This document shows positions 1-46,356 of a DNA stretch of 46,356 bases, piece after piece. The stretch is taken from positions 1-46,356 of the IMG/VR virus record IMGVR_UViG_3300027747_000103, one strand, 5' to 3'. The notes below the pieces were generated by a model. The model worked only from the letters and a program-made list of their open reading frames with translations. It was not told the DNA's origin and made no database searches. This stretch comes from a virus. A program made the position numbers and the translations under genes. Positions within the stretch are counted from its first letter, which is position 1, and each line of letters begins with the position of its first letter.

Positions 1-30
1 CGAGACCAGCAAAAAAGAACGCAAGCGACC

Positions 31-58
31 TTGACATGTAACCCTCTTTGCGTAGAAT
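31..58 (+). promoter_or_regulatory. Sigma70-like early promoter
   Basis: A perfect -35 box TTGACA (31-36) is followed after 16 bases by TAGAAT (53-58), one mismatch from the consensus -10. It faces the plus-strand replication operon and would start transcription near base 65, leaving about 210 bases of untranslated leader before the first gene. The consensus form implies recognition by the host RNA polymerase. No experimental start site is known. Confidence 0.75.
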
Positions 59-83
59 GATCTGCACTGATGGCTGTCTGTGT

Positions 84-258
84 GTTAGGTGCAAGTGATA
101 CGGACAGAGGTATTAAGTTGCCTACAGAGTAACTGCACCAGCTAACGCCCCTGCTTTCTCCTTTCGGCTTTCTGGGTGGTGAGTTAGCCGAGTGACTACC
201 GCAAGTAGTCAACCCCCGACTGATTGTGGAAATGCCACTTTCGGTCTATTTGGCATTT
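84..258 (+). promoter_or_regulatory. Structured 5' leader of the early operon
   Basis: No reading frame with a plausible start fills this stretch; instead it holds several complementary segments. 84-93 can pair with 134-146 (three-base bulge). 141-146 can alternatively pair with 183-188, so these two helices are mutually exclusive. 193-199 and 205-211 form a 7-bp hairpin (TGACTAC/GTAGTCA, loop CGCAA). 230-237 and 251-258 form an 8-bp hairpin (AAATGCCA/TGGCATTT, 13-base loop) just upstream of the first ribosome binding site. It could be an attenuator, a translational control element or a protein-binding site. I do not recognise a known riboswitch class. Confidence 0.5.
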
Positions 259-275
259 GAAGGACACGAAAACGA

Positions 276-497
276 ATGACGAAAGCAGAATTTGAAGCGC
301 TGTTAAAACTACAAGACCGTCAACTATTAATGTGCAATGTTGTAAATGTTTTGCATAAAGAACAACGAGCTTTGTATTCGGCTGATGTAGTTGATAGACG
401 CATCAATGTTGTTATGACCGGTGACCCAAAGAAAACACCAACCGCCGCAGTGCAAAGTTCAATCGCAAAATACTACCGACAAAATGCAAATCATTGA
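276..497 (+). CDS. Small protein of unknown function, first gene of early operon
   Basis: This 73-residue protein has no motif I recognise. It is mixed-charge and probably helical in its N-terminal half (residues 1-35), with a basic, Lys/Pro/Thr-containing middle. The ATG at 276 follows a GAAGGA-like ribosome binding site at a long spacing of about eleven bases, directly after the second hairpin of the leader. Its 3' end overlaps the helicase start at 484 by 14 bases in another frame, which suggests translational coupling. Its position as first early gene is typical of phage regulators or host-takeover proteins, but nothing in the sequence shows such a role. Confidence 0.65.
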   Translation: MTKAEFEALLKLQDRQLLMCNVVNVLHKEQRALYSADVVDRRINVVMTGDPKKTPTAAVQSSIAKYYRQNANH

Positions 498-2025
498 TAA
501 CAAAGCATTGCTGCTTAAAGTGCGTGACCCGAGCCGCATCACGACGATCATCCCTAAGTCCAAGGCTACGGGTGAACATGAAGTGCTAGTGAAGTGGGGG
601 CTGGAGGAAGCCCAAGTTCTGCGCAACATGCAGATCAAAAATGTACCGTCACCCATTGAGTCGCAATACGAGTGGACGGGTATGTACAAACCGTTTGACC
701 ATCAGAAGGTCACATCATCATTTCTCACCATGAACCGCAGGGCGTTTTGCTTTAACGAGCAGGGCACGGGCAAGACATCAAGCGTCATTTGGGCAGCGGA
801 CTACCTACTAAATATTAAGGCGATCAAGAAGGTGCTTGTGCTGTGCCCACTGTCCATCATGTCCTCTGCATGGGAAGCTGACCTATTTAAATTTGCTATG
901 CATAGAACGTGTGCGATAGCCCATAGCTATTCAAAGGAGAAGCGCCTTGAGGCAGCGAACAGCGATGTGGATTTTGTTATCTGCAACTACGATGGCATGG
1001 AGATCATCAAAGACCACGTAAAAAACTTTGACCTCATTGTGATTGACGAGGCCAACGCGTACAAGAACGTAGCAACAAAAAGATGGAAGTTGCTTAACTC
1101 CTCTATAAGACCTGACGCTTGGGTGTGGATGCTTACAGGTACACCAGCATCGCAGTCACCGACTGATGCATACGGCCTAGCCAAGATCATCAACCCATCA
1201 GGTGTACCCAAGTTCTATGGTGCGTTCCGTGACATGGTTATGCAGAAAGTTACAGCGTTTAAGTGGCTACCCAAACACACATCAGAACAAGTGCTGCACG
1301 ATGTATTGCAGCCCGCTATACGCTTCACAAAAGAGGAATGCCTAGACCTACCGGACATGACGTATGTGACCCGCGAAATCCCGTTGACAACTCAACAGAT
1401 GCGGTACTACGAAGCCATCCGCAAGAACATGATGACCGTCGCAGCGGGCGAAGAAATAACAACTGTTAATGCAGCGGCTAACCTTAACAAGCTGCTACAA
1501 CTTTCGTGTGGCGCTGTGTACTCGGATAGTGGAGAGACCGTATCGTTTGATGCCAAGAGCCGCATGACCGCACTGCTTGAAGTGATCGAAGAAGCAAGCC
1601 ACAAGGTCATTGTGTTCGCCCCGTTTAGGCACATCATTGATATTCTTCATGAAGAATTAAAAGCCAATAGTATTAATTGTGAAGTGATACACGGAGGCAT
1701 ATCCGCGACACGCCGCACCGAAGCATTTGCCCGCTTTCAGAATGAGAAGAACCCGCAAGTGCTGGTCATCCAGCCCCAAGCCGCAGCGCATGGAGTCACG
1801 CTGCATGCGGCAAACGTAGTAGTGTGGTGGGGACCAATCACCTCTATAGAAACGTACCTACAAGCCAACGCACGTGTGCATCGTGCAGGGCAACGCAACC
1901 CCTGTACCGTGGTGCATTTGCAGGGGAGCCCAGTAGAGAAGCGCGTCTACAAGATGCTGTCTGAGAAGGTGGACATACACACCCGTTTGATTGATCTTTA
2001 TAAAAATATTGTGGAGGACACTTGA
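484..2025 (+). CDS. SNF2-like DEAD/DEAH-box helicase (superfamily 2)
   Basis: A 513-residue ATP-dependent DNA helicase or translocase. Visible motifs in order: Walker A GTGKT at 94-98 preceded by the Q-like NEQ, Walker B DEAN at 188-191, motif III LTGTP at 217-221, and motif VI with HRAGQ at 466-470, followed by a short C-terminal tail. LTGTP plus HRAGQ is typical of the SNF2 branch, and many phages encode such compact proteins in replication modules. The frame is open from 421, but I chose ATG 484 because the upstream 21 residues are unusual in composition and overlap the preceding gene heavily. No strong ribosome binding site precedes 484, so it may be read by coupling. Substrate and direction of unwinding are not known. 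Confidence 0.88.
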   Translation: MQIIDNKALLLKVRDPSRITTIIPKSKATGEHEVLVKWGLEEAQVLRNMQIKNVPSPIESQYEWTGMYKPFDHQKVTSSFLTMNRRAFCFNEQGTGKTSSVIWAADYLLNIKAIKKVLVLCPLSIMSSAWEADLFKFAMHRTCAIAHSYSKEKRLEAANSDVDFVICNYDGMEIIKDHVKNFDLIVIDEANAYKNVATKRWKLLNSSIRPDAWVWMLTGTPASQSPTDAYGLAKIINPSGVPKFYGAFRDMVMQKVTAFKWLPKHTSEQVLHDVLQPAIRFTKEECLDLPDMTYVTREIPLTTQQMRYYEAIRKNMMTVAAGEEITTVNAAANLNKLLQLSCGAVYSDSGETVSFDAKSRMTALLEVIEEASHKVIVFAPFRHIIDILHEELKANSINCEVIHGGISATRRTEAFARFQNEKNPQVLVIQPQAAAHGVTLHAANVVVWWGPITSIETYLQANARVHRAGQRNPCTVVHLQGSPVEKRVYKMLSEKVDIHTRLIDLYKNIVEDT

Positions 2026-2050
2026 CAAAGTAAAGTAGTGGCCTTATATT
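2022..2050 (+). promoter_or_regulatory. Sigma70-like internal promoter overlapping the helicase stop codon
   Basis: TTGACA (2022-2027) and TATATT (2045-2050) are separated by the optimal 17 bases. The helicase stop codon TGA (2023-2025) lies inside the -35 box. Transcription would start near 2057, about 40 bases before ATG 2098, giving the downstream replication genes their own promoter in addition to the one at 31-58. Confidence 0.72.
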
Positions 2051-2097
2051 TAGTACTGGGCACAACGACCCAACCTTTTACAAACGAAGGAGTAAGC

Positions 2098-2478
2098 ATG
2101 TCAGAACCAACCGCCGAACAATTGACGAAAATTTACGTCAAGATACGCGACAAGCGCAGAGAACTTGCAAAGCAAGACGAGGAGTTGAAAGCACAACTGG
2201 ACACAGTGAGCGGACATCTGCTTGAGATTTGCAAAACGCAAGGCGCATCTACTATCCGTACTGAATTCGGTACGGTGTCACGAAGGGTTTCCAAGAACTA
2301 CTGGACTAGCGACTGGGATTCCTTTTTCAAATTCATCAAAGAACACGATGCTTTTTCGCTGATGTTTCATCGCATCAATAGCGTAAACATGTCGCAATTC
2401 CTTGAAGAAAACCCCGATCTTCTTCCGCCGGGGCTAAACGCGGAAACAAACCAAACCATCGTAATTGTTAAAAAGTAG
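2098..2478 (+). CDS. Conserved phage protein of unknown function with N-terminal coiled coil
   Basis: 126 residues. The first 55 residues are charged and heptad-like, typical of a coiled coil. The rest includes a segment with FGTVSRR and a WDSFFKF motif and ends in a short beta-type hydrophobic strand. Similar small proteins are commonly found beside ssDNA-binding and helicase genes in environmental phages; their function is not established. The start at 2098 is set by a strong AAGGAG at a good distance. The frame extends upstream to 2038 but that part lies in the promoter region. It is followed by the next gene through a TAG stop that forms part of TAGGAG. Confidence 0.7.
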   Translation: MSEPTAEQLTKIYVKIRDKRRELAKQDEELKAQLDTVSGHLLEICKTQGASTIRTEFGTVSRRVSKNYWTSDWDSFFKFIKEHDAFSLMFHRINSVNMSQFLEENPDLLPPGLNAETNQTIVIVKK

Positions 2479-2486
2479 GAGTAACT

Positions 2487-3377
2487 ATGAGTAATGAACT
2501 CGCAATGTTGGACTTAGGTCTACCGGCATACCTTAAAGAACTGGAACTAGATGACGCAACCAAAGCCCTGATGGGTGGTAGCGGTAGTGGTGGTATGAAA
2601 CGTATCTCCATCAAGGGCGGCGTATGGCGCATGATGGTCAACGGAAAAGAAGTTGCCAAGAATGAAGATCGTGCTATGAACGTGGTCATCGTTGCCGCTG
2701 CTCCTAAAGTGTCGCGCACCTTTTATCTCAAGCAGTATTCCGAAGGTGGTGAGCCCCTTGCACCTGACTGCTGGTCTGCTGATGGTGATTTGCCTGACGC
2801 TAAAGCAAGCATGCCGCAATCTAAACGCTGCGTGGACTGCGATAAAAACTTAGCTGGTTCGGGCCAAGGCAATAGCCGCGCATGCCGCTTCAGCCAACGC
2901 ATCGCTGTTGTGCTGGGTAATGATTTGCGTGGGGATGTGTTCCAACTTACGCTTCCCGCTGGTTCTATCTTTGGTGCAGGAGAGCCGGGCAAGTGGCCTC
3001 TGCAAACGTATGCAAAGATGATTGGTGCAAAAGGTGTTCCGGTTACTGCTGTGGTTACTGAAATGCGTTTTGATACCGATAGCGCTACGCCTAAGCTGAC
3101 GTTTAAACCTATCAAGGTGCTTGACCCCGCTGACCATAAGATTGTTATTGAGCAAGGTAAGTCTGAGTCCGCTATCAAGGCTATCACTATGACCGTGGCA
3201 GAAGCGGACGGAGCCAAGGTACAACCCGAAACTAAGCCAAGTGCCCCCGCTGCTGAGCCGAAAGCTGAAACGATTCCCGAAACGGTTCCTGAGCCAACCA
3301 AGCGCAGCGCGAAGAAAGAAGAAGAGCCGGAAGCCAAAAAGGATTTGTCCAAAATCCTTGACGAGTGGGATGATTAA
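2487..3377 (+). CDS. Putative ssDNA-binding-like protein with four cysteines and acidic tail
   Basis: 296 residues. The central part (40-205) looks beta-rich. It carries four cysteines, C95, C115, C118 and C133, that could hold one zinc ion. The last 80 residues are low-complexity Pro/Glu/Lys/Ala ending in the acidic EWDD. A globular nucleic-acid-binding domain followed by a flexible linker and acidic tip is the plan of single-stranded DNA-binding proteins such as bacterial SSB or T7 gp2.5. I infer that role from this architecture and from its place between a helicase and a primase; I do not see an unambiguous OB-fold signature. TAGGAG from the preceding stop codon is the ribosome binding site. 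It could instead be a recombination mediator. Confidence 0.5.
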   Translation: MSNELAMLDLGLPAYLKELELDDATKALMGGSGSGGMKRISIKGGVWRMMVNGKEVAKNEDRAMNVVIVAAAPKVSRTFYLKQYSEGGEPLAPDCWSADGDLPDAKASMPQSKRCVDCDKNLAGSGQGNSRACRFSQRIAVVLGNDLRGDVFQLTLPAGSIFGAGEPGKWPLQTYAKMIGAKGVPVTAVVTEMRFDTDSATPKLTFKPIKVLDPADHKIVIEQGKSESAIKAITMTVAEADGAKVQPETKPSAPAAEPKAETIPETVPEPTKRSAKKEEEPEAKKDLSKILDEWDD

Positions 3378-3379
3378 TC

Positions 3380-3610
3380 ATGTCCAAGGGTTACTCACTA
3401 CTTACATCACGAGAGATCAAGGAAGCCAATCAATCTCTACTTGGTGTGCAGCTTGGAGTAATCTGCGTTAACAAGAATATACCTGTCAAAGACGTTGCTG
3501 AGTTTTTTGAAGTAAGTCGAGTAGCGGTGTATTCTTGGTTCCGAGGCAAGACAGTTGTTTCGGGTAAACACGCGGACAAAATGCACAAGTTAATTGCTAA
3601 GTTAAGCTGA
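3380..3610 (+). CDS. Small helix-turn-helix DNA-binding protein
   Basis: 76 residues. Residues about 35-57 match a Cro/XRE-type helix-turn-helix: VKDVAEFFEVSR then VAVYSWFRGK, where the second helix would lie in the DNA groove. It begins two bases after the stop of the preceding gene. A transcription regulator of the early operon, or a DNA-binding replication factor, are both plausible. An AGCTA-GGT-TAGCT inverted repeat at 3624-3636, just after its stop codon, is a candidate operator. This link is inference. Confidence 0.65.
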   Translation: MSKGYSLLTSREIKEANQSLLGVQLGVICVNKNIPVKDVAEFFEVSRVAVYSWFRGKTVVSGKHADKMHKLIAKLS

Positions 3611-3617
3611 TGGTTTA

Positions 3618-3680
3618 AGGGGAGCTAGGTTAGCTACCGAAAAGGGCGATTACCGTCACGCCCCTGCTCACTCCTTTTTT
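3618..3680 (+). promoter_or_regulatory. Hairpin-rich intergenic element before the primase gene
   Basis: The 90-base gap between the HTH and primase genes holds AAGGGGAG (3618-3625), which can pair with CTCCTTTT near 3671-3678 using two G-U pairs. It also holds an inverted repeat AGCTA-GGT-TAGCT (3624-3636) and a GGGCG/CGCCC pair (about 3644-3663). The right side ends in a run of six T. It shares an 18-of-20-base match with the early leader (145-164 against 3658-3677). It may be a partial terminator/attenuator or a protein-binding leader; direction and effect are uncertain. Confidence 0.4.
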
Positions 3681-3700
3681 GATGACGCATAAGGACGGAT

Positions 3701-6550
3701 ATGACCACGAGGAATGAGTTTCTGACTCTGGTACTCCCGCCGCTGCACGAAGGTGAGCATTACTGCGCCTTTGGCATTAAGACGGTGGACGAGAAAGATG
3801 TTGTTCGGCAAAAGTTTGTTGGCAGCATAGAGGAGATAAGCGCACGAGCAGATGCGCTGGTTGCGGAAGGATTCAATGCGTTCTTTGCTATGGCTAAATT
3901 TGGCAACCCCAAAGATGGTCGTACTACGAACAACGCGCTATTCCTTAAGTCGTTTTATATTGACCTTGATTGTGGCCCGGGTAAACCCTATGTTGACATA
4001 GGCACGGGGCTTGTTGCCTTAAGAAGTTTTTGTAAGACTACTGGACTGCCACGCCCTACGATTGTGAAGTCGGGGTTAGGTGCGCACGTGTATTGGGTGC
4101 TGGATGCAGCTATCCCCCGCAAGGAGTGGAAGCCATACGCTGACCGCCTCAAGGGGTTATGCGTTGAGCATGGGTTTGATGTTGACCCTGCCGTAACTGG
4201 CGAAGCTGCGCGGGTACTGCGTGTGCCTGAGACCTACCACGTTAAAGACCCAACGAATCCGATTTTGGTTGAGGTACTGCATACAGCGCCTACGCTGACA
4301 TTGAGCGCGGTTCAGCAGCTACTTGCCCCAAGCGACGACATACTTAAGGCACTAGAGAAATCTGAGTACCGCCGCCCAATGGATGCGGTCACGATGGCGC
4401 TTATGGGTAGCAGCCAGTCACGGTTTAAGACCATCCTTATCAAGTCGGTAGAGGGTACGGGATGTAAACAGATACTTGACATCTTTGAGAATCAAGCAAC
4501 GGTTGACGAGCCACTGTGGAGAGCGGGACTGAGCATTGCCCAGCATTGCGTTGATCGCGATAAAGCTATCCATGTAATATCCAACAAGCACCCCGAGTAC
4601 TCGGCTTACAACACAGACCGCAAGGCCAACGAGACAAAAGGCCCGTACACCTGCGAAACATTTAAAAAGTTAAATGCCAGTGGTTGCGATGGTTGTACAC
4701 ACAAGTTTACTTCTCCTATACAACTTGGTAGGGAGATTGCCGAGGCTACTGAAGCAGATAGCATCGTCATGGACTTGGAGCCTGAGACAAAAGAACTCAA
4801 GCAATTCGTTATCCCTGCGTACCCGTTCCCATTTTTCCGTGGTAAGAGCGGTGGCATCTACATCAGGGACAAGGACAAGGACGATAACGATAAAGAAGAA
4901 ATTGTTTACCCGTATGACTTTTATGTAGTCAAGCGCATGCAAGACCCTGATTTGGGTGAGACGTTGTTACTGCGACTGCACTTGCCGCAGGACGGTGTAC
5001 GGGAATGGATTATGACGTTGCCCAATGTCCTGTCTAAAGAAAAGTTTATCGGGACTGTGGCTTCGTTTGGTGTAACCGCATTGGGTAAGAAGCAGGATTC
5101 CTTAATGTTCTACATAACTAAATGGGTGGAGACCCTTCAAATGAATTCAAAAGCAGAAAAAGCACATCGCCAGTTTGGCTGGATTGAGGACGAGTCGGGC
5201 ATCATTGTTGGCGATAGAGAAGTACGCGCCATTGAGACGGTATATAGCCCGCCATCCGCACCTACGCTGCCACTGGTTCCGCTGTTCCAAGTTAAAGGCG
5301 ACTTTCACGTATGGAAAGAAACGATCAACGCGTATGCTAGACCGGGCATGGAGTGCAGAGCGTTTGCCTTCTTCATGGGGTTTGGCACATTGCTGATGAA
5401 GTTCACCAACTTGGACGGGTTCTTACTCAACTTGGTAAGCCGCGAGTCAGGTTCGGGCAAGACCACAATCTTGCAAGCTATCAACAGTATCTACGGCAGG
5501 CCCAAGGAATTACTGCTATCCCCTAAAGATACATACAACTCCCGCATGAGCCGTCTTGGCGTGATGCAAAGTTTTGCGGTGACGATGGATGAGATAACAA
5601 ATATGTTACCTGACCAAATGTCTAATCAAGTGTACGACGTTACTTCGGGTCGTGGCAAAAACCGCATGAAGCAGCACGATAACGCAGAGCGTAGGAACGA
5701 CACCAAGTTTCAGACTGGCCTTATTACTTCGTCTAATCGTTACATTACCGATGCACTGCTGTCTATAAAGGGATTCCCTGATGGGGAACTAAAACGTATT
5801 TTAGAGATCAACATAAAGCCCGATCCGTTTGACGATGCGACATGGGCACGTGAACACTTTGGTAAGTTGATGAACAATTATGGGCATGCCATTGAGCCGT
5901 TCTGTCAGGCAATAGTTTCGCAGCTACCGATGGTCAAAGAGAAGCTATCTGAAATGCAGGCACGGATTGAGCGCATTGGGGAGATTAAGAACGCCGAGCG
6001 TTATTGGGCGTTGATGGCTTCCCTTGCTATGACTGGCGGCGCGATTGCTAAGCAGCTTGGACTGCACGACATTCCAATCAAGCCGGTTTTTGACTACTCC
6101 ATTGAGTTAATTAAGGAGACCCGTGTACGTAACCGCGAGTACATGTTTGACAGTGATGACTTCTTGGGCGGCTTCTTGCAACGGCATTTCAACGAAATCT
6201 TGGTTATCAACGGTACTAAGGACGGACGCACTGGACTAGATAGCGGGCCGGTTAAGGAACCACGGGGCGCGTTGACTGCGCGGTATGAGCCGGATACCAA
6301 AATGCTATACGTTGTAACCCGTAGCTATCGTGAAGATTGCGGTAAAAACTTTACCAGCTATGAGGACTCGCTGGCTCCATACCGTAAGAGCGGCGCGTTA
6401 GTCGGGCAGAAGAAGAAGCGTATGACTGCTGGCACGACTGCTAACACCCAAGCACCAGTAAATGCTCTGTGCTTTGACACGACTAAGCTGGAGTTCTTTA
6501 ATGAGAACGTACTGCTAAGTGAAGATTCTGAACCTACCCCTGCTGATTGA
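3701..6550 (+). CDS. Primase-helicase fusion (AEP-type primase plus P-loop helicase)
   Basis: 949 residues. The N-terminal third resembles archaeo-eukaryotic-type (PrimPol/RepB-like) primases: FYIDLD with acidic D88 and D90, then SGLGAH with H129. A middle region holds several Cys and His (near SGCDGCTH) that may bind zinc. The C-terminal half resembles DUF927-type or D5-like superfamily 3 helicases, with Walker A GSGKTT at 584-589 and a Walker-B-like MDEIT about 50 residues later. Such fusions prime and unwind at phage replication origins. The start ATG 3701 follows AAGGA at good spacing. No DNA polymerase gene is visible here, so that enzyme must be elsewhere in the genome or come from the host. 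The exact family of the helicase half is less sure than the overall assignment. Confidence 0.82.
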   Translation: MTTRNEFLTLVLPPLHEGEHYCAFGIKTVDEKDVVRQKFVGSIEEISARADALVAEGFNAFFAMAKFGNPKDGRTTNNALFLKSFYIDLDCGPGKPYVDIGTGLVALRSFCKTTGLPRPTIVKSGLGAHVYWVLDAAIPRKEWKPYADRLKGLCVEHGFDVDPAVTGEAARVLRVPETYHVKDPTNPILVEVLHTAPTLTLSAVQQLLAPSDDILKALEKSEYRRPMDAVTMALMGSSQSRFKTILIKSVEGTGCKQILDIFENQATVDEPLWRAGLSIAQHCVDRDKAIHVISNKHPEYSAYNTDRKANETKGPYTCETFKKLNASGCDGCTHKFTSPIQLGREIAEATEADSIVMDLEPETKELKQFVIPAYPFPFFRGKSGGIYIRDKDKDDNDKEEIVYPYDFYVVKRMQDPDLGETLLLRLHLPQDGVREWIMTLPNVLSKEKFIGTVASFGVTALGKKQDSLMFYITKWVETLQMNSKAEKAHRQFGWIEDESGIIVGDREVRAIETVYSPPSAPTLPLVPLFQVKGDFHVWKETINAYARPGMECRAFAFFMGFGTLLMKFTNLDGFLLNLVSRESGSGKTTILQAINSIYGRPKELLLSPKDTYNSRMSRLGVMQSFAVTMDEITNMLPDQMSNQVYDVTSGRGKNRMKQHDNAERRNDTKFQTGLITSSNRYITDALLSIKGFPDGELKRILEINIKPDPFDDATWAREHFGKLMNNYGHAIEPFCQAIVSQLPMVKEKLSEMQARIERIGEIKNAERYWALMASLAMTGGAIAKQLGLHDIPIKPVFDYSIELIKETRVRNREYMFDSDDFLGGFLQRHFNEILVINGTKDGRTGLDSGPVKEPRGALTARYEPDTKMLYVVTRSYREDCGKNFTSYEDSLAPYRKSGALVGQKKKRMTAGTTANTQAPVNALCFDTTKLEFFNENVLLSEDSEPTPAD

Positions 6551-6719
6551 GTGGCATAAGTTCCAACCGGGCACATCTTTCTTTGTGCCTTGTTTAGAGC
6601 GCAAGCCTGTGGAAAACTTTATTTTACAAGAAGCCAAACGGCTTGGGCTTAGCGTTGTTTGTAAACGAGTTATTGAGAACAAAGTCTTTGGTGTACGTGT
6701 CTGGCGCAATGAGGATTAA
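6519..6719 (+). CDS. Small protein of unknown function, last gene of the plus-strand operon
   Basis: 66 residues starting with GTG and overlapping the primase-helicase 3' end by 32 bases in another frame. It is a compact alpha/beta-looking protein with alternating hydrophobic residues and many Lys/Arg/Glu, and no motif I recognise. AAGTGAAG upstream gives only a weak ribosome binding site, so expression may depend on coupling to the primase gene. Its stop codon lies in the palindrome shared with the convergent minus-strand gene. Confidence 0.6.
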   Translation: MKILNLPLLIEWHKFQPGTSFFVPCLERKPVENFILQEAKRLGLSVVCKRVIENKVFGVRVWRNED

Positions 6720-6725
6720 TCCTCA
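6710..6725. repeat. 16-bp perfect palindrome spanning two convergent stop codons
   Basis: TGAGGATTAATCCTCA is its own reverse complement. The plus gene ends GAG GAT TAA and the minus gene also ends GAG GAT TAA, so both proteins end in Glu-Asp and the two TAA codons overlap in TTAA. No U-rich intrinsic terminator is visible here, so transcripts from both sides may run into each other. Confidence 0.9.
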
Positions 6726-9700
6726 AAGAACTTTGCCTCAACTTCAGGGCGTAGTTTCTTGTTAAACGTGACACCATTAATCATGTTCTTCTCAGCATTC
6801 TTACGTGCTGTTAAAGATTTCTGTTTGGTATCACCAGTTATACGTTCCGTTGGGTGCGCTGCATTGAAGGCCAATATATCATCGTTAACCTCTCCCAACA
6901 TTTGCGTATCACCAGCAGTTAGCGCCATGTCATACAGGTTGAGCAGACGGACGCGGCGCTGTAGAACTTCCTTCTCAAAGGCTTTAGCAGCGGATGTCTT
7001 TTCGTAGGTACTGGACAAGTTTGCTGGGGAGAACCCGAAGGCTTGCATCAACGAGTTATACGCACCAATATCTTCCTCAATGGGGTCACCCTTAAGCGTC
7101 TTAGCGCCCTCGGTCATATAGCGAAAGCCCTTCATGCCGTTACGTATAAAGCTAGGAGCCAGTGACTCGAAGGCGCGTTCTACATGCCCTTCATTCATCA
7201 TCTTAATTGCTTTGTCTGCGTTAACAGCATACGAAGCAGCAGGGCCAAGCGCCTGTTGAATTGCAGTCAAAGCAAGCCCGTGATCGGCAACACTGCGTGG
7301 GTCGTCCCGATAGATTAAGTCCGTTGCAACACCTACGCGGTTAGACAATTCTATATTTGTTGCGTAGTTTAGTGGGCCTTTGTACAAGAACTCGCCAAAA
7401 GTATCGCGCATCTGTTCATTGAAATTATACGGTTCATCATCGCTTCCAAACAACGAGTGAATCATGGTAGCCAGCGTGGACATAGCACCGTAGAACGGCA
7501 AGCCCTTTGCACCACCAAATGCCATTGCCATACCGTATGTAGCGAGAAGTTGTTTACGGGCTGCATCACGTACCTGTTTACTCTCGCCCTTGTAAGCCTG
7601 ATGAAAGGCGCGGGCTATTACAAACGCTTGGTTCCACACAAACGACTTGAACGTAAAAGCTACACGACCCAATGGGTGCTGCATCCACTTAGGAGCGGTA
7701 GCAGCAAGGCCGGAAGTATGCGCATCTTTTACCATATTAAGCGCTTCGCGTATTGCCTCCTGTTCACTCTTACCATGTTGTTTTGCTAAATCATAGGCGG
7801 CGATAGCCGTAGTAGCGCGGTTGAATTTCTCACTTGCGGAGAATGGTAATGCCAACCCTTCAAGTATCTTAGCCTTAACTCCTGAGTACTCCGCAGTGGT
7901 TTCTCTACGGCCTTCTAATACTTCACGGGCCATTGTGTGCTGAAGCTGAGCGTGATCCATCATGGCTTGGTACAACGCTTTGTACTTCGGATTGTTTTGC
8001 CACTGATTGACTGCAACCTTACTAGCATTGAGCATTGCAGTACTAGCGTTACCGATACCGTACTTACCACCAAGCATAGGCCAGACCATCATAGGCAATG
8101 AAGTCAAGTTAACCAGCGCAGACGATGCGTTGGCTGCAATAAACTCAAAGTAGCTTAATGATGTAGCCCCATGCACAAGGGCACTATATGTGGGGTTATG
8201 GTAGAAGTTAGATTGACTACGGATATTATCCGCCGCTGCATACACATCGTCGCGGTTGACGTTCTGCGCTTGAGCGCCAATTTCATCTAAGGCTCCATCA
8301 ATCTTAGCGGAATACTGAGAGTTAGTTAGTTTTTTAGCCCATTTAATACCCACTTCTCCGTAAGCACGGATAATATCTTGCTCCATACCACGCACATTGT
8401 CGCGCTTCATGAACTGCTTAGCAATAGACTGCGCAGGAAACAAAGCTAGGTAGGATTGGTACACGCTATCAAGCTGCTGCGTACTTGCGCCTTTTGCTTG
8501 TAGGTCAGCCATGATAGTTCCTAAGAAGGAATTGGGTGGTACGCCAGCGCCATTGAACGCAATTTGTTGTAAGTTTTGGTACAACTTGTGCGGCTGGTTT
8601 TTGAGCACATCTCTAACGAACTGCTCACGCTCACGGATAGACTGGAACGCAGAGGCAGCACGCTCCCCGCTTGTAGGGTCAACATACTCTACCCAAAAAT
8701 CCCCACGACGCAAGAACGGTATGTAACCTGTAAGTTTCTTACGAGTCTCAAACTGCAACTTTAACTTAGCTGCTAGAGTGGGCGATACGCTTTGCAACAA
8801 GAAGTTTTCATATTCTTTCAGACTGCCTTCATAGAAGTTACGTACCGTTGTGTACACACCCCGTACATCAGCAGGTAGCGAGTTAAACGCGGCCCGCATC
8901 TGCGCAGCTTGAGCAGCTTGTGTTGGTGTAGGTTTGAAGTTGGGGTCAGCCAAATCAATTTCTGCGAGGCTGGCATCATAGGCAAGCTGATTAAGACGTT
9001 CCACTGCTTGCGGATGGGCTTCTTGTACAGCCATAAACTTTTTATAGTCTTCATTGACTTTAGCAACACGGCGCTCTTGGTCACCATTACGCTTCTCAAG
9101 GGCATCCAGCAACTTCTGTATAGAAGGTAGTTCCTTGCCGTATATGGTATTAAAATGATCTAACCGAAATGCGCCAAATAACAACTTAGTAGCGGCTGGC
9201 CCCATATACATCGGGCTATCCTTGTTGCTGATGTTGGAGAGCGTGTTCCTAGCGTTTTCCAGCGTTTTGCCTACCAGTTGAGGCATAGACTTACCAATAT
9301 CTCCCACAGCATTGAACCCAGAACTAACGGCTTGCCCCATACCCATAAACAAGGTATCAGCGTTGTTTGGTTTTACGTCTTTGGAAATGTCGATAGCGTT
9401 GTTGACGAACTTCAACCCAGCATCATAGGCAGACTGCCCTTTACGGAAGCCTAAGAACTCAGCAACGGATTGCATCATTCGCACAAACATGTTTTCGCTG
9501 CGCGGTGCTTTGATTGTCTTAAGCAACGCTTGGAACTCGGGGTTACCAGTCAACTCAGCAGCAAACTCCTGCAAGCTGTTTGCACCATAAGCAGAGCCAA
9601 ATTGGTTTTTTACCTGCTCAAAGAACTTAGTGAACTCTTTGGTCAACGGGTGGTTAGGGTTATCCAGCACGTGCGAGATAGCAGCATGGGTAACTTCATG

Positions 9701-12700
9701 GATAACGGTATGCGCGTTTAACCCGTTGGTTGGGTCAAGCGTGATTGTGTTAGTAAGTGGGTCGTAGGAGCCAGCCTTACCTTGCAAATCACCAATAACA
9801 ACTTTGGTTTTTAGCCCCAGCGACTGAATCTTACGTAGTACACGTTGTATCTCAGGTGTCTTAATGACGTTGCCCAAGTGCCCAAGCAAGCTATTGAGGT
9901 CACCCTTTTGCGCAAGGCTACGCCCAGTCTCATCAAGCTGCGGGCCTACATAGACAGGAGACCACAGCCGTATACCTAGCTTCTGAAAAATTCCTTCGTT
10001 TATTAAGTCAGCATCCCGTGCAGCATCGGCATCAGTGTACTCCTCAATAGTGTCAAGTTTTTTCTTAGACTCAGCTATATGCGCTTCAACAATACCTTTA
10101 GCCCGATCTTCAAAATCAGAAATAGCTTTGCGGGTTACGCTAGAGATAACCGTGTCGCGTTGTTTTTTAGGTAGCCCTTGCAAATAAGAAAGCAGTTGTG
10201 GTGCATCCCCGCCAGAAGCAGCGATGGCTTTTGCTACGCCTTCAAGTTCGCGTTGGTTCTTTGCGGCCTGTTCTGGCTCTTCAGCCTTGGCAATAATGTC
10301 TTGCAGGTCAATGTACCGATTAAGCAGCGCGGGTAAGCGCAGCATGTTGTGCTCATCAGTACCAACTTGGGACTCGGCGGGAAGGTCTTGGGGTTTAACT
10401 CCCAATTTCCCTGCTGTATCTAGCAAGATACCGCGCATTACACTATCGGTTTTCTTGTCATTGTCCTCAACAAACTTAGTACGTTCTTGCTCCGCCGCAA
10501 CTGCACCTTGTTCGGCTTTGATCTTGTCAGCCGCAGCCTTCTTGCCTATTGGGGCTGCTGGTGCTTCTTGTCCTTGCGCTTCTGTTTGCTGGGTTTCAAT
10601 GGTTTGATTGCCACTTGGGGTTCCTTCTTGAGTTGTAGGTTCGGTTATCGGGGCTGCTTCTAATGCACCAAGCTGTTGGCTTTCTCTTCCAACAAGTTCT
10701 CCAGTAGCTGTGCTAGGAGATACCACTCCGTTGGGTTCAGTGGATTCAATTCCTCCGGTGCTGGGTGCATTATTGGGTTCACTAGGAACTGAAACGCCCG
10801 CTCCACTTGGCTGTTCGACATTTGCTGCAACATTCTCTGCTCCTTGGAACTCGGGACGCGCTAAAAAGGCGTCGATCTTCTCTTTAATAGGCTGGCTGCG
10901 GTTTTCGCCATACGCAGTAAGTATCCGCTTAACTTCAGCGGCATCCCCGGGGGTGGCTATGTCCTTACCTTCTAGCAACTTGTTTTTACGAATGAGCGCA
11001 GTGGGGCCAATACCCAGACCCTTTAGAGCATCATCGTTAATGACTGTGGGTAGTTGTTGTGGGGTAGGTGGTACAGGTTTTTGTACAACTACAGGTTCAG
11101 TAACATCGGTCGTTACATCTGGCGATGTTAAATTAGGTTGAGTTGCTGTTGTAGGAGTTGTTGTAGGTTGTACATCTTTTGGCCCGCGCTTAGCAGCCAG
11201 CGCAGCATTTTCAGATTGCACTTGCCCAATGGTTTGCGCCAATGGGGATGCCTGTTGGGCCAACGATACCAAGTCGGTAGGCGTATCGGTCAATTCAGCA
11301 AGGGCAGCTTTGAGTTTCTTTTGGGCTTCTTTAACTTCAGCCGCATCACGTTGTTCAGCCAATCGTTGCTTGTTGATCTCAGCCTTTTCATCTTTAGTTG
11401 CAGCCTTCTCCACCGCAGGAGTTAATTCACCTTGCTCAGTAAATAGTTCTTGCTGTGTACCTTTGGGTTCTTTAGGCGGCTTTATGCCTTCATACTTTTC
11501 CCTAAGAGCTTTTACTTGGTCAGTTTCTGATACAGGTGGATTTACCAAACTTGTAGCTGGGCCGGTCTCAAACCCCGGCAATTCTTGTTGCGCTTGAGCA
11601 GCTTGAAAGCCTTCAATCTGTTGCCCAGTGCGCCCAACTTCAGCAGCCTGCTGGCGTTCTTGCCTTTTATCTAATGCTTCTTGGTACTGTTCTTGGCGTT
11701 CTTTACCGCGACGCCCAGCCTCAATTCCTCCACCTAGCGCACCAAAAGCACCGCCGCTTACTGCGCCACGGACAGAGGACTCCATGATGCGTTCCCACTC
11801 TTTGCTGCCAAAGATTTGCGGGTTTTTACCTACGAAGTTTTCAGCAGCAATACTGATGGCTTCTTGCATACCTTCGGTAATGCCTTCAACGCCAGCGGCT
11901 TCTAACATGCCTGCGGATACAGAGCGCAACAAGCCCTTGTCCATACCAGACTTCTCAAGAACTTTTTCAATGATGCCAACCTTCATGGGGCCGGTCAGTT
12001 TGTTCATCAACTTTGCGGGAAGCACGGAGTCAAGCGCAGCAGAGCCAGCACCAAACAATAACGATGCCCCGGGCGCTAACTCACCAGTTTTTTCGTAGAC
12101 GTTTTGAAATACCTCTGGGGCATTTTGTGCATAGGAGCCAAGGAAGATACCGGCGTTCTGTCCAGCTTCTGCTTTTGCTGCAAGTTGTGGTGCAGCCTGT
12201 TTGAGCCCTTGATTAACGAATGCAGTGGCGGCTTCTCCAGCAAGGCCACGTTCTGCGGCTTGGGCGGCTAATGCTTTTGCTGCGGCAGTTGTAGCAGTGC
12301 GTCCCGCTAGTGCTGCGCCCCCTACCCCGGGGATAAGTGAAGTAGCAATATTAGGAACTTGCTCAGCTACATTCTCAAGTATAAAACCGGGGTAGTCCCC
12401 TATACCCTTAACATCACTCAAGCTACCATACTGAGGAGCATAAGACTTGGAAATTTCTTCTTGTGTCTGCTTAGCGCTTTCCATTTTCCGTTTGGCATAG
12501 TCATTAAAGCCAAGAGCGGACGCGCCCATTGCGGGAATGATATCGCTAAAAGTAGACCCAAGCTGCTTAGCACCACGGACAACACCTTTACGTAGCATTT
12601 CCCCATACGTGTAGTCAGGCTTAAACTCAGACGTATCTGGTTCTGAAGCCGGTTGGGAAAACTGTTGCGCAATTTGCGCTAAGCGTGTAGCAGCAGCCGT

Positions 12701-12754
12701 ATCTCCAGCAGCATCGGCATTCCGCAATGCTTGCAGGACGCTTTTCAAGTCCAT
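6716..12754 (-). CDS. Giant polyvalent virion/ejection protein with zincin-like metalloprotease motif
   Basis: 2012 residues, the largest gene in the window and the last of the late block. The N-terminal part (20-350) is Ala/Gly-rich with hydrophobic stretches. Residues about 360-790 are low-complexity Pro/Gln/Thr linker. A zinc-protease motif HEVTH lies at 1019-1023 with a possible third ligand in EFAAEL about 50 residues on. The C-terminal third has helical segments, including HPLGRVAFTFKSF near 1692, resembling the PLxRFAG-type large polyvalent protein domain of phages. Proteins of this kind are packed in the capsid and injected with DNA in some phages; that role is inferred. It follows the 610-residue gene by 13 bases and has a weak ribosome binding site. 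Confidence 0.72.
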   Translation of the reverse strand: MDLKSVLQALRNADAAGDTAAATRLAQIAQQFSQPASEPDTSEFKPDYTYGEMLRKGVVRGAKQLGSTFSDIIPAMGASALGFNDYAKRKMESAKQTQEEISKSYAPQYGSLSDVKGIGDYPGFILENVAEQVPNIATSLIPGVGGAALAGRTATTAAAKALAAQAAERGLAGEAATAFVNQGLKQAAPQLAAKAEAGQNAGIFLGSYAQNAPEVFQNVYEKTGELAPGASLLFGAGSAALDSVLPAKLMNKLTGPMKVGIIEKVLEKSGMDKGLLRSVSAGMLEAAGVEGITEGMQEAISIAAENFVGKNPQIFGSKEWERIMESSVRGAVSGGAFGALGGGIEAGRRGKERQEQYQEALDKRQERQQAAEVGRTGQQIEGFQAAQAQQELPGFETGPATSLVNPPVSETDQVKALREKYEGIKPPKEPKGTQQELFTEQGELTPAVEKAATKDEKAEINKQRLAEQRDAAEVKEAQKKLKAALAELTDTPTDLVSLAQQASPLAQTIGQVQSENAALAAKRGPKDVQPTTTPTTATQPNLTSPDVTTDVTEPVVVQKPVPPTPQQLPTVINDDALKGLGIGPTALIRKNKLLEGKDIATPGDAAEVKRILTAYGENRSQPIKEKIDAFLARPEFQGAENVAANVEQPSGAGVSVPSEPNNAPSTGGIESTEPNGVVSPSTATGELVGRESQQLGALEAAPITEPTTQEGTPSGNQTIETQQTEAQGQEAPAAPIGKKAAADKIKAEQGAVAAEQERTKFVEDNDKKTDSVMRGILLDTAGKLGVKPQDLPAESQVGTDEHNMLRLPALLNRYIDLQDIIAKAEEPEQAAKNQRELEGVAKAIAASGGDAPQLLSYLQGLPKKQRDTVISSVTRKAISDFEDRAKGIVEAHIAESKKKLDTIEEYTDADAARDADLINEGIFQKLGIRLWSPVYVGPQLDETGRSLAQKGDLNSLLGHLGNVIKTPEIQRVLRKIQSLGLKTKVVIGDLQGKAGSYDPLTNTITLDPTNGLNAHTVIHEVTHAAISHVLDNPNHPLTKEFTKFFEQVKNQFGSAYGANSLQEFAAELTGNPEFQALLKTIKAPRSENMFVRMMQSVAEFLGFRKGQSAYDAGLKFVNNAIDISKDVKPNNADTLFMGMGQAVSSGFNAVGDIGKSMPQLVGKTLENARNTLSNISNKDSPMYMGPAATKLLFGAFRLDHFNTIYGKELPSIQKLLDALEKRNGDQERRVAKVNEDYKKFMAVQEAHPQAVERLNQLAYDASLAEIDLADPNFKPTPTQAAQAAQMRAAFNSLPADVRGVYTTVRNFYEGSLKEYENFLLQSVSPTLAAKLKLQFETRKKLTGYIPFLRRGDFWVEYVDPTSGERAASAFQSIREREQFVRDVLKNQPHKLYQNLQQIAFNGAGVPPNSFLGTIMADLQAKGASTQQLDSVYQSYLALFPAQSIAKQFMKRDNVRGMEQDIIRAYGEVGIKWAKKLTNSQYSAKIDGALDEIGAQAQNVNRDDVYAAADNIRSQSNFYHNPTYSALVHGATSLSYFEFIAANASSALVNLTSLPMMVWPMLGGKYGIGNASTAMLNASKVAVNQWQNNPKYKALYQAMMDHAQLQHTMAREVLEGRRETTAEYSGVKAKILEGLALPFSASEKFNRATTAIAAYDLAKQHGKSEQEAIREALNMVKDAHTSGLAATAPKWMQHPLGRVAFTFKSFVWNQAFVIARAFHQAYKGESKQVRDAARKQLLATYGMAMAFGGAKGLPFYGAMSTLATMIHSLFGSDDEPYNFNEQMRDTFGEFLYKGPLNYATNIELSNRVGVATDLIYRDDPRSVADHGLALTAIQQALGPAASYAVNADKAIKMMNEGHVERAFESLAPSFIRNGMKGFRYMTEGAKTLKGDPIEEDIGAYNSLMQAFGFSPANLSSTYEKTSAAKAFEKEVLQRRVRLLNLYDMALTAGDTQMLGEVNDDILAFNAAHPTERITGDTKQKSLTARKNAEKNMINGVTFNKKLRPEVEAKFFED

Positions 12755-12767
12755 ACGACTTCCTTTA

Positions 12768-14600
12768 TTACTTTGGAGCTAAGTATTTATTAAGCAACTC
12801 TTTATCACTTGCACTAAAAATTGGCGAAGAACTACCGCTTATATTCCGTGTTGCATCTCGCGCTAAAACTTGTTCAATCTTTTGGTTAAGCGCTTGTTTG
12901 AATTCCGGCTTGTCTACTACGTTTTTACCATATTGGTCTAGTGTTTGTTTTTTCCAAGCAAGTACTTCAGGATGGTTAGCATACTCCCCACGCCATTTAA
13001 GAAGTTGGTCTTGTGTTAAACCGCCTTTCCCTTCAGCAGCAGCACCGGCAACAGCAGCCCTAAGTTCAGCCGCTTGTACACGAGCATCAGCGCCAAGTTC
13101 AGCAGCGTATCGAGTAGCTCCAGCATGTTCCCTAGCAGCGCCCAATGTAGCGCCAGCATGGATGTTAGCAGCGCCCAATGTAGCTTCAGCCGATCTATCA
13201 GCATGGTACTTATTAACCTGCGCGCCAAGCAAATGTTGCCAATCTTGGTGGGCGAGTTCAGTATCCTTACCTGTTGCAGTCATGATAGCGCTAACACCAA
13301 AACGATCTCTTTCATCCGCAGATTTAGCCGCATTAGCACGGGCAGCTTGAGCGGTTTTCCAGTCATCCCTACTTTCAGCGCGTTCAGCTTGTTCCACATA
13401 AGCCAGTTCTTTCTGGCGTTCTTTCTGTGCTTTTATAAGTTCTCTATTGGCAACTTGCCAGTCATCCGCGCCAACCATCGCGCCCTTACCAATGTTTTCA
13501 AGGGCATGTTGAGAAGTACCAGACATCATTGCTAGGCCAGCTTTAAAGATAGCCATGCCTTTAGCTTGGTCACGAAGAGCCCCAGCTTGTTCAGCCTCTG
13601 CTTGTAAAGACTTCTTATAGTCCTCTAGTGGCTTACCTACAGGTTTGCCCTCATTTAAGTTATTTAATATATCTCTATCCCGAGCAGCGGCGCGGGCAAG
13701 GTAACCTTTATCCCCAGAAAGCTGTTCATTGGTGGTATCTAGCAAGCTCTTACCAGTTGGCGCTGTAGCAAATGCAAACGGAGAAGCTGAACTAGCTGCC
13801 CCCGCCCCTGTTCCTACCCCCGCCCCTGTATTAGTTGGCGCGCCCATTCCAGTTGTTGGTGCTGGCTTCTTAACAAGTTGGTCAATGCCCGGAGCCGCAG
13901 GCGCTTGAGATACACGTGGGTCGTTAGCCGTTGTCATTTGCCCCGGACGGCTTGTACCTACAGGTGTAGGAGTTGTAGACGCTGCTGGGTTTCCGGGAGT
14001 AGGAATACTTGGTAATGCAGTAATCCCTTGGTCTTTAAGGTTTTGCAACTGCCCCATAGTAAGTTGCGCCCCACGACTATTAAGAACATCCATAATACTT
14101 TTAGCTGCTTGCCGTTCTGCATCACTTTGCTGCATAAACATCCCAACAGGCGCAGAAGCAGGGCCATATTGGTTTTTTAACTGGGTTAATAATGCCGCTT
14201 TTTGTTGGTCTTCTCCAAAACTTTGTTTTACCCCGCCCCACCACCGTCCAAACGGAGTACCACCCTCTTCAAAATGCTGAACGCCGTGCCCATCAGTATC
14301 ACCGCCACCAGCAAACGCCACAATACCGCCCGGGGCATAGCTTTGTGTAGGTAAGTTGCTCTGTAAGTTGCCAACTCCCGCTGCTTGTTGAGCATGCGCC
14401 ATTACTTCTTCTGCAATGGGAGGTTGTTTGTTTTGTTGAGCCCCCTGCATACCAGCAGCTTGAGATTTCTCTTGGGTCTTTTGTTGGATAAGAGGGATGC
14501 CAATATAGGCAGGGATGACCCCATCCTGCACACCTTTAGTGAGCATTTCAATCGAATAAGCGCCGGGGTTAGATAAAATTTTCTGGGCAATGCCGGTCAT
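12768..14600 (-). CDS. Putative internal virion/ejection protein, Ala/Gln-rich with coiled coil
   Basis: 610 residues. Residues 1-70 are hydrophilic and helical. A Gly-rich motif with YAPGGIVAFAGGG lies near 88. A Pro/Thr/Gly linker covers about 200-280. The C-terminal half is a long Ala/Lys/Glu/Gln helical region of the coiled-coil type (about 300-520), including an Ala/His/Gly repeat near 450-500. No enzyme motif is visible. The start overlaps the stop of the 881-residue gene by four bases (ATGA). Place and composition suggest a structural protein ejected with the DNA, comparable in position but not in recognisable sequence to T7 internal core proteins. Confidence 0.58.
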   Translation of the reverse strand: MTGIAQKILSNPGAYSIEMLTKGVQDGVIPAYIGIPLIQQKTQEKSQAAGMQGAQQNKQPPIAEEVMAHAQQAAGVGNLQSNLPTQSYAPGGIVAFAGGGDTDGHGVQHFEEGGTPFGRWWGGVKQSFGEDQQKAALLTQLKNQYGPASAPVGMFMQQSDAERQAAKSIMDVLNSRGAQLTMGQLQNLKDQGITALPSIPTPGNPAASTTPTPVGTSRPGQMTTANDPRVSQAPAAPGIDQLVKKPAPTTGMGAPTNTGAGVGTGAGAASSASPFAFATAPTGKSLLDTTNEQLSGDKGYLARAAARDRDILNNLNEGKPVGKPLEDYKKSLQAEAEQAGALRDQAKGMAIFKAGLAMMSGTSQHALENIGKGAMVGADDWQVANRELIKAQKERQKELAYVEQAERAESRDDWKTAQAARANAAKSADERDRFGVSAIMTATGKDTELAHQDWQHLLGAQVNKYHADRSAEATLGAANIHAGATLGAAREHAGATRYAAELGADARVQAAELRAAVAGAAAEGKGGLTQDQLLKWRGEYANHPEVLAWKKQTLDQYGKNVVDKPEFKQALNQKIEQVLARDATRNISGSSSPIFSASDKELLNKYLAPK

Positions 14601-17242
14601 GCTGCTACCCTCTTTTTGTTCAAAACATTGTGCAAGCCTAGTGTATCTAGGCCGTGAGAGGCTTTAATTACACCACCTTTTTTCTTTCCAAGGCTACTTA
14701 ACCCGTAGGCCGCAGTGCCAAGACCCGCAAGCTGCGATATCCCACTAGGCGCTGCTTGATACTGGGTTGTAGTCTGCCCCGGCACCGCATACCCACGGAG
14801 CAACGCGTTAAATGCATTAAGGTTTTGCATCGGCTGCTGCTGCGCCTGCGCATAGTTGTTAATCGCATTGTTGATGTACTGCTGCATCTGGTTCTGCTGT
14901 TGACCACCAATCTGGTTCTGCAAGCCCAATATGCCCGTCTGGGCTGCAAGTTGAGAATTACCAAGATTACCCAGTTGCCCAGCCATTTGGCCCGCTGTAC
15001 CGTATCCGGCTTGTTGGGCACCGACCCCCGAGAGTCCTACGCCAGCGCCTTGCATACCTTGTGCCGTGCCTTGAAGCCCAGTCTGCGCACCTTGAAGCCC
15101 ATATTGACCGGCATTAATAGCCTGACCAACACCTTGGAGTCCAGTTTGGGAACCTTGCATACCAGCTTGAGAGCCTTGAATACCTTGTGCCGTGCCTTGT
15201 AGCCCAGTTTGTGTACCTTGAAGCCCATATTGTCCAGCGTTAATAGCTTGACCGACACCAGATAGCCCTACACCCGCGCCCTGCATACCAGCTTGAGCGC
15301 CTTGGATACCTTGCGCTGTACCTTGGAGTCCAGTTTGCGTACCTTGAAGCCCATATTGTCCAGCGTTAATAGCTTGACCAACGCCCGAGAGTCCTACACC
15401 CGCGCCCTGCATACCAGCTTGAGCGCCTTGGATACCCAGCCCGGCACCCTGCATACCTGCTTGACCGCCTTGGATGCCGAGTTGCCCAGCGTTGATAGCT
15501 TGTCCAGCCCCTTGAAGCCCCAACCCAGCACCCTGCATGCCTTGTGCCGTACCAGCCAAAGACCTATCTACACCTGCAAGGCCAGCTTGTGAACCTTGGA
15601 TACCTGTTTGATACGCTTGGTTAGCGGCGTTAAGGCCAGCTAGTCCAGACTGCGTACCTTGCATGCCAAGACCGTACATCGCGCCAGCTTGCCCAACACC
15701 GGACATAGCATTTTGTTGCCCTTGTAGCGCAGTGCCAATACCTGATAGGCCAAGTTGCCCACCTTGCAGTGCAGTACCTAAGCCAGATTGAGCGCCACTT
15801 AAACCTTGTAGGCCAAGCCCTGCCCCGTACTGCATGTTTTGCTGGGCTCGGTCATACGCCTGTTGAGCGCCAGTAGCTTGATTTTGATTTTGCAATTGTT
15901 GCAGATTACGCTGCGCTTCAGCATTCTCAATAGCCTGCCGTGAACCACCAAAAGCACCAACATTTGCAGCCTGCGCACCACGTTTAGTTGAAGCAATATC
16001 GGCGTTACGTTGTAACTCTTGGTTCTGTATATCCGTTACATTTTGCGTGTACGGATTCATGTACTTTTGGTACGCGCCGGGGTCAGTAGCTTGCTGGGCA
16101 TAGTTTTGCCCTGCCGCAGCTTGTTGGCGTGCTAAATCTTGTGACTGCGCCGTAATGCCTTGGCCTGTTTGTTGGGCGTTTAACCCCATTTGCCCAATTT
16201 GCGAGGACAGGTCACCGTAACCTAAAGCCCTATTAGCCAGACCGGCAGCTTGGGAACCGTAGCCAGCGCCTTGCGCACCATAGCCTTGTGCTTGACCGGC
16301 TAAGCCAGCAGCTTGGGAACCGTAGCCAGCGCCCATACCACCATAGTTAGTGCCGCCCTGCATACCAAGTTGTTGGCCCATTTGCCCAGCCTGTTGGCCT
16401 TGCGCACCATAACCATACGATGCACTGCGTGCCGCTGCGGCATCTTGGGCTGCTTGAGTAGCTGTTTGCGCACCTATATTCTGGCCCTGTATGCCGGATT
16501 GCTGCCCCTGCATACCAGATTGAGCACCTTGCATGCCGTAACCATACGACTGGTTTTGCGCTATGTTGGCATTTTGATTGGCTTGGTCAGAGGCCCGCAT
16601 AGCAAGGTTTTGACCCATAAGCCCAGACTGTTGCCCTTGCATACCAGCTTGAGAGCCTTGTGCCCCATAACCATACGACTGGTTTTGCGCTATGTTGGCA
16701 TTTTGATTGGCTTGGTCAGAGGCCCGCATAGCAAGGTTTTGACCCATAAGCCCAGATTGCTGCCCTTGCGCACCATAGCCCGCGCCCTGTGCGCCGTAGC
16801 CATACGCTTGACCTTGTGCCATGTTGGCATTTCGGTTGGCTTGCCCATACGCTTGCTGCCCTATGCCTTGACCTTGCATACCAGACTGAAACCCAGCCTG
16901 CCCGTAGCCAGCACCTTGCGCTGCGGTATTTAACCCACCTTGCCCTGCTATATTAGCTAGTTGAGTAGCTTGGTTAAACTGCCCCGGCATCTGTAGGTTT
17001 GCAGCATTCCCTTGAACTTGTTGTTGCAAGGGGCTAAACCCGGCTACGTAATCTTGTGGGTTTTGGCTGTAAGGCGTAAATGGTTTTGTATTTTCTATCT
17101 TCCCAGTATCTGGATTTACATTAAACAACTGTGATGTAGCACCACCAAGTACTGTTTCAACTTGAGGGCGAAGCCAGTCAGGAATGTTTGACTGCGTAAC
17201 ATTTGTTTGAGTTGGAGCACTGCTGCCGCCGCCACCGCTCAT
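14597..17242 (-). CDS. Glycine/glutamine heptad-repeat virion protein
   Basis: 881 residues. An N-terminal segment (1-75) with PDWLRPQVE is followed by about 650 residues dominated by Gly, Gln and Ala. From about 540 to 760 the sequence falls in a 7-residue rhythm of the form xG(L/I/M)QGxx, broken by QAINAGQ units, with six heptads making a 42-residue super-repeat. An earlier block repeats with a 43-residue period. The C-terminus has a hydrophobic, Lys-rich end. Glycine every three to four residues is the pattern of glycine-zipper helices that pack in membranes or fibres. I infer a structural or ejection-channel role; the family is not one I can name. It overlaps both neighbours by four bases. 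Confidence 0.62.
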   Translation of the reverse strand: MSGGGGSSAPTQTNVTQSNIPDWLRPQVETVLGGATSQLFNVNPDTGKIENTKPFTPYSQNPQDYVAGFSPLQQQVQGNAANLQMPGQFNQATQLANIAGQGGLNTAAQGAGYGQAGFQSGMQGQGIGQQAYGQANRNANMAQGQAYGYGAQGAGYGAQGQQSGLMGQNLAMRASDQANQNANIAQNQSYGYGAQGSQAGMQGQQSGLMGQNLAMRASDQANQNANIAQNQSYGYGMQGAQSGMQGQQSGIQGQNIGAQTATQAAQDAAAARSASYGYGAQGQQAGQMGQQLGMQGGTNYGGMGAGYGSQAAGLAGQAQGYGAQGAGYGSQAAGLANRALGYGDLSSQIGQMGLNAQQTGQGITAQSQDLARQQAAAGQNYAQQATDPGAYQKYMNPYTQNVTDIQNQELQRNADIASTKRGAQAANVGAFGGSRQAIENAEAQRNLQQLQNQNQATGAQQAYDRAQQNMQYGAGLGLQGLSGAQSGLGTALQGGQLGLSGIGTALQGQQNAMSGVGQAGAMYGLGMQGTQSGLAGLNAANQAYQTGIQGSQAGLAGVDRSLAGTAQGMQGAGLGLQGAGQAINAGQLGIQGGQAGMQGAGLGIQGAQAGMQGAGVGLSGVGQAINAGQYGLQGTQTGLQGTAQGIQGAQAGMQGAGVGLSGVGQAINAGQYGLQGTQTGLQGTAQGIQGSQAGMQGSQTGLQGVGQAINAGQYGLQGAQTGLQGTAQGMQGAGVGLSGVGAQQAGYGTAGQMAGQLGNLGNSQLAAQTGILGLQNQIGGQQQNQMQQYINNAINNYAQAQQQPMQNLNAFNALLRGYAVPGQTTTQYQAAPSGISQLAGLGTAAYGLSSLGKKKGGVIKASHGLDTLGLHNVLNKKRVAA
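15045..15470 (-). repeat. In-frame tandem minisatellite, 126-bp period, coding for heptad repeats
   Basis: A block starting TACCTTGAAGCCCATATTG on the plus strand recurs at 15214 and 15340, a period of 126 bases (42 codons, six heptads), with related copies on both sides. Copies differ mostly at third codon positions, so the protein repeat is under selection and the DNA is not simply a recent duplication. Confidence 0.75.
16539..16756 (-). repeat. Two 89-bp identical direct repeats, 129-bp period
   Basis: Bases 16539-16627 are identical to 16668-16756; they encode the same 29-30 residues including QANQNANIAQNQSYGYG. Perfect identity over 89 bases, unlike the diverged copies around 15.2 kb, points to a recent duplication or gene conversion. 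Confidence 0.85.
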
Positions 17243-17670
17243 ATAAGCACCTCGACTAAAGTATTTCTGGGTTCAAAGTTGTAGCGTTTCCACAAGCGCA
17301 CTATGGCTGGACGCCCATATCCTTGTATTTTCGTTGCGCCACGTTGTTTTAGCAAGAGCTTTAGCTGTTCCATAGTGTCTTCACTTGATATAAGTTTTCC
17401 ACCAATGGTAGTTACAAACGCCACTCTATGCAGGGGGTAATTGATAAACGATACGGTTGCCGCCCCGTGGATTTTATTTTCTTCGTCAACGGCTACCAAT
17501 AAAAGCCATTGCCCAGCGGTTAAGAATGCTTGGATATGCGCCACGTTGTACGACTGTGCCCAGTCAGGAAAATCCCCACCCTTTTGCATAGCCTCTTCAA
17601 TGAAGGGCTGCACTACAGGCCAGATTTGCTGGATATGTTCAGTCTCAACGTGGCGTATAAAAAGGGTCAT
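17239..17670 (-). CDS. GNAT-like N-acetyltransferase fold protein of the ejection module
   Basis: 143 residues with the length and layout of a small GNAT protein: a first strand and helix (MTLFIRHVETEHIQQIWPVV), a central strand LLVAVDEENKIHGAATVSF like GNAT beta-4, and a C-terminal GYGRPAIVRLWKRYNFEP segment typical of the last helix and strand. The acetyl-CoA P-loop is not clearly conserved, so it may be a structural descendant rather than an enzyme. It sits between the 410- and 881-residue virion proteins with four-base overlaps on both sides, which argues for a particle-associated role. Confidence 0.6.
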   Translation of the reverse strand: MTLFIRHVETEHIQQIWPVVQPFIEEAMQKGGDFPDWAQSYNVAHIQAFLTAGQWLLLVAVDEENKIHGAATVSFINYPLHRVAFVTTIGGKLISSEDTMEQLKLLLKQRGATKIQGYGRPAIVRLWKRYNFEPRNTLVEVLI

Positions 17671-18899
17671 TCTTTATCCACTAAAGAAGTAATACCACCT
17701 TCTGCAAAATACATATTGCCCATACCAGTACCGGCACGACCATTGCCGCCCATACCGCCAAGACCAGCAAAAATTTCACTCATGTTGCCACGGTTTACCA
17801 TATCCATACCTTGCTGTCGCATTTGGCCTATATTATTTTGCTGTGCTTCCCATTGCGGGCGAGACATTTTTACTTCCTGCGTGGGGCTACTAGCATACGA
17901 TTCGTATGAAGGTTGTTGAGCTGGCCCACCGCCGTAACTTGATAGCCCATTTGGCCCACCACGGTATTGGTTCATACCCCCACCTTGAGAACTAGTAGGG
18001 GAGTAGTCTTGTGGTACTTGTGCTGGCAGGGTTTGCAAGCCAGCTAACATACCCGGGTAACCTTGCGGCATTTGAGTGGCTTGATTCATATAACTTTGCT
18101 GTTGTGGCTGCTGCATACCACCGTAGCCCCTACCCATACCCCTACCAAAAGGAGAGCCACCGCCAAAGCCACCATAGCCACCACCCATACCACCGTAACC
18201 TTGGTTCATACCACCATAGCCACCGTAACCTTGGTTCATACCACCATAGCCGCCACTAAACGGGTTATAGGGAGAAGGTTGTTGGAACCCTCGTTGTTGC
18301 CTCATCCCATACTGGCTTACATTGTTAGATGCGTATGGATTCCCATAATCTTGATATTGCCCACGATATATGGGTTGGAAGAACTGCTGGTTATTATTTT
18401 GACCCATGCCAGAACCTATACCAGCACCCATGCCAGCGCCACTTATACCCCTGCCAAAACCACTATCAAAATCACTACCACCTTGGGCTACAACATTTGG
18501 GTTCCCGCCATAACCCCCATTACCCATAAAACCGGGGCCACCGGGGCTACCAAAACCACCGCCCATACCGCCATAGCCAGCATTGGGAGCCTGACCAACA
18601 CCATACGCAGCATTACTTATCGAGGGAAAATTACCACGTATTGTGTTCCCAAACCCTACGCTGTTATTACCACCGCCTACACCAGCAGCGGCAGCGCCTA
18701 CTCCTGAACCAGATAGGCCACTACCTGTACCGGCAAAACCCATACCCCCACGAGCAGCACCACCTTCAGCACTACCACCACTTGGGGCACCGCCCATACT
18801 AGGATTACCCATCCCAGTACCGTAACCGCCTACCCCTCCAGCCGGAGCGCCATCACCGCCGCCACCGCCACCACCACCTGCACCGCCGCCACCAGACAT
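17667..18899 (-). CDS. Glycine-rich structural protein, ejection module
   Basis: 410 residues, about one third glycine, with Tyr, Met, Gln and Asn as the other main residues. It begins MSGGGGAGGGGGG and contains YGGMNQGYGG repeats near 225-260; the C-terminus has a Met-rich helix followed by MYFAEGGITSL. The frame is open to 18944, but ATG 18899 is preceded by AAGGAG at ideal spacing and starts right after the upstream gene's stop, so I use it. No enzyme motif is visible. Compositions like this suggest a disordered or fibre-forming virion protein. Confidence 0.62.
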   Translation of the reverse strand: MSGGGGAGGGGGGGGDGAPAGGVGGYGTGMGNPSMGGAPSGGSAEGGAARGGMGFAGTGSGLSGSGVGAAAAGVGGGNNSVGFGNTIRGNFPSISNAAYGVGQAPNAGYGGMGGGFGSPGGPGFMGNGGYGGNPNVVAQGGSDFDSGFGRGISGAGMGAGIGSGMGQNNNQQFFQPIYRGQYQDYGNPYASNNVSQYGMRQQRGFQQPSPYNPFSGGYGGMNQGYGGYGGMNQGYGGMGGGYGGFGGGSPFGRGMGRGYGGMQQPQQQSYMNQATQMPQGYPGMLAGLQTLPAQVPQDYSPTSSQGGGMNQYRGGPNGLSSYGGGPAQQPSYESYASSPTQEVKMSRPQWEAQQNNIGQMRQQGMDMVNRGNMSEIFAGLGGMGGNGRAGTGMGNMYFAEGGITSLVDKE

Positions 18900-18909
18900 A
18901 GTATTCTCC

Positions 18910-20043
18910 TTATGCGGGCAAGTACTTGCCTGCGTTGATTTCACGCCCCTGCTTGGGGTTACCTGTTCGTGCTTTACGCACCCGATTCATCATTGCGTAT
19001 AGCTGTTTTGCACCGGCATCTGAGGAGCCATTACCCAAGTGAGAAACGACATCGGCAGGGACTACGAACTCTTCATTAGCTAACCTTGCAGGTTGCTTAT
19101 CGGCAATAGTAGCAGGGATATTATCCGACATTCCATCCCCCGGGCCTTTGAGCATGCGCCCACCATCAGAATAGCTACCAAGATCAGCAATACCACCGCC
19201 AGCATAACGAGGAGATGGCGCGTCTGTAGGTCTGTAAACACTAGGGTCATACTTAAAAAAGCTCAATGGCCCAGTGTATTTTTCAGGGGTATACCCCGCA
19301 CTTTTTGGTGCCGCTAACGCAGCAAGACCGACAGCACCCGCACCGCCATACAACAATTTTTTAGACGCTGGTAGGGCTTTCCACTCTTTTGCTAAATCTT
19401 GCATGAAGCCAGATTCTTTACCCGCTGCGGTAGAAGAAACGGAAGGGAGCGTGGAAGCGCCGGGTTTAAGACCGCCAATACCTAATTCTTCTGCACCAGC
19501 GCCAGAAGTTAAACCTGCCTGCGGGGCTAATGATGTAGAGGGCATACCAACTGGAGCGTTAGCAATGTTCATATTGCCTGCTGTACCAGAACCCAAAGGA
19601 GGAGTTGAACCAGCTAACATTTGGTTAGTGTTGAAATTTGCCCCGGGGACATCTAAAAAGTTTGTGCCCGGAACTCCTGTAACCGGCATAGGCGCTGCCG
19701 CTGGAATACTAGAACCAGCTTGCATTGGATTAAAAGAAGCACTGGAAGGCAGGCTTAAACCCGGAGTAGCAGCTTGTGTCCCAAGACTAAAGTTACTAGC
19801 GGCGGCGGGGTTAAACATATTTGCTTCTGGTAGAAGGCTAGTAATGCCGGGAGTTGTAGCAGCTTGAGCGCCTAGACTAGTTGTCGTTGGGGCCGCAGCA
19901 GCACCGGGCATAATACCGTTACTAATGCCACCCATTAGGCCACCTATCAGCGCACCTTTAAGTGGGTCACCACCAGTAAGAAGGGATGAGCCACCGCCCA
20001 TCGCTGCGCCCATCAGGGCTGTTTCCATTAATCCACCGTCCAT
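18910..20043 (-). CDS. Putative virion protein with conserved phage C-terminal motif
   Basis: 377 residues. The N-terminus (1-55) is Gly/Ala/Met-rich with two hydrophobic stretches that could enter a membrane; the middle is Pro/Ala/Thr linker. The C-terminus from about 285 has YAGGGIADL, then GPGDGMSDNIPA, a stretch with EEFVVPADVVSHLGNG, and a final helix. This C-terminal arrangement is common in structural proteins of environmental phages, as I recall it. The start follows AAGGAGT. It is the first of the run of ejection-type genes downstream of the putative tail nozzle. Confidence 0.6.
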   Translation of the reverse strand: MDGGLMETALMGAAMGGGSSLLTGGDPLKGALIGGLMGGISNGIMPGAAAAPTTTSLGAQAATTPGITSLLPEANMFNPAAASNFSLGTQAATPGLSLPSSASFNPMQAGSSIPAAAPMPVTGVPGTNFLDVPGANFNTNQMLAGSTPPLGSGTAGNMNIANAPVGMPSTSLAPQAGLTSGAGAEELGIGGLKPGASTLPSVSSTAAGKESGFMQDLAKEWKALPASKKLLYGGAGAVGLAALAAPKSAGYTPEKYTGPLSFFKYDPSVYRPTDAPSPRYAGGGIADLGSYSDGGRMLKGPGDGMSDNIPATIADKQPARLANEEFVVPADVVSHLGNGSSDAGAKQLYAMMNRVRKARTGNPKQGREINAGKYLPA

Positions 20044-20059
20044 AACAGACTCCTTAAAA

Positions 20060-20362
20060 CTATACTTTTACTTTAAGCACGTTACCCGCAGAGGTATCAT
20101 AATATATATCCCCCACCCGCAAATTGGCTGAATCTGCCTGTGTCGGCAAACTTGGCGTTGTTGTACCCGCTGTGGGGAAAAAACTTAATCCCGCCACAAT
20201 GTCTGTGCCGTTACGCTGCGTACTAGCCACCATCGGCCCAGCGTTATCTAGCTGGTTAAAGTACAAACGCAAAATGTTTGTTATCTGGTTTATGAGCGCC
20301 GGGTCGTACTCATTGCCTATTGCAGCGGGTAATTTGGGGGCCGTTACATTTTTTTGTGCCAT
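20060..20362 (-). CDS. Small conserved phage protein, likely virion-associated
   Basis: 100 residues: a short polar N-terminus, a helix around INQITNILRLYFNQL (24-38), then beta-type sequence with VGDIYYDTSAGNVLKVKV at the end, like the phage 'displayed on a web of strands' domains that end many fibre or neck proteins. Its start overlaps the stop of the 699-residue gene in TAATG, so it is translationally coupled to the putative tail nozzle. Function unknown; an accessory to that protein is a reasonable guess. Confidence 0.62.
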   Translation of the reverse strand: MAQKNVTAPKLPAAIGNEYDPALINQITNILRLYFNQLDNAGPMVASTQRNGTDIVAGLSFFPTAGTTTPSLPTQADSANLRVGDIYYDTSAGNVLKVKV

Positions 20363-22461
20363 TACCTACGCCCATCCAGTCTCATATCAATACGGGGAAA
20401 GCCAAGTTGCCATTGCGTACCAAGCGTGTTAGACGTAATCTGCATCTGCATTTGGCGACCGCGAACCCTGATGTATATTTGTCCGGTAAACTCATCGACG
20501 TTAATAACCGAAGGAGCCGTGCCGTTGTATGTAACCCCAGCGCTGCCCGACTGTGTAATGCCAGAGCCTGAATTATTTAATCCCTGAAGGTACATAGTTA
20601 CGGCGGGAGTTGTGCCGCCGGTTGATCCACGGAAAGTCAAATCGGGAATCATGCGGTACACAAACGCAAAGTTGTGCCCATCTCCAATATCGTACTGGGA
20701 AGATGTAATAGACGCAGCAATAGCTGTTGCGGGGAAAGAAGTGCCGTCGTCTACCCCATTCTCATGTTCAACAATGTTGTAGCTGTAAGTAGCCGCAATC
20801 GGGTAATTGCGCAGGCCGGTATCTAACCAAGCCGTACGGGCCATTGTGCCGTACTGCCAAATATCTTCTGTGTAGTTGTAGATAACATATCTATCAACAG
20901 TTGTACTGTCTGACGAACAGTAAAACCACCAGACTTCATTAAAACCTTCATTGGTACTACCAAATACTTGTTCAGATTGCGCTAGGTTTATATCACTATA
21001 AATATATTGACGTAGATCGCAGCGAAGGGTTTGGACACGACCATCATATTTGTAGAACTTATCTACGCCCATCCAGTAGCTAACGCCAGAAGCCATAGCC
21101 GCAGCGTTGGGGCCAATGATGGATATGTTGTCTGCAAGAATCTGTGAACTCCAGACATACGGCGGGCCAAGGTACTGCAAGGAATACAGGGAGGAATCTG
21201 TCCACACCAAAATCTCTTGACGGCTTTGTAAGGTAGTAACAATCTTAGAGCCGTGAGACAAACGCACGCTACCAGCTTGATTGGTAATTGATGGATACCA
21301 TGTAGTCAAAGATTCTTGATCTGACCAGCGAATAAGCATGGGGTCAAGCGTAGTGCTACCGTAATCGTTTGTACCAAACACAAGTAGGAACCGGCTGGCA
21401 TCAGATACAGTAAACGTGTTTTGATAGAGCGGGCAGTAGCCATCAGACCCCGCAAGGCTAGACAACAGAACCCCACGGGGAGAAATGGACTGCGTACCTG
21501 AACCAGCAGAAGAGGTGTTAATCAGCGCCCCAGTTGGGGTAAGGGACAAATTAAATGAACTAGAAGATATATACCTTACGTAGTAGGTAGTTCCCGGCAG
21601 CAAACCTGTAGGTAACGCTCCAGTTGTAGCCAGCGTGATGGGTGTTAAATCTGCAAGGCCCAAGCTACATGTTACAACACATGGAGTAGCGTTAGAAATT
21701 GAAATTGTTGTAGCCTGATACCCAACAGTAGCATCCCAGTAGTACAAAGGAAACCCACGAGGGCCGTAGACTAGATTTTGACCCCAGTTAACTTGGTTCC
21801 AAATACGAATGCCTGCGGCTGCGGGAGCAACCGATTGACCAATACCCCATGCGCCAGCATTCCAAGGGCCTGCGCCCCAGCCATCAGTAGGGACGTATGT
21901 AACTGAACCTGTTGTAACTTGGTAGACAGCGTAAACAGTACCGCCACCAGTAGTAGAAGAAGATGCTGTGCCTGCAACACGAATAGTATATGTAGAAGAA
22001 GATACGTAGGTAAGCTGGTATTCACCAGATACCGTAATGCCACCTACAGCAGTCCCGCCGTAAAAAGTAACGTAGTCATTGTCTGAAAAACCCGGCGTTG
22101 CCGTTACTGTTACCGTCGTGTACCCGCCAGAATTGGTTGCCGTGTTGGTAGCAAATGGGTTAGTCAGTGTGTCGCGTGTACGGATTGGGGTGACGTCATA
22201 ATACGCGCCGCCGTTTTCAATATAGAACTTTACCGAAGTACCAATACCAAGCAAATTCTGCCCTGCCAGCGTTACCCAGTTCCACAAGGAGCGGCATATA
22301 CCTAAGAATGTAGCCGCTGAAATACGTTGCCAGCCACCTATCTTCTCGGGCGTACCTTGACGAAACCGCACCTTGTCGGACTCATACCAACCGCCTTCGT
22401 TGGTGTACCGAGTGTTTTCCCGGTTAACCCCCGGCTTGAGTTGGAGCTTTTGTAAAGGCAT
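20362..22461 (-). CDS. Putative tail-nozzle/stabilisation protein (beta-propeller-like)
   Basis: 699 residues, almost entirely beta-type with many Thr, Ser, Tyr and Trp. The N-terminus (MPLQKLQLKPGVNRENT, then WYESDKVRFRQGTPEKIGGW) and repeated W/Y-rich strands fit the long beta-propeller proteins that form the tail nozzle of short-tailed phages (T7 gp12-like) or packaged-DNA stabilisation proteins (P22 gp10-like). A region near 100-190 and 255-320 contains two inserted-looking beta domains with 'FSDNDYVTFYGG' and 'LLPGTTYYVRYISSSSF' patterns. It starts after the endolysin gene with a 14-base gap. Assignment rests on the gross pattern and gene order. Confidence 0.6.
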   Translation of the reverse strand: MPLQKLQLKPGVNRENTRYTNEGGWYESDKVRFRQGTPEKIGGWQRISAATFLGICRSLWNWVTLAGQNLLGIGTSVKFYIENGGAYYDVTPIRTRDTLTNPFATNTATNSGGYTTVTVTATPGFSDNDYVTFYGGTAVGGITVSGEYQLTYVSSSTYTIRVAGTASSSTTGGGTVYAVYQVTTGSVTYVPTDGWGAGPWNAGAWGIGQSVAPAAAGIRIWNQVNWGQNLVYGPRGFPLYYWDATVGYQATTISISNATPCVVTCSLGLADLTPITLATTGALPTGLLPGTTYYVRYISSSSFNLSLTPTGALINTSSAGSGTQSISPRGVLLSSLAGSDGYCPLYQNTFTVSDASRFLLVFGTNDYGSTTLDPMLIRWSDQESLTTWYPSITNQAGSVRLSHGSKIVTTLQSRQEILVWTDSSLYSLQYLGPPYVWSSQILADNISIIGPNAAAMASGVSYWMGVDKFYKYDGRVQTLRCDLRQYIYSDINLAQSEQVFGSTNEGFNEVWWFYCSSDSTTVDRYVIYNYTEDIWQYGTMARTAWLDTGLRNYPIAATYSYNIVEHENGVDDGTSFPATAIAASITSSQYDIGDGHNFAFVYRMIPDLTFRGSTGGTTPAVTMYLQGLNNSGSGITQSGSAGVTYNGTAPSVINVDEFTGQIYIRVRGRQMQMQITSNTLGTQWQLGFPRIDMRLDGRR

Positions 22462-22475
22462 TCGTCATCCAATTT

Positions 22476-23000
22476 TTATGCAAGCATTGAAGAAGCTGCC
22501 GTCTGTACGTGAGCGACCCGATTTAACCAGCCTTTCAGAAATTTCTGCTGGGTAGGGTTTTTCTCGGCTAGGCTATTGTAGAACGCTTCTTTCTGCTGAG
22601 CAAATTTTTGCAGGATATCTGTTGGGGCAGCCTTGGCTACCAAAGCCATTGTGGCGGGACCAATAGCGCCATCAGGCGTAGCCCCCACGGATTGTTGAAG
22701 GAACTTGGCAGCGCGTCCGGGGCCAGCGTTTACAGCAAAATCAAATACAGCATAGTCCACCCCTTGTGGTAGGTCGTCACCACGCACCTTGTCCCAGCAC
22801 ATTTTTTTGTAAAACGGCTTTACGTCAGAGCGGGTTAAGGCTTTCATTTCGCCCGGCTTAATTGGTCTACCTAAATACTCACTCCAAGCGCCAATCGTTA
22901 CGCCAAGGTTGGTTTCCCCGCCAGCGTCATCTTTATCCCAAGCGTATCCGCCCTCGGATTGCATAACTCGGTCAAAAGACATATCAAAGTTGATGTTCAT
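22476..23000 (-). CDS. Endolysin, GH108-family N-acetylmuramidase
   Basis: 174 residues. The N-terminal domain has the GH108 pattern: FDRVMQSEGGYAWDKDDAGG with the probable catalytic Glu16 in SEGGY, then TNLGVTIGAW. The C-terminal part VGATPDGAIGPATMALV is the small peptidoglycan-binding domain usually fused to it. No signal peptide is visible, so release must need the holin encoded just upstream, whose stop overlaps this start as ATGA. It would hydrolyse the glycan strands of peptidoglycan at the end of infection. The length matches the family well. Confidence 0.88.
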   Translation of the reverse strand: MNINFDMSFDRVMQSEGGYAWDKDDAGGETNLGVTIGAWSEYLGRPIKPGEMKALTRSDVKPFYKKMCWDKVRGDDLPQGVDYAVFDFAVNAGPGRAAKFLQQSVGATPDGAIGPATMALVAKAAPTDILQKFAQQKEAFYNSLAEKNPTQQKFLKGWLNRVAHVQTAASSMLA

Positions 23001-23404
23001 TTTGCTGCCACGCCTTGAATTTTTTCAGCAGTGCGCATACCGCCCAAGCCCAACATGCCCAGCAGCAACGGCATCATGGTTCCGGTGTCCATAGTGGGGA
23101 ACTTGACCGGATGACCTGCCAGCGCAGAACCCCATTCAGCTAGTGGGCCTACGACGAACTGCACAGCGAACCCAGCGCCGCATATCCACCCAATAGCCGG
23201 ACGCCAGCCGGAGACAAAGATACTGGAGCTTGCCGCCTCAATCTTGTTAATGTCCATTTGTCCCGCAATCTGGGTTAACTCACCAGACTGTTGGAGTTTC
23301 ATTAACTCTAGCTTGGCATTAGCCGCCTGTGCGGGATCAGGGAAAACCCTATCAAAGACTTTGCCGCCGATGTCAAGCAGTGCGGATACTGGATCAAGTG
23401 CCAT
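22997..23404 (-). CDS. Holin of the three-transmembrane (GTA-holin-like) type
   Basis: 135 residues. The N-terminal 60 residues are a polar helix with DPAQAANAKLELMKLQQSGEL, typical of the Holin_3TMs family. Hydrophobic stretches follow at about 62-86 (GWRPAIGWICGAGFAVQFVV) and 105-122. It would form pores in the inner membrane to release the endolysin. It starts 11 bases before the stop of the preceding two-helix membrane protein and its stop overlaps the endolysin start, so the three genes form one translational unit. Confidence 0.8.
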   Translation of the reverse strand: MALDPVSALLDIGGKVFDRVFPDPAQAANAKLELMKLQQSGELTQIAGQMDINKIEAASSSIFVSGWRPAIGWICGAGFAVQFVVGPLAEWGSALAGHPVKFPTMDTGTMMPLLLGMLGLGGMRTAEKIQGVAAK

Positions 23405-23636
23405 TTGGAGGCTCCTCTTCTTTGTTTGCGCCTACTTTTAGGCCCGATAACCAACCGATCAAACCACCAATGATGGTCTGAAATGCTGGCCCAATAATCT
23501 CAAATATCTTGGTGTTGTCTACTTCCTTGACAAACAGGCCATGAATCAGCGCCCAGATTAAGGACAGTACAACCGCGCACAGAGTAGCGGTGACCATGTA
23601 AGTAACTACGTTTACCAACTTGTCTTTACTGTTCAT
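23394..23636 (-). CDS. Small two-helix membrane protein of the lysis cassette
   Basis: 80 residues with two clear transmembrane segments: TYMVTATLCAVVLSLIWALI (about 12-31) and IIGGLIGWLSGLKVG (about 53-67), and a charged C-terminal tail KEEEPP. The frame continues upstream to 23744, but ATG 23636 overlaps the preceding stop as ATGA and fits the family size, so I use it. It could be a second holin or an antiholin controlling the three-helix holin; the sequence alone cannot tell which. Confidence 0.68.
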   Translation of the reverse strand: MNSKDKLVNVVTYMVTATLCAVVLSLIWALIHGLFVKEVDNTKIFEIIGPAFQTIIGGLIGWLSGLKVGANKEEEPPNGT

Positions 23637-23956
23637 TTTTGCCTCGCTTTTTCCATGATCTTGGCTCTTAACAAAGGGCTGTCTGAAGTACCTGCCCACT
23701 CGGGTAAGGCGTTCCAAATAGTAGTGTAATCGTCTATGCTGCACTTCGACTTATCTAGCCACGCCAGCATAGCCTTGTGGCGCTCCGCTGGATCGTGCAT
23801 TACCCAACCAATAACGTATAGCTCTTGTGTTGCACAGCTTGGCTGCGGTTTGGGCGGCGGCTTTGGTAAGGGCGGAGGGGGTTCCGTGGACAGTATGAGC
23901 CTGTCCCCTGCCAAGGCCACTGACATCAGCAACACAAAAATGAATAGGCCGCGCAT
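23633..23956 (-). CDS. Secreted proline-rich lysis-cassette protein
   Basis: 107 residues. It has a typical signal peptide (MRGLFIFVLLMSVALA, cleavage after ALA), then a proline-rich tether (PPPPLPKPPPKPQP), then a small globular region with two cysteines, C41 and C72, that could pair in the periplasm. No lipobox cysteine follows the signal peptide, so it is not an obvious outer-membrane spanin. Its place at the head of the lysis genes suggests a periplasmic or envelope role in lysis or superinfection control. ATG 23956 follows TAGGA at a rather long distance. Confidence 0.62.
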   Translation of the reverse strand: MRGLFIFVLLMSVALAGDRLILSTEPPPPLPKPPPKPQPSCATQELYVIGWVMHDPAERHKAMLAWLDKSKCSIDDYTTIWNALPEWAGTSDSPLLRAKIMEKARQK

Positions 23957-23983
23957 ACATGGGTTATTTCCTACGGTACTTTA

Positions 23984-24553
23984 TTAACCTTCGTTAAACG
24001 CAAGAATATAATAAGTGCCACCGCCAACTCGCGTTGCGCCACCAGAATCTGAATAAATATCAACATTTCCTGCTGAGTAATTAGCCCCTGAGTATGCAGA
24101 ATAAAGATAGGCAGTAGGGGCAGTAGATATTGAATAAATTGTTCCGCTTGTCATACCCGATGGATAACTTCCTGATGTTCTAGTAATTTTTACCCAATAA
24201 CTACTACCGATACCTGCGGTAGTTGGTGTGGCCCAATTAGCACTACCTGTACTTTGAAATGTATCCTCATAAAACATAGTACCATTAGTATTAAAAGTAA
24301 TACTTGAAGTAGTAGGAAATACTTGTGTTGACTCAGCGTCAGCAAGTAAGCTGTTATTAATAGTAATATTTGACTTCCCATACAATGAGCTCATTGACCA
24401 TGAAGTACCTGAACCACCTGCCCCAGCAAGCGTTCTGACTGCGGTATCATTCATGGAAATGGTTGTGGTAAGGCCCAAGCCGAGTTCATAAGCAACAGAA
24501 ACTGGGCTGGATGTGCCCGCCATATTGAGGGCACCAGATGATGGCATTGTCAT
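23984..24553 (-). CDS. Putative tail/virion protein with Ser/Thr/Gly-rich beta structure
   Basis: 189 residues, rich in Ser, Thr, Gly and Tyr. The N-terminal MPSSGALNMAGTSSPVSVAYE and WSMSSLYGKS are recurrent in tail-associated proteins of environmental phages, as I recall them; the rest is beta-type. It may start at either of two in-frame ATGs (residue 1 or 3). Its ribosome binding site is TAAGGAG containing the stop codon of the 596-residue fibre gene, so it is expressed together with the fibres. Probable fibre accessory or tip protein. Confidence 0.58.
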   Translation of the reverse strand: MTMPSSGALNMAGTSSPVSVAYELGLGLTTTISMNDTAVRTLAGAGGSGTSWSMSSLYGKSNITINNSLLADAESTQVFPTTSSITFNTNGTMFYEDTFQSTGSANWATPTTAGIGSSYWVKITRTSGSYPSGMTSGTIYSISTAPTAYLYSAYSGANYSAGNVDIYSDSGGATRVGGGTYYILAFNEG

Positions 24554-24564
24554 GGTTTAGCTCC

Positions 24565-26355
24565 TTATGGTGTACCGTAAGCAGTGACGTTACCAGTCAC
24601 AATAAAATTACCAGAAGAATCCAACGACCCTACATTTGTGCCGTTGTAATTAAAATACAACTTTGTACCACTAGGTGTGATACTCCACCCGCCGCTGTTT
24701 GCAACACTACCAGATGAACCCGTTGTGTTTTGGTTCAATGTTGGGAACGTGCAGTTGGCTAGATTCCCCGAAGACGGTGTTCCCAGCGCTCCACCAGAAG
24801 TTATATAAGACCCCGCAGCTTGTTTGCCGTTAAACGTGTTCCAGTCTGTTGAGGTCAAATAGCCACTAACCGAAGTAGACGCAGCCGCCATGCTGATTGC
24901 TGGGGTAGTACCGCCGCTTGATACCACTGGGGCTGTTCCTGTCACTGATGTGACTGTACCGCCAGAATTTGTTGCCGCAATAGTTATTCCACCAGCAGAG
25001 TTTGTAATGGTGACATTACTACCGGCAGTCAAAGTAGCACGGGTAAACCCTGAGCCATTGCCAATATCCAGCGCCCCGTTTGCAGGGGTTGTTGTCAGAC
25101 CTGTACCGCCGTTGGCTATTGGCAAAGTCCCAGTAACGCCTGTTGAAAGCGGTAGTCCTGTTAGATTAGTAGCTGTACCAGACGAAGGTGTGCCAAGTGC
25201 GCCGCCAGAAGTTACATAAGAACCCGCCGCCTGTTTTCCATTAAAGGTATTCCAGTCAGTAGATGTAAGGTATCCGCTAACTGAAGCAGATGCAGCCGCC
25301 ATGCTGATAGCTGGTGTAGCACCTCCGCTAGATACTACTGGGGCAGTTCCAGTAACACTTGTTACGCCTACAGAGACATCCCCCGAACCCAGCAAGCTAG
25401 TGCTATTTACTGTTTTAATGCTAGTGCCGCTGACAAGTGCAGCCTGCTTGCCGTTAAATGTATTCCAGTCTGTTGAGGTTAAGTAACCGTTAACTGAAGT
25501 GGTTGCCGCAGCCATACTGATGGCAGGAGTAGTGCCCCCGCTAGATACAACCGGAGCCGTGCCTGTAACAGATGTGATACCGGTATTTGCAATGGTGATA
25601 GCGCCGGATGTATTGGTTACAGAAACCCCAGTACCTGCAGTTAAGGTAGTACGAGTAAATCCAGTTCCATTACCAATGTCCAATGCACCATTTGCAGGAG
25701 TTGATGTCAGACCTGTACCACCATTGGCAATGGGGAGCGTTCCGGTAACGCCGGTAGTTAAGGGTAAACCCGTAGCGTTGGTTAGTGTGGCAGATGTAGG
25801 TGTACCCAGTATTGGTGTAACCAGTGTAGGGCTGTTGGAGAGGACATTGTTGCCCGAGCCCGTAGAAGCAGTGACACCTGTACCTCCGTTGGCAACACCA
25901 AGCACGCCGGTAAAGTTAGACACCACGCTAGATGTGACCTTGATGTAGTCCGTGCCGTTATAGTAGACCGTGGCTCGTTCGCCTGCCGCAACAGAAATAC
26001 CAGTCTGCCCGGAAGCCTTGATTGTGGCTGAGTAAGTTGCGTCTGCATTGACGACCAGATAGGTCTTGCTCACGCTTGGAGCCGTGATAGTTACGTTTGC
26101 TGCCAAGGAACTCAGCCTGAGTACGTAATACTGCGCAGTGGTAGCGCCAATATTGGTAGCCGAACTTGTACCCTGCGTATTGGCAAGGGTGAGCGCATTG
26201 GATGTAAAGGACGCCGAAGTAAGCGCCAACGACCCCGAAATGGCAATGTCTAGGTAGGATGTAATTGAGTTGTTTACATCATCACCCCACGTACCTGACT
26301 CCGTGCCGGTAACCGGTTGCCCAAGGGCTAGGTTGGTTGTGTAATTAACGGTCAT
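24565..26355 (-). CDS. Tail-fibre protein with tandem beta repeats, without C-terminal chaperone
   Basis: 596 residues. The N-terminus ([22 protein letters not shown]) is a common phage fibre attachment segment. Repeats follow: a unit with [20 protein letters not shown] then [17 protein letters not shown] occurs three times, and a unit with [12 protein letters not shown] then [10 protein letters not shown] occurs twice. The protein stops at GNVTAYGTP. The 1486-residue fibre has GNVTAY immediately followed by its S74 domain, so this fibre ends exactly where that domain would begin. It probably contacts the host surface or caps another fibre. Two genes of the fibre set separate it from the S74 fibre. 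Confidence 0.72.
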
Positions 26356-26364
26356 GATTAATCC

Positions 26365-26724
26365 TTATACGGCAGGAGGTGTAGGGTCTGGCACAGGCTC
26401 TGCCCAAGGCAATGCTGGCTCTGTTACAGGGTTAATCTTAGCTGCAATTTGGGCTGCAATTGCGTCATTGACATGGGTTTCATAGCTTCCGGTAACGACA
26501 GGTTGAATCCAGCTAAGCACAATATCTTGGGTTAATTGGTCATAGGGCACAAAGCTGGTTTGGCTTGGATCGGGCGTTAAAGGTGTAGCACCACTGAACA
26601 CGCCAGTAATACCGTTTTCATCCGTACCGGTTTTTGTCCAGAAAGTTTGAATAACGTAATCTGTTTTTCCTGCAACGGTGGTTGCTTTCATGCCTGTTAC
26701 GGCCCATGTGTATGTAATCGCCAT
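26365..26724 (-). CDS. Small conserved phage tail-region protein
   Basis: 119 residues. Beta-type N-terminus (MAITYTWAVTGMK, then DYVIQTFWTKTGTDENG) and a helical C-terminal half with a DQLTQDIVLSWIQPVV segment, ending in Pro/Glu. Small proteins of this type lie beside tail fibres in many phages; function unknown. TAA of this gene is part of the TAAGGA that begins the fibre gene downstream. It starts three bases before the stop of the 1486-residue fibre, with GGAG as ribosome binding site. Confidence 0.62.
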   Translation of the reverse strand: MAITYTWAVTGMKATTVAGKTDYVIQTFWTKTGTDENGITGVFSGATPLTPDPSQTSFVPYDQLTQDIVLSWIQPVVTGSYETHVNDAIAAQIAAKINPVTEPALPWAEPVPDPTPPAV

Positions 26725-26726
26725 GA

Positions 26727-29700
26727 TTAATCTCCAATAAGTTTATTGACAAGGGATTCAAGTTGGGCTACGCGGGCTCGTAGATCAACAACTTCTTTTG
26801 CAAGCTCTACAGCAGAAACCATAGCGGCACTACCATAGTTAACGGACAGAGTGTCAGAAGCATCAGTTTGAACTACTTCTGGTAAAAACTTTTGTAAGCC
26901 TTGGGCTGAAATACCAGCTTGTCGCTCGTCAGAATCAATACGTGTGTATGTACCAGACTTAAGTTGCGCAAGAGACTCGATAAAGCTGTCAGGTAATAGT
27001 GCCCAGTCTTTCTTTAAGCGTTCATCAGAATACGCAGTGACGTTACCTGCCATTGTCAGATTGCCCGACATATCCATTTGCAAACGGTTAGCAGAAGCCG
27101 ACCATCCACCAATACGAATTACGTTATCGGAGTCTAAACCAAAGTTAACAGCATAGTAACCGCCACGGTGAAATGCCATTACTGCGCCATTACCGCCCGT
27201 CGAGTACACATTCATACCAGTCCCGGATACTGAGGCAGTATTACCTTGACCGTACATGAAGGCGGAATAAGTTGATCCGTTAGTAAAGTTTACAGTTCCA
27301 CTAAAAGTACATGTACCAGCCGCGTTAACAATATTGATGTTACTTGTACTTGCGGGATCTACGTAATAACCAGTATTGTTGTAATCGTAAAAAATCGGCG
27401 ACCGAATATCGGAAAATCCGTAAGTGCGGTCTGATTGAAATTGGTTGACGTTGGATGTACTTGCAGGGTCTACGTAATAACCTGTGTTGTCGCTGTCGTA
27501 GAAAATACCTGCGTATAACGCGCCGCTGTTGTAATTGTTACCGTACGTTGGAAACTCATACAATGTTCCATACGATGAAGCAGTGGATTGCTGCGAACTA
27601 ATGTACATCCTTGGCTGGCCATTGCGCTGTGTATGAAGCGCACACATTGACAACACATCTCCACCAGAATAGCCGTTAATCCATAGGGTATCAGACCAAT
27701 AACCTGCTACAGCAGTCATGGCAACTTTTAAGCCAACACCGTTGTTAAAATATGTCTGTGGATTAAGCTGCTGACCGCCAACATAGTTTGTTGTTGTGTA
27801 ATTAGAACTGCCACTGACTGAACCGCTGATTGTGCTGGAAACAGTTAAACCAGCAAAGTTTGATGTACCGTTTGGGTCTACGTAATAGCCAGTATTGTTG
27901 CTGTCGTAGAAAATTGGCGCACGGACACTTGCACCTGCTTGAATAATGGTGTCAGAATAAAACTGCGCACTGTTGTAAGTACGAACCCACGTGCTATCAA
28001 TAGCATAGATACCAACAGCATATGAAGCGTTGTACCAGCCTGTGTTACCGCTTGATCTAAACCAGTTACTACAACTAAAAGAACTGCTTTGCCCTGCGTC
28101 ATACCCAGCGTATGCACGTCCAAAAGCTGAAACATTTAAGTTTGATGTGCCGTTAGGGTCTACGTAATAACCTGTGTCGTTGCTGTCGTAGAAGATTGGT
28201 GCGCGATAGTCGCCGCTGGTTGTATATGTGCCTGTGCCACTAGCTTTGTTTGTCAGGTTTGCAAAATCTACAGACCCCGCAGTATCAGCGTACCCCGCTG
28301 AAGCTTTGATCCAAGAACCCCATGTGCCACCTTCTCGTGTACGATAGAATGTGTACATAGTAGCATTTGATCTTGCAATAGCAGTCATTAATGCATAAGA
28401 ACTATAAGCATATTCATTGCCAAGACCTTGAGTTTGCACATAATACTGATAACCGCTTTGAGGTGAATCACCAGCAGCAGAGTTCTGCATATACCAAACA
28501 CCAAAATTTGGTATGTCTGCAAAGCTTTGGTATGTGCCGTGGTTTTGACCACTGTTATTCCACATTTGAATTTTGCTAAGGCTATTTAATAAACTAGCAT
28601 TTGACGCTGTTGCAGCGTTACCCGTGCAAGATGCGGATGAGCCTGTTACGTTAATACTCCAAGTACCCGAAGCTCCAGTACCTGTTAGTGTGGGGGCGTA
28701 GGAGTTGTAATTGTTTGAGTGTAGTAGTGGGTATGAATTAACAGCATGTGCGGCAGTCCCATCTGGGTTTGAGTACTGAACCATTGACAAACTACCGCCA
28801 CCGGTACTTACATTTCCTGTTAACCCTAAGTAATACGATCCCCCAGAATTAAACATAACCTTTGAACTATTGTCGTAGGTCGCGGTGTAAAGGGGGCCGT
28901 TTAATGTTCCGCCGTTTAAATTGCCTGTCAATGCAGCAGTAATCGTCCCTGCGCTGAAGTTACCCGAGGCGTCACGGGCTACTACCTTTGAAGCTGTATT
29001 GGCGGACGTTGCATCTACTGTCCATGTCTGCGCCGCTGAGCCGTTGTAAGCAGTGCCAGATAAATATGTACCGGCGGTCAAGGAGTTAGCTACAGAGCTT
29101 GCCTGTCCAGTCAAAGTTGCCGTTATCGTCCCAGCACTAAAGTTACCCGAGGCATCCCGCGCCACAATGGTTGAGATTGTGTTTGCGCTAGTAGCGTTAG
29201 AAGCGACTGTGAATGTTGCGCCAGTGGCTTGGTTAGCTGTAAAAGTTTGGGAACCAGACAGGCCCGTACCTGACGTATTCATCGTCAGTGTGGCGTTATT
29301 GACCGTTGGGAGGTCAGAAGTTAGCGCCAAGGTTCCAGTGGTGTTAGGGAGCGTCAGAACCGTGCCTGTTCCTGCAACTGCATTAGGGATAACTTGGGTC
29401 GTGCCAGAGGTAGTCCCAACATAGGTCTCACTCAAAATACCCGTTAACGCTAAATTACCAGAAGCCCGGTTCAGCGCAACGGCGGTAGTTCCTACGTAGG
29501 CCGTGGAGTTACCTAGAACGGCTGAAGGGATCGTCCCCGACAAGTTGCCCGCAGTCAGACTGGTTAAGTTGGCTCCGCTTACCGCACCAAACGATGCAGA
29601 CCATGTACCCGAAGTAACCGTGCCGGTTGTAGTCAGGCTAGACGAACCCGCCAGTGGCGATGCGCCAACCGTGTTGTATGAAATAGTCCGGGCAGCAGAA

Positions 29701-31187
29701 CCGTTAAACGTAGTGCCCGATGCATCCCCTGCGCCGCCGTTGTTGAAGGTAGCGTTGTTGGGTAGAGAAATAGCTGAGTATGCAAACGCAGAGCCCGTCC
29801 AGTTAAGGAACGTACTCGCCACTGTTGGGGCTGTGACAAACGATGTAGTAGCTGCGCCTGTCTGGTAGGGAATCTGGTTGGCTGCGCCGCCAGCTATGTT
29901 TGTAGCCGTAGTTGCGCTTGTAGCTGCTCCGCTCAATGTAGCGGTTATCGTGCCCGCAGAGAAGTTGCCGCTGGAGTCCCGTGCAACTATTTTTGAAGCT
30001 GTATTGGCTGATGTGGCATCCACTGCAAATGTACGGGCAGCGGAGCCATCGTATGTACCCCCGCTAGTCAGGTACGTGCCAGCCGTCAAAGCGTTAGCTA
30101 CAGAGCCCGCAGAGCCCGATATATTGCCAGATACAGCCGAGCCATTGATCGCAATAGCCGTATTGGTAATAACCGTAGCCTGCCCCTGAGAATTTACCGT
30201 AATGACCGGTACGGATGAGGCGGAGCCGTAGGTAGCAGCAGTTACACCTGTTGTCGCAATGTTAAACGTGGTGGCTGGGGAAAGGGTTAGTCCTGTGCCT
30301 GCGTAGTATGTAATCGGCGCATTGAACTGCAAAAACGTCAATGCTGTTGTGCCAACCGTAATTGGTAGTGGTGTTTGCTGAACCCATGCCGTAGAAGCCA
30401 AGGTTCCAGAAATAACTAAAACGTAGTCGCCTTGGTCAATCTCATTAGTGCCTGTTCCAGAGGTGTCGTAGTCTGTTGCACGGGTCAAGATAAACGGCAA
30501 AAGACTTGTGCCTGCTTGTGTAACAACGTAAATGCCGTTATACGCAGCGTTACCACCAATTTCGTCTTTGACTAAAACCCGCTGGGTAGCCGTAGGAGAA
30601 CCGCCGCCTAAAGATAAAGCGCCATTGGCTGTAGCCGTAATGGTCGCCCCAACACCAGAAGCGCCGTTGTTATACGTATATGCAGGTAGCGCGGCAGTAG
30701 AAGCGTAATTAGCAGGCTGGTGATAGTTAAGCCCAGAAGAAATTGAGTCTGCGTATTCTTTATTAACGATATCGGTGGCGTTGGTTGGCGCAGCGGTAAT
30801 TGTTCCCGAAGTCAATCCCGCAGAAGTGGCTGTAATAGCGCCAAAAGACTGCTGGACTACAACGCCAGAAGTGTCCCGCCAGACTGCGTTCTCGGATGGG
30901 TACGTAACAAAGACATCTACCGTGTTGGTGAAGTTAACTAACGACCCGGAATTAGATGAAGAGAGTGGGGTAGCGTTACGAGTCAGCGTTGTACCGGAAG
31001 ACGTGTAAGTACCGTAGTTGACTTCCCAATCGCCAGATATGGGGTCATAAATAGCAAAGTAGGTAGAGTTACCGTTGCCTACTGCGGAAAAAGACTGGAA
31101 CCCTGTGACAGAGCCGCTCAGAGTAATCGTGCCTGTACCCGGTGCCGCAGCGGTTTGTTTAACTCTATCTTTGAGTACTAAAGCCAT
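26727..31187 (-). CDS. Large tail fibre with C-terminal S74 autocleaving chaperone
   Basis: 1486 residues. The N-terminal 200 residues include a beta segment and repeats; the middle is Ser/Thr/Gly-rich beta-type with many copies of GNFSAGTITA. The pattern IFYDSNxTGYYVDP occurs four times between about 1020 and 1310. The last 100 residues (1387-1486) are an S74 intramolecular chaperone: SDERLKKD with candidate Ser1387/Lys1392 dyad, then AGISAQGLQKFLPEVV, and a C-terminal trimeric coiled coil. This domain cuts itself off before Ser1387 after helping trimerisation. It is the probable receptor-binding fibre. TAAGGA precedes the start. Confidence 0.85.
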   Translation of the reverse strand: MALVLKDRVKQTAAAPGTGTITLSGSVTGFQSFSAVGNGNSTYFAIYDPISGDWEVNYGTYTSSGTTLTRNATPLSSSNSGSLVNFTNTVDVFVTYPSENAVWRDTSGVVVQQSFGAITATSAGLTSGTITAAPTNATDIVNKEYADSISSGLNYHQPANYASTAALPAYTYNNGASGVGATITATANGALSLGGGSPTATQRVLVKDEIGGNAAYNGIYVVTQAGTSLLPFILTRATDYDTSGTGTNEIDQGDYVLVISGTLASTAWVQQTPLPITVGTTALTFLQFNAPITYYAGTGLTLSPATTFNIATTGVTAATYGSASSVPVITVNSQGQATVITNTAIAINGSAVSGNISGSAGSVANALTAGTYLTSGGTYDGSAARTFAVDATSANTASKIVARDSSGNFSAGTITATLSGAATSATTATNIAGGAANQIPYQTGAATTSFVTAPTVASTFLNWTGSAFAYSAISLPNNATFNNGGAGDASGTTFNGSAARTISYNTVGASPLAGSSSLTTTGTVTSGTWSASFGAVSGANLTSLTAGNLSGTIPSAVLGNSTAYVGTTAVALNRASGNLALTGILSETYVGTTSGTTQVIPNAVAGTGTVLTLPNTTGTLALTSDLPTVNNATLTMNTSGTGLSGSQTFTANQATGATFTVASNATSANTISTIVARDASGNFSAGTITATLTGQASSVANSLTAGTYLSGTAYNGSAAQTWTVDATSANTASKVVARDASGNFSAGTITAALTGNLNGGTLNGPLYTATYDNSSKVMFNSGGSYYLGLTGNVSTGGGSLSMVQYSNPDGTAAHAVNSYPLLHSNNYNSYAPTLTGTGASGTWSINVTGSSASCTGNAATASNASLLNSLSKIQMWNNSGQNHGTYQSFADIPNFGVWYMQNSAAGDSPQSGYQYYVQTQGLGNEYAYSSYALMTAIARSNATMYTFYRTREGGTWGSWIKASAGYADTAGSVDFANLTNKASGTGTYTTSGDYRAPIFYDSNDTGYYVDPNGTSNLNVSAFGRAYAGYDAGQSSSFSCSNWFRSSGNTGWYNASYAVGIYAIDSTWVRTYNSAQFYSDTIIQAGASVRAPIFYDSNNTGYYVDPNGTSNFAGLTVSSTISGSVSGSSNYTTTNYVGGQQLNPQTYFNNGVGLKVAMTAVAGYWSDTLWINGYSGGDVLSMCALHTQRNGQPRMYISSQQSTASSYGTLYEFPTYGNNYNSGALYAGIFYDSDNTGYYVDPASTSNVNQFQSDRTYGFSDIRSPIFYDYNNTGYYVDPASTSNINIVNAAGTCTFSGTVNFTNGSTYSAFMYGQGNTASVSGTGMNVYSTGGNGAVMAFHRGGYYAVNFGLDSDNVIRIGGWSASANRLQMDMSGNLTMAGNVTAYSDERLKKDWALLPDSFIESLAQLKSGTYTRIDSDERQAGISAQGLQKFLPEVVQTDASDTLSVNYGSAAMVSAVELAKEVVDLRARVAQLESLVNKLIGD

Positions 31188-31196
31188 TTTGAATCC

Positions 31197-32219
31197 TTAC
31201 GACGGTAGGTTAGTCCAACCGGGTGCTTGCTCATCATCAATATTCTGCCATCCGGGAGTCTGGACATTGCCAATAACTTGCCATCCGGGGGTCTGCGCAT
31301 TGCTTATATCTTGCCATCCTGCGGTCTGCACGTTGTTGATATTTTGCCAGTTTGCGTTCTGGCTGTCATCTATTACCGCCCAGACAAGAACATTACCAAT
31401 AGAGACAAGTAGCTGTATGCCTGTGGGGTAGGCATTTACCGTGAGCAACGCAACATTTGCGTCTATGCCGGAAACAAACTCTGCAATAGAACCCGCAAAA
31501 ATGACCTGCGTAGCTACGGAGTCTACAGCCGAAGCACTCTCAGAAATAGATACTGGGATTAGCAGACCGCCAGCAACGGTATCTACCCCTGACAAGGCTT
31601 CAGAAATTGAGGCTACAAACGTAGCTGCAACCGTATTAGCGTCAATCCCACTGATTGCTTCTGCAATAGCCGCAACAAAATCAGCTTGGGCGGTACTAAT
31701 TGCAATAGCTGAAACACCTTCAGCAACAGATGCAACAAATGCAACTTGGGCTGCTACAGAATCAATCCCAGATACAGCCTCTGAGATGTTCAGGGAAGCT
31801 ATGAAGTTGCCAACAACCGTCTCAAGAGCGCTTGCGGTTTCTGAAATGCTACCGGGGTATGTACCGAGCGAAGACACGGAATCCGTAATAGATGCGGCTT
31901 CAGTAATGCTACCCGGATATGTGCCCACCGCAGACACCGTATCTAGCCCACTTATTGCATCAACTACGGTGACGTTAAAAATGTTGTTTATCGTATTGGT
32001 TACATCTACCCCAGATGCAGATTCGATGTTTGCTGCTACAAAAGTAGTAAGGACAGACTGGGACTCCAGCGCAGAAGCTGTCTCGGCAATCAATCCCCCC
32101 GCAGTAAAAATAGCATCAGCAGCTTCAATGCCTGAGCTTGATTCGGAAATAGCAACCGCAAACGCATTACCCCCAGCGGAGGTGAATGGCGCTTGTGCAA
32201 AGGTTACATCCCCGAACAT
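31197..32219 (-). CDS. Repeat protein of the fibre module with C-terminal Trp repeats
   Basis: 340 residues. About eleven diverged copies of an approximately 21-residue unit built on ISE(A/S)xSGIDxV fill the first 265 residues; these are Ala/Ser/Val-rich and could form a beta-solenoid or helical rod. A short hydrophobic stretch follows. The C-terminus holds five 11-residue repeats with GW in QTPGWQxIxN. I recognise no named family. Its place between fibre genes suggests a fibre shaft or an adhesin. Stop TAA forms the TAAGGA for the S74 fibre. Confidence 0.6.
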   Translation of the reverse strand: MFGDVTFAQAPFTSAGGNAFAVAISESSSGIEAADAIFTAGGLIAETASALESQSVLTTFVAANIESASGVDVTNTINNIFNVTVVDAISGLDTVSAVGTYPGSITEAASITDSVSSLGTYPGSISETASALETVVGNFIASLNISEAVSGIDSVAAQVAFVASVAEGVSAIAISTAQADFVAAIAEAISGIDANTVAATFVASISEALSGVDTVAGGLLIPVSISESASAVDSVATQVIFAGSIAEFVSGIDANVALLTVNAYPTGIQLLVSIGNVLVWAVIDDSQNANWQNINNVQTAGWQDISNAQTPGWQVIGNVQTPGWQNIDDEQAPGWTNLPS

Positions 32220-32225
32220 ACCCTA

Positions 32226-32792
32226 TCAGGTCGCGGTCAGGGAAAACGTGTAGGTTACGTTTAGCGTATCGCCGGAAGCAACAGACTTGTCTCCACCAGT
32301 AAAGTCGCTTCCAGAGAATAGAACACCAGAAGTGCCAGTAGCAACGCTGCACAAGAAAGCACCAGCAATCGTAGCCGTTCCAGTCATTGCAAAAGATGAA
32401 GTAGAGGCCGAGTTACTGATAACTGATGGGTTTGCCGTAGTAGCCGAACCAAACGTAACTGCTTTGCGGTTACCTGTATAGGCGGTGTTCTCAGTCCAAC
32501 CAGCATGGGATGCCAACGTATCACCAGCGGCAAAGGTTGTACCGGAGCCGGGGCCAGTGACCAAACCAATGTACCACGTAGTAGTCTGCGCACTACCAGC
32601 AAGGTACGCGCCGTTCATGTTAGCAAGACCCTGATTGACCACTAGGTTGTGGGCTGATTCAGTCCATTTAACCTGACCGTCCGGGCCTACGCACTCAACT
32701 GTGTACACACCACCAGCGCCGACCATATCGCCAGCTACTGGATTTGTAATGAGACCAGCGGAAACTTGGTCTTTTGCTGAACTGTATTCCAT
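32226..32792 (-). CDS. Putative tail-fibre-associated structural protein
   Basis: 188 residues, Gly/Thr/Ser-rich, beta-type. It includes YTVECVGPDGQVKWTESAHNLVV and LANMNGAYLAGSAQTTTWYIGL, patterns recurring in phage structural proteins of fibre or capsid-decoration modules. The C-terminal half is Thr/Ala/Ser-rich beta sandwich-like, ending GDTLNVTYTFSLTAT. Preceded by TAAGGA formed with the stop of the upstream gene. No enzymatic motif. Confidence 0.58.
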   Translation of the reverse strand: MEYSSAKDQVSAGLITNPVAGDMVGAGGVYTVECVGPDGQVKWTESAHNLVVNQGLANMNGAYLAGSAQTTTWYIGLVTGPGSGTTFAAGDTLASHAGWTENTAYTGNRKAVTFGSATTANPSVISNSASTSSFAMTGTATIAGAFLCSVATGTSGVLFSGSDFTGGDKSVASGDTLNVTYTFSLTAT

Positions 32793-32801
32793 GATGAATC
32801 C

Positions 32802-33251
32802 TTAATAAATACGCACAATGGCGCTGTTGGCATCGGGAGTTGGGAAGATGATCTGGAACGTATCGTTGTTTACGGTCTTGTCTGAACCAAAGTCCAGCAC
32901 AGCAACAGATGGGTTACCAGAAACCGTTGAGTTATAGATCAAAGCCCCACGGCATGTAAACGTAGCATTTGTCCAGCTTGTGTTGTTGAACGAAATGTAC
33001 GCCGTAGGTACGCCGCTGCTATTGTTAGTTGCAGTGGGCGACAATGAAATCACCAACGTGTTTCCACCTGCCGTATACCCCGTACCAACCAACTCACCGC
33101 TTGTGGTGTACGCAGTGGTCGTAGCGTTGATGTTTGCAGCGGCTGTGTACAGAGCTACTTTAAAAGTATTGGGTGTTGTTGGGCCAAAGTTGTGTACTGC
33201 CTGTAGCAGTTGAACTTTAAAGCTCGTCGTTGCTGTTTGAAGAATGCTCAT
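32802..33251 (-). CDS. Putative virion structural protein
   Basis: 149 residues, strongly beta-type. It starts with FKVQLLQAVHNFG then FKVALYTAAANINATT and ends VNNDTFQIIFPTP then a short IVRIY. The layout resembles small phage proteins with a jelly-roll or Ig-like fold that sit next to fibre genes; this is a resemblance only. Its start overlaps the stop of the 277-residue protein as ATGA, linking it to the connector group. Confidence 0.58.
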   Translation of the reverse strand: MSILQTATTSFKVQLLQAVHNFGPTTPNTFKVALYTAAANINATTTAYTTSGELVGTGYTAGGNTLVISLSPTATNNSSGVPTAYISFNNTSWTNATFTCRGALIYNSTVSGNPSVAVLDFGSDKTVNNDTFQIIFPTPDANSAIVRIY

Positions 33252-34081
33252 GTAACCGCCTGCCTGTATTGACCACTACGATATGCGTCTTGACGTTCCA
33301 TGCCATCTGCCAAACGCTTAGCTAGGGTAAGGGCTTCTTTGTACTTACCATCGTACAACGCAATTAAGTCAGCCTCACCCTTCATGAAGGTGTACGCTTC
33401 TACCAGTGAGCCGTACAGCAACACAGTGTCAAAGTTATCGCCAAGCCAAGTAGTACTTGCTGTGACAATAGACTGAGGGTAATAATAGTAGTGCAGTTCT
33501 AAAGAGTAGACCGCATCAGGGGTTGGCCCCAAAATGAACGAGAGTTCGTTCACATCATTGCTTTGAGAGCCAAATAAAGCGTAGTACTTAGGGATGGCAG
33601 TATCGGTAGGTATTGGGTACGCCTGACGAATAAAGTTAACATCCTTGTTCAGCAGGTACTCGTATGCGCCCGTAGCGTCAATTACTGCCATCGAATACGG
33701 GGCTAAAAAGTCAGCAGGGCAACCCACATACTTATTGTTAACTGAGGTAGAACCCGTCACATTCTTGCGAATGGATGGGAATTGCATTGAGTTGTAGATG
33801 CGCTGTTCCGCTTGCTGGATGAAGCGGTTGATCTGATCCGCAGATGTCGAAGTCAGTAGCGCCGTACCGGTTCCAGAACCTACTCCAGTAGCCGTAAAAA
33901 CTACACCAACGGTATTGGCAGAAGCACCAATCGCTACAAAATTGGTTGTACCAACTGCTGTAATTGTGTAGCTTGACCCAACAGTAAAACTTCCAGCCGT
34001 ATACGAACTTGCAGTAGTAATCGTCGGAAAAAAGTTTTCCGTATAAGTTTGTATTGCGGACGAAAGTTCAGCGTAGTTCAT
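33248..34081 (-). CDS. Putative head-to-tail connector/tail-adaptor protein with inserted domain
   Basis: 277 residues. The N-terminal helix (NYAELSSAIQTYTE) and C-terminal helical region (ALTLAKRLADGMERQDAYRSG) with Asp/Tyr-rich loops resemble phage connector or tail-tube A proteins. Between about 25 and 75 sits a beta-type insert including GTTNFVAIGASANTVGVVFT then ATGVGSGTGTA, a module that recurs inside unrelated phage structural proteins. The 310-residue neighbour has a similar insert, so both probably lie on the particle surface. Start/stop overlaps link it to genes on both sides. Confidence 0.62.
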   Translation of the reverse strand: MNYAELSSAIQTYTENFFPTITTASSYTAGSFTVGSSYTITAVGTTNFVAIGASANTVGVVFTATGVGSGTGTALLTSTSADQINRFIQQAEQRIYNSMQFPSIRKNVTGSTSVNNKYVGCPADFLAPYSMAVIDATGAYEYLLNKDVNFIRQAYPIPTDTAIPKYYALFGSQSNDVNELSFILGPTPDAVYSLELHYYYYPQSIVTASTTWLGDNFDTVLLYGSLVEAYTFMKGEADLIALYDGKYKEALTLAKRLADGMERQDAYRSGQYRQAVT

Positions 34082-34341
34082 GCCATCGGGCCTCGTGCCA
34101 TCACGCCTTTAGTAGCTGCGCCAGTACCACGGATTTTGATACCATCGGTCTTAATTTGCTCATCACCAGCGGACTTGCTAAACTGACCAAGAGAAATATC
34201 GTTGGTTTCTAGCTTGCTGCGATTGGGTTCTTTACCGGGGGTAGAAGAAATGCTCATGGCACTACCATCCATCGTATGCGGTTTTGCATAGACAGTAGCA
34301 GAGCCAACTTCTTTGCCGCCTTGTTTCATAGTGTACGCCAT
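34078..34341 (-). CDS. Small protein of unknown function
   Basis: 87 residues, polar, with Gly/Lys/Ser and few hydrophobics, probably extended or partly disordered. Begins MAYTMKQGGKEVGSATVYAK. ATG overlaps the stop of the upstream gene by four bases and its own stop overlaps the connector gene start (ATGA). No motif recognised; its position in the small-protein cluster suggests a minor virion component. Confidence 0.6.
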   Translation of the reverse strand: MAYTMKQGGKEVGSATVYAKPHTMDGSAMSISSTPGKEPNRSKLETNDISLGQFSKSAGDEQIKTDGIKIRGTGAATKGVMARGPMA

Positions 34342-34344
34342 AAC

Positions 34345-34542
34345 TTACCCCTTTTGATTCATTGCACGGGACATGTTTTTGCCGTACTTCTTACGATCTG
34401 CGCTAGTAGGGCCACCTTTTTTTAACTTCAAGGTAGTTCCTTTACCGCCCTTATGCTCTTGAGCATCGTGCTGCTTAAACGCTTTTTTAATCATGGCCTT
34501 GTCTTGCGCCACATCACTCTTCATATCTTCTTTAGCCATCAT
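34345..34542 (-). CDS. Small basic protein of unknown function
   Basis: 65 residues, about one quarter Lys/Arg, with many Asp/Glu. It has AQDKAMIKKAFKQHDAQEH (a charged helix) and a C-terminus GGPTSADRKKYGKNMSRAMN that looks like a DNA- or RNA-binding tail. Two in-frame ATGs, at 34542 and 34539, sit behind TAGGAG formed with the preceding stop; the second has the better spacing. No family named. Confidence 0.6.
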   Translation of the reverse strand: MMAKEDMKSDVAQDKAMIKKAFKQHDAQEHKGGKGTTLKLKKGGPTSADRKKYGKNMSRAMNQKG

Positions 34543-34548
34543 GGACTC

Positions 34549-34977
34549 CTATGAAACCGTTATCGTTACTGTACCAATTTGTACGCCTAATGCCAAATAA
34601 TTCGGTGTTAACGCCGCATCAAAATACCTAGACCCACCAACTGGATTCCAACCCCACTGAATATCCCTAGACCCAATAGAAGGATACCCAAAAGCATTTA
34701 CATTGTTGCTATTATTATCCAAAATCTGTAGCCCAGTTTGCCCAGCCATCAAATAACTTACATCTGGCCTTGGCTCCCGTACTGCTTGTGGGTCATTGAC
34801 TGGATACATACCCAATAGCAATTGCGGATGGTCAGGATCCCAACAAGTCTTACAAACTTTTACCTTAAAGGGTTTGGTTTTTACTGTTTGTGTCCTAAGC
34901 TCTTTTAACTTATAGCGTTGCCCGCACCGGTCACATTCGGCAATTGCAAACTTACCGGAAGCAAACCGATTAGGCAT
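34549..34977 (-). CDS. Zinc-ribbon structural/connector-region protein
   Basis: 142 residues. Two CxxC pairs, C15/C18 and C42/C45, form a probable four-cysteine zinc ribbon in the N-terminal third. The rest is beta-type, ending with a strand IGTVTITVS. The frame is open to 34998, but ATG 34977 gives the usual MPNRFASGKF start and overlaps the stop of the 310-residue gene by 8 bases. A zinc ribbon in the neck region may stabilise a small tail or head protein; it could also be a regulator. Function unknown. Confidence 0.62.
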   Translation of the reverse strand: MPNRFASGKFAIAECDRCGQRYKLKELRTQTVKTKPFKVKVCKTCWDPDHPQLLLGMYPVNDPQAVREPRPDVSYLMAGQTGLQILDNNSNNVNAFGYPSIGSRDIQWGWNPVGGSRYFDAALTPNYLALGVQIGTVTITVS

Positions 34978-35902
34978 AGAACATGTTCCTTGGAACAAAT
35001 CTTAGCGGCGATGTATCCCGGTCTTCCGCAGAAGCAATGTCCCACTGCTGCTCATATTCCATCTTCAATGCTGTGACTCGATCAGGGCTTACATCAGGCA
35101 GCTTCATGCCCAATTGATAGGCCAACCCCGCAACCATGCAGGGGATAAAACGGAATGGAATATCCTGTACGCTAACACCAGTACCAGCGTCTTGAATCCT
35201 ACGCATGCGGTAATACACCAGTGTGTACTGGTCACCCGGTGCATTAGGAGTAGGCCAAATGTTGACACATGGGGTGTTTTGTACAATCAATGACGCACCA
35301 TTAGCATGGGTTGCAGCAGTCGTATTGTTCTGCCCACGGGCGCAATTAACCAACTGGTTACCTACGATGTTAGGGTAACTGATAATTTCATTATCTATTT
35401 GTATAAACCCAGAAGTAGTTAGATTAACTACTGAAGATACCGTAATAGTCGTAGCTGTAGCCGTAATCCCACCTGTTTGGTTTATAACAATACTTGTTGT
35501 ATTTTGCTGGCCCGATTGGCGGTTGAACCACATCTGGATTGGACGACCTTGAGCCAACTTGTTAGGGATGCTCATGTACGTAGGTTCAGCAATCCGGCTG
35601 ATGTTGATATCAATCTGGTTGGTAGTACTGTTGTTCTGGCGGATAACAGAATCCAAGATATCAATCGTATTAGCTGGTAAGGGGTAAATAGCTTGTCCAG
35701 TAACTAGCGGAATTTGCCCTTGCTCTACCGTCCAAAAGTTCAACCCACGGTTAGCCCACTCAATCGTCAAAATGTTTAACGAACGGCGAGCAGTGCGAAA
35801 GTTGTATCCAGTACGCAACTCTTGACCGCAACGCTCAAACGCCTCTTCAATGAGGTCGTTCATGTCGAGGTTAAAGGTCGTCGTACCGGTGGTATTAGCC
35901 AT
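34970..35902 (-). CDS. Putative tail-tubular/connector protein with inserted domain
   Basis: 310 residues. N-terminal helical part (FNLDMNDLIEEAFERCGQ then RRSLNILTIEWANRG) and C-terminal helical part with PFRFIPCMVAGLAYQLGMKLPD resemble phage tail-tube A/connector proteins. An inserted beta module from about 140 to 210 includes ITVSSVVNLTTSGFIQIDNE and CARGQNNTTAATHANGA, a recurrent phage surface domain. Its stop overlaps the zinc-ribbon start by 8 bases and its own start overlaps the upstream stop in TAATG. It probably joins the portal to the tail. Confidence 0.62.
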   Translation of the reverse strand: MANTTGTTTFNLDMNDLIEEAFERCGQELRTGYNFRTARRSLNILTIEWANRGLNFWTVEQGQIPLVTGQAIYPLPANTIDILDSVIRQNNSTTNQIDINISRIAEPTYMSIPNKLAQGRPIQMWFNRQSGQQNTTSIVINQTGGITATATTITVSSVVNLTTSGFIQIDNEIISYPNIVGNQLVNCARGQNNTTAATHANGASLIVQNTPCVNIWPTPNAPGDQYTLVYYRMRRIQDAGTGVSVQDIPFRFIPCMVAGLAYQLGMKLPDVSPDRVTALKMEYEQQWDIASAEDRDTSPLRFVPRNMFYA

Positions 35903-36135
35903 TATCTAAACCCTGCTGTTTTCTTTGCTATGGTTTTGGGCTGCGCCACAAACTGTTTACCTGCTGCCTTACCCGCACGTTTAGCTTTAGTGGTAGCTGC
36001 ATATTCGGCAGGGCTAAGAGATTGTATAGCTTTCTCAGGCAAATATCGCTCACCTGTTTTCGACGAAGGCTTTCCCGACTTGGTGCGCCATTTCTGGTCA
36101 CCCCAATTTTTAAGGGATTGCTGCGGCGCTTTCAA
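35902..36135 (-). CDS. Small basic protein of unknown function, TTG start
   Basis: 77 residues with strong positive charge (many Lys/Arg). It begins KAPQQSLKNWGDQKWRTKSGKP and contains GERYLPEKAIQSL, then AKRAGKAAGKQFVAQPKTI. I know small basic proteins of this pattern from other phages but cannot name a function; nucleic-acid binding is likely from composition. The only start fitting the frame is TTG at 36135, overlapping the upstream stop as TTGA. The ribosome binding site is a poor GGGGGA. Confidence 0.58.
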   Translation of the reverse strand: MKAPQQSLKNWGDQKWRTKSGKPSSKTGERYLPEKAIQSLSPAEYAATTKAKRAGKAAGKQFVAQPKTIAKKTAGFR

Positions 36136-36407
36136 TCTCTATATCCCCCACCCGCTGCTTTATAGCGTTTAGCTACAAGCTGTGCTTTACGTGCTGACCA
36201 TTGCCCTGCGCCAGTGCCTTGGGTAGCCGCTGCCTTTACTTGGGCCACAATCTTCTTACGAAGGCTGGGCTTGGTGTAGTTACCCGCAGCATTTACCTTA
36301 CCGCCCTCTTTGTACTGCGTGAAGTCAGTACTATCCCTACGAGGGGTTTTTTTCCCCCCGGGCATTTTGGATGGGGCGATATCGCCCATGCCCCGGCTGG
36401 GTCTCAT
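36132..36407 (-). CDS. Small basic protein of the DUF5872-like type
   Basis: 91 residues. The C-terminal half VNAAGNYTKPSLRKKIVAQ and AGQWSARKAQLVAKRYKAAG resembles the DUF5872-type domain known from large DNA viruses, where it is of unknown function; I hold this match only loosely. The N-terminus is basic and Gly/Pro-rich. The frame is open to a GTG at 36431, but ATG 36407 overlaps the stop of the upstream gene as ATGA and is preferred. It may bind DNA in the particle. Confidence 0.6.
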   Translation of the reverse strand: MRPSRGMGDIAPSKMPGGKKTPRRDSTDFTQYKEGGKVNAAGNYTKPSLRKKIVAQVKAAATQGTGAGQWSARKAQLVAKRYKAAGGGYRD

Positions 36408-36637
36408 TTTTTGTACATCCCGCCGCCGCACATAACAATAGTGCCACGGGTCTTACCACGCTCAGCACAACCATCAGCACGGGCAGAAGCGGAACCGCCT
36501 TTAGCCATGCGTTTAACAGGTTCATCTACTGGAACTGAATCTGGGTAGATTGGTGGTTTAGGGGTTGGTTTAGGCTTAGGTTTCTTAACCACGGGCTCAT
36601 CCACTGGAACAGAATCGGGATATTTAACGTCAGCCAT
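36404..36637 (-). CDS. Small protein with repeated PDSVPVDEP and C-terminal GKTRG tag
   Basis: 77 residues. The N-terminal half has two copies of YPDSVPVDEPV separated by a Lys/Pro linker, a simple repeat. The C-terminus has MAKGGSASARADG, then CAERGKTRGTIVM and a short CGGGMYKK. The ADG...GKTRG tail is shared with the next two genes. TAAGGAG formed with the upstream stop is the ribosome binding site. Function unknown. Confidence 0.6.
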   Translation of the reverse strand: MADVKYPDSVPVDEPVVKKPKPKPTPKPPIYPDSVPVDEPVKRMAKGGSASARADGCAERGKTRGTIVMCGGGMYKK

Positions 36638-36646
36638 AAGGGCTCC

Positions 36647-37147
36647 TTAGCACATTTTTCCACGGGTTTTACCCCGCTGGGCAATACCATCGGCGCGGCG
36701 GGAAGCGGAACCCCCAGAAGCCATCTTTTTAACTTTGCCACCACGCTTCATAGAATTGCCAGCCTCATCACTATTACCACTGCTTAAAGCAGCGCGAGCG
36801 GCGGCATTAGGGTCACGGCGCGGGGCATAGTTTTTCATAGATGCATCGCGTTTAGCCATTGCATCTTGTTTGTCCACCATTGCCTTACCACTTTGCGTGT
36901 ATTGATCGCGTGGAACATAAGCTGCTGTACGCTGTAGGGGCTGCCCACTTTCGTCAAGGCCACGGTTTGCATTGTCCTGAGCTTCCATAGTCATACGGTC
37001 TTGCGCACTAGGACGAGGAACGTATACACCAGCTTTAGTGCCTTCCGGTGGTTTCATAGTTAATTTGCGCTCTCTATTCAAGAACTCCCGCAAAGAGGAT
37101 GCGCCAGAATCGTCCAGTTCTTTTTGGGAAATAATACGATTTGCCAT
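36647..37147 (-). CDS. Small charged protein with ADGIA-GKTRGK tail
   Basis: 166 residues. A charged N-terminal half (ISQKELDDSGASSLREFL then RERKLTMKPPEG), a middle with many Arg/Asp/Gln, and the tail MASGGSASRRADGIAQ then RGKTRGKMC. It is probably mostly helical or disordered. The frame extends to 37174, but ATG 37147 is preceded by TAAGGAG at ideal spacing, and TAA there is the stop of the preceding gene. The tail is close to those of its two neighbours. Function unknown; minor virion protein possible. Confidence 0.6.
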   Translation of the reverse strand: MANRIISQKELDDSGASSLREFLNRERKLTMKPPEGTKAGVYVPRPSAQDRMTMEAQDNANRGLDESGQPLQRTAAYVPRDQYTQSGKAMVDKQDAMAKRDASMKNYAPRRDPNAAARAALSSGNSDEAGNSMKRGGKVKKMASGGSASRRADGIAQRGKTRGKMC

Positions 37148-37157
37148 GATTAACTCC

Positions 37158-37559
37158 TTAGCACTTACCGCCACGTTTCATCATAATATCTTTACCTTTG
37201 GTCTTACCTTTGGAGGCAATGCCATCAGCAGACTTATGACCAGATGACAAGCCACCAGCAGCCATCTTCTTCATGCCGCCTTTTTTCATGCCCATCATTT
37301 GTTTCTTATCTAGTGCCATGTCAGCTTTAGAGCCTTCTTTCATGCCCTTTTTCTCAACATCTTTACCAGACTTCTCAAATTTTGCAAAGGGATTCACACC
37401 TTTTGTAGCCATCTCACCACCTCTTTTAAAAGTTTTGCCTTTATCGGCCTTGCTGAAATCTTGCCCCACAGACTGTGGAACCCCTACCTTCTTGGCAAAC
37501 GACGGCGAGTGGGCTATCGCTTCCATGAAATTGTGTTGCTTCTTGCTACTGGACGGCAT
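37158..37559 (-). CDS. Small basic protein with Met/Gly/Lys-rich tail
   Basis: 133 residues. N-terminus SKKQHNFMEAIAHSPSF then AKKVGVPQSVGQDFSKADKGK, a pattern I recognise from other phages without a known function. The rest is Lys/Gly/Met-rich, with KKMAAGGLSSGHKSADGIAS then KGKTKGKDIMM at the end. The tail matches those of the next two genes. Its start overlaps the stop of the membrane protein upstream by 14 bases. Confidence 0.6.
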   Translation of the reverse strand: MPSSSKKQHNFMEAIAHSPSFAKKVGVPQSVGQDFSKADKGKTFKRGGEMATKGVNPFAKFEKSGKDVEKKGMKEGSKADMALDKKQMMGMKKGGMKKMAAGGLSSGHKSADGIASKGKTKGKDIMMKRGGKC

Positions 37560-37737
37560 CGGAATTCACCAACTTTTGTACAGTATCAGTTTCCCAAATG
37601 CGAATGCACATCCAGACAATAGTTAAAACACCGCCAATAAGTGTTACCACGGGAGTCATCCATCCTAAGAAACCACCAAGGCCCATTACCACGGCAGCGC
37701 CATCAGCCATTGTTTTTGCGTCATGTGGATTGTTCAT
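37546..37737 (-). CDS. Small membrane protein, holin-like
   Basis: 63 residues, mostly one hydrophobic hairpin: VVMGLGGFLGWMTPVVTLIGG and VLTIVWMCIRIWETD, followed by a polar tail. The size and two helices fit class II holins or small inner-membrane proteins such as T7 gp17.5-like proteins. It lies in the middle of the structural block, far from the endolysin, so a virion or superinfection role is also possible. TGAGGAT, sharing the upstream stop, is its ribosome binding site. Confidence 0.55.
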   Translation of the reverse strand: MNNPHDAKTMADGAAVVMGLGGFLGWMTPVVTLIGGVLTIVWMCIRIWETDTVQKLVNSDAVQ

Positions 37738-37744
37738 ATTATCC

Positions 37745-37999
37745 TCAGCATTTCCATCTTGCTAGTGAAGCCGCCTTACGGGTAGGCTTACCTTTTTCGT
37801 CTTTCATCGGGCCGGGCATACCAGACATGCGGGCGCAGAATGACTTCTTGCGAGGGCCACCTTCGGGCTGTGGAGCCTTCAGATTAGACCCTGTTGCTGC
37901 GTTGTACTTAGCACGGCCTTTAGCAGTAAGACCAGCCCCTTTAGAGACGGGTAACTTTTCACCACGACCTACTGCAAGGGATGGGTTTTTCTTAGCCAT
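37745..37999 (-). CDS. Small basic Cys-containing protein of the DUF6321-like type
   Basis: 84 residues, strongly basic. It contains GAGLTAKGRAKYNAATGSNL, then a KSFCARMSGMPGPMK region and ends RWKC. I recall this layout as DUF6321, an uncharacterised family, but hold that name loosely. Its start overlaps the stop of the gene upstream by 8 bases (ATGGCTAA). Small basic nucleic-acid-binding virion component is a reasonable guess only. Confidence 0.6.
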   Translation of the reverse strand: MAKKNPSLAVGRGEKLPVSKGAGLTAKGRAKYNAATGSNLKAPQPEGGPRKKSFCARMSGMPGPMKDEKGKPTRKAASLARWKC

Positions 38000-38282
38000 A
38001 GAACACCGTAACGCCTGTGACTGATGCGCTTAGTGCTAGGTACAGTGTGCTGCTAAACCTAATGCCTTCACCGGGAACATCAAAGGTATAGGTGTTAGGG
38101 TTTGTGTTACTAGCAATGTCAATTTCTAGCAAAACAGCGCCAGATGACCCGCCATCTTTAAACTGTACAGTAGCCGCAGTACTTGCCGCTGGGCAAATAA
38201 TCAACCCCTTCAAGCGTGTTGGCCCATTAAACAAAGTTCCAGCAGCACTTGCATGTGCGCTTTTAACATCTGTTTGCATCAT
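37992..38282 (-). CDS. Small beta-rich structural protein
   Basis: 96 residues with a beta-type composition (SAAGTLFNGPTRLKGLII then TVQFKDGGSSGAVLLEIDI and a final strand VTVFYG). It resembles small head or tail decoration proteins in size and pattern. Two in-frame ATGs in a row (38282 and 38279) follow AGGAG; the first, at 38282, is given. A hairpin immediately upstream at 38301-38318 may reduce read-through from the gene above, so its expression may differ from its neighbours. Confidence 0.58.
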   Translation of the reverse strand: MMQTDVKSAHASAAGTLFNGPTRLKGLIICPAASTAATVQFKDGGSSGAVLLEIDIASNTNPNTYTFDVPGEGIRFSSTLYLALSASVTGVTVFYG

Positions 38283-38293
38283 AATCAATCTCC

Positions 38294-38319
38294 TATAAAG
38301 CAGGGGCCAAAGCCCCTGA
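38294..38319 (-). terminator. Weak intrinsic terminator or attenuator
   Basis: CAGGGGC/GCCCCTG (7-bp stem, 38301-38318) with a 4-base loop, followed on the minus strand by CTTTAT. The U-run is short and interrupted, so partial termination is more likely than a full stop. It would let the 160-residue structural gene upstream be transcribed more than the small-protein cluster below. The loop core is shared with the stronger terminator at 39270. Confidence 0.5.
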
Positions 38320-38325
38320 GATTAA

Positions 38326-38808
38326 TTAAACAGAAGTTGGGTTAGCAACACCATCAGAGCCGCGAACTGTGTACACACAAGTAACACTAGCAGCACCGCC
38401 GCTGGCAGTACCAGCGCAAGCATACGTTACCGTAACGATTGCATCAGTAGAACCTACGTTTTCGTAAGTAGCAACATTTGCATCAGTAATGGTAAAAGTT
38501 GCACGGCCTACAGATAAAGGCGTAGTGGTAGCGCCACCAACAGTACCCAAAGTCGTAGAACCAATCTTCACAGTAATTGTGTTACCAGTAGTACCTGCAT
38601 AAGCAGTGGTAATGTTCACAATAAAGCTTTGAATCATTGCTCCAGCGGGCAAGACAAACAACGTAGTAGCAGTAGTATCGCTAACGGTTGTAGGTGCTGT
38701 CTGGGTAACAGTGGTAGCGCCCATATTGCGGATGGTTCCAGCAGTCGTGCCGGTGGTGTTTTTGACCGTGCCCAAGAGCCACGGGCCGAGGTGGGATGCG
38801 AATGCCAT
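38326..38808 (-). CDS. Beta-rich structural protein, first gene after the late promoter
   Basis: 160 residues, Thr/Ala/Gly-rich beta sandwich type (TTLFVLPAGAMIQSFIVNI then NTITVKIGSTTLGTV, ending in a strand VTCVYTVRGSDG). It sits first behind the minus-strand promoter and leader hairpin and is followed by a likely partial terminator, so it is probably made in large amount. It may be a decoration or fibre protein on the head. Ribosome binding site AAGGA at good spacing. Confidence 0.6.
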   Translation of the reverse strand: MAFASHLGPWLLGTVKNTTGTTAGTIRNMGATTVTQTAPTTVSDTTATTLFVLPAGAMIQSFIVNITTAYAGTTGNTITVKIGSTTLGTVGGATTTPLSVGRATFTITDANVATYENVGSTDAIVTVTYACAGTASGGAASVTCVYTVRGSDGVANPTSV

Positions 38809-38832
38809 GATAATTCCTTACATACAAGTGAA

Positions 38833-38875
38833 GTACATTGATCGGTATGTCGTCTGCCGGGACAGTTCAATGTAC
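38833..38875 (-). repeat. 9-bp inverted repeat in the late leader
   Basis: GTACATTGA (38833-38841) and TCAATGTAC (38867-38875) are perfect complements around a 25-base loop, lying between the promoter at 38897-38924 and ATG 38808. In the transcript this forms a stem-loop about 15 bases from the start of the RNA. It may protect the 5' end or bind a protein. Confidence 0.7.
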
Positions 38876-38896
38876 CGGAAAGCCCGGGTTGGCTGC

Positions 38897-38924
38897 AATA
38901 TACACTATTTTTAAGGCTTGTCAA
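38897..38924 (-). promoter_or_regulatory. Sigma70-like late promoter
   Basis: On the minus strand TTGACA (38924-38919) and TATATT (38902-38897) are separated by 16 bases. Transcription would begin near 38890 and read the structural genes towards 6716. The -35 box ends two bases before the ATG of the plus-strand HNH gene, so the two transcription units abut. It has the same 16-base spacer as the early promoter. Confidence 0.7.
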
Positions 38925-38925
38925 T

Positions 38926-39297
38926 ATGCCCTTCAAAGACCCAAAAGTTCACAAGGCGAAGCACAAGGAGTACTCTGCAAAGTACTACGAAAAGAACAAG
39001 GAAGCCGAAAAAGCGCGAATTAACGAGCGACGCAATGGCAAACGGAAAGAATGGAAAGCCTACAAAGCCAGTCTATCCTGTTCTAATTGTGGGTTTAATC
39101 ACCCTGCCTGTATAGACTTTCACCACCCACCGGGAACCAAAGAACACAGCGTTAACGAGTTGGCCCAAAATGGCCGGTACAAACTAGCATATAAAGAAGC
39201 GGAAAAATGCATAGTTTTGTGTTCAAACTGCCACCGTATCCATCACTACAATGAAAGACAAAAGAAAAAGGAGGCCAAAGCCTCCCAATCTGGGTAG
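38926..39297 (+). CDS. HNH endonuclease, free-standing, opposite strand to neighbours
   Basis: 123 residues. A basic N-terminal helical part (KDPKVHKAKHKEYSAKYYEK) would hold DNA. The HNH domain has C52xxC55 and C99xxC102 to bind zinc, H66-H67 as the catalytic His region, and H106-H107 near the end, spaced as in HNH nucleases. The gene is the only plus-strand gene within the late region. Free-standing HNH genes are usually homing endonucleases that copy themselves between related phages, cutting sites in the neighbouring region. AAGG precedes the ATG. No promoter of its own is obvious; it may be read from a plus-strand transcript of unknown origin. Confidence 0.8.
   Translation: MPFKDPKVHKAKHKEYSAKYYEKNKEAEKARINERRNGKRKEWKAYKASLSCSNCGFNHPACIDFHHPPGTKEHSVNELAQNGRYKLAYKEAEKCIVLCSNCHRIHHYNERQKKKEAKASQSG
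39262..39287 (-). terminator. Strong intrinsic terminator inside the HNH gene
   Basis: On the minus strand GGAGGC-TTTG-GCCTCC is followed by TTTTTCTTTT. Six G/C-rich base pairs and a 10-base pyrimidine run make a good intrinsic terminator for the acidic-protein gene that ends at 39310. It lies within the last 40 bases of the plus-strand HNH coding sequence, where it reads as Lys/Glu/Ala codons. Confidence 0.78.
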
Positions 39298-39309
39298 GAT
39301 CGTACCCAA

Positions 39310-39612
39310 TTAAGCAGCGGACTCTTCCTCTTCGGCTTCATCTTCTGCAACTTCTTCGCACTCGTACCAGTCGTCAGACTCTTCGTCATACGCGTACCAA
39401 ACTTCGTTTTCTTCATCGAACCAGTAGGCCACGCCTTCTTCGTCATACACATACTCTTCGTCAGCAAACTCTTCGTCAGCAACCTCATCGCCTTCATCAA
39501 AGTCTTCTAGGCGCTCTACAAAACCCGCAACTGCCACGGCTTTCCACAATGCATCTGTAGAAAACTTAACTTGCTCACCAAAACCAAAATCAATTGTCAG
39601 TGTGAATTCCAT
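39310..39612 (-). CDS. Extremely acidic, aromatic-rich small protein
   Basis: 100 residues, of which about 40 are Asp or Glu and only about 3 Lys or Arg. The first 35 residues look like a small beta/alpha fold; residues 36-100 are acidic with regularly spaced aromatic residues, for example WFDEENEVWYAYDEESDDWY. A large negative surface with aromatic insertions recalls DNA-mimic proteins such as T7 Ocr, but no family can be shown. The start ATG 39612 follows AGAGGT; the frame is open to 39669. It is isolated between two terminators, so it is probably its own short transcript or read from the head operon by leakage. Confidence 0.58.
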   Translation of the reverse strand: MEFTLTIDFGFGEQVKFSTDALWKAVAVAGFVERLEDFDEGDEVADEEFADEEYVYDEEGVAYWFDEENEVWYAYDEESDDWYECEEVAEDEAEEEESAA

Positions 39613-39689
39613 GATATACCTCTGTAAAAATGCCGCAGCACGGCGCTGCAACCACATCCTACGAGCCATTTGTGACAGTTTTTGGGCGT

Positions 39690-39717
39690 AAAAAAGGGCT
39701 CCCGAAGGAGCCCTTTC
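39690..39717 (-). terminator. Intrinsic terminator after the major capsid gene (UUCG loop)
   Basis: Minus strand: GGGCTCC-TTCG-GGAGCCC followed by six T (39696-39713 stem-loop). UUCG is an exceptionally stable tetraloop. It lies 20 bases downstream of the stop codon of the major capsid gene and ends the head operon. Confidence 0.88.
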
Positions 39718-39735
39718 AGCAGGGTTAACCCTAGC

Positions 39736-40647
39736 TTAAGACGCGCCGGGAGAACCGTACATGCCCAGAGGATCAGACCAGCCGAAGCTGTAACGCTCAC
39801 GAGCCTTGTAACGGACATTGCCGGTATCAAAGTCGCCGTCCATGCTGTTAGCCAGCGGAGTACGAACAAAGTGCTTCATGCCGTTTGGAACGTCAGTGGT
39901 CAAATACCAGCCGTTCGTGTCGGTCAAGAAGTGATTGATCGTGTAGCCACCGGGGATCGAACCGTTGTTCTTCAACGCATTGACATCATTGTCAGTGGTG
40001 CCGACGCGGAGTTCGGTTTCCAACAGACGAGTAGCAACGAATTGCAGAGCAGGAGGAACAATCAACTTAGCTGGTTTAGCAGCGATCAACAGGCCACGCT
40101 CATCTGTCCAAGCGGCGATCTGGATAACTGCGTTTTCCAACGAAGTCTCGTTCAGATCGGCTGCAACAGCGGGAGTGTTGCTGTTAGTACCACCGTTAAT
40201 CAGCGGGTGAGAAGCACTGAACAAAGCAACGCCATCGCCGCCGGGGTAAGCCGCCGAGAAGCCATTGTTTAGAACAGCAGCAGCTTTAACCTGCTTGGTG
40301 TACGCCATAGCACGAGCCAACGATTTGGTGTAACGAGCGGACAAGCTGTCATACAGATTGTCTTCGATTGCCTCTTCCGTCAGGGAGAAGCCCAAAGCAA
40401 TGGTTTCGTGGTTGTAGCGTGCAGTCCATGCCTCTTGTGCATTGTCATAAGCGATGGCAGAGCCCTCGTTCTTAACAGGTGCAGCAGAGAAGCCAGACAG
40501 CTTTGTTTCTTCTTCAAAAGAACGCTCAGAGGTTTCAGTTTCATAAATTTCTTTATGTTCTTCACCATAACGGGCGTACTCCAGACCGAACAAAGCATTC
40601 AGGCCGGGGAGCAACTCTTTAAGTAGTTGTGCGCGTGAAATAGCCAT
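39736..40647 (-). CDS. Major capsid protein (HK97-fold)
   Basis: 303 residues. It starts MAISRAQLLKELLPGLNALF, has the N-arm-like YETETSERSFEEE, a central region with ALGFSLTEEAIEDNLYDSL and the DGVALFSASHPLI strand, and a C-terminal PLGMYGSP. The pattern (E-loop-like beta hairpin followed by spine helix and A-domain) matches phage major heads of the Mu-like or HK97-fold group. About 300 residues is typical. A scaffold gene lies two genes upstream. The next-downstream hairpin ends transcription here. Ribosome binding site TAAGGAG contains the stop of the upstream gene. Confidence 0.85.
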   Translation of the reverse strand: MAISRAQLLKELLPGLNALFGLEYARYGEEHKEIYETETSERSFEEETKLSGFSAAPVKNEGSAIAYDNAQEAWTARYNHETIALGFSLTEEAIEDNLYDSLSARYTKSLARAMAYTKQVKAAAVLNNGFSAAYPGGDGVALFSASHPLINGGTNSNTPAVAADLNETSLENAVIQIAAWTDERGLLIAAKPAKLIVPPALQFVATRLLETELRVGTTDNDVNALKNNGSIPGGYTINHFLTDTNGWYLTTDVPNGMKHFVRTPLANSMDGDFDTGNVRYKARERYSFGWSDPLGMYGSPGAS

Positions 40648-40660
40648 TTTGAGTTACTCC

Positions 40661-41488
40661 TTATGCTACGTAGTAGCGATGAGCGCCGAAGTTGAACTTA
40701 ACCAACACTTCGGGACTTTGAACCAACACAACGGTGCCAGCAACTGCGGTAGTAACCGAAGTAATGGTCAGAGTCGTGCTACCAGTGGTAGTTACAGTCG
40801 ATGCAGAACTTAGCGTAGAGCCAGTAAATTGCAGTTGACCATTTACCAAGTTAAACACATCAGTACCAACAGGCAGATACTGTCCAACAGTCAGGCCAGA
40901 TACAACAACCGAAGTTGCCGAAGCAGCGCCGCCAGACACATAGGTGCAGGAAGTGCTGATTTGGGTATCAGGAACCAGATTGAGGACACGGAAACCACCG
41001 CCAGAAGTCGTAGCCGAAGCTGCAACAACAGCGCCTGCACCGTTACCAGTGGAAGCAGAACCGGTCAGGGTATTACCAGCCATGTTCACGCCAACCAGAA
41101 TCGACGAGGCCGATCCAATGGTAGTAGCAGAAGCGCCAGTAGTAACCGCACAACGGATTACTTGGTCAGGATCATCGCCAACGATTGCAGTGATATCGCC
41201 AGCAGTCACGCTACCGGGATAATACTGTGAGTATTGACGTTGCTTGGTCGTTGGATTGGTGTAATAGCAGCCCAAAAACACACCAACAGTAGTATTGGTA
41301 GTGCTAACAGGGTAAGTTGCAATTACAACATAACCAGCCGACAGGGTGACTAAATCACCATAGTACAAAGCGGTTCCGTAGTTGTACTGGACAGGAAGAT
41401 TCCGAGTTGATCCAGCAAACACTTGACCGCCAATTAGGTTTACAGGTTTATACCCGTAAGCCGCCGAGACAGTAGGATAAGCAGCCAT
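40661..41488 (-). CDS. Putative capsid-associated structural protein
   Basis: 275 residues, Thr/Ser/Gly/Val-rich beta-type. The N-terminus holds aromatic Tyr and Pro-rich segments (TVSAAYGYKPVNLIGGQVF) and the rest has alternating strands, ending in VKFNFGAHRYYVA. Located between the 149-residue protein and the major capsid gene; decoration or minor head protein is likely, but no family is certain. Confidence 0.62.
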   Translation of the reverse strand: MAAYPTVSAAYGYKPVNLIGGQVFAGSTRNLPVQYNYGTALYYGDLVTLSAGYVVIATYPVSTTNTTVGVFLGCYYTNPTTKQRQYSQYYPGSVTAGDITAIVGDDPDQVIRCAVTTGASATTIGSASSILVGVNMAGNTLTGSASTGNGAGAVVAASATTSGGGFRVLNLVPDTQISTSCTYVSGGAASATSVVVSGLTVGQYLPVGTDVFNLVNGQLQFTGSTLSSASTVTTTGSTTLTITSVTTAVAGTVVLVQSPEVLVKFNFGAHRYYVA

Positions 41489-41507
41489 TTAAGGACTCCT
41501 AAGAAAA

Positions 41508-41957
41508 TTAAACACCTTTACCAAAGCTGCTCGAAGATTTGCTCTCTTTAAAGAGCGGCATCCGCGCATCGCTTTGACGCATAAAATTGTTATCTACTGC
41601 ATCCGTCTGAGCCTGTGTTTGTTTTGCAAAGAACGCGTTCCGTTGCGCAACAAAATCAGTTGGAGTTTTGCAGAGTAGCAATCCACCAATCTCAATATTC
41701 TCTTTAAAGCGACTATTGGGATCAGCTAACAGTCTAAATTGTGGTTGCTCTTCGATTGGAACAGGCTCCCAGCCCTCACGTATTTTGGACGAAAGGTTGC
41801 GCGGGTCTGCCACGTTATATGTCGAGACGCGAATCCAACGATATGCATACCCAACCTCTTTGTATGGTTCGGGAAGCAATTCAGGTTGCTGCCACTGCTT
41901 AGGCCGCTCCTGTATCGTTCTTGTTTCTAACTCACGAGTAAGTCTATTTTCAGCCAT
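41508..41957 (-). CDS. Conserved protein of the head module, unknown function
   Basis: 149 residues. It is polar and helical at the start (RELETRTIQERPKQWQQPE), then has YRWIRVSTYNVADP and a helical, charged end with NAFFAKQTQAQTDAVDN. Its start overlaps the scaffold stop by 8 bases, so the two are translated together. A role in head assembly is inferred from place only. Confidence 0.62.
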   Translation of the reverse strand: MAENRLTRELETRTIQERPKQWQQPELLPEPYKEVGYAYRWIRVSTYNVADPRNLSSKIREGWEPVPIEEQPQFRLLADPNSRFKENIEIGGLLLCKTPTDFVAQRNAFFAKQTQAQTDAVDNNFMRQSDARMPLFKESKSSSSFGKGV

Positions 41958-42909
41958 TTTGGGCCTCCACCTTAAGGAATTCTTTCACGTACTGTTCGGG
42001 GGTAATCCCTAGTTTCTTAATCGTATTCATCTGGCTCTGCTTAAGTTTGACCTTTGTGGGGGCCGTACTACGCGTTGCCGAAGCTACTACTGTACTCGGT
42101 CTTATCCGAGTATTTTGCTGCCTTTGTTCTTGCTGTTCCTCAAAATTCTCGGGGAACCTGCGACGCATTGTTTTGTCTAATGTATCGTAATATTCATCAG
42201 AACCAACTACAACCCCATTACGCTTTAGCTTTTCGTGTAAGCCTAGCGCGGAAGCCGTCATTTCCTCGTCCTGACCAAACCATAAATTGCGCTCTTGCCA
42301 CGCATTTGCCCGGTTATCTGGTCGAACAGTAGGTTGTTGATACTGCTGTTGGACGGGTTGTACACTATTTTCAGGCTCTTGTAAAGAGGGCATCCTAAAG
42401 TTTTGTGCTTGCATTACCCGCATATTTGCCTGCTGCATGGCTTGCTGGGCGTCGATAATTTTATCGGTATCCCCGGCGTCGTAGGCTTCTTTATAAGCCC
42501 GCTTAGCCATTTCAAGCTCCATGCCCGCTGCATGTTGTACGGTTGTTACATATTCCTTTTCCCCAGTGGTCAGGATACCTTTAATACGCTTGTTCTCTTC
42601 CAATAGGCGTTGTGCAAAGGTAATAGCCTCCTGTTGCTCTCGCACGGCTGCTTCTTTTTCCCGACGCTCATCATGCCAAACCTTGCGCATTTGCTTAAGT
42701 TTGGTCTTGACGTTATCGTCATACTGGTCAAGTTCGTCTTTTTCTAGTTCCTCAACCAGAGGTCTTGGTAGGGGTTGCCGACCACGATCTGGTTCTGGGG
42801 TATCGTCCTCAATCTCAATCTCAATATCTGGACGTTCTTTATCTAAGGGTTTACCCTTATTCTCCTGAACTTCATCAGGAAATTTAAATTCAGTTTCTTC
42901 AAAAGGCAT
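41950..42909 (-). CDS. Scaffolding protein for head assembly
   Basis: 319 residues, almost all helical and very charged. The N-terminal 60 residues are acidic; a long coiled coil follows (about 65-150) with REKEAAVREQQEAITFAQRL; the C-terminus is basic and ends with a helix around NTIKKLGITPEQYVKEFLKV, typical of scaffold ends that touch the capsid. Such proteins guide coat-protein assembly and leave the mature head. It is placed between the GroES-like gene and the major capsid gene, the usual place. I see no protease gene, so it is probably recycled rather than cut. Confidence 0.72.
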   Translation of the reverse strand: MPFEETEFKFPDEVQENKGKPLDKERPDIEIEIEDDTPEPDRGRQPLPRPLVEELEKDELDQYDDNVKTKLKQMRKVWHDERREKEAAVREQQEAITFAQRLLEENKRIKGILTTGEKEYVTTVQHAAGMELEMAKRAYKEAYDAGDTDKIIDAQQAMQQANMRVMQAQNFRMPSLQEPENSVQPVQQQYQQPTVRPDNRANAWQERNLWFGQDEEMTASALGLHEKLKRNGVVVGSDEYYDTLDKTMRRRFPENFEEQQEQRQQNTRIRPSTVVASATRSTAPTKVKLKQSQMNTIKKLGITPEQYVKEFLKVEAQNG

Positions 42910-42920
42910 TTTGTACTCCT

Positions 42921-43340
42921 TTATTTACGGCGGATGCCACGAGGGTCATCAACAACACCTTCTACGGTATCGTCATTAATGATGCGAAATTCCCGACCAT
43001 GTATAACCAGACGTGAGCCTGCATGGGGGCGGATAAGAACAAAGTCCCCGGGTTTACACCACGGGCCGGATGGGAACCGTTTATCGTCCTTGTAGCAATC
43101 TGGCCCCATATCTACAACAAATAGGACGGTTGTGAGCGTCTCTTCGTTGCGTAAAGTTTCGTCAGCTTTAATTAGACCAGTGCCTTCATACTCTTTGTCC
43201 ACTTCTGGGATGGCACAAAGTATCCGATAGCCAGATGGCCTTGGTAATTGCTTACCTTTCTCCTCCATAGTTGATTCCCAGTTGTAGTTTCCTACTACTT
43301 GGGGGTTATTAGGGTTTGTACCTAATAGGATTTCAGTCAT
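42921..43340 (-). CDS. GroES-like co-chaperonin (Cpn10)
   Basis: 139 residues. From about residue 35 it follows the GroES pattern: PSGYRILCAIPEVDKEYEGT, the mobile-loop-like GLIKADETLRNEE, then VLFVVDMGPDCY and KPGDFVLIRPHAGSRLVI, ending in a beta strand with a conserved loop before VDDPRG. The N-terminal 33 residues are extra. Phage GroES-like proteins (T4 gp31, RB49 CocO) replace host GroES to fold the major capsid protein. No GroEL gene is visible. It overlaps the previous gene by 8 bases and sits between portal and scaffold, as fits a head-folding role. Confidence 0.75.
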   Translation of the reverse strand: MTEILLGTNPNNPQVVGNYNWESTMEEKGKQLPRPSGYRILCAIPEVDKEYEGTGLIKADETLRNEETLTTVLFVVDMGPDCYKDDKRFPSGPWCKPGDFVLIRPHAGSRLVIHGREFRIINDDTVEGVVDDPRGIRRK

Positions 43341-43521
43341 CAGCAAACTCCAGTTTTTGTTGCAGGTCTAATGCGTAACCACGTGCGATGAGCAGACCCT
43401 TAATCTCACCACAAATGCCCTTGTACTCCTCAAAAGTATTTACCCTTCCGGTGGATAAGTACTCTTTGAGGTCGGTTATCTTCTCGTCGGTTTGTTCGAC
43501 AAATACTTCAAACGCGTTCAC
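43333..43521 (-). CDS. Small head-module protein, unknown function
   Basis: 62 residues, helical and acidic (TDEKITDLKEYLSTGRVNTF then GICGEIKGLLIARGYALDLQ). It starts with GTG, which overlaps the portal stop as GTGA, and its stop overlaps the GroES-like start by 8 bases. Small helical proteins in this place occur between portal and chaperone or scaffold genes of other phages. Function unknown. Confidence 0.62.
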   Translation of the reverse strand: MNAFEVFVEQTDEKITDLKEYLSTGRVNTFEEYKGICGEIKGLLIARGYALDLQQKLEFADD

Positions 43522-46073
43522 TCTTCACCTCCTGTTGGTTTAGGGCGGTTCATTCCCTGCAAGGTAGTTTGTAAGCCCCTATGCAGTAAATCTTTCTCTT
43601 GGGTATTGCCAGTGTGGTGTTGGTTTGACATGTGTTTGAGCACATCTAACCCCATGTCCATCATGTGCTTGGACTTGTCATTCTTCATCTGAGCCGCCGC
43701 TTTAATGGCATCGACCTTTATGCGCTGCTCATCAAGCTGGTGCTGGCCCATTGCCTTCATGCCATCTATCTGCTGCTGCGCTTTCTTAAGCTCCAACTCA
43801 GCCTGATCCTTCTGGGCCTTGCGTTGCTGCTCGGCCTGCTTAATCTGCAACTCCTGCTGCTGCATCTGCACCAACGGGTCTTGGGCTTGTTGCTGAGCCT
43901 GCTTCTGAGCTTGCTCGCCTTGGTTCTGCTGCAACAGCCGCTGCGCTGCTTGCGCCAGCATGGGAGCCAACCGCGCTTCAACTTGCGGATCCATAACAGA
44001 ATCTTCACCCGACTCGTCTTGCTGCGGAGGCAGGGACATGCCAAGCTGCTGCTCAATCTGACGGCGATACTCAAAGCCCAAGTGCTCGTTGACGTGCGCC
44101 ATCATTGCCGCTTGTAGCTGCGGAGCTTGTGGATTACCCTGTAATAGCGACATGATCTTGGGGTCTTGCATCGCCGACATGTGAACCATGATGTGCGACT
44201 GGTGGTCTTGGTACAGGAACGCTTTGACAGGTTTGCCCATCAGCACGTTCTGGTTCTCGGACACTGGGTCTGTCGGCCTCTGATCCTCATCCATAGGAAC
44301 AAGTTTGGCTGCGTCTTTAATGCCCAGCACGTCTAACATCTGGCGATGTAGTAGGGGCATGTTGTACAACTGAGGAGACTGCTGAGCCAACTGCATTACT
44401 GCTTGGTACTGCACAATCTTCTGAGCCATAGTGGCAGCGTTGGGGTCGCTTACCGGGATGACGTTCACATTGTCGTAGTCACTCTTCTTGGCTTTGCGGG
44501 AGCCTTCTTCTGGCTCGTAGTCGTAGTCCTCGGGCGTGTAGGCCGCGATGATGTTCTTAAGTAGACCCAACTCCTGCTTCATGGAGTAGTGGATGCGCGC
44601 CTGTACCGCGCTCATTACTTTAAGCGTGCGCTCTAGGATAGCCAGCGTTGTTCCCACTGGGGAGTTAGCCGACATGTCGCTGATCTGTAGGTCAGCCGTA
44701 TTAGCAAAGCGTCGTCCCTCATCTACGATCTGACCAAGCAGTGCCATCAGAACTTGGCTTGGCTCTTTGTACGGCAAGGGTAGCAGGTTGTCCTTGATGG
44801 TTCCACTTGGCACATCCACATCGCGCCACTCTCCGGGGGAGATCGGTGTATCGTCACCCTTAACCCGTAGCCCACGAGACTTAAAGCCCCCGGGCAGGTT
44901 GCTCAGAGTACCAGCATCGACAAGCTGACGAATAAGAGAAGTGCCTGACTTAGCAAAGGCGCCCACCAGATGGATAAGGCCAAAACAATAGAAGCCAAAG
45001 CCCGGCACGTAGCCGTAATGGACGAAGTGCTGTCGCTTCTGATGTGTATCATCTTCTTCCTCCCAGTTGCGGCGGATTGCCAATACTTTGCTGGAGCCTT
45101 TCTCAATAGTAACAATATACGGCAGCTTGATGCCCGTCTTTTTGCCTTTCTTATTAGTATGCTCATAGCCTTTAAGGTCGAGGTCTACGTTCATCTCCAA
45201 CAGCTTGAACCGATTGTCCGAGGTAGCCCGAAAGCCCATCTGCTCGGCAATCTTCTTCTCAACCTCATCAAGCGTATTGTTGGGCTCACCCAAGTCCACA
45301 TCTATATAGAAGCCAGCGATCTGTAGGCGGCGTAGCTCGTTCTCGGTCTTGCGCATCACGTGGGTCACACGCTCAGCAGCTTCCAAGTTACTCGCGCCAT
45401 AAGGCACAACGAGGTCTTCCGCCGGGACAAAGACGGACACTTGCCTATCTAGGTGGGGGTCAAAGTACACCTTCTTGAACGCATTGCCCGACAGACCCAA
45501 GCCCCATAGCATGCGCTCATGCTCAGGCCGGTACTCCTTCATTACATCGGTCAACTGGTAGTTCATGTCGTCTTGGACACGAATGGAAGCGGCCTTCTTA
45601 TCAGGAGTTTCTTTACCAATGATCTGGGTCTTGACTGGCCCCATTGCTGGGAACGTAGCCATCATGGTCTCTGCTTGGAACTTGACCAAGGCTTCTGACA
45701 GGAGTGGGTGGTACACCCCGCAAGCTCCCTCCCAAGGCTCGGAGCGCTCCTCAATCTTCATACCCAGCAACTCAAGACCGTCTACATAGGTCTGCATCCA
45801 GTCTTTGCGGCTACCAATGTCATCATCGTAGTCACCGATAAGCTCACTTGCCAAGGACTCCAACTCGTCCTCATCCACATACTCAGCAAGGTTAGCGTTG
45901 AAATCTTCATCCGATTTTTTGCCCGGGTTGATCTCAATCTCCATACCGTCGATCCCAATATTTACGGACTCGGGGTCTTCAATCTCAATCTCGATAGGGG
46001 GAGACGCTTCATCCATTGCCGCCAGACTATCCAAGCCTTGCGGTGCAGCGTACAGTGATTTCTCAATAGCCAT
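43518..46073 (-). CDS. Portal protein
   Basis: 851 residues. After a charged N-terminal tail (1-70), the body has the portal layout: LASELIGDYDDDIGSRKDWM, YHPLLSEALVKFQAETM, a wing region with RKTENELRRLQIAGFY, and a helical crown with GLSGNAFKKVYFDPHLDR. The last 220 residues are a long Gln/Lys coiled-coil tail with QQQELQIKQAEQQRK. Length and the N-terminal pattern fit the P22/podovirus-type portals. It forms the ring through which DNA is packed and leaves. The TAA stop of the terminase is part of its ribosome binding site TAAGGA. Confidence 0.87.
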   Translation of the reverse strand: MAIEKSLYAAPQGLDSLAAMDEASPPIEIEIEDPESVNIGIDGMEIEINPGKKSDEDFNANLAEYVDEDELESLASELIGDYDDDIGSRKDWMQTYVDGLELLGMKIEERSEPWEGACGVYHPLLSEALVKFQAETMMATFPAMGPVKTQIIGKETPDKKAASIRVQDDMNYQLTDVMKEYRPEHERMLWGLGLSGNAFKKVYFDPHLDRQVSVFVPAEDLVVPYGASNLEAAERVTHVMRKTENELRRLQIAGFYIDVDLGEPNNTLDEVEKKIAEQMGFRATSDNRFKLLEMNVDLDLKGYEHTNKKGKKTGIKLPYIVTIEKGSSKVLAIRRNWEEEDDTHQKRQHFVHYGYVPGFGFYCFGLIHLVGAFAKSGTSLIRQLVDAGTLSNLPGGFKSRGLRVKGDDTPISPGEWRDVDVPSGTIKDNLLPLPYKEPSQVLMALLGQIVDEGRRFANTADLQISDMSANSPVGTTLAILERTLKVMSAVQARIHYSMKQELGLLKNIIAAYTPEDYDYEPEEGSRKAKKSDYDNVNVIPVSDPNAATMAQKIVQYQAVMQLAQQSPQLYNMPLLHRQMLDVLGIKDAAKLVPMDEDQRPTDPVSENQNVLMGKPVKAFLYQDHQSHIMVHMSAMQDPKIMSLLQGNPQAPQLQAAMMAHVNEHLGFEYRRQIEQQLGMSLPPQQDESGEDSVMDPQVEARLAPMLAQAAQRLLQQNQGEQAQKQAQQQAQDPLVQMQQQELQIKQAEQQRKAQKDQAELELKKAQQQIDGMKAMGQHQLDEQRIKVDAIKAAAQMKNDKSKHMMDMGLDVLKHMSNQHHTGNTQEKDLLHRGLQTTLQGMNRPKPTGGEE

Positions 46074-46082
46074 GATCTGTCC

Positions 46083-46356
46083 TTAGTAATATGGTACTTT
46101 TCTACGAAACTCCCGTGGCTCATCTTCCTCATCAGAACCCAATCTGATAAAGCCACCACGGCGGTATCTCATTAATGCTTGGCTCATCGAGTCTACCAAG
46201 TCATCGTGCTCCCCTGATGGGAAACTTGCTACCTCTTCAACCAGTTCCTCTGCCCAATTCGTATTAGGCACCCAGACCCGGCCCGATGCGAATATATCAG
46301 CCACTGAGTTAAGACGCGCAATTTTATCGTTCCCTTTGGATGGCGAGAACTCTTGC
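46083..46356 (-). CDS. Terminase large subunit, C-terminal end (partial)
   Basis: The gene continues past the right edge; only the last 90 residues are seen. They match the C-terminal part of the RNase H-like nuclease domain of TerL: KGNDKIARLNSVADIFASGR, then the strand VWVPNTNWAEELVEE, the catalytic-site-like SFPSGEHDDLVDSMSQAL with the acidic pair HDD...D, and a basic tail. The ATPase part lies outside. TerL cuts and packages phage DNA with the portal. No start is visible in the window. Confidence 0.85.
   Translation of the reverse strand, partial: QEFSPSKGNDKIARLNSVADIFASGRVWVPNTNWAEELVEEVASFPSGEHDDLVDSMSQALMRYRRGGFIRLGSDEEDEPREFRRKVPYY

What the first reader, a model, noticed from the sequence alone, without database searches (positions are those of the whole stretch)
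36404..37559. Three adjacent genes share an ADG-GKTRGK C-terminal tag
The C-termini of the 77-, 166- and 133-residue proteins read ADGCAERGKTRG, ADGIAQRGKTRGK and ADGIASKGKTKGK, each preceded by a Met-Ala-Gly-Gly-like stretch. Their N-terminal parts differ. A shared tag on otherwise unrelated small proteins suggests a common packaging, localisation or DNA-binding signal.
Basis: partly seen in the sequence, partly recalled or inferred. Interest (0 to 1): 0.65.

Follow-up and report, generated by a model that had tools for sequence, protein, structure and literature searches.

The report
Shared C-terminal tag on phage proteins
A large group of freshwater phages adds nearly the same 15-20-residue tail to hundreds of otherwise unrelated small, positively charged proteins made from the capsid gene cluster, most likely an address label for loading a fast-changing set of proteins into the virus particle.

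Summary
Three adjacent genes share a tag, consensus KGG-x-S(A)S-x-R-ADG-[IC]-A-x-[RK]-GKT-[RK]-G-[KR]-[MIF]-[VC]; the DNA pattern occurs 3 times in the window and never in 100 shuffles. It is strictly terminal only in the 166-aa protein.

The tag is widespread in uncultured viruses: 789 distinct tagged proteins on 322 IMG/VR contigs. In 726 it is C-terminal (508 end within one residue of the stop). Their bodies form at least 199 families, 147 of them singletons. Bodies turn over quickly among phages whose capsid proteins are 87-93% identical, yet 98% are net positive without the tag, against 45% of untagged neighbours. Tags sit only in the late head operon, downstream of the major capsid gene. 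Codons vary freely at third positions, and copies within a contig are no more alike than copies between contigs, so whole-gene duplication is not the cause. DUF6321 proteins occur with and without the tag.

Best explanation: a clade-specific C-terminal virion-targeting tag on variable, mostly disordered internal proteins, working like the T4 capsid-targeting sequence but unrelated to it. Packaging itself is inferred. One isolated phage genome (Pag-Yong1) carries the tag, so the idea is testable.

The parts
36404..36637 (-). Tagged protein A, 77 aa; Pro/Lys-rich body with repeated YPDSVPVDEP; net charge +6
36444..36478 (-). Tag core of A (ADGCAERGKTRG), followed by TIVMCGGGMYKK*
36647..37147 (-). 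Tagged protein B, 166 aa (ATG start); AlphaFold single-sequence model mean pLDDT 59, pTM 0.18; net charge +13
36660..36694 (-). Tag core of B (ADGIAQRGKTRG), ends KMC*; stop codon followed at once by the Shine-Dalgarno-like GGAG of gene A
37158..37559 (-). Tagged protein C, 133 aa; helical N-terminal MPSSSKKQ module (pLDDT 71-91), low-confidence linker and tag; net charge +19
37195..37229 (-). Tag core of C (ADGIASKGKTKG), followed by KDIMMKRGGKC*
37745..37999 (-). Untagged DUF6321 protein; homologues in the same clade carry the tag directly after the terminal W[NK]C
36132..36431 (-). Conserved small basic neighbour (phrog_17747), present in 31 of 33 relatives
34078..34341 (-). 87-aa protein ending DGIKIRGTGAATKGVMARGPMA, resembling a wider RGxGxAxxG tail class
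   Evidence: resemblance judged by eye
39736..40647 (-). Major capsid protein (phrog_371); all tags of the clade lie downstream of it
34970..35902 (-). 310-aa protein at the position of the head-tail adaptor of isolated relatives; far boundary of the tagged gene cluster
   Evidence: adaptor assignment by position

Best explanation
The tag is a short C-terminal recognition peptide that directs a set of small, basic, largely disordered late proteins into the assembling virion. Most likely it brings them inside the head, by binding a fixed partner such as the capsid protein, scaffold or portal, so that they are delivered with the DNA. The partner constrains the tag while the bodies are free to change, as with the internal proteins of T4. 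Shown: the tag, its restriction to the head operon of one clade, body turnover, positive charge, selection at protein level, and tagged and untagged forms of one domain. Inferred: packaging, the partner, delivery, and any anti-host role of the bodies.
For: (1) Invariant tag, variable body: 726 C-tagged proteins in at least 199 body clusters. In a panel chosen by capsid protein, not by tag, D is kept in 88/90, the two Gly in 90/90 and 89/90, K in 87/90 and T in 90/90. (2) Of 34 loci (window included) with at least 4.5 kb downstream of the capsid gene, 32 carry tags there; over all 81 panel loci 94 tags lie downstream on the same strand, 1 on the other strand, 0 in 392 kb upstream. Of the two without a strict match, one has a shortened tag and in the other the region is not reached. 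In 14 contigs of 49-87 kb all tags lie in one cluster. (3) Turnover: 27 of 66 bodies outside the main SKKQ family have no homologue in any of the 33 other panel loci and most of the rest have 3 or fewer, whereas the adaptor-like gene is in 32/33 and DUF6321 in 33/33. (4) Bodies without tag are net positive in 97.9% of 195 against 44.7% of 532 untagged ORFs nearby. (5) Third codon positions vary freely in the tag. (6) DUF6321 ends WNC* or WNCADGGYVTAADGCATKGKTKGRMV-like; 32 of 89 DUF6321 and 55 of 73 SKKQ proteins in tag contigs are tagged. (7) The SKKQ module of protein C lies in proteins annotated as virion structural in jumbo phages. (8) Related tails in phages with 77-78% identical capsid protein sit on LysM proteins, a domain expected to bind cell wall. 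(9) T4 precedent: diverse injected proteins sharing only a capsid-targeting sequence (PMC3012670; PMC12373910).
Against: No virion proteomics or structure of a tagged phage was found. The partner is unknown and no tag-partner co-variation was tested. T4's tag is N-terminal and cleaved; this one is C-terminal and no cleavage is known. One family (cluster 1, 21 contigs) carries a tag-like motif at its N-terminus, so position is not absolute. Nearly all bodies lack any known domain or defence-related match. Tag prevalence falls steeply with capsid divergence (33/36 at 85% or more, 5/26 at 75-80%, 1/28 at 60-65%), so it is a clade feature, not a general phage mechanism.
Confidence: 0.5

Rival explanations
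1. The tag is a nucleic-acid-binding tail. The basic, Gly-rich RGKTRGK end binds phage DNA and the proteins act as DNA condensation or charge-neutralising proteins, with no protein partner.
For: Tag and bodies are strongly basic; AlphaFold gives the tail no confident fold.
Against: Pure charge would not conserve D, G, A and T: D 88/90, T 90/90, G 90/90, while the basic positions exchange R and K freely. The AT-hook core RGRP is absent from the consensus.
Confidence: 0.2
2. The tag anchors proteins to the outside of the capsid, so that the variable disordered bodies are displayed on the surface.
For: Genes lie next to the cement-protein position; fast-changing bodies could be surface features.
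Against: Bodies are almost all basic and disordered rather than folded Ig-like or sugar-binding domains; some have hydrophobic N-terminal segments.
Confidence: 0.12
3. The tagged proteins are assembly factors (scaffold-like or chaperone-like) that bind the head or portal through the tag and are lost from the mature particle.
For: Head-operon position; disordered basic proteins with a short C-terminal binding element resemble coat-binding ends of scaffolding proteins (general knowledge).
Against: Assembly factors are normally conserved and single; here 2 to 5 unrelated bodies commonly occur per genome with rapid replacement.
Confidence: 0.1
4. The tag is a spreading sequence cassette: recombination between tags copies it onto neighbouring genes and it has little function of its own.
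For: L067 has three consecutive genes with identical tag DNA and different bodies.
Against: Only 4 of 546 within-contig pairs are 95% or more identical; freely varying third positions with fixed residues show long selection on the peptide.
Confidence: 0.05

Closest known systems
T4-type internal proteins with a capsid-targeting sequence (IPI, IPII, IPIII, Alt)
   Same: One short conserved tag on otherwise very different small basic proteins; bodies change quickly between related phages; several per genome.
   Different: T4's tag is N-terminal, unrelated in sequence and removed by the prohead protease; its packaging and injection are proven. Here the tag is C-terminal and packaging is inferred.
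Encapsulin cargo-loading peptides
   Same: Short C-terminal peptide thought to load cargo into an HK97-type shell.
   Different: Encapsulin cargo are folded enzymes in a cellular compartment; here the bodies are mostly disordered, diverse and phage-encoded. Peptide sequences were not compared.
DUF6321 and SKKQ (phrog_16759/22033) small phage modules
   Same: Short modules in the same gene cluster that are also fused to larger phage proteins, some annotated as virion structural.
   Different: They are domains of about 45-70 residues found across many cultured phages; the ADG-GKT tag is shorter, clade-restricted, and is added onto them.
HTVC023P/Pam1-type podovirus head module (HTVC023P, CRP-901, DSL-LC04, Pag-Yong1)
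   Same: Same capsid protein family and gene order from portal to adaptor.
   Different: Of the relatives scanned only Pag-Yong1 has a recognisable tag (one protein); the window's clade mostly has 2-5 tagged proteins.

Membership tests
T4-type capsid-targeting-sequence internal proteins | Conserved short tag shared by several proteins with unrelated bodies | tested here: met
T4-type capsid-targeting-sequence internal proteins | Tag at the N-terminus | tested here: not met
   C-terminal in 726 of 789 tagged proteins
T4-type capsid-targeting-sequence internal proteins | Tag cleaved by a prohead protease | not testable with these tools
   needs virion mass spectrometry
T4-type capsid-targeting-sequence internal proteins | Packaged in the head and injected | not testable with these tools
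   no virion data found for a tagged phage
Encapsulin cargo-loading peptides | C-terminal cargo peptide with an HK97-fold shell gene in the same cluster | tested here: inconclusive
   tags lie about 2-8 kb downstream of a phrog_371 major head protein; the HK97 fold was not modelled and binding not tested
Encapsulin cargo-loading peptides | Cargo are folded enzymes | tested here: not met
   of 188 body representatives scanned against Pfam only one matched, and that was DUF6321
Walker A P-loop | GxxxxGK[ST] with essential Lys inside an NTPase fold | tested here: not met
   the pattern fits by eye, but K is H in 3/90, GRT and GHT variants occur, and the tag ends the protein
AT-hook DNA-binding motif | RGRP core | tested here: not met
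   tag consensus RGKTRG; T invariant, no Pro
Whole-gene duplication family | Homologous bodies; within-genome copies more alike than between genomes | tested here: not met

The most novel reading that the evidence does not exclude
A large clade of freshwater phages uses a dedicated C-terminal sorting tag to load an open-ended, rapidly replaced set of disordered basic proteins into the virion, a cargo system separate from T4's and recognisable by sequence, so that hundreds of candidate injected proteins can be read from metagenomes.
Probability: 0.42. Interest if true: 0.85.

Novelty: new variant of a known kind. Interest (0 to 1): 0.66.

Why it matters
If the tag is a loading signal, it is a sequence handle on a class of phage proteins invisible to homology searches: at least 199 body families, nearly all without annotation. 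It would give a list of candidate injected proteins of abundant uncultured phages and a possible way to load foreign proteins into these capsids. It would also suggest that the tag-plus-variable-cargo plan known from T4 arose separately in podovirus-like phages.

Tried and rejected
Walker A P-loop: fits formally, rejected because K varies and no NTPase fold can follow. Whole-protein or recent duplication: rejected. One search had dropped identical tag copies, so the within-contig test was repeated without that step, which revealed L067. AT-hook: not met. tBLASTn with the tag (21 and 28 aa) and with the whole of protein C gave no tag match in 50,697 phage records, yet a profile scan of fetched records found the diverged tag in Pag-Yong1, so BLAST misses diverged tags and absence from isolates is not fully established. 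Hits in GTDB genomes: of 11 pattern contigs only four hold real tags; three are contigs of the same phage group in MAGs and one (L136) is probably an assembly chimera. Defence-gene search of bodies: nothing. Literature: no paper contains RGKTRG as a peptide or mentions DUF6321 in the library searched. Repeated tails in DSL-LC04-type phages: not above the internal control.

Full report
The three genes lie head to tail on the minus strand between the capsid gene (39736-40647) and a 310-aa gene (34970-35902) that sits where isolated relatives have the head-tail adaptor. Each has MA-x-GG followed by ADG-x-A-x-x-GKT-x-G; the back-translated pattern is found three times in the window and in none of 100 shuffles. 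The tag is exactly terminal in protein B; A and C carry a short extension ending GGGMYKK or GGKC, a second form seen in many relatives.

After two more pattern scans and three capsid-based scans, a profile of the tag found 789 distinct tagged proteins on 322 contigs, 726 of them C-tagged, 508 with the tag ending within one residue of the stop. Bodies fall into at least 199 single-linkage clusters, 147 of them singletons; the largest cluster (278) is chained through shared short modules and joins proteins B and C, so the count is a lower bound. Because the first scans selected on the tag itself, conservation was measured in loci chosen by capsid protein only: D 88/90, G 90/90, G 89/90, K 87/90, T 90/90, with R and K exchanging freely.

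Position is fixed. Of 34 loci (window included) with at least 4.5 kb downstream of the capsid gene, 32 have tags there; over all 81 panel loci, 94 tags lie downstream on the same strand, one on the other strand and none in 392 kb upstream. Of the two exceptions, L209 has a shortened tag (GGLVGIESKGKTKCKMR) and L159 does not reach the region. In 14 contigs of 49-87 kb all tags lie in one small cluster. Of the 120 first loci, 117 share head genes with the window. Prevalence falls with capsid divergence: 33 of 36 loci at 85% identity or more, 5 of 26 at 75-80%, 1 of 28 at 60-65%. The tag is therefore a feature of one clade of relatives of HTVC023P- and Pam1-type podoviruses; that these are freshwater phages is my inference from the isolates nearest to them and from MAG names, not a tested point.

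Tags are old and selected as protein. Third codon positions vary freely. Within a contig, tag cores are 63.8% identical at DNA level, between contigs 62.7%, and DNA further upstream is unrelated in both cases; only 4 of 546 within-contig pairs reach 95%. Three of these are in L067, where three consecutive genes carry the same tag DNA on different bodies, so tags do sometimes spread by local recombination. In 269 of 724 cases an ATG overlaps the stop codon of the tagged gene, suggesting translational coupling.

Bodies change fast. In the capsid panel, 27 of 66 bodies outside the main SKKQ family have no homologue in any of the 33 other loci and most of the rest have three or fewer, whereas the adaptor-like gene is in 32/33, DUF6321 in 33/33 and phrog_17747 in 31/33. 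They are rich in disorder-promoting residues (62% against 52% in large window proteins), almost free of Cys (4% of clusters) and, without the tag, net positive in 97.9% of 195 clusters against 44.7% of 532 untagged neighbours. Of 188 representatives scanned, only one matched Pfam (DUF6321), and none of 100 matched PADLOC. AlphaFold gives protein B no confident domain (single sequence, pTM 0.18) and protein C a helical N-terminal module with a low-confidence tail.

The tag is detachable. DUF6321 proteins end WNC or WKC in some phages and continue as ...WNCADGGYVTAADGCATKGKTKGRMV or close variants in others; within tag-bearing contigs 32 of 89 DUF6321 and 55 of 73 SKKQ proteins are tagged. DSL-LC04 has a body resembling a tagged family but with a different KGG tail. 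The SKKQ module of protein C occurs alone in phiKZ (PHIKZ165.1) and at the start of proteins annotated as virion structural in CBB and others.

Among phages with 75-80% identical capsid protein, tails grade into a wider class (RGDGACMKGHTKGRMV, RGGGCEIRGKTKGRMV, RGAGAATKGKRYGRAG). Some sit on LysM proteins (E 2e-13 and 2e-14), one on an HNH nuclease and one on DUF6496. The LysM cases suggest contact with the cell wall during entry. Common descent of these tails with the ADG-GKT tag is likely but was not tested formally. In isolates the tag was found in one genome, deposited three times (Pag-Yong1, MinM2, Pra-JY27): a 308-aa Pro/Ala-rich protein between cement and adaptor genes that ends YASGGMIGRDGCAKRGRTKGRFI.

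Interpretation. A fixed terminal peptide, a fixed place in the late head operon, and fast-changing basic disordered bodies are what a loading signal for virion cargo would produce. T4 is the precedent: its internal proteins are a diverse set sharing only a capsid-targeting sequence, are injected, and Ip1, Ip2 and Ip3 inhibit host restriction enzymes (PMC3012670; PMC12373910). By strict membership this is not a T4-type signal: it is C-terminal and unrelated, and cleavage is unknown. I put packaging by a protein partner at about 0.5, with a DNA-binding tail the main rival at 0.2; the invariant D, G and T argue against pure charge. The Walker A resemblance is discounted because the Lys varies and no fold follows.

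Noticed in passing
window 38926-39297 (+) and L159:1838-2206 (-): ORF on the opposite strand between capsid and cement-like genes whose Cys/His pattern (CSNC...DFHH...CSNCHRIHH) looks like an HNH endonuclease; a similar ORF sits in the same place in L159.
   Followed up: no
window 34078-34341 (-): 87-aa protein ending DGIKIRGTGAATKGVMARGPMA, similar to RGxGxAxxG tails on LysM and other proteins of more distant relatives.
   Followed up: partly
window 39310-39669 (-): Very acidic 119-aa protein (net charge -31) next to the capsid gene, with homologues in only 3 of 33 relatives; in contrast to the basic proteins around it.
   Followed up: no
L067:3132-4302 (-): Three consecutive genes with identical tag DNA and different bodies: recent copying of the tag or swapping of bodies.
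   Followed up: partly
L057, L028, L046, L062, L106 and others (cluster 1): A small conserved family (MAYKSGADGITKQGKTKGKNLGNDG...) carries the tag-like motif at its N-terminus.
   Followed up: partly
L317, L346, L308 (downstream of the capsid gene): LysM proteins in the same operon with RGxGAATxGK tails in phages with 77-78% identical capsid protein.
   Followed up: yes
L380, 1267-1633 downstream of the capsid gene: HNH_3 nuclease domain with an RGVGRAVQG tail.
   Followed up: partly
OL906435, OQ594354, PP438419 (phages collection): Three phage records of exactly 65,014 bp, with an identical tagged protein, are deposited under three different names and cyanobacterial hosts; possibly one phage or a shared contaminant.
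   Followed up: no
L136:162-2003 (Patulibacter MAG): An acyltransferase-like ORF at a contig end runs into a perfect tag; probably an assembly chimera.
   Followed up: partly
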